From: a virus
IMG/VR virus record: IMGVR_UViG_3300042453_000366
Coordinates: 1 to 41,883 of that record
Strand: one strand, 5' to 3'
DNA length: 41,883 nucleotides
The translations under genes and the position numbers were made by a program. Under the pieces are notes generated by a model. The model worked only from the letters and a program-made list of their open reading frames with translations. It had not been told where the DNA came from and ran no database searches. Positions 1 to 41,883 of this stretch are shown piece after piece (position 1 is the stretch's first letter; the number at the start of each line of letters is the position of its first letter).

Positions 1-308
1 CTGACGATGTGCAGACCGATGGCAGCGGTTCTTCGACCGAATACGCCACCTATTTCTTCACCCAAGGCGCTGTTGCCAGCGGTGAGCAGATGGCGATGCA
101 GACCGAAACCGATCGTGACATCCTCGCCAAGAGCGATGCCATGTCGATCGACCTGCACTACTGCTATCACCCTGTTGGCGCTAAGTGGGCGGTGACTACT
201 GCCAACCCCACTCGCGCTCAGCTGGAAACGGTTGCTAACTGGTCAAAGGTGTACGAGCTGAAGAACCTCGGCATCGTGCGCGCCACCAACACCTCCAACA
301 TGGATTGA
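1..308 (+). CDS. Major capsid protein, C-terminal part (gene continues from the window end)
   Basis: This is the C-terminal third of the major head protein. The frame is open from base 3 to a TGA at 306-308. The 21 bases at the start of the window are identical to the last 21, and the capsid frame that starts at 41139 reads in phase across that join, giving one protein of 343 residues. An apparent GTG start at position 9 is only an internal valine. The segment includes NWSKVYELKNLGIVRATN close to the end. Capsid identity rests mainly on the N-terminal part and the position after a scaffold-like gene. An HK97-type fold is expected for this role but is inferred. Very high confidence that it is not a separate gene. 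Confidence 0.88.
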   Translation, partial: DDVQTDGSGSSTEYATYFFTQGAVASGEQMAMQTETDRDILAKSDAMSIDLHYCYHPVGAKWAVTTANPTRAQLETVANWSKVYELKNLGIVRATNTSNMD

Positions 309-319
309 GGTAACTAACC

Positions 320-718
320 ATGGCACAACCTTCCCAGTTTGAACTGTCTACAGAGCAGTACATCACTGCCACTCACTACATCGCCGGCACTGTTGCCGAC
401 GTGCAGTTCTTCACCGCTCCGGTGAAGTGTGAAGTGGTCGCAGTGCGTGAAGTCCACGCCACCGCTGGTTCTGATGGTTCCGATGTGACCGGCACGATTC
501 GTCGTTGCCAGGGCACCGAGGCCGCCACCGCTGGTGATGACCTGCTGAGTGCAGCGATCAACTTTAAGGGCACTGCTCTTACCGAGCAGACCCCTGCGCT
601 GACCGCTACCACTGCCAACCTGATCCTTGAGGCCGGCAACCGCCTGTCTCTGGATGTCACCGGCACCACCACCGCTCTGGCTGGTGTGATTATCACCGTG
701 CTGCTCAAGCGCGTCTGA
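320..718 (+). CDS. Probable head decoration or minor capsid protein
   Basis: A 132-residue protein directly after the capsid gene, with a clear Shine-Dalgarno GAGG at 307-310, nine bases before the ATG. I see no catalytic motif. The sequence is rich in Thr, Ala and Val and ends in beta-strand-like alternation (GVIITVLLKRV), as expected of a small all-beta virion protein. Position right after the major capsid gene is typical of decoration or cement proteins, so that role is inferred from context. Its stop overlaps the next start (TGATG), which suggests translational coupling. It could also be a spike-base or minor head protein. Confidence 0.65.
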   Translation: MAQPSQFELSTEQYITATHYIAGTVADVQFFTAPVKCEVVAVREVHATAGSDGSDVTGTIRRCQGTEAATAGDDLLSAAINFKGTALTEQTPALTATTANLILEAGNRLSLDVTGTTTALAGVIITVLLKRV

Positions 719-912
719 TGGGGCTGTTCGCTTTCCGGCGACTGCGTGAAGCTGAGGCTGCCTCTTCGGAGGTGGCCTCTCTTTCTATGCCAGAGCCAAC
801 TCCTACACTGGATTTAACGGAGCCTGACGATGGCAATCACAATCGTGGCCACGCCAGGCGCGGCCGACGCAAACAGTTACCTGACGCTGGCAGCAGCGCA
901 GGCGATCATTGA
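718..912 (+). CDS. Small protein of unknown function between capsid and adaptor genes
   Basis: A 64-residue frame that starts on the TGATG overlap with the previous stop. The N-terminus (MGLFAFRRLREAEAA) is basic and amphipathic, followed by an acidic, proline-containing stretch and an Arg-rich tail. The last 83 bases overlap the start of the adaptor gene in another frame, so the Arg-rich tail is constrained by two proteins. Coupling to the upstream stop and filling of an otherwise empty 110-base gap favour a real gene. Function unknown; the long overlap keeps confidence moderate. Confidence 0.5.
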   Translation: MGLFAFRRLREAEAASSEVASLSMPEPTPTLDLTEPDDGNHNRGHARRGRRKQLPDAGSSAGDH

Positions 913-1393
913 CGGTTTTGTGCAGGATGCTGATGTCACAGCATGGGCATCGGCTACCACTGACCAAAAGAACCGAGCGCTGTTTACCGCGACGCAACGG
1001 CTAGACCGCGAGCGGTTCCTAGGCGCACGGGCAACAGATACGCAAGCGCTGCAGTGGCCGCGTACTGGCGTGCGCAAGCCCGACACGTATATCAACACCT
1101 ACGCCGTAGGGTTTCCGTTCCGCATCACGACGGACTACTACACCGACACTGAGATTCCGCAGCAAGTGCAGTATGCACAGGTTGTGCTGGCCACTTATCT
1201 CAACAACAACCCTGATGGCATTGGGCTAAGCGGGTTGGAAGACTACAAGAACGTCAAGATCGGCAGCCTTGATGTGACTCCTAACCTCGGTTACGGCGCT
1301 GTTGGTGTTGACAAGGTGCCGCCATTAATGGAGCGATACCTGACAGGGCTTAGAATAAGTGGACCAGGTAACTTTGCAATCCGCCGGAGCTAA
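830..1393 (+). CDS. Head-tail adaptor (DnaT-like / connector family)
   Basis: A 187-residue protein of the family often labelled DnaT-like ssDNA-binding protein in phage head-tail regions, which in this position acts as the first connector ring under the portal. Diagnostic features are the N-terminal DANSYLTLAAAQAII segment, the all-helical middle (NRALFTATQRLDRERFLGAR), a QWPRTGV turn, and the C-terminal PPLMERYLTGL helix. A GGAG Shine-Dalgarno at 819-822 lies seven bases before the ATG. The next gene begins two bases after the stop. Function is from family position; a true DNA-binding role is unlikely. Confidence 0.72.
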   Translation: MAITIVATPGAADANSYLTLAAAQAIIDGFVQDADVTAWASATTDQKNRALFTATQRLDRERFLGARATDTQALQWPRTGVRKPDTYINTYAVGFPFRITTDYYTDTEIPQQVQYAQVVLATYLNNNPDGIGLSGLEDYKNVKIGSLDVTPNLGYGAVGVDKVPPLMERYLTGLRISGPGNFAIRRS

Positions 1394-1395
1394 TC

Positions 1396-1959
1396 ATGCC
1401 TGATCTTATCTCTCCTGCCGGCGGCGACATCGGCCTACAGCGTAGGTCTGATGGCAGCTATGCAAGCCTTGTAACAGGTGGCGCATACCGCACCACCGCC
1501 ACCATCACCCGCCCCAGCAACACGACCGCCTACACCGCAGGTGACGTGGTTGGTGACACCGGCGGCAGCGCAATTATCAGCCTGACCGCTGCTGGTCCCA
1601 CTGCTGGCTTTGTCATCATCCAGAGCATCTCGCTGGTATTCAGCGACAGCACGGTGCCATCTGGTATGGGTGCGTTTCGTTTGCACATGTACAGCGCCAG
1701 CCCTACGGCTATCGCAGATAACGCCGCCTTTGATCTTGTTAGCGGCGAACGCGACACCTACATGGGCTATGTGGATCTGCCCGCGCCCACTGATTTTGGC
1801 AGCAGCCTTTACACCCAAGTCGATTACCCCGGTCGCCTGATCAAACTGGCTAGCGCCAGCACCAGCCTGTTCGCTGAGCTGGAAACTCGTGGCGCTTATA
1901 CGCCCGCATCAGCTAGCACCATCGCTGTTCGCATTAACACGCTGGAGGCAGGTCTCTGA
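1396..1959 (+). CDS. Structural protein of unknown function, all-beta
   Basis: A 187-residue protein rich in Ser, Thr, Ala and Gly, without catalytic motifs. Alternating hydrophobic segments (GFVIIQSISLVF, GAFRLHMYSASP, STSLFAELETRGAY) suggest a beta-sandwich or jelly-roll. It opens a run of adhesin-like genes placed between head adaptor and head closure genes. The stop TGA overlaps the next ATG (TGATG), so it is probably co-translated with the large carbohydrate-binding-like protein. A neck-appendage or head-fibre component is the best inference. Confidence 0.6.
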   Translation: MPDLISPAGGDIGLQRRSDGSYASLVTGGAYRTTATITRPSNTTAYTAGDVVGDTGGSAIISLTAAGPTAGFVIIQSISLVFSDSTVPSGMGAFRLHMYSASPTAIADNAAFDLVSGERDTYMGYVDLPAPTDFGSSLYTQVDYPGRLIKLASASTSLFAELETRGAYTPASASTIAVRINTLEAGL

Positions 1960-3848
1960 TGCGCGGCTCCGCAGCGTTCCGGGCAGCAGTTGCGCCTGGT
2001 GGTGTCTTAGCTGGACCATGGGTACGCAATGAACTGTGGCGTGGCGCTCGTGCAGTGCCAAGCCTTGACCTGCGCTTTGCTGAAAACAAATCCCTAGTTG
2101 ACGCCACTACTGGGGCCAACCTCGTCACCTTCACCCGCGCCAGTAGTGGGACGTTCGTGGGTGCTGATGGGCTGATCAAGACGGCGACGACGAACCTGTT
2201 GCTCAGGAGTGAGGAGTTTCAAACTTTCTGGGGCGTAACTAATTCTTCCGTAAGCGCAGACACGAGCGAGACAGTATCGCCCACTGGGTTAAGCACCGCA
2301 GACAAACTAACGGCAAGTGCAGGTAGTGCGTTAAAGGCTATCTTTCAGGGCATCACCTCTGCGACTGGCACCTATACCTTTAGCGTTTACGCCAAAAAGA
2401 GCAATCACGACTTTATCCAGTTTTTCTACGGAGGAACAGGGCAGGACTACGCCAATTTCAACATTTCCACTGGTGCAACAGGAACAACTGTAGGTACGTC
2501 TTCTATAGCTTCAATCGGCAATGGATGGTATCGCTGTGTTCATACTTTTACGGCATCCGCAAATACAAGCATTAACATTGCATTGGTAGATGCAAGCACT
2601 TCTGCCCGTGCATCAAGTTCAAGCAATACGAATGCCATCTACCTCTGGGGAGCCCAACTAGAGCAAGCGTCCACCGTTGGTGAATACATCCCCACCACCA
2701 GCACGATCAACAGTGCTCCACGGTTTGATCACAACCCCACGACCGGCGAAAGCCTGGGGTTGTTGGTGGAGGAGCAGAGGACGAACAGCATCCGCAACAA
2801 CACGATGGTGGGTGCAGTGGCGGGTACGCCGGGGACGCTGCCGACGAATTGGAGTTCAAGCGCTGGAAATGGCATTGCCGTTAATGTTATTGGCACGGGA
2901 ACCGAGAATGGTATTTCGTACATAGATCTTCGTTTTGTTGGAACCGCCACGGCTACTTCGCAGGTCGCTGTTAGGTTTGATGGCACTGCAAATATGTCAG
3001 CTTTAGCATCTACTGCCTATACCGGGACAGTCTATGTGCGGCGCGTATCAGGCAGCAATGCAAACCTCAACTCGGTTTTGCATTATTTGGTTGCTAGAAA
3101 CTCTGGCGCATCTAACATCGGAGACTCTAACGTAAACATCACAAGCTCTTTGGGCGCATCAAGCCTAAACGCAAACAGGCAGGCAATTACTTATACCACT
3201 CCGGCGCTTACTACGACCATTCAGCATGATGTGCGAATTGATTTTAACAACAGCGCAGTTATTGACATCACCCTCCGCATCGGCCTACCGCAGCTTGAGC
3301 AAGGCGCCTTTGCCACCAGCGTAATCCCGACATCAGGCACAGCCGTCACCCGCAGTGCTGACGTGGCGAGTATTACGGGGACTAACTTCAGCAGCTGGTA
3401 TCGGCAGGATGAGGGGACGGTGTTTGCTAGTTATCAGTTCCCCGCTGGCTCCGCTGTTAATACAAACAGCAGGCAGCTCTTTGATTCTTCTGATGGCACG
3501 ACTAATAATAGATTTAGTGTTCGTGGTATTGGGGGCGCCTCAACAGCCGATCAAATTACAGTTCGGTCTGGCGCGTCTACAGTCGCCCAGTTTTCTACAA
3601 ATGGCACTGCCCCTGGAACCGCGCCGAGAGCCATTGCTGCGGTTTACCGTCTTGACGATTATGCCGCTGTTGCCACTGGCTCAACGTCTGCGGTAACAGA
3701 TACTAGCGGAGCGTTGCCGGTTGGGCTAAACCAAGCCAATATCGGCGGCGCGGTAAATGGCACTGAATACCTGAGTGGTACCATCAAGCGCCTCACCTAC
3801 TGGCCTACCCGCCTTCCCAACACCACCCTCCAGCAGATCACCCAATGA
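1959..3848 (+). CDS. Large head-fibre or adhesin-like protein with tandem beta-sandwich domains
   Basis: A 629-residue virion protein. The N-terminus has the segment SLDLRFAENKSLVDATTG followed by NLVTFTRASSGTFV, a signature of phage structural proteins with lectin-like domains. Two copies of a C-terminal strand motif end successive domains: LWGAQLEQASTVGEYIPT near residue 230 and LPQLEQGAFATSVIPT near residue 447. Two carbohydrate-binding-like beta-sandwiches are therefore followed by a third domain after GTNFSSWY, around residue 480. Such domains bind glycans. Position between adaptor and head-closure genes suggests a neck or head fibre rather than a tail-tip fibre. Some stretches (about 2220-2640 and 2880-3280) look more AT-rich than neighbouring genes, consistent with module exchange. 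Confidence 0.65.
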   Translation: MRGSAAFRAAVAPGGVLAGPWVRNELWRGARAVPSLDLRFAENKSLVDATTGANLVTFTRASSGTFVGADGLIKTATTNLLLRSEEFQTFWGVTNSSVSADTSETVSPTGLSTADKLTASAGSALKAIFQGITSATGTYTFSVYAKKSNHDFIQFFYGGTGQDYANFNISTGATGTTVGTSSIASIGNGWYRCVHTFTASANTSINIALVDASTSARASSSSNTNAIYLWGAQLEQASTVGEYIPTTSTINSAPRFDHNPTTGESLGLLVEEQRTNSIRNNTMVGAVAGTPGTLPTNWSSSAGNGIAVNVIGTGTENGISYIDLRFVGTATATSQVAVRFDGTANMSALASTAYTGTVYVRRVSGSNANLNSVLHYLVARNSGASNIGDSNVNITSSLGASSLNANRQAITYTTPALTTTIQHDVRIDFNNSAVIDITLRIGLPQLEQGAFATSVIPTSGTAVTRSADVASITGTNFSSWYRQDEGTVFASYQFPAGSAVNTNSRQLFDSSDGTTNNRFSVRGIGGASTADQITVRSGASTVAQFSTNGTAPGTAPRAIAAVYRLDDYAAVATGSTSAVTDTSGALPVGLNQANIGGAVNGTEYLSGTIKRLTYWPTRLPNTTLQQITQ

Positions 3849-4129
3849 CGACTTATCTCCGCTTCCCCGATGAAGACACCGGCATGGTTGCCCTATATGA
3901 TGCTGGCCTTTTAGACAGTTACACTAGTGAGGTGATCACCGCTAGTCACACCCATGCCCTTGATGTTGTCGGCACCATCTCCCGTGGTGGTGAATGGGAC
4001 GAAGAGGGTAATGTGATCACCCCGCCTGAAGTACTCGATGGCTGGCACGTCAACTTCGTCGGTGAGGTGCCTGAGGGTTGGGAACAGTATGCGGTGAGTC
4101 CTGAGCAGCCGGTTAGAATCTGGCTATGA
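3845..4129 (+). CDS. Small acidic protein following the adhesin-like gene
   Basis: A 94-residue protein whose ATG overlaps the previous stop (ATGA). It is acidic and contains HTHALDVVGTISRGGEWDEEG, a GWHVNFVGEVPEGWEQY segment and a short C-terminal strand. Small proteins with this RGGEWDEEGNVI...GWHVN pattern commonly follow phage fibre genes; I infer an accessory or chaperone-like role, without a catalytic motif to support anything more specific. ATGA overlaps on both sides place it firmly in the operon. Confidence 0.6.
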   Translation: MTTYLRFPDEDTGMVALYDAGLLDSYTSEVITASHTHALDVVGTISRGGEWDEEGNVITPPEVLDGWHVNFVGEVPEGWEQYAVSPEQPVRIWL

Positions 4130-4467
4130 GCGTTCAACCCGGCCAGCACAATATCGCCATCCAGCGTCGGGCTGATTATGACCTCTCGCTGCAGTTTAAA
4201 GATTCCAACAATGCCAATATCAACCTGACCGGATGGACTGCTTACGCGCAAGTGTGGAATGAAGGCCGCACTACCAAATATGCTGACTTTGCTGTTACCT
4301 ACACCAACCGCTCTGCTGGGCAAATTAGCATTGCATTAACCGATGCGCAGACTGCAGGCTTTCCCAATGAAGCCTATTACGATGTTTTGCTGGAAGACTC
4401 CAGCGGCTTGCGCAACTATTACCTAGAAGGCATCGTATTTGTTTCGGAGGGCTACACAGCACCATGA
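4126..4467 (+). CDS. BppU-like N-terminal domain protein (appendage attachment)
   Basis: A 113-residue protein that resembles the N-terminal attachment domain of phage baseplate upper proteins: an N-terminal RRADYDLSLQFKDSNN strand pair, LTGWTAYAQVWNEG in the middle, then YYDVLLEDSSGLRNYYLEG and IVFVSEGYT at the end. That domain normally anchors receptor-binding proteins to the virion. Here it stands alone, next to adhesin-like genes, so it may be the adaptor that docks them. It starts on an ATGA overlap with the previous gene. Assignment is by pattern; a generic beta-sandwich structural protein is the alternative. Confidence 0.55.
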   Translation: MSVQPGQHNIAIQRRADYDLSLQFKDSNNANINLTGWTAYAQVWNEGRTTKYADFAVTYTNRSAGQISIALTDAQTAGFPNEAYYDVLLEDSSGLRNYYLEGIVFVSEGYTAP

Positions 4468-4994
4468 CATCCGTAATCGTCAACGAGGCTACTAACACAG
4501 TCACTGTTACCACGCCAGGCCCTGCAGGCCCATCTGGCGCGGCTGCTGTAATGGTGCGCGGTCAAGCCAGCAAGATGGACTCTGGCACGGTTGACATCAC
4601 CACTCAAGGCGTTTACATCGCCACCGGGTTAACTGCAACGTTTGACGCCAGTACCGCTAATGGTATGGCGCTTGCCACAACTAACACCTTTGGTCTGAAA
4701 AATACGAGTGGCAGCACGAAGTTGCTTCGGTTCTTTGGCAGCATTGATGCGCGAACCGTGACGGGCAATAACCAAACGCTTGGCGTCAAACTCGCCTACA
4801 ACGGCGTTGCCATTGATGCGACTGAATGCCGCGCTTTTACCGGCACCGGCACTGAAGAAGCCAAGCTGGTAACAAGCTGGATGATCAGCGTTGCCAACAA
4901 TGATGAGGTATCGCTGTTTATTGCCAATCATTCTGGCAGCGGCGACATCAGCTTTAGGCGTGGCCGCATCTTGGCCAGCGAGGTGTTTGCATGA
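4464..4994 (+). CDS. Fibre-tip-like protein with short collagen-like linker
   Basis: A 176-residue protein. The N-terminus reads VTVTTPGPAGPSGAAAV, a short collagen-type Gly-Pro-Ala linker of the sort seen between attachment and tip domains of phage fibres. The remainder is a predicted jelly-roll: STKLLRFFGSIDARTV, LGVKLAYNGVAIDATECRA and NDEVSLFIANHSGSGDISF, typical of TNF-like or head-fibre tip domains. It follows the BppU-like attachment protein by an ATGA overlap, and together they could form a two-part appendage. Receptor or decoration role is inferred. Confidence 0.58.
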   Translation: MTSVIVNEATNTVTVTTPGPAGPSGAAAVMVRGQASKMDSGTVDITTQGVYIATGLTATFDASTANGMALATTNTFGLKNTSGSTKLLRFFGSIDARTVTGNNQTLGVKLAYNGVAIDATECRAFTGTGTEEAKLVTSWMISVANNDEVSLFIANHSGSGDISFRRGRILASEVFA

Positions 4995-5347
4995 CACTAG
5001 CCAGCCCGCTACGCAAGGTTGCCAGTAAGTTAATGGCCAGGTTTGGCGGTGTTGCAACACTGCGCCGTGTAACACCTGGTGTTTATAACCCAACTACTGG
5101 CACCGTCACTGAAACCACCGCCGACACTACAGTGCGTGGCGTGCTGGAAGATGTCAACCTGCGTGAGGTCAATGATCTGATTCAAGCTGGCGACAAGCGA
5201 CTGCTGATTGCTGCCGCTGATGTTGCCAGCGCACCTACCACGGCCGATGAAGTGCTGATTAGCAGCGTGGTGAATCAAGTGATCCAGGTTCGTACGATTG
5301 AGCAAGATAACATCGCCATCACTTACGAACTGATCCTGAGGGCATAA
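4991..5347 (+). CDS. Head closure (head-tail joining) protein
   Basis: A 118-residue protein in the position of head-closure/stopper proteins, between adaptor and neck genes. The central repeats VTPGVYNPTTGTVTETTADTTVRGVLEDV match the beta-barrel pattern of small head-tail joining proteins, followed by GDKRLLIAA and a C-terminal IAITYELILRA strand. ATG overlaps the previous stop by four bases and its TAA abuts the next start. In the virion it would close the portal channel after packaging. Homology is inferred from pattern and gene order. Confidence 0.65.
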   Translation: MTLASPLRKVASKLMARFGGVATLRRVTPGVYNPTTGTVTETTADTTVRGVLEDVNLREVNDLIQAGDKRLLIAAADVASAPTTADEVLISSVVNQVIQVRTIEQDNIAITYELILRA

Positions 5348-5745
5348 TGGCGCGCGAAATCAAGGTCGGCGATATTGGCAACTACGCTGAGCAGCAGTTT
5401 GAAAAGCTGTTGCGCGTTGCTGTACTAGAGACCGACAGCCGCCTCAAGCAAGCCAGCCCTGTTGATACTGGCCGGTTTCGCGTTAGCTGGCAGGTAGGAG
5501 AGAATGCGGCGCCAGGCGGTGAGAAACCTGCAGGCACCTACAGCGGCACTCCGCAAATTGATCGCATCGGATACAGAGAAGAAAAGCTAGGCAACATCTA
5601 CTCAGTCCACAACAACCTGCCGTATGCAGAGCCTCTTGCCAATGGCAGCAGCAAACAAGCGCCGGCGGGTTGGGTGCAAGGCATTGCTAAAGACATCCAA
5701 GGCTTTGTGCGCGTCAACGCTGACCGCATCGGGAGGGAATCATGA
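5347..5745 (+). CDS. Neck / tail completion protein (HK97 gp10-like)
   Basis: A 132-residue protein of the HK97 gp10-like family that links connector and tail. Signatures are LKQASPVDTGRFRVSWQVG near residues 35-50 and SVHNNLPYAEPLANGSSKQA near residues 80-100, followed by an AGWV motif; together these are characteristic of phage neck proteins. Its start overlaps the TAA of head closure and its stop overlaps the tail-terminator ATG, fitting the usual closure-neck-terminator order. Confidence 0.8.
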   Translation: MAREIKVGDIGNYAEQQFEKLLRVAVLETDSRLKQASPVDTGRFRVSWQVGENAAPGGEKPAGTYSGTPQIDRIGYREEKLGNIYSVHNNLPYAEPLANGSSKQAPAGWVQGIAKDIQGFVRVNADRIGRES

Positions 5746-6149
5746 GCAGCACCTACAACGATGTTCGTGCCGCCATTGAAGGGCGCATTGCAACGCAGAT
5801 GGCGCTGTCACCTGCGTATCCGGTCAGCTATCAGAACGTGCCATTCACGCCACCCAATAACACGCCATGGGTGCAGGTGTTCATCCGCTTTGGCGATAAC
5901 AGCTACGCCACGCTGACTAGCTTCAACCGCCAGACTGGCACGCTGGTGGTTAATGTCTTTACGCCACAGGGCCAAGGCGCTGCTGCTAACTTCACGATTG
6001 CAGAGCGGCTAAAGGATTTGTTTGATCGCGCCAAGTTTTCAAGCATTATCTTTGACGCAGCTTCAGGGCCAGCACAAGTAACACCAGCAGCGATTGAGCC
6101 TTACTTTCAGACGCAGCTTACCGCTACGTTTGAAGCCTATTTAGACTGA
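5742..6149 (+). CDS. Tail terminator protein (lambda gpU-like)
   Basis: A 135-residue protein of the minor tail / tail terminator family. Motifs are IEGRIATQMA at the N-terminus, PWVQVFIRFGDN at about residues 44-55, RQTGTLVVNVFTPQGQG in the middle and a C-terminal QTQLTATFEAYL strand. This ring protein caps the tail tube and stops its growth. Gene order immediately before the tube protein supports it. ATGA overlap with the neck gene. Confidence 0.8.
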   Translation: MSSTYNDVRAAIEGRIATQMALSPAYPVSYQNVPFTPPNNTPWVQVFIRFGDNSYATLTSFNRQTGTLVVNVFTPQGQGAAANFTIAERLKDLFDRAKFSSIIFDAASGPAQVTPAAIEPYFQTQLTATFEAYLD

Positions 6150-6172
6150 ACGAAGCCACTACCGTTCACAAC

Positions 6173-6931
6173 ATGGCTGTTACTGTTTTGTCCGGTACGT
6201 CCGGCGCCCTCTACTACAAACCCGCTGGCACTAACGGCAACTTCCCCGAGTCTGGCGTTAATGTCAGCACGGATGTTATCACCGTTCAGCCGTACCTGAA
6301 TTTCAAGGCAGGTGATCCGGTCAAGTTCCGCGTTATCAATAGCCAAACCGGCGGATCTGGATCCGGGACGCTGCCGGCTCCCATTGATGCAGCTACCACC
6401 TACTACGTGTTGAGCTACACCGCAGCCACTGGCGCGCTGACCGTCTCCACCGCCGCTGGTGGCACGATCCTTGCCATCACCGACGACGGCACGGCTGTAG
6501 CGCCTAACGAGTTCGAGGTGTACTACGCCGACTATGCCGCCGTTGGCCAGGTGCAATCCTGGTCTTTTGAAATCAGCCGCGCTGAGATCGACGTGACCAC
6601 CATCGGCCAAACCGCTGGCCAGTATGCGCCCTTCCGCGCTTACATTCCTGGCTTTGCCGACGGCAACGGCACCGCAACGATCTACGTCACCAACGAGGAC
6701 GCTGCGCTGTCTAACCGCATGGTGGAAGACGTCCTGCAGCGCCAGCAGGTTGGTTGCGGCTTCAAGCTGTACACCGACAAGCAAGGCACTGAGGCGCTTA
6801 GCCGCAGCATTGCCATGGATGCTGTGCTGCTGACCGCTAGCCTCAACATCAATCCTGATGATGCGCAGCAGGTGGAGATCACTTTCCGCCCAGCCGGTGC
6901 ACCTACTTTTGACTTCAGCACTTCTGCTTGA
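6173..6931 (+). CDS. Major tail tube protein
   Basis: A 252-residue protein in the tube position, preceding the chaperone pair and tape measure. The C-terminal half has tube features: GQVQSWSFEISRAEIDVTT, then GNGTATIYVTNEDAALSNRM and AVLLTASLNINPDDAQQVEI. The N-terminal 110 residues, GTSGALYYKPAGTNG followed by LPAPIDAATTYYVLS, look like an added beta domain that would decorate the tube surface. A strong hairpin follows the stop, as is frequent after abundant tail protein genes. Confidence 0.8.
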   Translation: MAVTVLSGTSGALYYKPAGTNGNFPESGVNVSTDVITVQPYLNFKAGDPVKFRVINSQTGGSGSGTLPAPIDAATTYYVLSYTAATGALTVSTAAGGTILAITDDGTAVAPNEFEVYYADYAAVGQVQSWSFEISRAEIDVTTIGQTAGQYAPFRAYIPGFADGNGTATIYVTNEDAALSNRMVEDVLQRQQVGCGFKLYTDKQGTEALSRSIAMDAVLLTASLNINPDDAQQVEITFRPAGAPTFDFSTSA

Positions 6932-6940
6932 TAGTTGAAC

Positions 6941-6962
6941 GGCCCCGGCTTATGCTGGGGCC
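6941..6962 (+). terminator. Hairpin after the tail tube gene, probable attenuator
   Basis: Perfect six-base stem GGCCCC (6941-6946) and GGGGCC (6957-6962) with an inner GC/GC pairing around a TTAT loop. It lies just downstream of the tube stop codon (6931) and before the chaperone start (6978). There is no long T run, so it is more likely a partial attenuator or mRNA-stabilising stem than a full terminator. It would lower expression of chaperone and tape measure relative to the tube protein. Confidence 0.65.
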
Positions 6963-6977
6963 ACCCACATTTATTGC

Positions 6978-7328
6978 ATGGCATCATCTGCACTGGCACG
7001 GCTGAAAAAAGCAGCCAATCTTCAGCCAATTAAGCGTGTTGTAACACTCAACGATGGATCTACGTTTGAGTTTTATGCCACGGCTTTGACCATGGCAGAA
7101 CGTGAGCGCGCGCAGAAGATGCCCGGTGGCGATGACCCTAATGGTTTTGCGTTGAACCTGCTGGTAACCAAAGCAGCCGACGATGCCGGACAGCGGTTGT
7201 TTCAGGCTGGTGAGATTGCCGAGCTAAAAAACGAAGTGCTTGACAGTGACCTTCAAGCCATGATGCTGGCCATCATCACCAACCCAGAGGAAGGCAAAGA
7301 ACTGGACATGAAAAGCGGTAAAGGCTGA
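6978..7328 (+). CDS. Tail assembly chaperone, short form (lambda gpG-like)
   Basis: A 116-residue protein between tube and tape-measure genes. It has a beta hairpin start (IKRVVTLNDGSTFEFYATAL) and a helical body (MAERERAQKMPGG and AEIAELKNEVLDSDLQAM), as expected for gpG-like chaperones that coat the tape measure during assembly. The frame ends at TGA 7326-7328, and a second frame continues directly with no usable start codon, so this is the upstream partner of a programmed frameshift. Confidence 0.75.
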   Translation: MASSALARLKKAANLQPIKRVVTLNDGSTFEFYATALTMAERERAQKMPGGDDPNGFALNLLVTKAADDAGQRLFQAGEIAELKNEVLDSDLQAMMLAIITNPEEGKELDMKSGKG

Positions 7329-7500
7329 GCTGAAGAAAGACAATTTACTACTGCTGCAGCTTGGCGTTGCTAAAGAACTTGGATACAGCTTGGCGCGATT
7401 AAATCAAGAGGTAACGCTTGAAGAGTTGCTGATATGGTCTAGTTATTTTGAGCTGCAAAACGAAGAACAGGATCGTAGAATGAAGCAAAGCCGTAGGTAA
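7312..7500 (+). CDS. Tail assembly chaperone, frameshift extension (gpGT-like)
   Basis: This +1 frame is open from just after a TGA at 7309-7311 to a TAA at 7498-7500. It encodes KAELKKDNLLLLQLGVAKEL near its start and a helical tail rich in Leu, Glu and Gln. It has no ATG or GTG near its beginning, so it must be reached by a ribosomal shift from the upstream chaperone. The overlap contains AAAA at 7311-7314, where Lys-tRNA on AAA could move +1 and re-pair perfectly, and AAAG at 7320-7323 as a second option. The fusion would be about 178 residues. The tape measure follows by three bases. Alternatively it is a separate gene with a rare start. Confidence 0.68.
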   Translation, partial: KAVKAELKKDNLLLLQLGVAKELGYSLARLNQEVTLEELLIWSSYFELQNEEQDRRMKQSRR

Positions 7501-7503
7501 GTC

Positions 7504-9537
7504 GTGTCGGTTGTCGCCAACGTTGCCATTAACGTCGACAGCCGCAACGCGGTTAGCAAGCTGCGCGAGGTTCAGTCACAGGCAGGCGCGACCGAGCGTG
7601 CGATTGGCGGCCTTGGCGCGGTTGTCGGTCGTCTAGCCGGTGCATTTGCAGCGTTCCAAGCCGCTAAGTTTGTTTTTGTCCAAGCAGCAGAAGTTGAAAG
7701 CCAACGCCGCAGTTTGGAGGTACTGACTGGCAGCGCTCAACGCGCTGGTCAGATCGTTAAAGAATTGCAAGACCTTGGCGCAGTCACGCCATTTACCAGC
7801 AGTGAGCTGATTGATTCAGCTAAAAGACTGCAAGCGTTTGGAGTTGAAACTAGCAAGGTTGTAGAGACTACCCGCAGGCTGGCAGATGTCAGCGGCGCAA
7901 CCGGCGCTGAGCTGCAAGGATTGGTCACTGCTTACGGGCAAGTGCAAGCCAAGGGCAGGTTGCAGGGCGAAGAACTACTGCAGTTTCAAGAACGTGGTGT
8001 TGCCCTGCAGCAGGTATTGCGCAAAGAGTACAACTTGAGTGGAGAGGAGTTTCAAAAAGCACTAGAAGGCGGACGGATTAGCGCCCAAGCCGTTGAAGCT
8101 GCGATTATCAAACTGACCGACGCCGGTGGTAAATACGCCAATGGCGCTATCGCTCAAAGCGATACGCTAAACGGCAAGCTCAGCACACTACAAGATTCAT
8201 TTCAACGGCTAGCACAAAACATTGGAACCTTCTTCGCGCCGGTCTTTAAGTTTTTGATTGATGGCGTAAATGCGCTTATTGAAAGGCTCAATACTGCGGG
8301 ACGCATTGGCGCTGAAGCAAGAGCATACGAAGAGGCAAATCGTCGCACAAGAACCCGCTTTGGGGCGCTGAGATATGCCAATCCTTTCGACCAAGAGGTA
8401 CAGCAATATCGTGAACGCCTGAGAAAATCATTGGTTACGGCAGAAATGGGCGCGGGCGGAGCCGCGGCTGCGCCTGTAATGACGGGAGGCGGTGGACTGC
8501 CGCCTCTGCTTGGTGCCACTGGCGGCAAAGGTCGCGGTGGTAAATCAGACGCAGAAAAAGCGGCCGAAAAAGCAGCGCGTGAAGCCGAAAGGGCCGCTGA
8601 AGCTGCTGCCAAAGAAAAGGCAAGAGTTGATGAGGTAATTCGTAGCCGTTTTGCTGAAGCTGAAATCATTAAACGTCAATCAGATTTACGCGATCGGATT
8701 AGTTTGGCAGAGCGAGCAAATGATGCTCAACTTGTGGTCAGGCTGCAAGGCGCACAAAAAGAGCTAGACATTCAACACCAATATGCAGAAGAGTTGGTCA
8801 AGGAAAAAGATCTAAACGCGCAAAAGGCAATCATCTACCAAGGACAAGTAGCCCTTGTTGCAAGTCAGCGCGATACACAGCGAGAGCTAAATAAACTCCA
8901 GTTAAAAGGAGATCAAGAACGTTTTGATGCGCTACAACAATACATTGAGCGTCAATACGAATTGAACACGGCAGTACAAAGCCAGCTTGAGTTGGCTGAC
9001 GGCATTGCGAATACTCTTGGGCAGGGAATTACGTCAGCTTTTGATGCTTTACTAACAGGCTCTGAGGCATGGGGCGACAGCCTTAAGCAGATAGCCTCCG
9101 GCGTATTGCTGGACATCGCAAAGCAACTGCTGCAGATCTTTGTTATTGAACAAGCCATAAACGCCTTGCGCGGGATCCTCACGCCATTTAGTGCTGCAAC
9201 ACCTATCGGCGCAGGTGGTGGTCAAATTGGAAGATTTGGCACCCTAGGTCCAAACTTTGGAATCCCGCAACGCGCTAAAGGTGGTCCTGTTACTGGCGGT
9301 ATGCCCTACCTTGTCGGCGAGCGCGGACCCGAGTTGTTCGTACCCGGACGCTCTGGTTCGATTGTGCCCAACCACGAGCTAGGCGGTAGCGGCGTAAACG
9401 TCGTCGTTAATGTGGACGCAAAGGGCACCAACGTTCAAGGTAACGACCAGCAAGGCAATCAACTTGGTCGTGCGGTATCTGCCGCCGTCCAAGCCGAACT
9501 CGTCAAACAAAAGCGCCCCGGAGGCTTGCTCGCATAA
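7504..9537 (+). CDS. Tape measure protein
   Basis: A 677-residue protein that sets tail length and fills the tube lumen. It starts at GTG 7504. Residues about 60-260 match the TP901-type tape-measure core, with segments ESQRRSLEVLTGSAQRAGQI, LQDLGAVTPFTSSELIDSAK and GELLQFQERGVAL-like helices. A long Ala/Lys/Glu coiled coil occupies roughly residues 350-480. A hydrophobic stretch (LDIAKQLLQIFVIEQAIN) lies near 535-555. The C-terminus has AKGGPVTGGMPYLVGERGPE, followed by an IVPNHEL motif typical of tape measures. The moderate length implies a fairly short siphoviral tail, which is an inference. Confidence 0.92.
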   Translation: MSVVANVAINVDSRNAVSKLREVQSQAGATERAIGGLGAVVGRLAGAFAAFQAAKFVFVQAAEVESQRRSLEVLTGSAQRAGQIVKELQDLGAVTPFTSSELIDSAKRLQAFGVETSKVVETTRRLADVSGATGAELQGLVTAYGQVQAKGRLQGEELLQFQERGVALQQVLRKEYNLSGEEFQKALEGGRISAQAVEAAIIKLTDAGGKYANGAIAQSDTLNGKLSTLQDSFQRLAQNIGTFFAPVFKFLIDGVNALIERLNTAGRIGAEARAYEEANRRTRTRFGALRYANPFDQEVQQYRERLRKSLVTAEMGAGGAAAAPVMTGGGGLPPLLGATGGKGRGGKSDAEKAAEKAAREAERAAEAAAKEKARVDEVIRSRFAEAEIIKRQSDLRDRISLAERANDAQLVVRLQGAQKELDIQHQYAEELVKEKDLNAQKAIIYQGQVALVASQRDTQRELNKLQLKGDQERFDALQQYIERQYELNTAVQSQLELADGIANTLGQGITSAFDALLTGSEAWGDSLKQIASGVLLDIAKQLLQIFVIEQAINALRGILTPFSAATPIGAGGGQIGRFGTLGPNFGIPQRAKGGPVTGGMPYLVGERGPELFVPGRSGSIVPNHELGGSGVNVVVNVDAKGTNVQGNDQQGNQLGRAVSAAVQAELVKQKRPGGLLA

Positions 9538-9878
9538 TGGCCACCTTCCCCAGCTACAAGCCGGTCTACTCGGCAACCAAACGCAGCGAACCCAAAATCC
9601 GGGTGGCGCAATTTGGCGATGGCTACGAGCAACGAACCAGCTTTGGCATCAACCAAAACCCCAAGGAATGGAACCTTACCTTTGATGTAACCGACGCCGA
9701 CGCAGACACCATTGAGACCTTTCTCAATGCCCGTGCCGCCGACGCCGCCAGCTTTGACTGGACCCCACCCGACACCAACACTTCCTACAAGTGGGTGTGC
9801 CTCAACTGGAACCGCGAACTGTACGAGTTCCAGCGCAGCCGCATTGAAGTTACCTTCCGCCAGGTGTACGAAGCATGA
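9537..9878 (+). CDS. Minor tail protein, lambda gpM-like
   Basis: A 113-residue member of the phage minor tail M family, part of the tail-tip assembly. Pattern: SEPKIRVAQFGDGYEQRTSF at residues 17-36, WNLTFDVTDADADTIETFL, then FDWTPPDTNTSYKWVCLNW and a final VTFRQVYEA strand. Gene order after the tape measure and before gpL agrees. ATG overlaps the tape-measure stop. Confidence 0.88.
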   Translation: MATFPSYKPVYSATKRSEPKIRVAQFGDGYEQRTSFGINQNPKEWNLTFDVTDADADTIETFLNARAADAASFDWTPPDTNTSYKWVCLNWNRELYEFQRSRIEVTFRQVYEA

Positions 9879-10582
9879 CGGTCCCACAGTCAATCCAAGA
9901 ACAATTACAGCTACTCAATCCTTCGGCAATTATTGAGCTGTTCCAGCTGGAGCTAACTGAGCTGGTTAACGGAATTGACCTAACGCTGTACTACCACGCC
10001 GGTAAAAACGACCTAACAAACGACATTGTTTTTGGCGGAACAACCTACAGCGCTTATCCGATTGAAGTCGACGGATTCGAGCTGACTTCAAAGGGGACAC
10101 TGCCGCGCCCAACAATGCGGGTGTCCAACATTGCTGGCTCAATCACGCAAATACTGCTGTTGTACAACGTCCTCAACGCCAAGCTGACGCGGATTCGTAC
10201 CTGCAAGAAATTTCTCGATGGCGTCAACTTCACTGGCGGCACTAATCCAACTGCTGACCCAACGGCAAAATTCACCGACGAGGTTTGGTACGTCGACCGC
10301 ATCAGCAGTGAAAATCCAACGACAGTCGAGCTAGAACTAACCAGCAAGCTGGATCTAATCAACCTCGCCTTGCCTCGCCGTCAGGTACTGGAGCATTGCC
10401 CATGGAAATATCGCGGCGCTGAATGCGGGTATACCGGCAGCGTGTATTTCGACATCAACGACAACCCTGTGACCAACTCAGCTCAGGATGTATGCGGCAA
10501 GCGGTACAACAGCTGCGCTAAACGATTTACCAGCAGCAATTTGCCGTTTGGAGGCTTCCCTGGTGCTCGACTTCAGATCTGA
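9875..10582 (+). CDS. Minor tail protein, lambda gpL-like, with four-cysteine site
   Basis: A 235-residue gpL homologue. The N-terminus has AIIELFQLELTELVNG, the middle FELTSKGTLPRPTMRVSNI and WYVDRISSENPTTVELEL, and the C-terminus PRRQVLEHCPWKYRGAECGY. Cysteines at residues 175, 184, 207 and 214 form the conserved metal or iron-sulfur site known in lambda gpL. The protein links the tape-measure end to the tip. ATGA overlap with gpM. Its last 20 bases overlap the next gene. Confidence 0.9.
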   Translation: MTVPQSIQEQLQLLNPSAIIELFQLELTELVNGIDLTLYYHAGKNDLTNDIVFGGTTYSAYPIEVDGFELTSKGTLPRPTMRVSNIAGSITQILLLYNVLNAKLTRIRTCKKFLDGVNFTGGTNPTADPTAKFTDEVWYVDRISSENPTTVELELTSKLDLINLALPRRQVLEHCPWKYRGAECGYTGSVYFDINDNPVTNSAQDVCGKRYNSCAKRFTSSNLPFGGFPGARLQI

Positions 10583-10886
10583 GGCCCGCGAGCACGCCAT
10601 CGCAGTCCACCCTCAAGAATCTTGCGGTCTGCTGGTGCGCGTCCATGCTGGCGAGATGTACTGCCCATGCCGCAACGTCTGCGAAAACCCGGACGAGCAC
10701 TTCATCATCCATCCGCAGGATTACCTTCGTGCCATCATGCGGGGCGAACTTGTCGCCGTGATCCATTCGCACCCTGACGGCACCCCACCTAGCGAGGCAG
10801 ATCAGTTGGCTTGTAGCACACTAGGCGTACCGTGGCACATCTACCTTGTCCCACAGGACCAATGGTTGACTATCAATCCCTTGTAG
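10563..10886 (+). CDS. JAMM/MPN metalloprotease domain protein (N-terminal half of lambda gpK)
   Basis: A 107-residue protein if read from GTG 10563. The longer upstream frame back to 10488 lies wholly inside gpL and I reject it. JAMM residues are all present: Glu19 in PQESCG, His68 and His70 in HSHPDG, Ser77 and Asp80 in PPSEAD. In lambda these belong to the N-terminal domain of gpK, a tail-tip hydrolase. Here that domain is a separate gene, overlapping the NlpC/P60 gene by 25 bases. Probably acts on a tail protein during assembly or on peptidoglycan during entry. Confidence 0.85.
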   Translation: MLDFRSEAREHAIAVHPQESCGLLVRVHAGEMYCPCRNVCENPDEHFIIHPQDYLRAIMRGELVAVIHSHPDGTPPSEADQLACSTLGVPWHIYLVPQDQWLTINPL

Positions 10887-11251
10887 GACTGCCGTGGGAA
10901 TACGGCAAACAGGACTGCTACACGGTGGTACGTCAGTATTTTGCGCTTCAGGGCGTGACGCTGCCGGACTTTGACCGCCCGGATGAACTGGATCTCAGCC
11001 CCAGCATTTATCTCCGCGAAGCAGTGGCATTGGGCTTTAAGCGGGTGTCCTTTGCCGAGCGCCGCCCAGGTGACGTGCTGATCATGCGGCTTGGGACACT
11101 TCATCCGATGCACGCCGCTGTGCTGGTGGACTACGACCGAATCCTGCATCAGTTCAACGACACCCCAAGTGCTGTTGAGGATCTCCGCAGTTACTATGTA
11201 AGGAGCATTGCAGCGGTGTTCCGATATGCAGCGGGTCCGGCTGCTGGGTGA
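10862..11251 (+). CDS. NlpC/P60-type peptidase (C-terminal half of lambda gpK)
   Basis: A 129-residue cysteine peptidase if started at ATG 10862; an upstream GTG at 10832 would deepen the overlap with the JAMM gene. NlpC/P60 features are WEYGKQDCYTVVRQYF with catalytic Cys19, RRPGDVLIMRLGTLHPMHAA with His84, and LVDYDRILHQF with a possible third residue at His96. In tail tips this domain cuts cell-wall peptide cross-links during DNA injection. Splitting of gpK into two overlapping genes is unlike lambda. Confidence 0.85.
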   Translation: MVDYQSLVGLPWEYGKQDCYTVVRQYFALQGVTLPDFDRPDELDLSPSIYLREAVALGFKRVSFAERRPGDVLIMRLGTLHPMHAAVLVDYDRILHQFNDTPSAVEDLRSYYVRSIAAVFRYAAGPAAG

Positions 11252-12389
11252 ATTAGGCGACCGCTTCGGAGCAGAACACGAGTTCTACAACCTTCGCACG
11301 CCAGCAGACGCGATCAAACTGCTGTGCATCAACAACGAAGAATTCCAAACATTTTTAATTGAATCGCACGAAAAAGGTATTGGTTATCGGTTGTTGCAGG
11401 CTGATGTAGACCTGGATTACGAAGATCTGACTCTGCCATTTGGGCAGCATGATCTTGTGCTGGTTCCTGTTGTTAGCGGCAGTGGCGGTGTCGGAAAAAT
11501 TTTAGCTGGTGTAGGTATTGTTATTGCCTCATTGGTAATCCCAGGCTTGGGCTTCGGACTCGCTGGAGCAACTGTTACATCAATCGGTTTGTTCGGCGGC
11601 GCCCTTGCTTTGAGTGGTGCAGCACAACTTCTTTCGCCTCAACCTCAAGTTCCAACGCTCAGCAACAATCGCTTTGGTAGCGGCACTAACGCCAGCACTC
11701 GCGGTCCTCAATCCGAAACTCGTGGCGCCGACGGTCAGCAATCCTACGCCTATACCGGCGCTGCAAATACGGTTGGTATGGGCGCTGTTGTTCCTGTCGC
11801 TTACGGCAAGGTTTTGGTGGGCAGCCAGCTACTTTCTGCCAATGTTGAAGTTACCGATGAGTCTGACCCACTGAGCACCGCGATCAAAACACCAAGCTTT
11901 GACACAATCCGCATTGGCGGTGAGCCGGTTGGCTATGGCTACAGCGACGTATCGGGTATTCAAACACGCCGCACCGACGAAACCAGCTTTAACAGAGCCA
12001 ACCAGTACAACCTTTACTACAACCTCGGCCTTGCCAACGGTAACGAAACTAAATACACATTTGACACAAAAAATGATAGCCGTAATAATTTTGCTGTGTG
12101 CCTAGGTTTACCTGTAGGTATTAGAGATCGAGTGTCTGGAGCTGGTTCTAGCCTTGTAGATGGTTTTATTACTTACCGGGTTACTGTTACACGAGGCAAA
12201 ACGCAAGATGTGTTGGGCAGCATCCAAGCCACAATTCAAGGGCTAGCCTTCGGACATTATCGCTGGGTCCATAGGTTTAGTCATGCCAACAACGATAAAG
12301 ACGATGGAACAGTCCGCGTAGAGATTATTGATTTTCGCTGTGAGAGCGACGTTTACCTACAACTACAAGCCGCTGGGTACAACTTCTAA
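11226..12389 (+). CDS. Tail assembly protein, lambda gpI-like, extended
   Basis: A 387-residue protein from ATG 11226, overlapping the peptidase gene by 26 bases. The N-terminal 80 residues match gpI: MQRVRLLGELGDRFGAEHEF, then a ubiquitin-like beta-grasp with PFGQHDLVLVPVVSG. A strongly hydrophobic Gly-rich segment follows (about residues 85-135: LAGVGIVIASLVIPGLGFGL). The remaining 250 residues (GAANTVGMGAVVPVAYGKVL, then VSGIQTRR) resemble a domain that in related phages forms part of the tail-tip hub before gpJ. Longer than lambda gpI. Likely helps assemble or cap gpJ. Confidence 0.82.
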   Translation: MQRVRLLGELGDRFGAEHEFYNLRTPADAIKLLCINNEEFQTFLIESHEKGIGYRLLQADVDLDYEDLTLPFGQHDLVLVPVVSGSGGVGKILAGVGIVIASLVIPGLGFGLAGATVTSIGLFGGALALSGAAQLLSPQPQVPTLSNNRFGSGTNASTRGPQSETRGADGQQSYAYTGAANTVGMGAVVPVAYGKVLVGSQLLSANVEVTDESDPLSTAIKTPSFDTIRIGGEPVGYGYSDVSGIQTRRTDETSFNRANQYNLYYNLGLANGNETKYTFDTKNDSRNNFAVCLGLPVGIRDRVSGAGSSLVDGFITYRVTVTRGKTQDVLGSIQATIQGLAFGHYRWVHRFSHANNDKDDGTVRVEIIDFRCESDVYLQLQAAGYNF

Positions 12390-15300
12390 TGGCGCTTAAT
12401 TCCACCTCTACGATCAAGATCCTGGATCTTCTTTGCGAAGGTCCGATTGATGGCATCGAGGGTGCCGAAGCTGGCGTTTATCTTGACGAAACCCCGATTG
12501 TTAGTGCTGGCAACAGAAATTACCCGCAGCAGGACGTTAATTACGAATTCCGGGAAGGCACAGCTAGCCAAAGCGCACCAAGCACCGCCCCTGGTGTTAC
12601 CTCCACTGTCACGGACATCAATACACAAATAGGCACAAACTACAGCGAAGACTTAAACACAGACAATCTTGTCGTCAACCGAAATTACGGCGGCGGCCAA
12701 CTGGTAAGACAAATAACCGATACAGACATTGACTCGTTCCGCATTCTGTTTACAATCCCCAAGCTGTTCTCTGTCGCCAAAGAAGGACTGGCGCAAGGGC
12801 AACTTTTTAGCGCAACGATTGGCATCATTATCCAGGTTCAGTCACGCGGCAGTAGCTACAACACTGTCTATACCCGCCGCATCACTGGTACCTCAACAAC
12901 AAACTACCAGTTCACCACACCAACCATCAATCTTGATGGCGTAGGCCCTTGGAATATCAAGGTCATCAAAGAAGATCTTGGCGAAGACGGTTTTGAGGTT
13001 AAGTACTTTAATTTCCGCGACAATCCTCAAAACACCTCCATCGCCAATGATCGCGGCAATGAAATCCTTTGGACAAGCTTGATTGAACAGCAAAACATCC
13101 GCACTGGTTATCCTTATTCCGCTGTCGTCGGTCTTTCTGTCTCCACCCGTCAATTCAGCAGCCTTCCAACTCGCGCTTATTTGATTCGTGGTCGCAGGGT
13201 CTTGGTGCCAAGCAACGCTACTGTTCGCCCTGACGGCAGCTTGCAGTTTGATGGCGCATTTAACGGCAGCCTGCGTGGTCCGGTATGGACAACCTGCCCG
13301 GTCTGTTGTTTTTACGACATGCTCACCAACCCGCGTTATGGCGCTGGTGATTTCATCACATCAGCCAACCTGAGCTGGACAGATCTGTATCCACTGGCGC
13401 GTTACGCCAACCAGCTAGTTACCACACCAGGCAACACGCAAGAGCCGCGTTTTGCCTGCAACGTCCTAATTGGTGATCAGGCAGATGCGTATAACGTCCT
13501 GCAAGATCTAGCCAGTGTGTTCCGTGGTTTGTTGTACTGGTCTGCCGATGTAGTGCAGGCTGCTGCAGATCACGGCAATCTGGACGGCACCAACATTTCA
13601 CCCGTCCACCTATATACCAACGCCAATGTTATTGATGGCGTATTTGAGTATTCCGGCAGCTCGCTGAAATCACGCGCCACCAGCATCCGCGTCCGCTACA
13701 ACGACCCTGAAAATTTCTACAAGTCGAACTACGTCGTCGTTGAAAACAGCGATTTAATCAGCAAGTACGGCTATCAAATCCGCGAAATCGTTGCTTTTGG
13801 CGCTACCTCAAAGTGGCAAGCGCAGCGGGTTGGGCAATGGATTCTCAAAACCGAAGAACTAAAAGGCGACACGATTACGTTTACCACCGGCTTGGCTGGT
13901 GCGGTGGTGCTGCCTGGGCAGGTCTTTGCTGTTGCTGATCGCCTTCGTCAGGGCACTCGTGTCGCAGGTCGCATCAGCAGCGCCACCACAACTGCAATCA
14001 CCTGCGATCAGACAATCACGTTGCCCTCTGGTGGCAGCCACGAAATTACCTGCATCCTGCCGGACGGAAGCGTTGAAACCCGCAGCATCACCTCCGTCGC
14101 TGGCGCTGTTGTCAACATTGGCACTGCATTTACAACTGCGCCGCAATCGCAATCTATTTACAGCATCAGCAGCTCGGCACTAAAAGAACAGAAGTTCCGT
14201 TGTATCAGCGTTGCCGATAACGGTGATGGACAATTCAGCATCACAGGCGTTGTTCACAATGACAGCATTTATAACGCTGTTGACACTGGAACGAATCTGA
14301 CATTTAACGACGTTACCAGTTACGACACTAACCCCGATCCTGTCACCAACCTGACGCTCACAAACACGCAGATTGTCGTCAATAACAACAAGGCAAACCG
14401 CCTGCAAGCCGCATGGTCGCGTGCCACTGATGGGCAAACGTTTGGTTTTGAAATTCGCTACAAAATTGGCGAAGGAAATTACATCACAGGCGAGTTAACT
14501 GAGGCTTCGTACTTTGTTGATTATTTGCCGCCCAGCACTACGGTCAAGTTTGAAGTGCGTGCTGTTGGTCAAGCACCACTGAAGCGCAAGTCAATCTGGT
14601 CTACTGCCACGATCACAACCCCGGCAGATGGCACCAGCATCTATGACCCAACGCTGCCGCCTGATCCGCAAAACGTCACCATCGAGGCTTTCGGTAACGA
14701 CCAAGTTCTGCTGCGCTGGAACAAACCGATTGCTGCCAACAGCTTTGAACTGATCGCTGTTATTCGCCACAGCAGCAAAACAGATGGTACTGGTGAATGG
14801 TCTGGTTCCACGCTTGTATCGCAATCAATTACCGCCAATACTGCGCAGGCAATTCTGCCGCTGATTGAAGGTGAATATCTCATCAAGTTTGAAGATCGCA
14901 GTGGACGTCGCAGTAACAATGCTGTCAGCGCAACGATTGATCTTCCTAATCCCATTCCCCGTTTCAACATCACAACTGTTCGGGAAGACACCACAACGCC
15001 GCCATTCCAAGGGCAAGTTGATGGCACCTTTTACAGCGATGAATACGACGGCTTGGTGCTAGATGGCGATGCCACGATTGATGGTGTGTCAGACATTGAC
15101 GCCCTTACTTCGTTTGATTTTTACGGCACTCGTGGAACTGCCGGACGCTATTACTTCCGCAACATTCTTGATATTGGCGGCAATTACAGCGTCGTTTTTA
15201 GTCGCATCCTTTCTACGACTGGTTTGTATCCGGCAGATACGATTGATGACCGCACCAATGAGATTGACCGCTGGAGTGATTTTGATGGCCTGATTCCCGA

Positions 15301-15808
15301 TGACACCAGCGCAGACATTTATTTCCGCACAAGCCCAGACGCCACGGTCGATGAGTTCCTGTTGCTGGAAGATGGCGACAAATTACTTTTGGAAGACGGC
15401 GACGACTTTGAGTTGGAATCCGACATTGACTTTGGCGATTGGATCCCGTTGCGAGCAGGACGTTATACCGGACGCCAATTCCAGTTCAAGTGCGAGCTAA
15501 CCACCAGCGCCGACGACCAGACGCCTCTTGTGACCGAGCTGGGCTATGTCATGCAGCTGGAAAGCCGCACTGAACGCAGCGCCACGCTGACCACCACTGC
15601 TGCCTCCTATGCCGTCACGTACGCCAAGCCGTTTTACGAAACGCCTGCTCTTGGTGTGACTGCTTTTAATCTCGGCACCGGGGACTATTATGAGATCACT
15701 TCGCCTTCCCGTACGGGCTTCACGGTGACGTTCAAGAACTCCGGTGGCACAGCAGTCAGCAGGCAGTTCCAATACGTAGCGTCTGGCTACGGCACTGAAG
15801 AGATCTGA
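12389..15808 (+). CDS. Tail-tip host-specificity protein, lambda gpJ-like
   Basis: A 1139-residue central tip protein. The N-terminus STSTIKILDLLCEGPIDGIE, followed by VYLDETPIV, is diagnostic of gpJ. Residues about 1-640 form the hub, including PARAYLIRGRRVLVPSNATV-like and FYDMLTNPRYGAGDFI segments. Two fibronectin type III-like domains span roughly 644-850. A short repeated motif LLLEDGDKLLLEDGDDFELE lies at about 990-1012. A C-terminal beta domain ends in FQYVASGYGTEEI. It starts on TAATG overlap with the previous stop. In lambda this protein binds the receptor; here extra fibres follow and may share that role. Confidence 0.92.
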   Translation: MALNSTSTIKILDLLCEGPIDGIEGAEAGVYLDETPIVSAGNRNYPQQDVNYEFREGTASQSAPSTAPGVTSTVTDINTQIGTNYSEDLNTDNLVVNRNYGGGQLVRQITDTDIDSFRILFTIPKLFSVAKEGLAQGQLFSATIGIIIQVQSRGSSYNTVYTRRITGTSTTNYQFTTPTINLDGVGPWNIKVIKEDLGEDGFEVKYFNFRDNPQNTSIANDRGNEILWTSLIEQQNIRTGYPYSAVVGLSVSTRQFSSLPTRAYLIRGRRVLVPSNATVRPDGSLQFDGAFNGSLRGPVWTTCPVCCFYDMLTNPRYGAGDFITSANLSWTDLYPLARYANQLVTTPGNTQEPRFACNVLIGDQADAYNVLQDLASVFRGLLYWSADVVQAAADHGNLDGTNISPVHLYTNANVIDGVFEYSGSSLKSRATSIRVRYNDPENFYKSNYVVVENSDLISKYGYQIREIVAFGATSKWQAQRVGQWILKTEELKGDTITFTTGLAGAVVLPGQVFAVADRLRQGTRVAGRISSATTTAITCDQTITLPSGGSHEITCILPDGSVETRSITSVAGAVVNIGTAFTTAPQSQSIYSISSSALKEQKFRCISVADNGDGQFSITGVVHNDSIYNAVDTGTNLTFNDVTSYDTNPDPVTNLTLTNTQIVVNNNKANRLQAAWSRATDGQTFGFEIRYKIGEGNYITGELTEASYFVDYLPPSTTVKFEVRAVGQAPLKRKSIWSTATITTPADGTSIYDPTLPPDPQNVTIEAFGNDQVLLRWNKPIAANSFELIAVIRHSSKTDGTGEWSGSTLVSQSITANTAQAILPLIEGEYLIKFEDRSGRRSNNAVSATIDLPNPIPRFNITTVREDTTTPPFQGQVDGTFYSDEYDGLVLDGDATIDGVSDIDALTSFDFYGTRGTAGRYYFRNILDIGGNYSVVFSRILSTTGLYPADTIDDRTNEIDRWSDFDGLIPDDTSADIYFRTSPDATVDEFLLLEDGDKLLLEDGDDFELESDIDFGDWIPLRAGRYTGRQFQFKCELTTSADDQTPLVTELGYVMQLESRTERSATLTTTAASYAVTYAKPFYETPALGVTAFNLGTGDYYEITSPSRTGFTVTFKNSGGTAVSRQFQYVASGYGTEEI

Positions 15809-15810
15809 CA

Positions 15811-16836
15811 ATGGCACAAGCAGACGGCATCGTCAGCAATGGTTCAGGCGCTGCGGTACGCGCCGACATCAACAACCAGCTTGCTGCGGTCTTCACCAAC
15901 CACAGCGGCACAACCGAACCAACGACGACCTACGCCTATCAGTTCTGGGCTGATACCACCAACAACCTGCTCAAGATCCGCAATAGCACCAACAGCGGCT
16001 GGGTCACGCTGCGGCAGCTGGACGGCGAGTTTGATACGCTGCCGGTGGAAAACGGCACGAATAGCGCCCCGTCGATTTACTTCAAGGCCAGCGGCACTGA
16101 TTCTGGTTTTTACAGCCCTGGCACCGATCAGGTTGCTGTTTCAACGGTTGGTGTTGAGCGCGTCAATTTCAATGCCGCCACTGAAGTTGTGTTTAACGAC
16201 ACTGGCGCAGATGTTGACTTCAGGATTGAGGGCGATACCGACGCTAATCTTTTTAAGGTCGATGCAGGAGCGGATGAGGTAAGCATCTCAAGCATCGCTT
16301 ATCCCAAAACCGATGGTACTGCTGATCAATCGCTTGTAACTGACGGATCTGGCAGTCTTAGTTTTGCCATTCGTGCGCGTCTTGAACTAGGAACAGTTGC
16401 TTCTACCAGTGGCACGGCGATTGACTTCACCGGGATTCCGAGCTGGGTGAAGCGCATTACGGTGATGTTCAACGCAGTAAGCACAAATGGTTCAAACACT
16501 ATTTCCGTCCAGATAGGCTCAGGTTCGGTTTCAACATCTGGTTATGCTGGAACCATTTGGACTCCTTCCTCGTCAACGCAACTAAGCACTGCGTTCCCAG
16601 TGTTTAATCCAATAAGTGCAGCAAACAATGCTGTAGGCATGATTGTCTTAGCTCACATGGGATCAAATGTATGGACCCAATCCGGCAACTTGGCATTTGG
16701 AAATACAAACTCCACGGGCTGGTCATCTGCTGGTCTTCACAGCAACCTTTCCGGCGCTCTTGACCGGGTGCGGATTACGGCTGGTGGCGTTGATACGTTT
16801 GACGCTGGTTCCATCAACATCCTGTACGAGGGCTGA
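15811..16836 (+). CDS. Tail fibre protein with cyanophage-type N-terminal domain
   Basis: A 341-residue fibre. The N-terminal domain contains GAAVRADINNQLAAVF and TTTYAYQFWADTTNNLLKIR, a signature of virion-attachment domains in cyanophages and other marine phages. A repeat-rich shaft (FYSPGTDQVAVST, VFNDTGADVDFRIEGD) is followed by a tip module, GTAIDFTGIPSWVKRITVMF through VDTFDAGSINILYEG, a beta-sandwich found on many fibres. The distal segment around 16480-16700 seems more AT-rich than the shaft, which suggests exchange of the tip. Starts two bases after gpJ. Confidence 0.82.
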   Translation: MAQADGIVSNGSGAAVRADINNQLAAVFTNHSGTTEPTTTYAYQFWADTTNNLLKIRNSTNSGWVTLRQLDGEFDTLPVENGTNSAPSIYFKASGTDSGFYSPGTDQVAVSTVGVERVNFNAATEVVFNDTGADVDFRIEGDTDANLFKVDAGADEVSISSIAYPKTDGTADQSLVTDGSGSLSFAIRARLELGTVASTSGTAIDFTGIPSWVKRITVMFNAVSTNGSNTISVQIGSGSVSTSGYAGTIWTPSSSTQLSTAFPVFNPISAANNAVGMIVLAHMGSNVWTQSGNLAFGNTNSTGWSSAGLHSNLSGALDRVRITAGGVDTFDAGSINILYEG

Positions 16837-16839
16837 TCC

Positions 16840-17025
16840 ATGCACCGCATTGAAATCAACGTCCAAACCGGCGAGCAGCAGACCATTGAGCTGACCGCTG
16901 AGGAGATTGCAGAGATCCAATCCCGTCCGAAACCTGAGCCTGCCCCAGTGCTCACAACTGAGCAGAAGCTGGAAGCAGCTGGGTTGACCGTGGCGGAACT
17001 TAAAGAGCTGTTTGGTCTTGACTGA
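16840..17025 (+). CDS. Small acidic protein following the tail fibre gene
   Basis: A 61-residue protein between two fibre genes, its stop overlapping the next ATG. It begins MHRIEINVQTGEQQTIELTA and ends KLEAAGLTVAELKELFGLD, a short helical end repeatedly found in small phage proteins encoded after fibres. The middle is Glu/Pro rich. A fibre-assembly or chaperone role is suggested by position only. Confidence 0.7.
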   Translation: MHRIEINVQTGEQQTIELTAEEIAEIQSRPKPEPAPVLTTEQKLEAAGLTVAELKELFGLD

Positions 17026-18125
17026 TGGCTGACCGTAAGATCACAGACCTGACGGAACTCACAGCCCCAGCGGCTGATGATCTTCTGCCCATCATCGATA
17101 GTTCTGAGGCGACCAATGCCAACAAGAACAAAAAGATCAAATACGAAACGCTAAACCGCAACCTACCTTCTGGCACTGCTGGCGCACCTAGTCTTGCTTT
17201 TACAGCAGATACCGGAATTAGCGGCATTTACCGCAGCGGTGCTAATGAAGTAGCGGTTAGCAACAACAGCGCATTTACCGGCAAATTTACCACTGCTGGT
17301 TTCCAGCTCGGCGCTGGTACTGCCGCCGCTCAGCTCCATCTTTTCAGCAGCGACACAACCGATCAGGTTATCATCGAAAACACAGATGACGGGCTAGATA
17401 CAGCGCCTGATGTGGTGTTGTATCGCAATAGCGCCAGTCCCGCTGTCAACGATAACCTTGGCAACATTGAGTTTCGCGGTAAAGACTCTGCCGCCAATAC
17501 TCATGCCTATGCGCAGATCACTGCTGGCATCAAGGTTGCTACCAACGGCACCGAGGACGGCATCCTCGATCTGATGTCTTCGGACACTGGAATTACCGCT
17601 AGCCGCATTCGACTGTATGGCGGCAAGGTTGGGATTGGTGAAGCAACGCCGCTTTATCCCGTACACATTACCTACAGCACACTTGCTGGAACGACGCTAC
17701 AGATTGAATCCAAGCTTGTAGATTCCGCTTCTGCTGGCGACATTACGCTTTACCACCATCGCAACAGTGCCGCCGGGCAAGATGGCGATGTAATTAGCTC
17801 GCTGTATTTCCGCAGCAAGAACGACAACGCAACGCCCGAGGATATTGATTACGCGCAGGTTGTCGGCAGCATCGTTGATGCCAGCGATGGCACAGAAGAC
17901 GGCAAACTCGAACTCAAGGTTTCTGCAGCTGGAACGTTAACCACTGAGCTGGCAGTTACTGCTGCCAACATCACGCTTGGTGCTCGCCCAATCATGCCAA
18001 CGCATACTCCAGCGTCCGCCTCCGATACAGGAACTGCGGGTGAAGTTGCCTGGGACAGCTCATACATCTACATTTGCACCGCAACCGATACCTGGAAGCG
18101 GGTCGCAATTAGCACATGGCCGTAA
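17025..18125 (+). CDS. Second tail fibre protein
   Basis: A 366-residue fibre. The N-terminus RKITDLTELTAPAADDLLPI with NKNKKIKYETLN is a common attachment domain of phage fibres. A beta-helical shaft follows with repeated GIYRSGANEVAVSNNSAF-like elements and paired motifs DDGLDTAPDVVLYRNSASP and SASAGDITLYHHRNSAAG. The C-terminal TPASASDTGTAGEVAWDSSY, ending in TWKRVAISTW, is a widespread fibre-tip or intramolecular-chaperone-like ending in aquatic phages. Its last ten bases overlap the next small gene. Confidence 0.82.
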   Translation: MADRKITDLTELTAPAADDLLPIIDSSEATNANKNKKIKYETLNRNLPSGTAGAPSLAFTADTGISGIYRSGANEVAVSNNSAFTGKFTTAGFQLGAGTAAAQLHLFSSDTTDQVIIENTDDGLDTAPDVVLYRNSASPAVNDNLGNIEFRGKDSAANTHAYAQITAGIKVATNGTEDGILDLMSSDTGITASRIRLYGGKVGIGEATPLYPVHITYSTLAGTTLQIESKLVDSASAGDITLYHHRNSAAGQDGDVISSLYFRSKNDNATPEDIDYAQVVGSIVDASDGTEDGKLELKVSAAGTLTTELAVTAANITLGARPIMPTHTPASASDTGTAGEVAWDSSYIYICTATDTWKRVAISTWP

Positions 18126-18253
18126 AATCCAAGACCGCCCTGGGACGATTTGACCACAAAGCCGGTCGTCCTAAAACCACCAGTCAGGGCATGGGACAGC
18201 ATTCGCGCCCACGTCGTCGCGGGAAAAAAGCCCTTCGGGGTCAAGGACGCTAA
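18116..18253 (+). CDS. Small, highly basic protein (45 aa)
   Basis: A 45-residue frame beginning with ATG 18116 inside the end of the fibre gene and stopping at TAA 18251-18253. It reads MAVKSKTALGRFDHKAGRPK and ends HSRPRRRGKKALRGQGR, with many Lys and Arg residues. Very similar short proteins are familiar from cyanophage genomes, which is why I consider it real in spite of its length. Nucleic-acid binding is a plausible inference from charge; no function is known to me. Confidence 0.65.
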   Translation: MAVKSKTALGRFDHKAGRPKTTSQGMGQHSRPRRRGKKALRGQGR

Positions 18254-18277
18254 TCTGATTAGGTAGCTATTGTCGCC

Positions 18278-18529
18278 ATGATTGAAGTTGTAGCCGCCAT
18301 CGCTGGCGCATCAATTTCCGTGGCGGCTATGGGCGCGATGGGGTTCAGCAGACGTAGCGACGAAGCACGTGACGCCGTAATACGGCTCACAAGTGCAGTA
18401 GAACACATCGCCACGCAGCTTGAGGTACTCCACACCGACATAAAGGAAGATCGCAAGGAAACGTTTACGCGGCTGAATACGGTTGAGCAAAGGGTATCTA
18501 AGCTAGAAGCACAGCCACGGGCGCGCTAG
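18278..18529 (+). CDS. Membrane-anchored coiled-coil protein, possible holin or spanin-like lysis protein
   Basis: An 83-residue protein with one N-terminal hydrophobic segment (VVAAIAGASISVAAMGAMGF, residues 4-23) followed by a charged helical region (LTSAVEHIATQLEVLHTDIK, then TFTRLNTVEQRVSKLE) that looks like a coiled coil. It sits two genes before the endolysin. A small membrane protein there is usually a holin, antiholin or lysis accessory. Topology suggests an anchored coiled coil more than a classical multi-span holin. Confidence 0.6.
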   Translation: MIEVVAAIAGASISVAAMGAMGFSRRSDEARDAVIRLTSAVEHIATQLEVLHTDIKEDRKETFTRLNTVEQRVSKLEAQPRAR

Positions 18530-18531
18530 TC

Positions 18532-18717
18532 ATGGATCGTTTTGCTGATTACATCGCTTTAGTCGTTGCCATCCACGGCGTTGCGTTGATCGTAGTCAAC
18601 TTGACTCCTACGCCTAAAGACAATGCGGCACTTAGCGCTACAGCCAAGGCAGCAGTCAAGATGTATAGGGCCATTGAGATCCTTGCTGGCGTGATCACTC
18701 CGTTTGTCAAGCGATGA
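18532..18717 (+). CDS. Small membrane protein, candidate holin
   Basis: A 61-residue protein with an N-terminal hydrophobic helix (YIALVVAIHGVALIVVNLTP, residues 7-26), a short polar part, and a second weakly hydrophobic helix (AIEILAGVITPFVK) at the C-terminus. It overlaps the endolysin start by four bases (ATGA), the typical position of a holin. The two putative helices agree with a class II-like holin. Assignment is from context and topology. Confidence 0.6.
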   Translation: MDRFADYIALVVAIHGVALIVVNLTPTPKDNAALSATAKAAVKMYRAIEILAGVITPFVKR

Positions 18718-19772
18718 TCAAGCTGAGCGATCTGTTTAAGTACTACAAACACGGCACGCCGCATCAAATGGCGGCCATCTCTGAATTAGAGGCTGAGTTA
18801 TTAAAAGTTGCGCCTGAAGTCTTTAATAGGGATCAGCCTTGGTACAAGACTTGGCAGGCTGGCGGCAGGCTGCATAATTATGAGCCAGCCATAAAGCTCA
18901 TTAAAGAGTTCGAGGGCGTGCACCTCAGCGCTTATCCAGATCCGCTGCACGGATGGGAGGTGGCAACCATCGGCTATGGCACTACGCGCTATCCAGATGG
19001 CCGCAAGGTGCAACGCGGTGACAAGATCACCGTAATTGATGCCGATCAGTTGCTGGCGCTTGAAGTGGAGCGTATTGCCGCAAAACTGCGCAACAGCGTG
19101 CCGTTTTGGAGTGAGATGACGAGCAATAAGCAATGCGCTTTGATCTCCTTCGCCTATAACCTTGGCGCCGGGTTCTACGGCAGCACTGGTTTTGAGACGA
19201 TCAGTAAATGCCTTGCCGGCAAAGACTGGCAGGCAGTGCCAGCAACAATGGAGCTATACCGCAACCCAGGCAGCGCTGTAGAGACAGGTTTGCTGCGTCG
19301 TCGCCGCGCAGAGGGCCGGTTATGGGCCGGTGAGCAGCAGCAGGATCCAGCCAAGCTGACACCCAATAGTGCATTTGCATCACGCATCACACCGCATATA
19401 CAGCTTGGTGAGTTTGCGCTATTTCAAGAAGCACGGCGCTTTGACCATCAATACCAGCTCGACACGGCAGCAGAACTAGCGGCATTCCTTGAGCGTGCAC
19501 GTGTCAAGTTTGGCGGCAAGCCTGTGGTCATCACTAGTGGCTATCGCCCGCGTGCCATCAATGCAGCGGTAGGTGGCTCCAGTGGCAGCGAGCACCTATA
19601 CGACGCACCTGACGTTGGTGCGGTTGATTTCTACATCCGTGAAGTCAACATCAACCACGTGCAAGAGTGGTGCGATGCAAACTGGCCGTATTCGCTCGGC
19701 TACGGTGCGCCTAAAGGATTTGTGCATCTAGGAATGCGTCGCGGCAAGCCAAAGGTACGATGGGATTATTGA
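18714..19772 (+). CDS. Bimodular endolysin: lysozyme plus peptidase M15
   Basis: A 352-residue lysin with two catalytic domains. Residues about 55-205 form a T4-type lysozyme domain with Glu67 in KEFEGVHLSAYPD, Asp76, and GYGTT at residues 87-91, arranged in the E-D-T catalytic pattern. Residues about 225-352 form a peptidase M15 domain: TSGYRPRAIN, then SEHLYDAPDVGAVDF with His294 and Asp305, and FVHLGM with His338 as zinc ligands. It would cut both glycan strands and peptide stems. No signal peptide is visible, so it should depend on the holin. ATGA overlap with the holin-like gene. Confidence 0.9.
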   Translation: MIKLSDLFKYYKHGTPHQMAAISELEAELLKVAPEVFNRDQPWYKTWQAGGRLHNYEPAIKLIKEFEGVHLSAYPDPLHGWEVATIGYGTTRYPDGRKVQRGDKITVIDADQLLALEVERIAAKLRNSVPFWSEMTSNKQCALISFAYNLGAGFYGSTGFETISKCLAGKDWQAVPATMELYRNPGSAVETGLLRRRRAEGRLWAGEQQQDPAKLTPNSAFASRITPHIQLGEFALFQEARRFDHQYQLDTAAELAAFLERARVKFGGKPVVITSGYRPRAINAAVGGSSGSEHLYDAPDVGAVDFYIREVNINHVQEWCDANWPYSLGYGAPKGFVHLGMRRGKPKVRWDY

Positions 19773-19781
19773 AGCCACTGC

Positions 19782-20099
19782 GTGGATCACTGCATTGATG
19801 GCGCAAACCTCATCCCAAAACGCAGTGCAAAACATAGATTCAGGCAGCAAATCTTTGAGGCATGGCAGCATCAATGCGCTTACTGCGGAGATGCAGCTGA
19901 CACGTTAGATCACGTCAAGCCGCGCCATAAAGGCGGCGCTACTGTGACGACTAACCTTGTGCCAGCTTGCAGGCCATGCAATCGAAAGAAGGGCAGCGAA
20001 GAATGGCAGCAATGGTTCAGTCAGCAGGATTCTTATCTACTAGATCGTGAGCTTGCTGTGCTGCACTGGATTCAAGCATCTGATGATAGAACACCCTAG
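19782..20099 (+). CDS. HNH endonuclease
   Basis: A 105-residue nuclease. Cys32-x2-Cys35 (CAYCGD) and Cys63-x2-Cys66 (CRPCNRKKG) form the structural zinc knuckles, and LDHVKPRHKGGATVTTNLVP gives the catalytic Asp-His (43-44) and Asn58. The only start available after an in-frame stop at 19770 is GTG 19782. HNH proteins of this type often aid packaging near terminase, but here it is next to the endolysin and far from it, so it could be a free-standing homing nuclease. It ends the plus-strand unit and converges with the sigma gene. Confidence 0.88.
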   Translation: MDHCIDGANLIPKRSAKHRFRQQIFEAWQHQCAYCGDAADTLDHVKPRHKGGATVTTNLVPACRPCNRKKGSEEWQQWFSQQDSYLLDRELAVLHWIQASDDRTP

Positions 20100-20122
20100 C
20101 CTGCCATTCTTGCTGGTGATCT

Positions 20123-21049
20123 TTACACATTCCCGCTAGGCAGACCCTCCAGACGTTCCCGACTTTCCGTATTGTTGGTCCCAAGAGGTGTACCTGCCAG
20201 GGGATTACCTATCAGCATACGAAGGCGGTTGATACCGCGCCTTTGTATTTCGCACATGCGTGCACGCGATAGGCCCATGCGCTTTTCTAGGTCATTCCAT
20301 GGCACTGGATTGCGACTGTTGCGCGCGTAGATGATTTCACGAGTGCGATCATCTAAATGCTTATCGCAATAATCGCGCACTGTTTCAAGTTGCCAATCGT
20401 ATTCAACGTCGTATTGTCTTTTATCGGCAATGATGTCAAGAATGTTAGATGATTCATCTTGCGCAGGCTTATCAAGGCTTGTGACTCGATACGACTGCTG
20501 CAATGTGTCAGATATCACTTTAGGAGTTACATCAAGCACTGCGGCAAGCTCCGCCATGGTTGCTGTGCGTCCGTGCTCTTGCGCAAATGCCTGTGCTGTC
20601 TTGTTCAGCTTGATCAGCATTTCATGCACGCCAAGAGGCAGCCTGATGATTGGATCGTATTGAATCAATGCGCGGCCAATGGATTGACGAATCCACCAGT
20701 ACGCGTAGGTGGAGAATTTGTATCCACGGCTGTAGTCAAACAGCTCAACAGCGCGCGCAAGGCCGATGTTGCCCTCTTGGATCAAGTCCAGCATGTCAAG
20801 CGTCTGCGTGTTGCGTCTGCTGTACTTGCGTGCAACATGCACTACAAGCTGCAGGTTGGATTGCATGAACTTTTGCTGTGCGCGTTCGCCGCTGCGCAGT
20901 TCGCGGCGTTCTTGTGTCGTTAAAGGTCTTTCAAGATCCTTTAATTCTCTCCACTTTGCGACGCGGCGGCCAAGTTGTATCTCTTGTTGCGGTGTTAAAA
21001 GTGGATACCGCGCGATACTGTTCAAGTAGTCGCCAATAGCGTCAGACAT
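20123..21049 (-). CDS. Phage-encoded RNA polymerase sigma factor, sigma70 family (cyanobacterial type)
   Basis: A 308-residue sigma factor from ATG 21049; a longer frame to 21100 has no homologous content. Region 1.2 is IGDYLNSIARYPLLTPQQEI. Region 2 is MQSNLQLVVHVARKY, MLDLIQEGNIGLARAVELFD and GYKFSTYAYWWIRQSIGRAL, nearly canonical for core binding and -10 melting. Region 3 follows IRLPLGVHEMLIKLN. Region 4 (about 230-285) is shorter and diverged, with SRARMCEIQRRGINRLR as recognition helix. It would redirect host RNA polymerase to phage promoters. The overall pattern resembles cyanobacterial primary or group 2 factors, so host capture is likely. It is last in the leftward unit. Confidence 0.93.
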   Translation of the reverse strand: MSDAIGDYLNSIARYPLLTPQQEIQLGRRVAKWRELKDLERPLTTQERRELRSGERAQQKFMQSNLQLVVHVARKYSRRNTQTLDMLDLIQEGNIGLARAVELFDYSRGYKFSTYAYWWIRQSIGRALIQYDPIIRLPLGVHEMLIKLNKTAQAFAQEHGRTATMAELAAVLDVTPKVISDTLQQSYRVTSLDKPAQDESSNILDIIADKRQYDVEYDWQLETVRDYCDKHLDDRTREIIYARNSRNPVPWNDLEKRMGLSRARMCEIQRRGINRLRMLIGNPLAGTPLGTNNTESRERLEGLPSGNV

Positions 21050-21071
21050 GGAAAATCCGTTAGTACATACA

Positions 21072-21308
21072 ATGGAAGCACAATTCCACGGTGCTGCCAA
21101 TGCCGCGCAGCTACGTGCGTTACATGCTGCAGCAGATTGGGGCGGACTGTTGGAATATGCGCTGCTGCTAGCCGAGCAAGAAGCAAGCCAGCGGTCTCAG
21201 ATCCACTGGCTTGTGCAGGAGGCATCGGCAGCGTTGCGGACTGGACTAGAGCAGTGGCACCTAGATGCCGCTGAGGAACTGCTTCGATGCCGTCGTCGTG
21301 AGATCTGA
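21072..21308 (+). CDS. Small helical protein on the opposite strand, unknown
   Basis: A 78-residue frame from ATG 21072 (an earlier ATG at 21048 shares its CATG with the sigma start). It is predicted all-helical: LRALHAAADWGGLLEYALLL, then SQIHWLVQEASAALRTGLEQ and an Arg-rich end. It fills the 210-base gap between the sigma and dCTP deaminase genes and overlaps the latter by 48 bases tail to tail. The minus-strand frame in the same gap looks like a shadow. It would need its own promoter within a leftward operon. Confidence 0.5.
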   Translation: MEAQFHGAANAAQLRALHAAADWGGLLEYALLLAEQEASQRSQIHWLVQEASAALRTGLEQWHLDAAEELLRCRRREI

Positions 21309-21791
21309 GTTGTAATGGCCAGTCACGCTGTAGCTGGTCATCGGCTGCTGGCTCATGTGGAAAAAAACCATCTGACCAATCTTTAATCCAGGCCACAGCG
21401 GCAGCGGCAAGATCTGGCGTGAGTTCTTTAGTTCCAATGTCAGCACGCTGCCGTGCCAGCCCGGATCGGCGTAACCGGCGTGCAGATTTTCGTAGCCTTC
21501 CCTTGCGCGGCTTGACTTGAGGAAGAACAGACCGGCAATGTTCTCCGGCATGTGGAACACCTCAATCGTCTGCGCAAGGATAAACTGCCCTGGCTTTAGC
21601 TCGTACGGATTTTCCGCCGTGCGTCCCGCAATGCTGAGCGGCCGCATGTTTAGGTTTTCGGCAGATTCGATCATGATCGTGTCACCAAGCCGTAGGTCAA
21701 GGCTGGCAGGATTGATCAATGCCTCGTCGTAGTTTGGCACCATGCCGTCGGTGCAAAGTGCTTTGATTTCGTAGTCGCAGAGGATGGTCAT
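21261..21791 (-). CDS. dcd: dCTP deaminase / dUTPase-fold enzyme
   Basis: A 176-residue enzyme that converts dCTP to dUTP (or dUMP in bifunctional forms), feeding thymidylate synthesis. Dcd motifs: INPASLDLRLGD at 26-37, KSSRAREG at 92-99 with the catalytic-site Ser/Arg, AGYADPGWHGSVLTLELKN at 105-123 with Glu120 as the expected general base, and a C-terminal GHYNSDL segment. A little shorter than typical bacterial Dcd. No thymidylate synthase is visible, so it would rely on the host. Confidence 0.88.
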   Translation of the reverse strand: MTILCDYEIKALCTDGMVPNYDEALINPASLDLRLGDTIMIESAENLNMRPLSIAGRTAENPYELKPGQFILAQTIEVFHMPENIAGLFFLKSSRAREGYENLHAGYADPGWHGSVLTLELKNSRQILPLPLWPGLKIGQMVFFHMSQQPMTSYSVTGHYNSDLTTTASKQFLSGI

Positions 21792-21815
21792 TGGTTGAAT
21801 AAATAGTGGGCTTGG

Positions 21816-22133
21816 CTAATCGGGGAGCTGCTCCAGTGCGCGAAGAATCAGCGAGCCGTTCTTACCTTTGGGATCCAATTCGATCCGAGCAGCTTCCAGC
21901 GCCTGCTTTTTCAAGCTCGGTGGCTTGGGGCGGCGAATCATACGGAGATCTGTTGCAACATGCTTGCCGTCGCAAATCAATTCACGGGCAAGCACCTCAC
22001 AACACGCTTCCAGCTCAGTGTCTGCACCCCATTGGGCGGCGCGAGTGGCAATAGTTAAGCCTCGGTCTAGTGGCGAATTAGAATGCCACTGCTCCACCAG
22101 CTCTGGCGGTGGGGTGATGGGATAGTCAGTCAT
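21816..22133 (-). CDS. Conserved phage protein of unknown function (ITPPPELV type)
   Basis: A 105-residue protein starting MTDYPITPPPELVEQW, an opening I associate with small proteins common in cyanobacterial phages and prophages. The middle TRAAQWGADTELEACCEVLA is helical and the C-terminal half is basic (RRPKPPSLKKQALEAARIEL). The start overlaps the stop of the HTH gene (ATGA). No function is recognisable. Confidence 0.72.
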   Translation of the reverse strand: MTDYPITPPPELVEQWHSNSPLDRGLTIATRAAQWGADTELEACCEVLARELICDGKHVATDLRMIRRPKPPSLKKQALEAARIELDPKGKNGSLILRALEQLPD

Positions 22134-22315
22134 TCAAGCCAGCTCCATGCAATGCGTTGGCAGATGCGCCATGCGTGTTCTTTGCTGATGCCGTAGCGTT
22201 CTGCCAGTTGTCTGTAGCTGCTGCCAGCAACACGCAACTGGCGTAGTTCGCGTACGTGATCTTCTGTAAGAAACGCGGCGTAGTTTTCCTCGCCGCGCTT
22301 AAATGGATCACTCAT
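22130..22315 (-). CDS. Small helix-turn-helix protein
   Basis: A 61-residue protein. The segment LTEDHVRELRQLRVAGSSYR followed by QLAERYGISKEHAWRICQR is a helix-turn-helix of the sigma-region-4 / resolvase type, spanning about residues 16-54. The protein is essentially only this domain. It could regulate the early unit or assist the neighbouring sigma factor. Overlaps genes on either side by a few bases. Confidence 0.75.
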   Translation of the reverse strand: MSDPFKRGEENYAAFLTEDHVRELRQLRVAGSSYRQLAERYGISKEHAWRICQRIAWSWLE

Positions 22316-22526
22316 CTACATGCAGCAGCAACCTGCGCATGTACCAGTCGGCTTTGCCGTAATCCTGATCGGCATTGCCTTTGTGCTCAGCACGCCATAG
22401 GTATTTGATGACGTTACCTTTGCAGTAAGCGCGGAAGCCATCATCACCGAGTGCTGCCTTGATGGCTTGGATGCACTCAATGTCGCCGTGCTTGTAATGC
22501 GGCGGATGGTTAATGAGATCGCTCAT
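22308..22526 (-). CDS. DUF3310 family protein
   Basis: A 72-residue member of the small phage family DUF3310. The signature is VNHPPHYKHGDIECI-like near the start (here INHPPHYKHGDIECIQAIKA), GFRAYCKGNVIKYLWRAEHK in the middle and a C-terminal KADWYMRRLL helix. The family is often encoded with nucleotide-metabolism or replication genes; the biochemical role is not established. It is in the early unit near Dcd and SSB. Confidence 0.9.
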   Translation of the reverse strand: MSDLINHPPHYKHGDIECIQAIKAALGDDGFRAYCKGNVIKYLWRAEHKGNADQDYGKADWYMRRLLLHVDE

Positions 22527-22662
22527 CTTGCATCAGCTCCAGGAGTTCAAGAATATGCGCGGCAAATGCCACGTGTGTCATCACTGCATGGGTGCCGGGA
22601 GGGCGCCCGTAGGACGCCTCCCACCACTCCTTGAATGCAATGTCAAGTGTGGTTTGATTCAT
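22510..22662 (-). CDS. Small protein (50 aa) downstream of SSB
   Basis: A 50-residue frame from ATG 22662 to TAA 22510. It begins MNQTTLDIAFKEWWEASYGR and ends with a helix, HVAFAAHILELLELMQDERS. The start overlaps the SSB stop (TGATG), so translational coupling is expected. It fills a gap of about 135 bases in a tightly packed operon and has no competing frame. The short acidic-hydrophobic helix could interact with SSB or another replication protein; function unknown. Confidence 0.65.
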   Translation of the reverse strand: MNQTTLDIAFKEWWEASYGRPPGTHAVMTHVAFAAHILELLELMQDERSH

Positions 22663-23012
22663 CAGAACACAGGCTCCTCGCTGGTGGTTGCTGCGCCGCG
22701 TGGCATGAATTCAAAGCGCTGGATGCTGAGCACATGCTTACTGCGCTTGGCACCGGTTTCCTTGTCGTTCCACTCTTGCCGGCGTACGGCACCGGTCACA
22801 AGGATGCTGTCGCCTTTTTTGAGCTTGTCAACGATCAGCTCAGCGGATTTACCCCAGATCTCGCAGTCGATTGCGTTATTGATCCAGTTGCCGTCTTTGT
22901 CTTTACCCTCTTGGATGCCACCAGCGAAGTTGGTAACCATGGTGCCAGATTCAAAGGCACGCAGTTGCGGGTCGGTAATGATGCGAACGATGCCAGTTGC
23001 GTAAAGGCTCAT
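22662..23012 (-). CDS. ssb: Single-stranded DNA-binding protein
   Basis: A 116-residue SSB-like OB-fold protein. Pattern: MSLYATGIVRIITDPQLRAF start, NAIDCEIWGKSAELIVDKLK (the conserved W-x-x-x-A helix), GDSILVTGAVRRQEW and KHVLSIQRFEFM. It protects single strands and would cooperate with the annealing recombinase encoded just upstream and with the primase-helicase. The C-terminus ends EEPVF, a short acidic tip reminiscent of SSB tails but not the classical DDIPF. Confidence 0.87.
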   Translation of the reverse strand: MSLYATGIVRIITDPQLRAFESGTMVTNFAGGIQEGKDKDGNWINNAIDCEIWGKSAELIVDKLKKGDSILVTGAVRRQEWNDKETGAKRSKHVLSIQRFEFMPRGAATTSEEPVF

Positions 23013-23013
23013 G

Positions 23014-23223
23014 TCAGTTCAGTGGTTTGATGCCATTGGCTTCTTCAAAAGCCAAGACTTGTGCGAGGGGATAGCGAACACGTGGTGTACCAGCCGGTAA
23101 GCCAATGCGTGATGCAGTGACGTAAGCCGGACCAATACCACGTGCGCGTTGGTTTTTTACGGCTGCTGGCTTCAATCCCCAACGTGCTGCCAGTTCGTCA
23201 GTGGTGAGGAATGGCTCAGTCAT
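23014..23223 (-). CDS. Excisionase-like / MerR-type small DNA-binding protein
   Basis: A 69-residue protein from ATG 23223; the upstream ATG at 23229 is a less likely start. FLTTDELAARWGLKPAAVKN forms a winged-HTH start (helix-turn-helix domain 17 type), followed by a GPAYV...RVRYPLAQVLAFEEAN wing, as in excisionases and MerR-like adaptors. There is no integrase in the genome, so a regulatory or replication-adaptor role is more likely than excision. It overlaps the recombinase stop by eight bases. Confidence 0.78.
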   Translation of the reverse strand: MTEPFLTTDELAARWGLKPAAVKNQRARGIGPAYVTASRIGLPAGTPRVRYPLAQVLAFEEANGIKPLN

Positions 23224-23977
23224 CAGCAAACGGATCCTCCGATGGCGTGTCGGATAGGACCGCCTCGCGCTCTACAGCAAGGCGCAGCAACTCGTCGTTC
23301 TGCTCATCGCTGAGATCAGGCTTGCGCTTATCCATGCGCGCTACGACCTCCTGCAGCTTGGCCAGTGTGTCGGCCTTGGCAATCGCAGCCTTGCCGGCTT
23401 GGAACAGCTTGGCGTCGCCTGCTGGTAGCGCAGGTGCAGGTGCAGCGGTCACAGTGACAGGCTCCACCTCGGCCTGCTGCATCTCATCGGTGCTGTAGAC
23501 ACCGGACATGTCAGCAGGAAATGCCTTGCGCAGTGCCAACGCCTCAGAGCATTTGGCGATCATTGCGGCGCCCATCTTGGACCACAAGCCTTGGCCGGCG
23601 TTGTAGTCAGCAAAGCGTGCAACGCCAACAAATGGATGCTGGCTGCCCTTGCGATGGATGATGGTCTTGGCCGCGGCAGGTGGCTTGCTGCCAAGCCATA
23701 CGTCAGTCCATACGCCGTCGTCACCGCACCAGTAGGTTTCGCTGCCATCCAGTTGCCCGGTGCGCTCGGCAATGGCACGCAAGCCGTCAATACCGGCTTG
23801 AATGGTCATCTTGCCGCCACGCTTGATGGCGTAGATCTGCTTGCTAAACGGATCCAGTCCAGTGCGCTGGCAGGCGTAGGCAAACAAGCGCAGCTCATCT
23901 TGACTGCATCCAGGTGCAATCGTGGTGCTGATTAGTTGGGTTTGCTCTGGCGTCCAGAGCGTGATGCTAGAAGTCAT
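23216..23977 (-). CDS. RecT/Bet-family single-strand annealing recombinase
   Basis: A 253-residue annealing protein. The N-terminal two thirds carry family motifs: DELRLFAYACQRTGLDPFSK, QIYAIKRGGKMTIQAGIDGL and RAIAERTGQ, then WSKMGAAMIAKCSEALALRK near residue 140. These match Redbeta-like Bet proteins. The C-terminal third is low-complexity Ala/Pro-rich and acidic (ending EDPFADD), a possible SSB interaction tail. It pairs with the exonuclease gene upstream; the two overlap by 11 bases. Promotes annealing of resected DNA in replication and repair. Confidence 0.92.
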   Translation of the reverse strand: MTSSITLWTPEQTQLISTTIAPGCSQDELRLFAYACQRTGLDPFSKQIYAIKRGGKMTIQAGIDGLRAIAERTGQLDGSETYWCGDDGVWTDVWLGSKPPAAAKTIIHRKGSQHPFVGVARFADYNAGQGLWSKMGAAMIAKCSEALALRKAFPADMSGVYSTDEMQQAEVEPVTVTAAPAPALPAGDAKLFQAGKAAIAKADTLAKLQEVVARMDKRKPDLSDEQNDELLRLAVEREAVLSDTPSEDPFADD

Positions 23978-24761
23978 CGGATGTGATAGTTGGGTTGGCA
24001 GTTAATGCCCATGAAGGCAGGCTGAGCGGCTGGATGGTGTTGCCGTAGCCGGGCCATTCAGAAATGGCTTGGCAATCGGCAATCACGCGCATGTCGCGTT
24101 GCCGCAGCTCATCACCAGCAGCCATGGCCGCGGCGTCAAGCTCGTAGACCGCAACCGCGTACGGTGCAGTCTTCTCAACGGCAATGAACACAAACCGCTC
24201 AGCACCGTGCAAGCCGGCTAGGTAGTGGCTCGCTTGCACATGGTAGCGGAAGGTAGCCACGCTACGGGCAAAGCCGGCAGGGCTGGCGTCTGTGGTGGTC
24301 TTGAGGTCAACCACCGTCGCGCCGGCGTACCAGTCGGGGCGGCATTTGCACCGCAGCCCAGTGGCAGCGTCATCCCACCAGAAAGACTGCTCAGCCTTGC
24401 CATGGGCGAGCAATGCTGCTGCTGCAGTGTGCACGCGGACGCTGGCAGCCATGCTGAGCGCTAGCGCCATATCGGACTGAGTGACGGCTTCAATGCCATC
24501 AGCAGCCATGCGCTCTGCTTGCTCTTTGCCAGCCTTGGTGTTGCGCGGACCGCAGACGCCATAGCGCTGCAGCAACTCCTCCGGCTCCAGCACTGCGCAA
24601 TGCACCAGTGAGCCAAGCCGCATAGCAGCAGTCGGCTCGGGTGCGCTGCGCTTGGGGTCGAGGTAGCGGCTCCAGTAGTGGTAGGGCGACTTGGCAACTG
24701 CGTGCAGGTGCGAAGCGCTGACGGCAGGGTCAGCGTGGTACTGCTCGTTGCTGATGGTCAT
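23967..24761 (-). CDS. PD-(D/E)XK exonuclease, RecE-like (DUF3799-type)
   Basis: A 264-residue nuclease. The start has YHADPAVSASHLHAVAKSPY, then LGSLVHCAVLEPEEL. The catalytic core is CKCRPDWYAGATVVDLKTT (about residues 147-165), with Asp in RPDW and the D-x-K of VVDLKTT. FRYHVQASHYLAG follows with the conserved Gln/Tyr motif IV. It should resect double-stranded ends 5' to 3', producing single strands for the RecT-like partner. This two-gene exonuclease-annealase set is functionally like lambda Red. Confidence 0.9.
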   Translation of the reverse strand: MTISNEQYHADPAVSASHLHAVAKSPYHYWSRYLDPKRSAPEPTAAMRLGSLVHCAVLEPEELLQRYGVCGPRNTKAGKEQAERMAADGIEAVTQSDMALALSMAASVRVHTAAAALLAHGKAEQSFWWDDAATGLRCKCRPDWYAGATVVDLKTTTDASPAGFARSVATFRYHVQASHYLAGLHGAERFVFIAVEKTAPYAVAVYELDAAAMAAGDELRQRDMRVIADCQAISEWPGYGNTIQPLSLPSWALTANPTITSDDF

Positions 24762-24958
24762 ACCGCTGCTCCACTACGCAGTTGGCGGTGCATACGGCTG
24801 GCGGTGCCGTAAGTGGAGACCAGCTCGGGGAATGCGTCCAGTAGGCGGCGCTTGTTGCCGGGGTCAGCCTTGAGGCCAGCAGCGGCTAGCGCTTGGAAGA
24901 ATCCACCGCCGTGCTGGTAGGCGGTGGCAAATGTCCAGTAGATGTCTGCTTCTGTCAT
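24758..24958 (-). CDS. Small conserved protein (66 aa), unknown
   Basis: A 66-residue protein beginning MTEADIYWTFATAYQHGGGF and containing FQALAAAGLKADPGNKRRLL. Helical, slightly basic, without catalytic residues. Its stop overlaps the exonuclease start by four bases and its start overlaps the stop of the 41-residue membrane protein. Small proteins of the same design occur in other cyanophages as far as I recall; function unknown. Confidence 0.7.
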   Translation of the reverse strand: MTEADIYWTFATAYQHGGGFFQALAAAGLKADPGNKRRLLDAFPELVSTYGTASRMHRQLRSGAAV

Positions 24959-25080
24959 GGCTTGAGTTGCTCTTGGCAGGCGTGATGGCTGTAGGCGGGC
25001 TGCTGGCGACCGGTGTCATAGGCCATTGCCCAAACACCGAAGATGATTGCCAGCACGGCAAAGCGGTTGAGATTGTTCAT
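24955..25080 (-). CDS. Tiny membrane protein (41 aa)
   Basis: A 41-residue frame from ATG 25080 to TGA 24955. It starts MNNLNRFAVLAIIFGVWAMA, one hydrophobic helix, and ends in a short polar His/Gln tail with a single Cys. Both ends overlap neighbouring genes by about four bases, as in the rest of this operon, and it fills the gap completely. It follows another single-span protein, so the pair may act together in the membrane. Function unknown. Confidence 0.6.
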   Translation of the reverse strand: MNNLNRFAVLAIIFGVWAMAYDTGRQQPAYSHHACQEQLKP

Positions 25081-25271
25081 GCCATCAGCGCCTTACGGAC
25101 GCGATAGGTGGACAGGTTGAGGCGGTCGGCAATGCGCTTCTGGCTCAGGCCAGTGCGGCGCAGTACGCGGATGCGGCGGTCATCTGAGGCAGTGAGCCAG
25201 TCGATCACGGCGACTACTACCAGCAGTGGCAGCAGCAGTTTCCAGATGATCAGCAGTGCGGTTGTGAGCAC
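25077..25271 (-). CDS. Membrane-anchored helix-turn-helix protein (64 aa)
   Basis: A 64-residue protein with two parts. Residues 3-26 form a strong transmembrane helix (LTTALLIIWKLLLPLLVVVA). After a short charged link (TASDDRRIRVLRRT), residues 40-64 read LSQKRIADRLNLSTYRVRKA, a helix-turn-helix of the resolvase/sigma-4 type. A DNA-binding motif tethered to the membrane is unusual in a phage. It is the first gene behind the promoter at 25311-25338. Might tether phage DNA, or sense or regulate at the membrane. Confidence 0.75.
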   Translation of the reverse strand: MLTTALLIIWKLLLPLLVVVAVIDWLTASDDRRIRVLRRTGLSQKRIADRLNLSTYRVRKALMA

Positions 25272-25310
25272 GGTTCTCGGTTTGGGGTGCCGGTTGTCCG
25301 GCTTGTGCGT

Positions 25311-25338
25311 ATCCTACACCATGTGCAACCCCTGTCAA
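25311..25338 (-). promoter_or_regulatory. Sigma70-type promoter for the lower early operon
   Basis: On the minus strand a perfect -35 TTGACA (25338-25333) is followed after 16 bases by TAGGAT (25316-25311), four of six matches to the -10. It lies just downstream of, and partly inside, the 3' end of the VRR-NUC gene and 40 bases before the start of the membrane-HTH gene at 25271. It would drive the recombination, SSB, Dcd and sigma genes separately from the helicases. A CCGG-TTGT-CCGG hairpin (25290-25301) lies in the leader. Confidence 0.68.
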
Positions 25339-25682
25339 CCCCCGGCAGCCATGATCTGCTCCGCATCGCTGACCGAGCGCGCCACGCCGGCAATGCCGCC
25401 AGCGGCCTGGACTGCATCCAGCCACTGCTGCTGCTCAGGGCGCAGCCTGCCGGTGGCGGTCTTGACCTCTATAGATAGGAAGACAGCCACGGTGCTGCCG
25501 ACCATATCCTCAGTCACCGTGACGCGCTTCCAGCCGATCAGGTCAGCGCTGCCCTTGCACAGTCCGAACTGAACCGGGCGGCCATTGGCATCACGCAGCG
25601 TGCCGGTGTTGTTGCGGAACAGGCGCGTGTCACCGTTGCTGCAGGCGATGCGGATGTGCTGCTGGATTTGCTGCTCAGTCAC
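25335..25682 (-). CDS. VRR-NUC domain nuclease
   Basis: A 115-residue VRR-NUC protein. Motifs: RLFRNNTGTLRDANGRPVQF in the N-terminal part, GLCKGSADLIGWKRV with the catalytic Asp, FLSIEVKTATGRLRPEQQQW with the E-x-K, and a C-terminal helix-strand VQAAGGIAGVARSVSDAEQI. The fold belongs to the PD-(D/E)XK group and stand-alone phage copies are thought to be structure-specific nucleases. Adjacent to a DEAH helicase, with only the stop and start junction between them, it likely acts with it in replication or recombination. Confidence 0.9.
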   Translation of the reverse strand: MTEQQIQQHIRIACSNGDTRLFRNNTGTLRDANGRPVQFGLCKGSADLIGWKRVTVTEDMVGSTVAVFLSIEVKTATGRLRPEQQQWLDAVQAAGGIAGVARSVSDAEQIMAAGG

Positions 25683-27029
25683 TCATCCGCCGTAACGCTT
25701 CGCCAGTCTGGCCTGATAGACCCTCTCGGCCCATCCGCGCTTGTAGCCGCGTTGCTGCGCTAGCTCGCGGAGTGCATCCAGGTCGCGGGCTGAGGATTGC
25801 TCACGCCGCTTAGCCACTGCCATCTCCACCAGCTCCCCATCAACCTGCTGCAACTCGCGGCGTTCCTGCGGCGCAAACACATGACCGCATTCGCGGCACA
25901 CCTGTACCGCACTGGCGCTGGTGGCGAAGCACTGCGGGCACACCTTGACGCTGGGTGCCTGCTCGCGGTCGCGCTTTTTAAGGCCATCTAGGGTCCAGTC
26001 TCGTGGTTCTAAGTGGTGTCCCATCCTGAGCGTGTTGCCGACGTGGTCGAGCACCACTGCGCGCTTGCCGGGTTGCGGGCGCAGGCATCGGCCGATCATC
26101 TGTAGGTGCAGCGCCACGCTTGCCGTAGGCCGCAGCAGGATGCAACCGCCGACTGATGGCACGTCCACGCCTTCACCGATCAATGCGCAACTGATCAGCA
26201 CCTTGAGCTTGCCGGTGCCTAGGTCCTGCAGCAGCTGCCGCCGCTGCGCGGTATCCATGCTGCCGTCAATACTTGCAGCTGAGATGCCTGCTGACTGGAA
26301 GAGTGCAGCCACTGCCTCAGCGTGTGCCACGCTGCAGCAGAAGGCAATTGCCGTCTGGCCTGGCAGGTGCTTGCGGTAGTGGCCAAGACAATCACCCATG
26401 ATCGTGCCGACGCGCTGCTCAGCCTCCTTGGGGTCGAAGTCACCCATCCGCTTGCGTAGGCCGGTTGAGTCAAAGCCCGGCGGTGCCAGCACCTTGGCAG
26501 CCGCAAGAAATCCGGCATCCGTGAGCTGCTGCGCTGTTGGGCCTTGCACCATGGATTGGTAGTGCTCGCCTAGGCCGCGGCCATCCGAGCGGATCGGTGT
26601 TGCCGTTACACCCAGCAGCTTGGCGTTATGGAAGTGCTGAACCGTCTTGGCCCACGTGCCAGCCGTGGTGTGGTGTGCCTCATCCACCACTAGGAGCTGG
26701 AAGAAATCACGCGGCAACAGGTGCAGCCGGCGAGCAACGGTTTGCACGCTGGCAATCTGCACGGCATGGCTGAGATCCATGCTGCGGCCAGCACTGATAC
26801 GGCCATGCGGCATTGGCATAGCGCGGCTGGCCTGATCCAGCAGCTCTTGCCGGTGCACAAGCACCAGTACGCGGTTGCCCTTGATGCTGGCCTGCTCTGC
26901 GATGTAGCTAAAGCACACCGTCTTGCCGCCTCCGGTCGGAAGCACTGCAAGCACAGATTTATGCCCTAGCTGATACTGCAGTCGAATGTCGTTGATGAGT
27001 TGCTGTTGGTAGGGGCGGAGCTGCATCAC
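25683..27029 (-). CDS. DEAH-box superfamily 2 helicase with zinc ribbon
   Basis: A 448-residue SF2 helicase. Motif I LPTGGGKT (30-37), motif II VVDEAH (114-119), motif III TATP near 140, motif IV-like AIAFCCSVAHAEAVAALFQ, and motif VI QMIGRCLRP near 310. A C-terminal four-Cys zinc ribbon (CPQC and CREC, about 372-389) precedes a basic helical tail. Gene order next to VRR-NUC suggests joint work on branched DNA. The start overlaps the stop of the helicase-methyltransferase gene by four bases. Replication-fork or recombination helicase. Confidence 0.92.
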   Translation of the reverse strand: MMQLRPYQQQLINDIRLQYQLGHKSVLAVLPTGGGKTVCFSYIAEQASIKGNRVLVLVHRQELLDQASRAMPMPHGRISAGRSMDLSHAVQIASVQTVARRLHLLPRDFFQLLVVDEAHHTTAGTWAKTVQHFHNAKLLGVTATPIRSDGRGLGEHYQSMVQGPTAQQLTDAGFLAAAKVLAPPGFDSTGLRKRMGDFDPKEAEQRVGTIMGDCLGHYRKHLPGQTAIAFCCSVAHAEAVAALFQSAGISAASIDGSMDTAQRRQLLQDLGTGKLKVLISCALIGEGVDVPSVGGCILLRPTASVALHLQMIGRCLRPQPGKRAVVLDHVGNTLRMGHHLEPRDWTLDGLKKRDREQAPSVKVCPQCFATSASAVQVCRECGHVFAPQERRELQQVDGELVEMAVAKRREQSSARDLDALRELAQQRGYKRGWAERVYQARLAKRYGG

Positions 27030-29284
27030 ACCAGCACTCCTTGACGATTGCTGGCCACTTCAGTCAGGTTCTTGACCGCGCAGTTGAAATACGAAGGCTT
27101 CAGCTCAAAGCCGACAAATTGGCGCCCGGCTTGGATGCTGCAGTAGCCCTCGCTGCCGATGCCGGCGAACGGGCTGAGCACCACGTCGCCAGGGTTGCTC
27201 CATAGCTGCAGGCCGCGGCGGATCACCTCTAGCTGCAGCGGGCAGATGTGACGCTCATCCTCATTGGCGCGTGCGCTGCGGTATTGCAGCGTGTCTGATG
27301 GGTTGATGTCCATCCATACAGGGCTGGCGTAGCGCTGCCAGATGTTGATCGAGTCCTTAATCGGGTCGCCGCTTTTGGATGGTGGATTCTCACCAGCAAA
27401 CTCAGTGAACGGGCCAGCCACTGGCTCGGAGTTGTCGCCCAGCTTGCGCACGGTCACGAGGTAGTCAGGGATGCCTTGGCGACTGAGCGCTGAATCCTTA
27501 CGCACTTGCTTATGCAGCAGGCCGATTGCCTTGGTGCGCTGCATTGCGGTGACTGGATCCTTCCAGATGCACACCTCGCTATGGAATACAAAACCAGCAG
27601 CCTGGAAGATGCGCAGCATGTCACCGCGGAAATCCTTCACGCCGATGAAGCCATCGCGCTCTTTGCTGCTAGGCAGATTCATGCAGTGGAAGCTGATCAG
27701 CCTGCCGGGCATCATCACGCGGTGCAGCTCACTGGCAAGAAATCCGAAGTGATCAAAAAACTCCTGTTCAGTGCGGCTGTTGCCCATATCGCGGTCGCTG
27801 TTGCTGTAGGTGTAGAGCGACGCAAACGGTGGGCTGAAAATGCTGTAGTGGATGGAATTGCTGTCGAGTTGCTTGATGCTTTCCACGCAGTCACCCATAT
27901 ACATATCCCATCCATCACCGGACTTGTGCTCGGTGATGTGCGGTGCCACTTGGCGTTGGATCTTCTTGAGTTGTTCCATGGTTTGTTGCTTCATGATTTC
28001 AACCATTGATTGGGCCATCTGGATGCTGTCCGCTTCTTTGCGGCGGATGTTGTCGATCACGCGGCCTTCTGCCACGTCGTAGATGATGTGAGCGTTGACA
28101 GGCTGCTCTTGCCCGAATCGCCAGCAGCGGCGGATGGCTTGATAGAACGCCTCGTAGCTGTGCGACAGACCAACAAATGCGACGTTGTGGCACCGCTGGA
28201 AGTTGAGGCCAAAACCAAAGATGCTCGGCTTGCTGACCAGTACGCGGATCTTGCCGTCTTGGAAGTCAATGGCAGCCTGCCGCTTGTGGTCGTCAGAATC
28301 CGAGCCTGACACCTCAACCGCGCCATTGATAGCTGCAGTCAGCGCCTTGCTTTCATCGTTGAGATCACACCAGATCAACCACTGCTCGGTGCTGCTGTTG
28401 GCGAGCTTGGCAGCGGCTGCAACGCGGAGAGCGAGCGATGCCTTGCGCACCTTGCGTTGATCGTTAAGCGTGCGAGCCTCCATGGCAAATAGCGCCATCT
28501 GCCCGTCATCCCCTGCAGTTGCCTCGCGTGGCGTCTCAACCGTGCAGTCTTGGATCTGCAGCGCCGGCAGGATGAAGTTGCCATCGTCGTAGCCAAGGTC
28601 TGATGGCTTGCGGATGGTCACCGCCCAGCTGCAGACCCACTCCCAGAACTTATCCCGCGCGTGACCCTTAAGCCGCCACTTGGCAGTGTCGCCGCCGTCA
28701 TGCACGAAGAACATGGCCAGCATCTCAGTGCGGGTCATGACGCCGATGAACTCAGCATGGTTGCCGAGCTCCATATGGTCATTCGGTGCTGGTGTGGCTG
28801 AGCAGGCCAGCCGGTATGGAGTGAGGCTGAACGACTCGATGATCTGGTTGCGGATCTTGCCGGTGTATGCCTTGAGGATGCTGCTCTCATCCAGCACCAC
28901 GCCATCGAATGCGGATGGGTCGAAGTGGCTCAGCTTCTCGTAGTTGGTGATCGTGATGCCGGGCTTGACCTCGGCCTGCGTGGCGGCAAAGCTGCAGCTG
29001 ATGCCGAACTTGCTGCCCTCGCGCACGGTCTGGTGTGCAACCGCAAGCGGTGCCAGCACTAGCACGTTGGCGCCGGTCTCTTGATGCACCTGATGCGCCC
29101 ACTCAAGCTGCATGGCGGTTTTGCCCATGCCGCAGTCGGCCCAGATGCAGAACTTGCCGACACGGCAAGCCATGGTCACGATGTCCCGCTGAAACGGGAA
29201 CAGCGGCGCTGTGAACTGCTGCGGGTCAAATCCGGCAACAGGTGCTGCAGTGGATTTGGAAGCTAGGAAGTCTTGGTATGTCAT
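27026..29284 (-). CDS. SNF2-like helicase fused to DNA methyltransferase
   Basis: A 752-residue fusion. Residues about 25-440 form a SNF2-type SF2 motor: PFQRDIVTMACRVGKFCIWA, Walker A-like ADCGMGKT (49-56), VVLDESSILK near 130, CSATPAPND near 160, and motif VI YQAIRRCWRFGQ near 390. Residues about 465-740 form a class beta methyltransferase: YMGDCVESIKQLDSNSIHY, motif IV SPPF, then motif I VVLSPFAGIGSEG near 705 and FVGFELKPSYFNCA. SPPF suggests N4-cytosine modification, but adenine is possible. No partner restriction gene is present. It may modify phage DNA during translocation and protect it from host nucleases. Confidence 0.9.
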   Translation of the reverse strand: MTYQDFLASKSTAAPVAGFDPQQFTAPLFPFQRDIVTMACRVGKFCIWADCGMGKTAMQLEWAHQVHQETGANVLVLAPLAVAHQTVREGSKFGISCSFAATQAEVKPGITITNYEKLSHFDPSAFDGVVLDESSILKAYTGKIRNQIIESFSLTPYRLACSATPAPNDHMELGNHAEFIGVMTRTEMLAMFFVHDGGDTAKWRLKGHARDKFWEWVCSWAVTIRKPSDLGYDDGNFILPALQIQDCTVETPREATAGDDGQMALFAMEARTLNDQRKVRKASLALRVAAAAKLANSSTEQWLIWCDLNDESKALTAAINGAVEVSGSDSDDHKRQAAIDFQDGKIRVLVSKPSIFGFGLNFQRCHNVAFVGLSHSYEAFYQAIRRCWRFGQEQPVNAHIIYDVAEGRVIDNIRRKEADSIQMAQSMVEIMKQQTMEQLKKIQRQVAPHITEHKSGDGWDMYMGDCVESIKQLDSNSIHYSIFSPPFASLYTYSNSDRDMGNSRTEQEFFDHFGFLASELHRVMMPGRLISFHCMNLPSSKERDGFIGVKDFRGDMLRIFQAAGFVFHSEVCIWKDPVTAMQRTKAIGLLHKQVRKDSALSRQGIPDYLVTVRKLGDNSEPVAGPFTEFAGENPPSKSGDPIKDSINIWQRYASPVWMDINPSDTLQYRSARANEDERHICPLQLEVIRRGLQLWSNPGDVVLSPFAGIGSEGYCSIQAGRQFVGFELKPSYFNCAVKNLTEVASNRQGVLV

Positions 29285-29508
29285 GGCTTCACCTCTTCGC
29301 GGATCAATATCTCTAGGCGCTCTCTTTCTTTGTCATGGCGATCCAAAACAAGCTTTACGGCTTCAATCAAAACAAAAGGATCTTCGATGCCAATGCACTT
29401 AAGGCCAATCTGCACTGTTTCAAAGGTGTCTACAACGTCAACGATTGGATCACGCCATCTATCAGGCACATGCTTAAGCCGACGATCAAATGCAGTTGTT
29501 AGGTCCAT
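29281..29508 (-). CDS. First gene of leftward early operon, small helical protein
   Basis: A 75-residue protein from ATG 29508; the longer frame to 29559 runs through the promoter region and is rejected. MDLTTAFDRRLKHVPDRWRD is followed by helical VDVVDTFETVQIGLKCIGIE and a charged C-terminus (DRHDKERERLEILIREEVK). Stop overlaps the helicase-methyltransferase start (ATGA). As first product of the unit it could be an early regulator, but no motif is recognisable. Confidence 0.68.
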   Translation of the reverse strand: MDLTTAFDRRLKHVPDRWRDPIVDVVDTFETVQIGLKCIGIEDPFVLIEAVKLVLDRHDKERERLEILIREEVKP

Positions 29509-29523
29509 GGCGCGGTTCGGTCG

Positions 29524-29570
29524 CTTGCGCACCCTAGCAGCATCCGGTAGACTGCGCAAGCATCCGCTAG
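29524..29570. promoter_or_regulatory. Overlapping divergent promoters with operator-like repeats
   Basis: Perfect inverted repeats CTTGCGCA (29524-29531) and TGCGCAAG (29553-29560) provide two -35 boxes facing each other. Rightward: TTGCGC 29525-29530, 17-base spacer, TAGACT 29548-29553. Leftward: TTGCGC 29559-29554, 17-base spacer, TAGGGT 29536-29531. Superimposed is a 12-base direct repeat AGCATCCG-G/C-TAG at 29539-29550 and 29559-29570 (period 20). Promoters are inferred from spacing and are not perfect consensus. The two units cannot easily fire together, so this looks like a switch, possibly controlled by the adjacent RHH protein. Confidence 0.6.
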
Positions 29571-29575
29571 GAACC

Positions 29576-29740
29576 GTGACCTTATCTCATCCATTGGCGG
29601 TCCAATTCACCGCAGAACAGCTCGCGTGGCTGGATAGTCGCCGTGTCGCTGGCCTGTCCCGATCCGCCACGCTTCGGCTGGTGGTCGAGGAAGCCATGCG
29701 CCTTCATCGCGATGGCATCCTGCCAGCCACGAACCGATGA
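29576..29740 (+). CDS. Ribbon-helix-helix (CopG-like) protein, first rightward gene
   Basis: A 54-residue protein from GTG 29576. The longer open frame upstream crosses the promoter region and antisense gene and is rejected. The RHH pattern is a strand PLAVQFTAEQLAWLDSRRVA followed by GLSRSATLRLVVEEAMRL. Such proteins bind as dimers to short repeats, and repeats of that type lie 6-52 bases before this gene, so autoregulation is likely. Four-base overlap with the primase-helicase start. Confidence 0.72.
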   Translation: MTLSHPLAVQFTAEQLAWLDSRRVAGLSRSATLRLVVEEAMRLHRDGILPATNR

Positions 29741-32118
29741 AGGAAATTGATTTTGACGAAGCCCGTCGGTTTATTGCCTTACTCGGCAAACCGGCAGGCA
29801 CCATCCGCCTGCGCGCTTTTTTGCACCGACTACATCCCGACAAGCCCAATGACAAAGGCCGCAAAGGTGGCGCTCGTAAGCCGCTGATCAAGCAGTGGCA
29901 AGCCGAAGGCCGCGGCGTTTACGTGGTAGTCAACGACGGCGGGGACACCAACGCTGAAATCACAGCCTGCCGTGCGTTCTTTGCTGAGTGGGATGATCGC
30001 CCGCGCGAATGGCAACTCACCGCATGGCAGGAGTTAGGGCTGCCGGAGCCAACATTTCAGATCAATACCGGCGGCAAATCCATCCACAGCTATTGGGTGC
30101 TGGCTGATCCGATCACGCCATCCCATTGGGAGCTGGTGCAAGGGCGGCTGCTTGATTACTGCGATGCAGACCGCAGCATCAAGAACTCATCCCGCGTGAT
30201 GCGGCTACCTGGCAGCTACTACGCCGAAGCCGATGGCAGCCTTGGTGAGATGTGCCGCATGGTCACCAGCGCGGGCCATCGCTACAGCGTCTCCGATATT
30301 GAAGCCGTTCTACCCAATGAGGCTTACTACCAACACGAAAAGCCGGCGCAGCACTACGTAGAACCCACAGAGCGTGGCATTGATGAGATCCGCGAAGCGC
30401 TTGCCGTAATACCACCTCGCGTGCCAGGGTCCGGCACCTATCACATCTACCGCAATATTTTCTGGGGCTTGATCCAAGCCTGCGGTAGCGCTGAGCAGGC
30501 CATTGACTTGATGCAGCAGCACAGCCCGCAATGGCAAGGGCTGCAGCAGATCGCCACATCAGGCGGTGACCGCATCGGTGCTGGGACGTTTTGGTACTGG
30601 GCGCGTCATCACGGTTGGCGGCCAGCGCTGCCGATGCTTGCGCCGCAGCGTCACCGCCTAGAGGCTGCTGGTGGTGATGATGATGGCGAAGTAGTCAACC
30701 TGCAGCTTTACGACAAGTCCGGCACCGAATGGTTAGAGCTTGCAGTTGAGTACGTGTTCTGCCATCCCCGCGAGCGCTGGATTTGCGTTGATGGCGTACT
30801 GCACTGCTGGAGCGGCACCCATTATCAATCCAAGCCCGACGAAGAGCTAGCGCCAAAGCTCGCGGCATTCCTCTCCATGCTGCATGTCATCAACCAGCAA
30901 GGCGCCACCACATACCCATGGCGCAGGCCGCGTTACGTGGATGAAGCACTGCAATGGATGAGGCGACTGCTTAAGCCTGTTGAGGTCAACCCAGCCAATG
31001 CCATCAACTGCCGCAATGGTGTGGTGGCGTGGGCATGGTCTGGCCGCAAGCTGGATCTGACCTTTACACAGCACAGCCCTGCAGTTGCCTTCACCTACGT
31101 CACTGCTTACGACTACGACCCTGAAGCCAATGCCCAGCACCTATGGCGGTTGCTTGAAGCCGTAGAGCCTGGCGACCGCGACACGTTGCAACGCATTCTC
31201 GGCAGTGGGCTTGACCTCATCAAATACCGCGCCACACGAGGCAGGCCACGTGCTGTGCTGATGATCGGCGAAGGCAGCAACGGTAAAGACACCATCCGCA
31301 CTGCACTGCGGGATACTCTTGGCAGTCGTAATTTCACGAGCTGCACGCTTGCTGACTTCCGTCAATACGACCAGGGCCGTAAGTTTCCAATCGCGCCATT
31401 ACGCGGCGCCTCAGTGAACTGGTCAAGCGAAAACTCGCAGTTTGTCAGTATTGACAACCTCCAGTCATTAAAGGCTGCCATCAGTGGCGAGGAACTGTCA
31501 TATGAACTCAAGGGAGTGCAGGAGTCACAGTTTGTTCCGTCGTCTTTGTTTGTGTTCAACCTCAACAAGGATCCATCGCTAACTGGCGAGCAGGCTGCCA
31601 TTGAAACACGGTTTCATGTATTCAAATTCCGTAAGACCTTCATGGCGACGCCTACTGAACCCAACCACCTTCAAGCAGATCCAAAGCTAAAGGACGATCC
31701 CGACTTCATCCAGCAGCAAATATGTCCAGCATTCCTGAATTGGTTGCTTGAAGGCATGGCGCTCAGCATTGCAGATGGCATTGATTACACAACTGGAAGC
31801 CAAGCAATGCAGGACGTTAGAAGAGCCAGCTGCCATCTTTGGGACTTCTGTGACTCTATCGGACTCACCTATGAAGAGGGCGCCCAAGTATCAACAAAGC
31901 GCGTATGGGATGCATTGCAGGAGTGGTATCGAGAGGAGGGTTATTTGGACGATAAAGGTAGGTGGTTGATGGACCCGCCAAGTGATCGCACCGTCAAGGC
32001 GCCGCGGCTTTTGGTGCCGGCATTGCGCCAGATCTTCCCGAAACTTGCGTCCGACAGAGGCTCCGGCAAGTCCCGTGAGCGTCTCATCTCGGGTCTCAGG
32101 CTGGACTTGTGGGCGTGA
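29737..32118 (+). CDS. Primase-polymerase fused to D5-type superfamily 3 helicase
   Basis: A 793-residue replication protein. The N-terminal archaeo-eukaryotic-type primase region (about 10-200) has FFAEWDDRPREW with Asp86/Asp87 and TGGKSIHSYWVL with His117, as in RepB/PrimPol primases. Residues about 330-470 fit a D5 N-terminal domain (YKSGTEWLELAVEYVF-like, WICVDGVLHCW, AINCRNGVV). The SF3 helicase has Walker A IGEGSNGKDT near 507-516, then GASVNWSSENSQF and a sensor region FVFNLNKDPSL. It can prime and unwind; no other replicative helicase or polymerase was found. An iteron cluster follows immediately. Confidence 0.9.
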   Translation: MKEIDFDEARRFIALLGKPAGTIRLRAFLHRLHPDKPNDKGRKGGARKPLIKQWQAEGRGVYVVVNDGGDTNAEITACRAFFAEWDDRPREWQLTAWQELGLPEPTFQINTGGKSIHSYWVLADPITPSHWELVQGRLLDYCDADRSIKNSSRVMRLPGSYYAEADGSLGEMCRMVTSAGHRYSVSDIEAVLPNEAYYQHEKPAQHYVEPTERGIDEIREALAVIPPRVPGSGTYHIYRNIFWGLIQACGSAEQAIDLMQQHSPQWQGLQQIATSGGDRIGAGTFWYWARHHGWRPALPMLAPQRHRLEAAGGDDDGEVVNLQLYDKSGTEWLELAVEYVFCHPRERWICVDGVLHCWSGTHYQSKPDEELAPKLAAFLSMLHVINQQGATTYPWRRPRYVDEALQWMRRLLKPVEVNPANAINCRNGVVAWAWSGRKLDLTFTQHSPAVAFTYVTAYDYDPEANAQHLWRLLEAVEPGDRDTLQRILGSGLDLIKYRATRGRPRAVLMIGEGSNGKDTIRTALRDTLGSRNFTSCTLADFRQYDQGRKFPIAPLRGASVNWSSENSQFVSIDNLQSLKAAISGEELSYELKGVQESQFVPSSLFVFNLNKDPSLTGEQAAIETRFHVFKFRKTFMATPTEPNHLQADPKLKDDPDFIQQQICPAFLNWLLEGMALSIADGIDYTTGSQAMQDVRRASCHLWDFCDSIGLTYEEGAQVSTKRVWDALQEWYREEGYLDDKGRWLMDPPSDRTVKAPRLLVPALRQIFPKLASDRGSGKSRERLISGLRLDLWA

Positions 32119-32403
32119 TGTCGGACGCAAGTTGCGTCCGGGTCGGACGCAAGTCGGACGCAAATTTCGGACGCAAAAACCCTGTCTCTATCTACCTTTT
32201 CTCTTGTTCGGACGCAAATAGGGGTAAATCAAGTCAGGTATGGAAACAAGAGGGGAATGTAACGGCGTGAACATAACACACATATAGGGGGGGTAAGGAG
32301 AAACCCCGTTTTTGCGTCCTCCCTTGGTATGACTGGTTTTTTTGCGTCCGACTTGCGTCCGCTTGCGTCCGAACCCAGTCGTGGGCAGGGTTTTTGCGTC
32401 CGA
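32045..32403. repeat. Twelve-copy iteron array, candidate replication origin
   Basis: The decamer TCGGACGCAA (or complement TTGCGTCCGA, allowing changes at the last two bases) occurs twelve times. Forward: 32121, 32143, 32154, 32167, 32208. Reverse: 32045, 32132, 32312, 32342, 32353, 32363, 32394 (first base). Neighbouring copies are often 10-13 bases apart, close to one DNA turn. Forward copies cluster left, reverse copies right, around a less repeated core of about 95 bases (32218-32311). Copies at 32121 and 32132 make a 19-base palindrome. Position after the primase-helicase suggests an origin; position before an RHH gene also allows an operator or partition site. Confidence 0.8.
32201..32311. 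other. Core between iteron clusters, with inverted repeat and G-tract hairpin
   Basis: No gene is supported in 32119-32434. The core contains an eight-base inverted repeat CTCTTGTT (32201-32208) and AACAAGAG (32245-32252), which would loop out the iteron at 32208, and an A/T-richer block around 32262-32286. A G7 tract (32287-32293) can pair with CCCC (32304-32307) just before a T run. This could be the melting element of an origin, with a weak rightward terminator at its end. Interpretation is inferred from layout. Confidence 0.45.
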
Positions 32404-32434
32404 CCTACCATTTGCACCACCACCACCACCAGAA

Positions 32435-32716
32435 ATGCCCGAAATCAAGATCAATGTCACCGCTGATGACCTGGCGCGGCTGAACGCTGAAGCAGCGGCG
32501 CATGGGATGCCACGTGCGCATCTGATCCGGCAGCGTGCTTTGAGCGGTGGGGTTGTTGCAGGATTGACCACGGCGGCGTACCATGCGCTGGTGGCGGACG
32601 CCTGCGCCTTCATGCGTGGTGACCTGAACCGCCGACACGTTGAAACTCTCGTTGCATATGTCATCGCTCATTCACATTCCAGCCAAGCAGCAACCGGTGA
32701 TCAATCGGCTGCATGA
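32435..32716 (+). CDS. Ribbon-helix-helix-type protein next to the iterons
   Basis: A 93-residue protein from ATG 32435; the frame upstream runs into the repeats and is not coding. The N-terminal part IKINVTADDLARLNAEAAAH, then GMPRAHLIRQRALSGG, fits an RHH DNA-binding fold. The C-terminal half is helical (TTAAYHALVADACAFMRGDL). A CAC trinucleotide run (32416-32430) lies in its leader. The nearest iteron is 31 bases upstream, so it may bind them. RHH proteins bind tandem repeats in plasmid partition and copy-control systems, which supports but does not prove that role. Confidence 0.7.
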   Translation: MPEIKINVTADDLARLNAEAAAHGMPRAHLIRQRALSGGVVAGLTTAAYHALVADACAFMRGDLNRRHVETLVAYVIAHSHSSQAATGDQSAA

Positions 32717-32867
32717 CACCATGACCCAAGCAGTGGCGTATGCCGCAGCCATTGCCGACAACGCCATTGATGACGGCGTACCGCTACCCATGGAACTTGT
32801 GGATAGCTTCGCCGTTGATTACGAACGCATCATCACCAGCCTCGTCACTGCCGCCACCGCCAAATGA
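32658..32867 (+). CDS. Small protein between the RHH and beta clamp genes
   Basis: A 69-residue protein from ATG 32658, overlapping the RHH gene by 59 bases; a start at ATG 32721 would avoid the overlap and leave 48 residues. The likely body is MTQAVAYAAAIADNAIDDGV followed by PLPMELVDSFAVDYERIITS. Helical, acidic, no known motif. ATGA overlap with the beta clamp start suggests coupling. Confidence 0.6.
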   Translation: MSSLIHIPAKQQPVINRLHDTMTQAVAYAAAIADNAIDDGVPLPMELVDSFAVDYERIITSLVTAATAK

Positions 32868-33904
32868 AAGCCGTTACCTGCCAAGCAGATCTCGATCACG
32901 CGCTACGCACCATTGCGCCAGCCGTTGGCCATCGCAGTAGCCATCCGATCCTTGATTGCTGCCTGATCCAAGCCGCTAGTGGCGTCATGACCATCACCGG
33001 CTTCAACCTTGACCTCGGCATCACCGTCACCATCCCAGCCGCAGTGGACACCGATGGCGCTGTAGCGCTGCCGTATCGGCTGCTGGCTGGCCTTGTGAGC
33101 CGCTTTGACGGCGACGAGGCTCTAACCCTCGCAGATGGCGCTCTGACCGCTTCTGCGGGCTCCTACGGGCTTGCGGCGGCTGATGCGGCGGATTACCCCG
33201 CGCTGCCGGTTGTAGACGCTGCTACGAGCGAGCTGCACCTATCCGCTGGAATCCGTGCCTGCATGGCAGCTGCCAGCACCGACGCCAGCAAGCAGATGCT
33301 CCAAGGCATCCACCTCGGCAGCGGCCACATGGAAGCCACTGACGGGCATCGCTTGATGCGTTATGCCATTGACCTGCCAGATGGCCTAGACCTCGTGCTG
33401 CCCGCCAGCACCATGCGCTTGCTGCAGGATCGCGTGGTCACCATCGCCGTTGCCAAAGGCCAAGCCGTGATTGACGCAGGTGACGGCATCACCATCTACA
33501 GCCGCATCATGGACGGCACTTACCCAGACGTGGCCAAGCTGGTACCCGCTGAGTTCAAAAGCACCATCACCGCCGACCGTCGCCGCCTGACTCGCGCCTT
33601 GGAGCGTGTCGCCATCATCGCCGATGCGCACAATTCCATCGTTAAGCTCGTAGCCGGTAGCGGTGGACTTGAGATCACCGCTGAAGCCGATGCCAACAAT
33701 GGCCGCGAGCTGTTAGCCGTGGAAGGCACCGCTAATGGCGCATGGGCATTCAATGTCCACTACCTGCTAGATGGCATCAAGGCGTTCAAGCCCGCTGAAG
33801 CCATCACATTCCACGCGAATACGACAACCACACCCGTCGTGTTGACACCTAGTGGCGTGGACGGTGTAACTTATCTGGTAATGCCTGTGCAAATCCGCAA
33901 CTAA
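32864..33904 (+). CDS. dnaN: DNA polymerase III beta sliding clamp
   Basis: A 346-residue bacterial-type clamp. It keeps the three-domain pattern: a first domain starting MKAVTCQADLDHALRTIAPA with HPILDCCLI, a second with ASKQMLQGIHLGSGHMEATD and GHRLMRYAIDLP, and a third from KSTITADRRRLTRALERVAI to the C-terminal YLVMPVQIRN, which matches the VMPM-x-x ending of DnaN. It encircles DNA and tethers polymerase. No polymerase gene is present, so it should recruit host Pol III, or other clamp-binding proteins. Somewhat shorter than host DnaN. Confidence 0.92.
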   Translation: MKAVTCQADLDHALRTIAPAVGHRSSHPILDCCLIQAASGVMTITGFNLDLGITVTIPAAVDTDGAVALPYRLLAGLVSRFDGDEALTLADGALTASAGSYGLAAADAADYPALPVVDAATSELHLSAGIRACMAAASTDASKQMLQGIHLGSGHMEATDGHRLMRYAIDLPDGLDLVLPASTMRLLQDRVVTIAVAKGQAVIDAGDGITIYSRIMDGTYPDVAKLVPAEFKSTITADRRRLTRALERVAIIADAHNSIVKLVAGSGGLEITAEADANNGRELLAVEGTANGAWAFNVHYLLDGIKAFKPAEAITFHANTTTTPVVLTPSGVDGVTYLVMPVQIRN

Positions 33905-33907
33905 TAC

Positions 33908-34231
33908 GTGGCAAAGAAGAGCACCAAGGATGAGATTCAGAACCGCGTCAACGTGGTTTACGACCTCATCCTGCGTGCTCATAGCCACCATCAGATCGTT
34001 CAACACGGTTCCGAGCTGTGGGGAGTTAGCGAGCGCCAAGTGCGCGATTACATGGCGGAAGCGCGCAAGCTGATTGCCCTTGATTCAGAGCTAGAGCGCC
34101 CGCAATGGCTGCAAGCCGCACTAGCAAGGTTGCAGGATTACGAGCGTGAAGCACGCGCCAAGGGGAACCTCAGCATTGCAATCAAGGCCCTAGAAGATCA
34201 AGCCAAGTTGCTGCGGTTTGAGATGTCATGA
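33908..34231 (+). CDS. Terminase small subunit
   Basis: A 107-residue protein from GTG 33908, immediately before the large subunit. The N-terminal half has helices IQNRVNVVYDLILRAHSHHQ and GVSERQVRDYMAEARKLIAL, a helix-turn-helix DNA-recognition pattern; the C-terminal half is a coiled coil ending LSIAIKALEDQAKLLRFEM. It would recognise the packaging start on concatemers. Overlaps TerL by four bases. Confidence 0.85.
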   Translation: MAKKSTKDEIQNRVNVVYDLILRAHSHHQIVQHGSELWGVSERQVRDYMAEARKLIALDSELERPQWLQAALARLQDYEREARAKGNLSIAIKALEDQAKLLRFEMS

Positions 34232-35577
34232 GCCTGATCGCCGGCATCTGCCAACCCGGCAGCCTGCTTGGGTTTATGGATGTCGCCACGCAAGAGGACA
34301 CGGGCGATCTGCTGCAACGCATCCGCGCTGATCTGCATCCTGGCCAGCTTGCGTTTGTGGATGACAGCGACACGCAAATCATTGGCATCTCAGCCGGTTA
34401 TGGCGCCGGCAAGACACGCGCGCTGTGCGCTAAGGCGGTGATGCTTGCCGCGGCCAATCAAGGCTTCATCGGCGCAGTGATGGAGCCCACCGGCCCATTG
34501 ATCCGCGATATTTGGCAGAACGACTTTGAGCAGTTCTTGGAGTCGTATGAGATCCCCTACACATTCAGGGCATCACCACTGCCTGAATACATGCTGCACC
34601 TGCCAGGCGGTGATACCAAGATCCTGTGCCGCAGTTTTGAGAACTGGTCACGCATCATCGGCTTGAACCTTGCCTGGGTGCTCGCCGATGAGATCGACAC
34701 GGTGACGCCCAGCATTGCCAACAAGGCATTTCCCAAGATCCTTGGCCGCTTGCGGTCCGGCAACGTGCGGCAGTTTGGCGCTGCATCCACACCAGAAGGC
34801 TTTCGCTGGATGTGGAACACCTTCGGCAGCGAGGATGCCAAAGGGCGTGCGGATCGCAAGCTGATCAAGATGCGGTCAGCAGACAACCCGCATCTGCCAC
34901 CGGACTTTATCGAGCGGCTAGAAGCCAACTACGACCCCAACCTGCTGCGGGCCTACCTAGACGGTGAGTTTGTTAACCTCACCACTGGCACCATCTACGA
35001 CCGTTTCAGCCGCAACAAGCACGTGGTGGCTGATCTGCCTGACCTAGACCGCGAGCCGTTGCGTATTGGCGTTGATTTCAACGTTGGCAACATGTCTGCC
35101 GTGATCGGCGTCCGCACCGGCAGCAGCCTGCTACTGATTGATGAGATCAGCGGCGCCCATGACACCGACGCATTGGCGCAAGAGATCCAAGCGCGTTACC
35201 CGCAGCGGCGCATCTACATCTACCCAGATGCCAGCGGCGGTAACCGCAGCACCAACGCAAGCCAGACCGACATCCAGATCCTGGAGTCCTACGGCATGTC
35301 AAACCAGTCACCACGCGCAAATCCTCCCGTTCGTGATCGCGTGGCTGCTGTTCAGGCTTTGCTGGAAAACGGCAAGGGTCAGGTCAGACTCACCATCCAC
35401 CAGCGCTGCAAGCGGCTGATCGAATGCCTAGAGCTGCAGTGCTACACCGATAAGGGCGACCCCGACAAGGATGCCGGCCATGACCACATGAACGATGCGC
35501 TCGGCTACTTGGTTTGGCGTGAATTCAACCCATTGCACGCAGGTGCTGGGCGATCTACAGGCATCAGGCTATATTGA
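34228..35577 (+). CDS. Terminase large subunit
   Basis: A 449-residue packaging motor. ATPase: Walker A SAGYGAGKT (55-63), Walker B WVLADEID near 150-157, coupling motif GAASTPEGFRWM near 186. Nuclease: Asp in GVDFNVGNMSAVIG near 275, YPDASGGNRS near 330 and the terminal HDHMNDALGYLVW motif near 420. It cuts and pumps DNA into the prohead. The packaging mode (headful or site-specific ends) cannot be decided from sequence alone, although a circular assembly agrees with circular permutation. Confidence 0.95.
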   Translation: MSLIAGICQPGSLLGFMDVATQEDTGDLLQRIRADLHPGQLAFVDDSDTQIIGISAGYGAGKTRALCAKAVMLAAANQGFIGAVMEPTGPLIRDIWQNDFEQFLESYEIPYTFRASPLPEYMLHLPGGDTKILCRSFENWSRIIGLNLAWVLADEIDTVTPSIANKAFPKILGRLRSGNVRQFGAASTPEGFRWMWNTFGSEDAKGRADRKLIKMRSADNPHLPPDFIERLEANYDPNLLRAYLDGEFVNLTTGTIYDRFSRNKHVVADLPDLDREPLRIGVDFNVGNMSAVIGVRTGSSLLLIDEISGAHDTDALAQEIQARYPQRRIYIYPDASGGNRSTNASQTDIQILESYGMSNQSPRANPPVRDRVAAVQALLENGKGQVRLTIHQRCKRLIECLELQCYTDKGDPDKDAGHDHMNDALGYLVWREFNPLHAGAGRSTGIRLY

Positions 35578-35601
35578 TTCCGCCAATCATTAACTCTACC
35601 C

Positions 35602-35922
35602 ATGCTCAAGGGTGCTGAACTACTCGCCAAGGTCAAAGAACTGGGCAATGCGCCTAAGTCCGAACTGGTGCGCGCTTGCGGCTACGTGATTAAGGATCGC
35701 GTGGCATTCACGCAGTTCTATGAAGCGCTGCTGGAAGCCAAAGGCGTTGATCTAGGCAGCAAGACAGTAAAGCGCGGCCGCGGCCTGACCTACAAAGCCA
35801 AGGTGCAATTCAACGGCAAGCTGCAGATTGGCGATGGCTACCTGCGCGAGATGGGTTACGAGCCTGGCGCTGAGTTTGACATCAAGATTGGCCGCAATAG
35901 CATCACGCTGACTGCTGCTTAA
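35602..35922 (+). CDS. cyAbrB-type transcriptional regulator
   Basis: A 106-residue homologue of the AbrB-like regulators specific to cyanobacteria (cyAbrB). Family features: LKGAELLAKVKELGNAPKSE with VRACGYVIK in the N-terminal region, FTQFYEALLEAKGVD in the middle, and a C-terminal swapped-hairpin part LTYKAKVQFNGKLQIGDGYL with EPGAEFDIKIGRNSI. In hosts such proteins control carbon and nitrogen metabolism. It has its own short gap, with TATATT at 35570-35575 as possible -10. Placed between terminase and portal, so expressed late or separately. It may reprogramme the host; strong hint of a cyanobacterial host. Confidence 0.88.
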   Translation: MLKGAELLAKVKELGNAPKSELVRACGYVIKDRVAFTQFYEALLEAKGVDLGSKTVKRGRGLTYKAKVQFNGKLQIGDGYLREMGYEPGAEFDIKIGRNSITLTAA

Positions 35923-35948
35923 ACTGCACCTATGACTGCGGCGCTGTA

Positions 35949-37394
35949 ATGTACACCGGCTTTAACAACTACGACCGGCCGATTGCGCAGCGCCGCGTTA
36001 CTCGCGTGCAGGATGCCAATACGGCGTGGTATGCACAAGAGCCGCATTGGATCTTGATTGAAGACCTGCTGCAAGGCACCTATGGGATGCGCCGCAAACA
36101 TCGCCGGTATCTGCCGCAGGAGCCGCGCGAGCTGGATGAGTCGTACGACAACCGCCTAGCTCGCAGCGTATGCCCGCCGTTCTATCAGCGACTAGAGCGG
36201 ATGCTGGCCGGCATGTTGACGCGCAAGCCGGTGCGGCTTGACGACACGGCCGACGTGATCCGCGAGCAGTTGTTTGATGTTGACCTACAACGCAATGACC
36301 TTAATGTTTGGACCTACGAAACCACCCGCAAGATGGTCCGCTATGGCCACGTTGGTGTACTGGTGGATGCACCTGCTGATGGGGGTCGACCCTACTGGGT
36401 GACCTACACACCACGGCAGATCCTTGGTTGGCGCGCTGAGCAGCAGGAAGGCCGGCAGGTGTTAACGCAGTTGCGACTTGCCGAGACGGTCACGGTGCCT
36501 GATGGTGAGTTTGGCGAAAAGGCAGTCGAGCAAATCCGTGTATTGACGCCAGGTGAGTTTCAACTGCACCAGAAGCAGGACAACGGCGACTTTAAGGTTG
36601 TCGACGAAGGCCGCACAAGCCTCAGCGAGATTCCTTTCTCAGTTGCTTATGCGCAGTGGCATGGCTTCATGGAGTCACGTCCGCCGTTGGAAGACATCGC
36701 TGAGCTAAACCTGAAGGCGTATCAGATCCAGAGCGATCTCGATAACCAGCTCCACATCAGTGCTGTGCCGATGCTGGCCTTCTATGGTTTTCCATCTGCG
36801 GCAGAGGAAGTCAGCGCTGGACCCGGCGAGGCGATTGCATTCCCCGCTGATGGCCGCGCTGAATACATCGAACCTGCTGGCCGCAGTTTTGATTATCAGT
36901 TCCGCAGGCTTGAGCAGCTTGCACTGCAGATCAACGAGTTAGGGCTATCGGCAGTGCTAGGCCAGAAGCTATCTGCTGAAACTGCTGAGGCAAAGCGCAT
37001 TGATCGCAGCCAAGGCGACAGCACGATGATGGTGATTGCGCAGAATGTGCAAGACATGATCGACAACTGTTTACAGTTTCATGCGCAGTACATCGGCAAC
37101 AACACATCTCCCGGCAGCAGCTACGTCAACCGTGACTTCCTCGGTACACGCCTTGAGCCGCAGGAGATCCAAGCGCTGCTGCAGCTTTACACCGCAGGCA
37201 CCATCACGCAGGAAACGCTGCTGCGTGAACTTGCCGAAGGCGATGTGCTAGGCGATGACTTTAACGTAGATGAGGAGCTTGAGGCTACGGCCAATGCGGG
37301 GCTTGATCTACAACCTGCTGGACTGGGTGACCGACCGCTTAGTGGACCTGATGATCTGGATGGAACCGAGGAAACCGAGGAGGCAAGAGCTTGA
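35949..37394 (+). CDS. Portal protein (DUF4055-type)
   Basis: A 481-residue portal homologue. It begins MYTGFNNYDRPIAQRRVTRV and contains GTYGMRRKHRRYLPQEPREL, then RLARSVCPPFYQRLERMLAG in the wing, YWVTYTPRQILGWRAEQQEG in the stem region, LKAYQIQSDLDNQLHISAVP and SQGDSTMMVIAQNVQDMIDN. The pattern is that of the DUF4055 portal group. Dodecameric channel for DNA entry and tail attachment. C-terminal residues are acidic (DDLDGTEETEEARA) and overlap the next gene. Confidence 0.87.
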   Translation: MYTGFNNYDRPIAQRRVTRVQDANTAWYAQEPHWILIEDLLQGTYGMRRKHRRYLPQEPRELDESYDNRLARSVCPPFYQRLERMLAGMLTRKPVRLDDTADVIREQLFDVDLQRNDLNVWTYETTRKMVRYGHVGVLVDAPADGGRPYWVTYTPRQILGWRAEQQEGRQVLTQLRLAETVTVPDGEFGEKAVEQIRVLTPGEFQLHQKQDNGDFKVVDEGRTSLSEIPFSVAYAQWHGFMESRPPLEDIAELNLKAYQIQSDLDNQLHISAVPMLAFYGFPSAAEEVSAGPGEAIAFPADGRAEYIEPAGRSFDYQFRRLEQLALQINELGLSAVLGQKLSAETAEAKRIDRSQGDSTMMVIAQNVQDMIDNCLQFHAQYIGNNTSPGSSYVNRDFLGTRLEPQEIQALLQLYTAGTITQETLLRELAEGDVLGDDFNVDEELEATANAGLDLQPAGLGDRPLSGPDDLDGTEETEEARA

Positions 37395-37614
37395 TTATCA
37401 CGTCAGCGCCTTGCCGGAAGAGGTTTTAGCCATCGTGCGCATCAGCTGGTACAAGGAAGGCAGGCCAGATGAAATTGACGAAACGATCTTGTATGAAGAC
37501 GGCCAAAACGGTTATGACGCATTCGCTGCATTGATCACCACTGCATTGAGCCGCGGCGCTAATGTCAGCATCCGCAGCGGCTATGCACCGGAAGATCTCG
37601 GCATTGAACGATGA
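37360..37614 (+). CDS. Small protein between portal and MuF genes
   Basis: An 84-residue protein from ATG 37360, overlapping portal by 35 bases; other starts upstream (37351 or 37270) would increase the overlap. A purine-rich GAGGAGG at 37377-37383 has no standard start codon behind it. The body LPEEVLAIVRISWYKEGRPD, then YDAFAALITTALSRGANVSI, looks like a small alpha-beta protein. Four-base overlap with MuF suggests a role in head assembly, but no function is known. Confidence 0.6.
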   Translation: MEPRKPRRQELDYHVSALPEEVLAIVRISWYKEGRPDEIDETILYEDGQNGYDAFAALITTALSRGANVSIRSGYAPEDLGIER

Positions 37615-38801
37615 GCACCCCAGAAGCGCTATATCGCAATGCAATCGATCTAAACCGCTACAGCAATAGCGTTGCGCGGCGCGTCATCAATGCTTACAAC
37701 GACATCATCATTGATGCCGTCAATCAACTGCGCACCATTGATGAACTATCGGCGCCAGTCAAGGCAGCGCGGCTGCGCGCGATCCTTGCTCAGTTGAAGG
37801 ACAGCTTGGCAACATGGGCAGGCGATGCAACGGAGCTGACAGCATTAGAACTACAAGGCATTGCAGAGCTGCAATCTGAGTTTGTGGCTGATCAATTGCG
37901 GCGTGCATTGCCGGCAGGTGCACGTGATGCAGTGCGCACCGTTGAGATCAGCCCGCAGTTTGCGCAGTCAGTGGTCACCACTGATCCAACGCAGATCAAC
38001 GTGGTGGCGCTGTCGGACGACCTGTTTGCTGCAGTGCAAGGTGCACCGGCAACATTCAGCCTTACCGCAGCGAAAGGCGCCACGATCACGCTCCCCAATG
38101 GTGAAGTGGTCACCAAAGCATTTCGCGGCATTGCCGTTGATCAGGCTGAGCGGTTTAGCCAAGTCGTGCGGCAAGGCTTGCTGACTGGTGAGCCAACGCC
38201 AGCCATTGCTAAGCGGCTGATCGGAAACCTTGAATTTGGCGAAGAAGCCAAAACCGTGAAGCAGCTAGTTGCAGCAGGCGGCCAGGCAACAGCAGTTGCC
38301 GACAATCAGATCGTTAGTCTTGTGCGCACCAGTATCAACCAAGTAGCCAATGCAGCTAGTCAGCAGGTATATGAAGCCAATCAAGACATCACTAAGAAGT
38401 ATCGCTATGTGGCAACATTGGATACCCGCACCAGCAGCATTTGCCGTGCATTGGATGGCCGCGAGTTTGAATACGGCAAAGGGCCGACTCCGCCGCAGCA
38501 TTTCAACTGCCGCAGCACGACAGTGCCAGTGATTGACTACGACGAGTTGGGTTTCACGCCACCACCGCCAGCAAAGCGTGCATCAGCAGGTGGCCAGGTG
38601 CCGGCAGATCAAACCTACGGGCAGTGGCTGGCCAAGCAAGACCTTGAAACCAAGGCCAAGGCATTGGGCGCTAACAAAGTGCCGTATTTCAACCGGCTTG
38701 CTGACAAGTATGGCCCAACTGATGCCATCGCCAAGCTAGTTCGTGATGACGGCTCAGAGCTAACCTTAGATCAGCTTCGTGCACGATATGGACCTGCCTA
38801 G
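37611..38801 (+). CDS. Head morphogenesis protein, MuF / SPP1 gp7-like
   Basis: A 396-residue minor head protein. The MuF domain is recognised in the C-terminal half by TSINQVANAASQQVYEANQD, YRYVATLDTRTSSICRALDG and PPQHFNCRSTTVPVIDYDE, with the conserved C-x-(n)-H-x2-C arrangement. The last 60 residues (QTYGQWLAKQDLETKAKALG and DGSELTLDQLRARYGPA) form a helical addition also seen in related phages. Bound to the portal, it influences DNA entry. No toxin domain is fused here. Confidence 0.88.
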   Translation: MSTPEALYRNAIDLNRYSNSVARRVINAYNDIIIDAVNQLRTIDELSAPVKAARLRAILAQLKDSLATWAGDATELTALELQGIAELQSEFVADQLRRALPAGARDAVRTVEISPQFAQSVVTTDPTQINVVALSDDLFAAVQGAPATFSLTAAKGATITLPNGEVVTKAFRGIAVDQAERFSQVVRQGLLTGEPTPAIAKRLIGNLEFGEEAKTVKQLVAAGGQATAVADNQIVSLVRTSINQVANAASQQVYEANQDITKKYRYVATLDTRTSSICRALDGREFEYGKGPTPPQHFNCRSTTVPVIDYDELGFTPPPPAKRASAGGQVPADQTYGQWLAKQDLETKAKALGANKVPYFNRLADKYGPTDAIAKLVRDDGSELTLDQLRARYGPA

Positions 38802-39096
38802 CCTCCGTCATTTTCAGAATGGTTTGATCATCAGCGATCCTGTGCAAGCATTAGTCGGCGAAGCATGGGTTCAAGCAGTGCTGTGCCAACGTGAAGATGG
38901 TAGCCAGTATTGGGCGACGCTTGACATGGCTAAACTTACAGCAGTAACTGAGTGGTGCTATGCCATTGAAAAAGGGCAAGTCGCAGGCTGCAGTATCAGC
39001 CAACATCAAAACGGAGATGAAAAAAGGCAAGCCGCAAAAGCAAGCGGTAGCAATCGCGCTCGCAAAAGCCGGCAAGTCACGCAAGCCAAAGGGTAA
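38788..39096 (+). CDS. Conserved small phage protein after MuF
   Basis: A 102-residue protein from ATG 38788; ATG 38779 is an alternative. It begins MDLPSLRHFQNGLIISDPVQ with VGEAWVQAVLCQREDGSQYW, an all-beta part, and ends in a basic, low-complexity tail (KRQAAKASGSNRARKSRQVT) in which a second, 28-residue gene is encoded in another frame. The beta part is probably the true constrained domain. Head-region position; function unknown. Confidence 0.68.
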   Translation: MDLPSLRHFQNGLIISDPVQALVGEAWVQAVLCQREDGSQYWATLDMAKLTAVTEWCYAIEKGQVAGCSISQHQNGDEKRQAAKASGSNRARKSRQVTQAKG

Positions 39097-39103
39097 GAAG
39101 TGA
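39017..39103 (+). CDS. Tiny basic protein (28 aa)
   Basis: A 28-residue frame from ATG 39017, preceded by GGAG at 39013-39016, ending in TGA at 39101-39103. It reads MKKGKPQKQAVAIALAKAGK and ends SRKPKGKK. The core KQAVAIALAKAG is a recurrent short phage motif (resembling DUF6496-like proteins) that I take as evidence of selection, although the frame is inside the tail of another gene. TGATG overlap couples it to the next gene. Likely nucleic-acid-binding by charge. Confidence 0.55.
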   Translation: MKKGKPQKQAVAIALAKAGKSRKPKGKK

Positions 39104-39258
39104 TGGCTAAGAAGCCTGGCCTATACGCCAACATTGCCGCCAAGCGCAAGCGCATTGAAGCCGGCAGCAAGGAGCGCATGGCACGCAAGGGCGAAGCCGG
39201 CAGGCCATCTGCTGCTGCATTTAAGGCGGCCGCTAAGACCGCGAAGAAAAAGAAATAA
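39103..39258 (+). CDS. Small basic protein (51 aa)
   Basis: A 51-residue frame from ATG 39103 to TAA 39256-39258. MAKKPGLYANIAAKRKRIEA is followed by GSKERMARKGEAGRPSAAAF and a lysine-rich end. Proteins starting MAKK-x-GLYANIAAKRKRI are familiar in head regions of cyanophages and other marine phages. The role is unknown; charge suggests contact with packaged DNA or procapsid interior. Confidence 0.68.
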   Translation: MAKKPGLYANIAAKRKRIEAGSKERMARKGEAGRPSAAAFKAAAKTAKKKK

Positions 39259-39298
39259 TCAGCACGGCTAGAATGCGATTATGAATTAATAAAAGCCA

Positions 39299-39799
39299 AT
39301 GGCCCGTACCTACAAACGCGACTCCATAGGGCGCTTTGCCGGCGGCGGCGGCGGCGGCGGCGGCGGTAAATCCAAGTCCGGCTCTACGCGCTCCGCTAAC
39401 ACTGCTCGCTCTAAAGAATTAAAAGCTAAAGGCACAACTGCCATCGGCGGTCGCGTCAAGGCGCAAGGCTTTTCTGGTCAAAAAGCCGCTCAGCAGCGGG
39501 CCGGCGGACTTCGAGCCACTAGCACAAAAGGCTTGAAAACAAAAGGCACCGGTGCAGGTGCAGGCACTCGTGCTGGCATGAAGGCCAGTGCTGCTCAGGT
39601 TGGGAAATCACGCTCTAAGGCTGCCTCTAAAGGCACCAAGAAAATGAGCAAGGCTCCGGTGAGTGCTGCTAAAACTCGCTACAAGGAGCTAAGCGGCCGC
39701 GCTCGTCAGTCCTCACCGTTCCGTTCTGCGGCAGACAACCGCAAAGCCGCTGGTGCCAAGCGCAGCCTCGCAACGATGATCAAAAAGCGCGGGCGTTAA
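39299..39799 (+). CDS. Lysine/glycine-rich low-complexity basic protein
   Basis: A 166-residue protein with MARTYKRDSIGRFA, nine consecutive glycines encoded by a GGC run (39341-39367), and a long Lys/Arg/Ala/Ser/Gly-rich region ending MIKKRGR. It resembles histone-like or protamine-like tails, with SKAASKGTKKMSKAPVSAAK as an example. A TAGAAT hexamer (39269-39274), 25 bases before the ATG, might be a -10 element. It may bind phage DNA in the capsid. The trinucleotide repeat is likely length-variable between isolates. Confidence 0.72.
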   Translation: MARTYKRDSIGRFAGGGGGGGGGKSKSGSTRSANTARSKELKAKGTTAIGGRVKAQGFSGQKAAQQRAGGLRATSTKGLKTKGTGAGAGTRAGMKASAAQVGKSRSKAASKGTKKMSKAPVSAAKTRYKELSGRARQSSPFRSAADNRKAAGAKRSLATMIKKRGR

Positions 39800-40042
39800 T
39801 TAGCTTGCAAATTCATCCCAAGTTCCCAAGCTTTCCATAATCTCTTGGGCAAAATCGGTGATGAATACCAAATCGCCATCCTCATCCCGAGCGATGGCGA
39901 TAACTCTTGATAGGTGCATGTTGCCAACGGCAGCAAATAAACACACCTCATTGCCGTTTTCGTCGACATCAATGATCCGCTTCAGCGCATTGCGAATAGC
40001 GCGTGATCCAAGGCCGTCTGGGTCCGATGCGATAATTTCCAT
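39800..40042 (-). CDS. Opposite-strand small acidic protein in the head operon
   Basis: An 80-residue protein read leftward within the rightward head module. It begins MEIIASDPDGLGSRAIRNAL and contains KRIIDVDENGNEVCLFAAVG and VIAIARDEDGDLVFITDFAQ, an ordered alpha-beta pattern unlike a shadow frame. Its stop abuts the stop of the previous gene, and no plus-strand gene is supported here. It therefore looks like a separately controlled inserted gene (moron-like). Function unknown. Confidence 0.65.
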   Translation of the reverse strand: MEIIASDPDGLGSRAIRNALKRIIDVDENGNEVCLFAAVGNMHLSRVIAIARDEDGDLVFITDFAQEIMESLGTWDEFAS

Positions 40043-40077
40043 GCGGCTAGCCTAGTCCAGCGACGGCCAATGGCGCC

Positions 40078-40350
40078 ATGATCACCTACCGCGGTGAGCA
40101 GTTTGACGGCTACAACAAGCCGAAGCGGACGCCAAAGCATCCGAACAAATCGCACGCGGTGCTCGCCAAGGAAGGCGACAAGGTAAAGCTGATCCGCTTT
40201 GGCCAGCAAGGCGTTAGCGGTAGCCCATCACGCGAGGGTGAATCTGCCGCGGCCAAAGCACGGCGAGCTTCTTTCAAGGCGCGTCATGCTAGCAATATCG
40301 CCAAGGGCAAGATGTCTGCTGCGTGGTGGGCAGATAAAGAGAAGTGGTAA
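40078..40350 (+). CDS. Conserved small basic phage protein
   Basis: A 90-residue protein with MITYRGEQFDGYNKPKRTPK, VKLIRFGQQGVSGSPSREGE and the characteristic ending ARHASNIAKGKMSAAWWADK. Proteins with this KMSAA-W/Y-WAD-K-x-KW ending occur widely in marine and freshwater phages near capsid genes. Predicted to be a minor head or DNA-associated protein; no biochemical function is known. Confidence 0.75.
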   Translation: MITYRGEQFDGYNKPKRTPKHPNKSHAVLAKEGDKVKLIRFGQQGVSGSPSREGESAAAKARRASFKARHASNIAKGKMSAAWWADKEKW

Positions 40351-40382
40351 CGTAGAGGTGTAATTAAGCCTGCGGCTTATCC

Positions 40383-41054
40383 ATGTCTGATGAACAACAA
40401 ACCCAAGAGTCTGCGACTACTGGGGTTGAAGCTGAAGCGTTGCAGCGCAGTGTAGAAGCGCTAGAGCGCAAGAATCAAGAGCTGATTGCTGAGCTGCGTG
40501 CAGCAAAGAAATCCAAGGCGCCTGATGGGGTAAATGTTGATGAACTGTTGGAGTTCAAGCGCAACTACGAGCAACAGCAACTCGAATCGCAAGGCAAATA
40601 CCAAGAGGCACGACAGGCTCTGGAGCAGCAGTTCCGTGAGGCGACGGCTGAAAAGGACCAGCGCATCGCAACACTTGAAGCCCGTGTCCGCGAGCTAGAG
40701 CTTGTTACGCCTGCGGTCACGGCACTGGCTGACATCGTGCATGATCCCGACCTAGTGCTCAAAACCAAGCTGTCGCCTGATGCAATCCAGCGCGAGCCCG
40801 ACGGCACCGTGGTCGTTGTGGACGGCTACGAACGCAAGCCCGTTGCTGAATGGGCCAAGACACTGCCCGCATGGATGCAAAAGCAACCCAAGCCACAAGG
40901 CAGCGGAGCACCAACCGGCGGCAGCAATGGCACTATCCCGACTGGCATGAGCAATCCATTCAACCGCGATAGCTTCAACCTCACCGAGCAGTCGCGCCTG
41001 TTCCGTACAGATCGCGACCTATATGAGCGGATGAAAGCTGCAGCTAACCGTTAG
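40383..41054 (+). CDS. Capsid scaffolding protein
   Basis: A 223-residue protein immediately before the capsid gene. A long coiled coil spans about residues 17-115 (VEALERKNQELIAELRAAKK and EKDQRIATLEARVRELELVT). After a Pro/Gly-rich linker (PKPQGSGAPTGGSNGTIPTG) comes a short basic C-terminus with YERMKAAANR that would bind the capsid lattice. Composition and location are typical of scaffolds that guide procapsid assembly. No protease is seen nearby. Confidence 0.8.
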   Translation: MSDEQQTQESATTGVEAEALQRSVEALERKNQELIAELRAAKKSKAPDGVNVDELLEFKRNYEQQQLESQGKYQEARQALEQQFREATAEKDQRIATLEARVRELELVTPAVTALADIVHDPDLVLKTKLSPDAIQREPDGTVVVVDGYERKPVAEWAKTLPAWMQKQPKPQGSGAPTGGSNGTIPTGMSNPFNRDSFNLTEQSRLFRTDRDLYERMKAAANR

Positions 41055-41075
41055 TATTTGAATGTCTGCTCGTGA

Positions 41076-41108
41076 TGGCTGCGCCACATAGAGCCTAGGG
41101 CTGCGCCC
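41076..41108 (+). promoter_or_regulatory. Two tandem mini-hairpins in the capsid leader
   Basis: TGGC-TGC-GCCA (41076-41086) and GGGC-TGC-GCCC (41098-41108) are two stem-loops with four-base stems and the same TGC loop, 22 bases apart, in the 84-base leader of the capsid gene. The compensating first and last base (T/A versus G/C) keeps pairing intact. A GAGG Shine-Dalgarno (41128-41131) and ATG (41139) follow. They could stabilise the capsid mRNA or bind a protein. Short stems make this tentative. Confidence 0.4.
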
Positions 41109-41138
41109 ACATCCGTAAACCCTTTTTGAGGATTAGTC

Positions 41139-41883
41139 ATGGCGACCCTTCGCTCTGACATCATCATCCCCGAGGTATTTACGCCTTACGTCATTGAGCA
41201 AACCACTCAGCGTGATGCCTTCCTGGCTTCCGGTGTGGTGCAGCCTCTGGCGGAGCTGAATGCCACCGAGGGCGGTGATTTCATCAACGTTCCCTTCTGG
41301 AAAGCAAACCTTTCCGGCGATTTCGAGGTGCTGACCGATAGCAGCAGCCTCACCCCTGGCAAGATCCAAGCTGACAAGCAAGTTGGCGTGATCCTGCACC
41401 GTGGCCGTGCTTTTGAATCGCGCGACCTGGCAGCCCTTGCTGCTGGTTCCGATCCTATGGCCGCCATCGGCGCCAAGATCGCTGACTACATCGCTAACCA
41501 GCGCCAGAAGGATCTGCTGTCCTGCCTTGGCGGCGTGTTCGGTAGCTTGGGATCTACCTCCAGCTCTGCTGCCTTCTTTGGTCTGACCATTGATGGCGAA
41601 TCTGGTGATACCCCCACCACGCTGAGCCCCCGTCACGTTGCCGAAGCCCGCAGCCTGCTGGGCGATCAAGGCGACAAGCTGGCCGCTGTTGCCATGCACT
41701 CCAAGGTCTATTACGACCTGGTTGAGCGCAAGGCAATCGACTACGTGACCGAGGCAGATGCACGTCTGACTTCTAGCGTCACTGATTTCGTTGGCGGCAG
41801 CATTGCTGGTGCCTATGGTCCCGTGAGCGTGCCGACCTACATGGGTCTGCGCGTGATCGTGTCTGACGATGTGCAGACCGATG
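41139..41883 (+). CDS. Major capsid protein, N-terminal part (continues at window start)
   Basis: Encodes the first 248 of 343 residues of the head shell protein. It starts at ATG 41139, with GAGG seven bases upstream. The N-terminus MATLRSDIIIPEVFTPYVIE and the following VVQPLAELNATEGGDFINVP are typical of phage coat proteins, as are FESRDLAALAAGSDPMAAIG and VAMHSKVYYDLVERKAIDYV. It is truncated by the window edge, not by a mutation: the frame continues at base 1 because the two ends overlap by 21 bases. Confidence 0.9.
   Translation, partial: MATLRSDIIIPEVFTPYVIEQTTQRDAFLASGVVQPLAELNATEGGDFINVPFWKANLSGDFEVLTDSSSLTPGKIQADKQVGVILHRGRAFESRDLAALAAGSDPMAAIGAKIADYIANQRQKDLLSCLGGVFGSLGSTSSSAAFFGLTIDGESGDTPTTLSPRHVAEARSLLGDQGDKLAAVAMHSKVYYDLVERKAIDYVTEADARLTSSVTDFVGGSIAGAYGPVSVPTYMGLRVIVSDDVQTD
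41863..41883. repeat. 21-base terminal direct repeat identical to bases 1-21
   Basis: The last 21 bases equal the first 21 exactly, and the capsid reading frame is continuous across the join. This is the pattern of an assembly closed on itself with a short overlap rather than a biological terminal repeat, which would normally be longer and not inside the capsid gene. Unique length is then 41,862 bp. Confidence 0.92.

Follow-up and report, generated by a model that had tools for sequence, protein, structure and literature searches.

A conserved two-armed iteron array at the 3′ end of a PrimPol-helicase gene: a probable replication origin in picocyanobacterial siphoviruses

Introduction

Is a cluster of short repeats at the end of a phage primase-helicase gene the place where replication starts and, if so, which protein reads it? 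This question is raised by a viral record of 41,883 nucleotides (IMG/VR IMGVR_UViG_3300042453_000366, analysed over its whole length and called here the window), in which copies of the decamer TCGGACGCAA gather around the 3′ end of a gene for a PrimPol-D5 helicase. An earlier note, made from the letters alone, had taken them for a nucleoprotein origin or a partition centromere. Behind it stands a more general question, namely how a self-loading primase-helicase changes its origin word without losing replication in the meantime.

In satellite phage P4, the alpha protein unites primase, helicase and origin-binding domain and works on an iteron origin, with ori and crr as two distinct sites. P4 alpha has been compared with systems of this kind, its primase being of the bacterial Toprim type (PMC4234260). 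The origins of SaPI Rep proteins lie directly downstream of rep, with iterons that the C-terminal domain recognises, and SaPI5 Rep is itself a primase-helicase; likewise, the C-terminal domain of SCCmec Cch2 binds iterons directly downstream of its gene (PMC7581432).

Results

The record represents a whole genome that closes into a circle of about 41,862 bp: its ends are identical over 21 bp (1-21 and 41863-41883) and a 346-aa frame spans the join, at the position expected for the capsid. Compared with the large terminases of Synechococcus phages S-H1 and KBS-S-2A and of Prochlorococcus phages MED4-117 and MED4-184, that of the window shows 75-80% identity, and on sequence similarity the virus is assigned to the picocyanobacterial siphoviruses as a group, not to an individual host. 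Genes follow each other in the order PrimPol-D5, array, RHH, beta clamp and large terminase, the last lying 1.8 kb downstream of the array.

29737-32118, + strand: PrimPol-D5 helicase gene, 793 aa (Pfam D5_N and DUF5906; PHROG primases)
32435-32716, + strand: RHH (NikA-like) gene, neighbour of the array, undetected in many array-bearing relatives
32864-33904, + strand: DNA polymerase III beta clamp gene (Pfam and PHROGs)

The beta clamp is probably a partner in replication. As the proteins scanned, which cover the small ORFs only in part, included no recognisable DNA polymerase, PrimPol itself may be the replicative polymerase of this phage, as proposed for the PrimPol of cyanophage S-2L (PMC8065100).

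Several other genes of the window deserve mention. A second small RHH-like protein, recognised by neither Pfam nor PHROGs, is encoded directly upstream of PrimPol (29570-29740) and stands beside PrimPol in most relatives. An AbrB-like regulator (PF14250; 35602-35922) lies between the terminase and portal genes. On the minus strand, this siphovirus carries a sigma-70-type factor with regions 1.2 to 4 (20123-21100) and a fusion of an SNF2/DEAD-type helicase with an N6/N4 DNA methyltransferase (27026-29284), the latter partly replaced in relatives. Rfam gave no match in the window.

The array consists of twelve copies of TCGGACGCAA within 359 bp (32045-32403), nine exact, two with one mismatch and one with two, disposed around a core as follows.

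32045-32054, − strand: exact iteron inside the PrimPol gene, codons L770-D773
32121-32130, + strand: exact iteron, left arm
32132-32141, − strand: iteron with one mismatch, left arm, inverted pair with the copy at 32121
32143-32152, + strand: exact iteron, left arm
32154-32163, + strand: exact iteron, left arm
32167-32176, + strand: exact iteron, left arm
32208-32217, + strand: exact iteron, left arm, nearest the core
32218-32311, no strand: repeat-free core, 94 bp, 46% G+C, candidate melting region
32281-32292, + strand: core element CATATAGGGGGG, conserved among relatives
32312-32321, − strand: iteron with two mismatches, right arm, nearest the core
32342-32351, − strand: exact iteron, right arm
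32353-32362, − strand: iteron with one mismatch, right arm
32363-32372, − strand: exact iteron, right arm
32394-32403, − strand: exact iteron, right arm

Five forward and two reverse copies thus make up the left side, and five reverse copies the right. This agrees with the earlier note, which had counted twelve copies in about 360 bases, forward in the left arm and reverse in the right, around a repeat-free core of about 95 bases. It had also placed the array between the PrimPol-D5 and RHH genes, which is right as to gene context, but the first copy lies within the PrimPol gene.

No exact copy of TCGGACGCAA exists outside the array in the 41,883-bp record. When up to two mismatches are allowed, the whole record holds 41 matches against 42.4 expected, which is the chance level, so the remarkable part is clustering and exactness, not total number. 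No other 10-mer of the record clusters locally as densely as TCGGACGCAA (nine in 400 bp); in 60 first-order Markov simulations of the genome the highest count of any 10-mer per 400 bp was two (57 runs) or three (three runs).

Spacing is restricted too. Across 28 layouts, neighbours in the same arm stand only 10-13, 21-22, 29-32, 40-44 or 50-52 bp apart, and mean phase coherence peaks near 10.75 bp in the left arm and near 10.25 bp in the right; these layouts share descent, so that the values describe a conserved spacing and not many independent trials. Taken alone, the window has a phased right arm (equalled by 0.5% of random arrangements) and a weakly phased left arm (8.6%).

The core, at 46% G+C, compares with 57% for its 1-kb segment, and core G+C was below that of the locus in all 13 loci sampled. 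It contains TATAGGGG, which occurs once in the window and has a similar counterpart in the cores of 66 of 73 relatives; the CATATAGGGGGG core element is possibly a priming or melting signal. The window has a single TTWTNCACA DnaA box (21356) and the array none, unlike what a DnaA-dependent iteron plasmid origin would carry. Detrended GC skew has its minimum near 18.2 kb and no extremum at the array.

Scanning viral contigs with PrimPol gave 75 relatives, 66 of them with a readable 3′ end, and later additions brought the set to about 80. An array follows the PrimPol-D5 gene in all 66, built on CGGACGCAA in 60 and on CGAAGGCAA in six. In the CGGACGCAA relatives, whose PrimPol is 68-100% identical to that of the window, each locus carries 6-12 exact copies (six in an incomplete locus), located between about 71 bp upstream and about 300 bp downstream of the end of the PrimPol match and almost nowhere else in the locus. 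The six CGAAGGCAA relatives (class B; PrimPol 60-67% identical) keep the layout of the window. Further away, the array motif of L155 (PrimPol 59%) is CGGAGGCAA and L157 (56%) has a degenerate array. Inward two-arm layout and helical spacing are therefore kept in relatives despite the change of motif.

The motif classes do not mix. Class A loci contain 198 copies of GGACGCAA and none of GAAGGCAA, class B loci none of GGACGCAA and 73 of GAAGGCAA: the repeats of a locus change in concert. On a finer scale, the first base of the decamer is G in every copy of 31 loci, the in-gene one included; in the remaining loci the in-gene copy has T and the intergenic copies mostly T (mostly G in L138 and L142).

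PrimPol is the constant companion of the array. For the RHH gene, the clamp, the small pre-terminase gene and the terminase alike, some array-bearing relatives have an unrelated gene or none that was detected, but every array-bearing relative has PrimPol; these relatives were found via PrimPol, and an independent scan for the DNA motif agreed for every two-arm contig. Because neighbours vary while PrimPol stays, and because unrelated primase-helicases have other motifs, the repeat motif goes with the initiator. Eleven contigs with a tandem decamer and without PrimPol (e.g. L085, L088, L093, L096, L107, L123) lack the two-arm layout. Distant blastn searches of the array region against the phage collection gave no match, no PrimPol relative was confirmed in bacterial genomes, and MED4-184 and KBS-S-2A, whose terminases are similar, show neither PrimPol nor a clear array in the gaps inspected. 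As a separate observation, L113, a contig without recognised PrimPol, has a different TCGGACGCAA cluster with GGACG-rich repeats (5573-5727), and L102 similarly has a GGACG-rich repeat cluster of other make-up.

The copy at 32045 falls in codons L770-D773, which in our model form the start of the C-terminal wing of PrimPol. In 25 class A proteins, 198 invariant residues have fourfold-degenerate codons, and the third base is constant throughout for just two of these, A771 and S772. The in-gene copy is thus under selection as DNA and belongs to the functional array. Since its codons lie where the wing begins, a different motif at this place also means a different protein: residue 773 is D or E in T-type proteins and A in G-type proteins.

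PrimPol comprises an AEP PrimPol domain (about 1-190) matching 6zp9, the S-2L PP-N190 structure, a D5_N/SF3-type helicase (about 345-690) and a C-terminal winged-helix-like domain (about 700-793). Full separation of class A from the other proteins is seen in 10.7% of the columns over residues 691-793, as against 2.6, 3.8 and 2.1% in the other three regions; three of the 11 columns concerned (769, 771 and neighbours) coincide with the in-gene iteron or lie next to it and are confounded by it. Relative to the window, the L059 lineage of class B has a helicase that is 81% identical but a C-terminal domain at only 44%.

The T/G switches of the first base go together with a wing loop that differs in length by one residue: it reads ASAR-x-GKSR in the G-type and AS[DE]R-x-x-[GS]K[ST]R, one residue longer, in the T-type. 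A tree of residues 1-690 requires at least two changes of the T/G state (support of the relevant nodes 82-100%), and wing type and motif agree on each side of both switches; since at least two switches are needed, the pairing of wing and motif is not one inherited event. Joint inheritance or recombination of the C-terminal domain and the adjacent array as a unit could account for part of this co-switching. The array is thus associated with the PrimPol C-terminal domain, and the co-variation suggests that this domain sets iteron specificity.

Structural modelling is suggestive only of a winged helix in this domain. The model looks winged-helix-like at moderate quality (mean pLDDT 69); among known structures the RFX winged helix 1dp7 comes closest (probability 0.98, E 0.15), no match reached E ≤ 0.001, and a PDB sequence search with the C-terminal profile gave no meaningful match. 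The full-length PrimPol model was poor and unusable in the C-terminal half.

A second initiator occupies the same chassis. S-H1 (L134) and L205 have homologous RHH, clamp and terminase genes, but a Zn-ribbon/TOPRIM primase-helicase. In the same place, these two and many S-H1-type relatives carry inward two-arm arrays of other motifs, for example CGTTAGGA, CGTAAGAA, CGTGAGAA and CGTTACAA, although some members of the family have no clear array. The two systems are alike in the place of the array, its inward layout and, for S-H1 and L205, the neighbouring genes; they differ in primase, in motif and in the C-terminal region, for which hhalign found no similarity between PrimPol and S-H1-type proteins. 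Among S-H1-type phages (L134, L158-L217, L205), the motif at the primase-helicase 3′ end varies strongly between relatives, and 12 of 37 cores contain the CATATAGGGGGG-like core element, in the opposite orientation.

Discussion

The locus combines what at sequence level is a self-loading helicase initiator, iterons directly downstream and a lower-melting region. We consider it likely that the array at 32045-32403 is a replication origin read by the winged-helix-like C-terminal domain of PrimPol, in the style of SaPI Rep and P4 alpha. The C-terminal domain would bind the decamers as duplex, nearly on one helix face per arm; helicase assemblies would form on the two inward-facing arms, facing the core; the lower-G+C core between them would melt; and the PrimPol domain would prime there and perhaps extend DNA with the phage beta clamp. 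This course of binding, melting and priming, like the direction of replication and its start at the array, is proposed by analogy with the C-terminal domains of SaPI Rep and Cch2 on their downstream iterons.

The origin named in the earlier note is thereby well supported by comparison: the array goes with PrimPol and the C-terminal domain of this protein, its helical spacing is retained, and it is present even where RHH is lost, its activity as an origin being what we infer. Two checks proposed with it, copy density over the genome and persistence of the repeats in relatives, did not refute it; cumulative GC skew was uninformative for the array.

Origin arrays often also serve as operators. 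An array that is only an operator, through which PrimPol or another phage protein controls transcription of RHH, clamp and terminase or of PrimPol itself while replication starts elsewhere, would suit its position between co-directional genes. We find this unlikely: a search of 31900-32600 for sigma-70-like promoters gave none (those of cyanophages may be of another kind), the array stays where downstream genes differ or are absent, and an operator would not need as many as twelve sites, set at helical intervals in two arms that face inward across a core of lower G+C.

The arms could also act together, as a large single-stranded hairpin in which the two-arm structure and not the single decamer is recognised. 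In four relatives, the predicted folding of the region is indeed much stronger than that of shuffled DNA (z -6.0, -7.4, -5.1 and -6.8), and the PrimPol-helicase of pRN1 uses a stem-loop downstream of its gene (PMC4234260). Yet the spacings of one arm do not mirror those of the other, and from relative to relative each arm varies on its own, so pairing of the arms follows from repeat identity and the hairpin is taken as a by-product; the in-gene copy and the helical spacing also suggest duplex recognition. A hairpin origin of the pRN1/BIP-1 type appears, on this evidence, rather improbable.

RHH proteins bind short repeated operators, and the RHH gene (32435-32716) adjoins the array, which could make of it a partition centromere or operator bound by this protein. 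Its gene is however undetected in array-bearing L023, L024, L056, L058, L086, L138-L142, L144, L145 and the L060 group, and S-H1 has a homologous RHH protein (44%) together with another motif and another primase. A scan of the proteins of the larger ORFs brought up no ParA/ParM-like ATPase. The centromere put forward in the earlier note is not supported, and we give very little credit to an RHH-bound site of either sort. A packaging (pac) site for a terminase subunit, for which the terminase gene 1.8 kb away might speak, is the least credible reading, as the array stays where the terminase and its small neighbour are unrelated or undetected (L086, L112, L144, L145) and S-H1, whose TerL is 80% identical, lacks this motif beside its primase.

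With the array read as an origin served by PrimPol, its working principle is already known from SaPI and P4 alpha, and pRN1 offers a PrimPol with a downstream stem-loop origin. SaPI Rep, SaPI5 Rep and Cch2 share with the present system a self-loading helicase initiator, a D5-type primase-helicase fusion in SaPI5 Rep, and downstream iterons. SaPI is however an integrated island, while here a 41.9-kb phage has an S-2L-type AEP, decamers in two inverted arms and one iteron selected as DNA inside the initiator gene. P4 alpha differs by its Toprim-type primase and by its repeat sequence. pRN1 ORF904 and phage BIP-1 are alike in joining an AEP PrimPol, an SF3 helicase and a C-terminal winged helix, with the origin downstream (PMC4234260), but what has been proposed for them is a large stem-loop, and they yielded no iterons, whereas the window has clear iterons that are also hairpin-capable. 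The present system stands apart through its PrimPol of the S-2L type, its pair of inverted arms, an iteron placed within the gene of the initiator, and a series of switches in which motif and domain match; in the open-access literature on cyanophage iterons and replication origins we found no description of these arrays.

At somewhat less than even confidence, we would go further and propose that cyanosiphoviruses share an interchangeable cassette of initiator plus two-arm origin, in which unrelated primases would come with their own arrays, the iterons would be rewritten together with the domain that reads them and, in the PrimPol version, the iteron embedded in the wing would couple change of protein and change of origin. 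These phages thereby offer natural material for the general question raised above: several initiators that are related yet each served by an iteron set of its own, two cases in which one base and one wing residue switch together, and two unrelated initiators on one chassis. Such initiator-array pairs could be used to learn start-site recognition and the binding code of D5-type C-terminal domains.

The array also supplies a candidate origin for PrimPol phages with an S-2L-related primase; we found no S-2L start site described. Cyanophage S-2L has a homologous PrimPol domain (38% over about 290 aa; 6zp9), but its helicase half is VapE-like and it has no TCGGACGCAA array. Its genome (L133) carries eight copies of GGCAC in about 230 bp after the PrimPol gene (8216-8442), perhaps a degenerate origin array.
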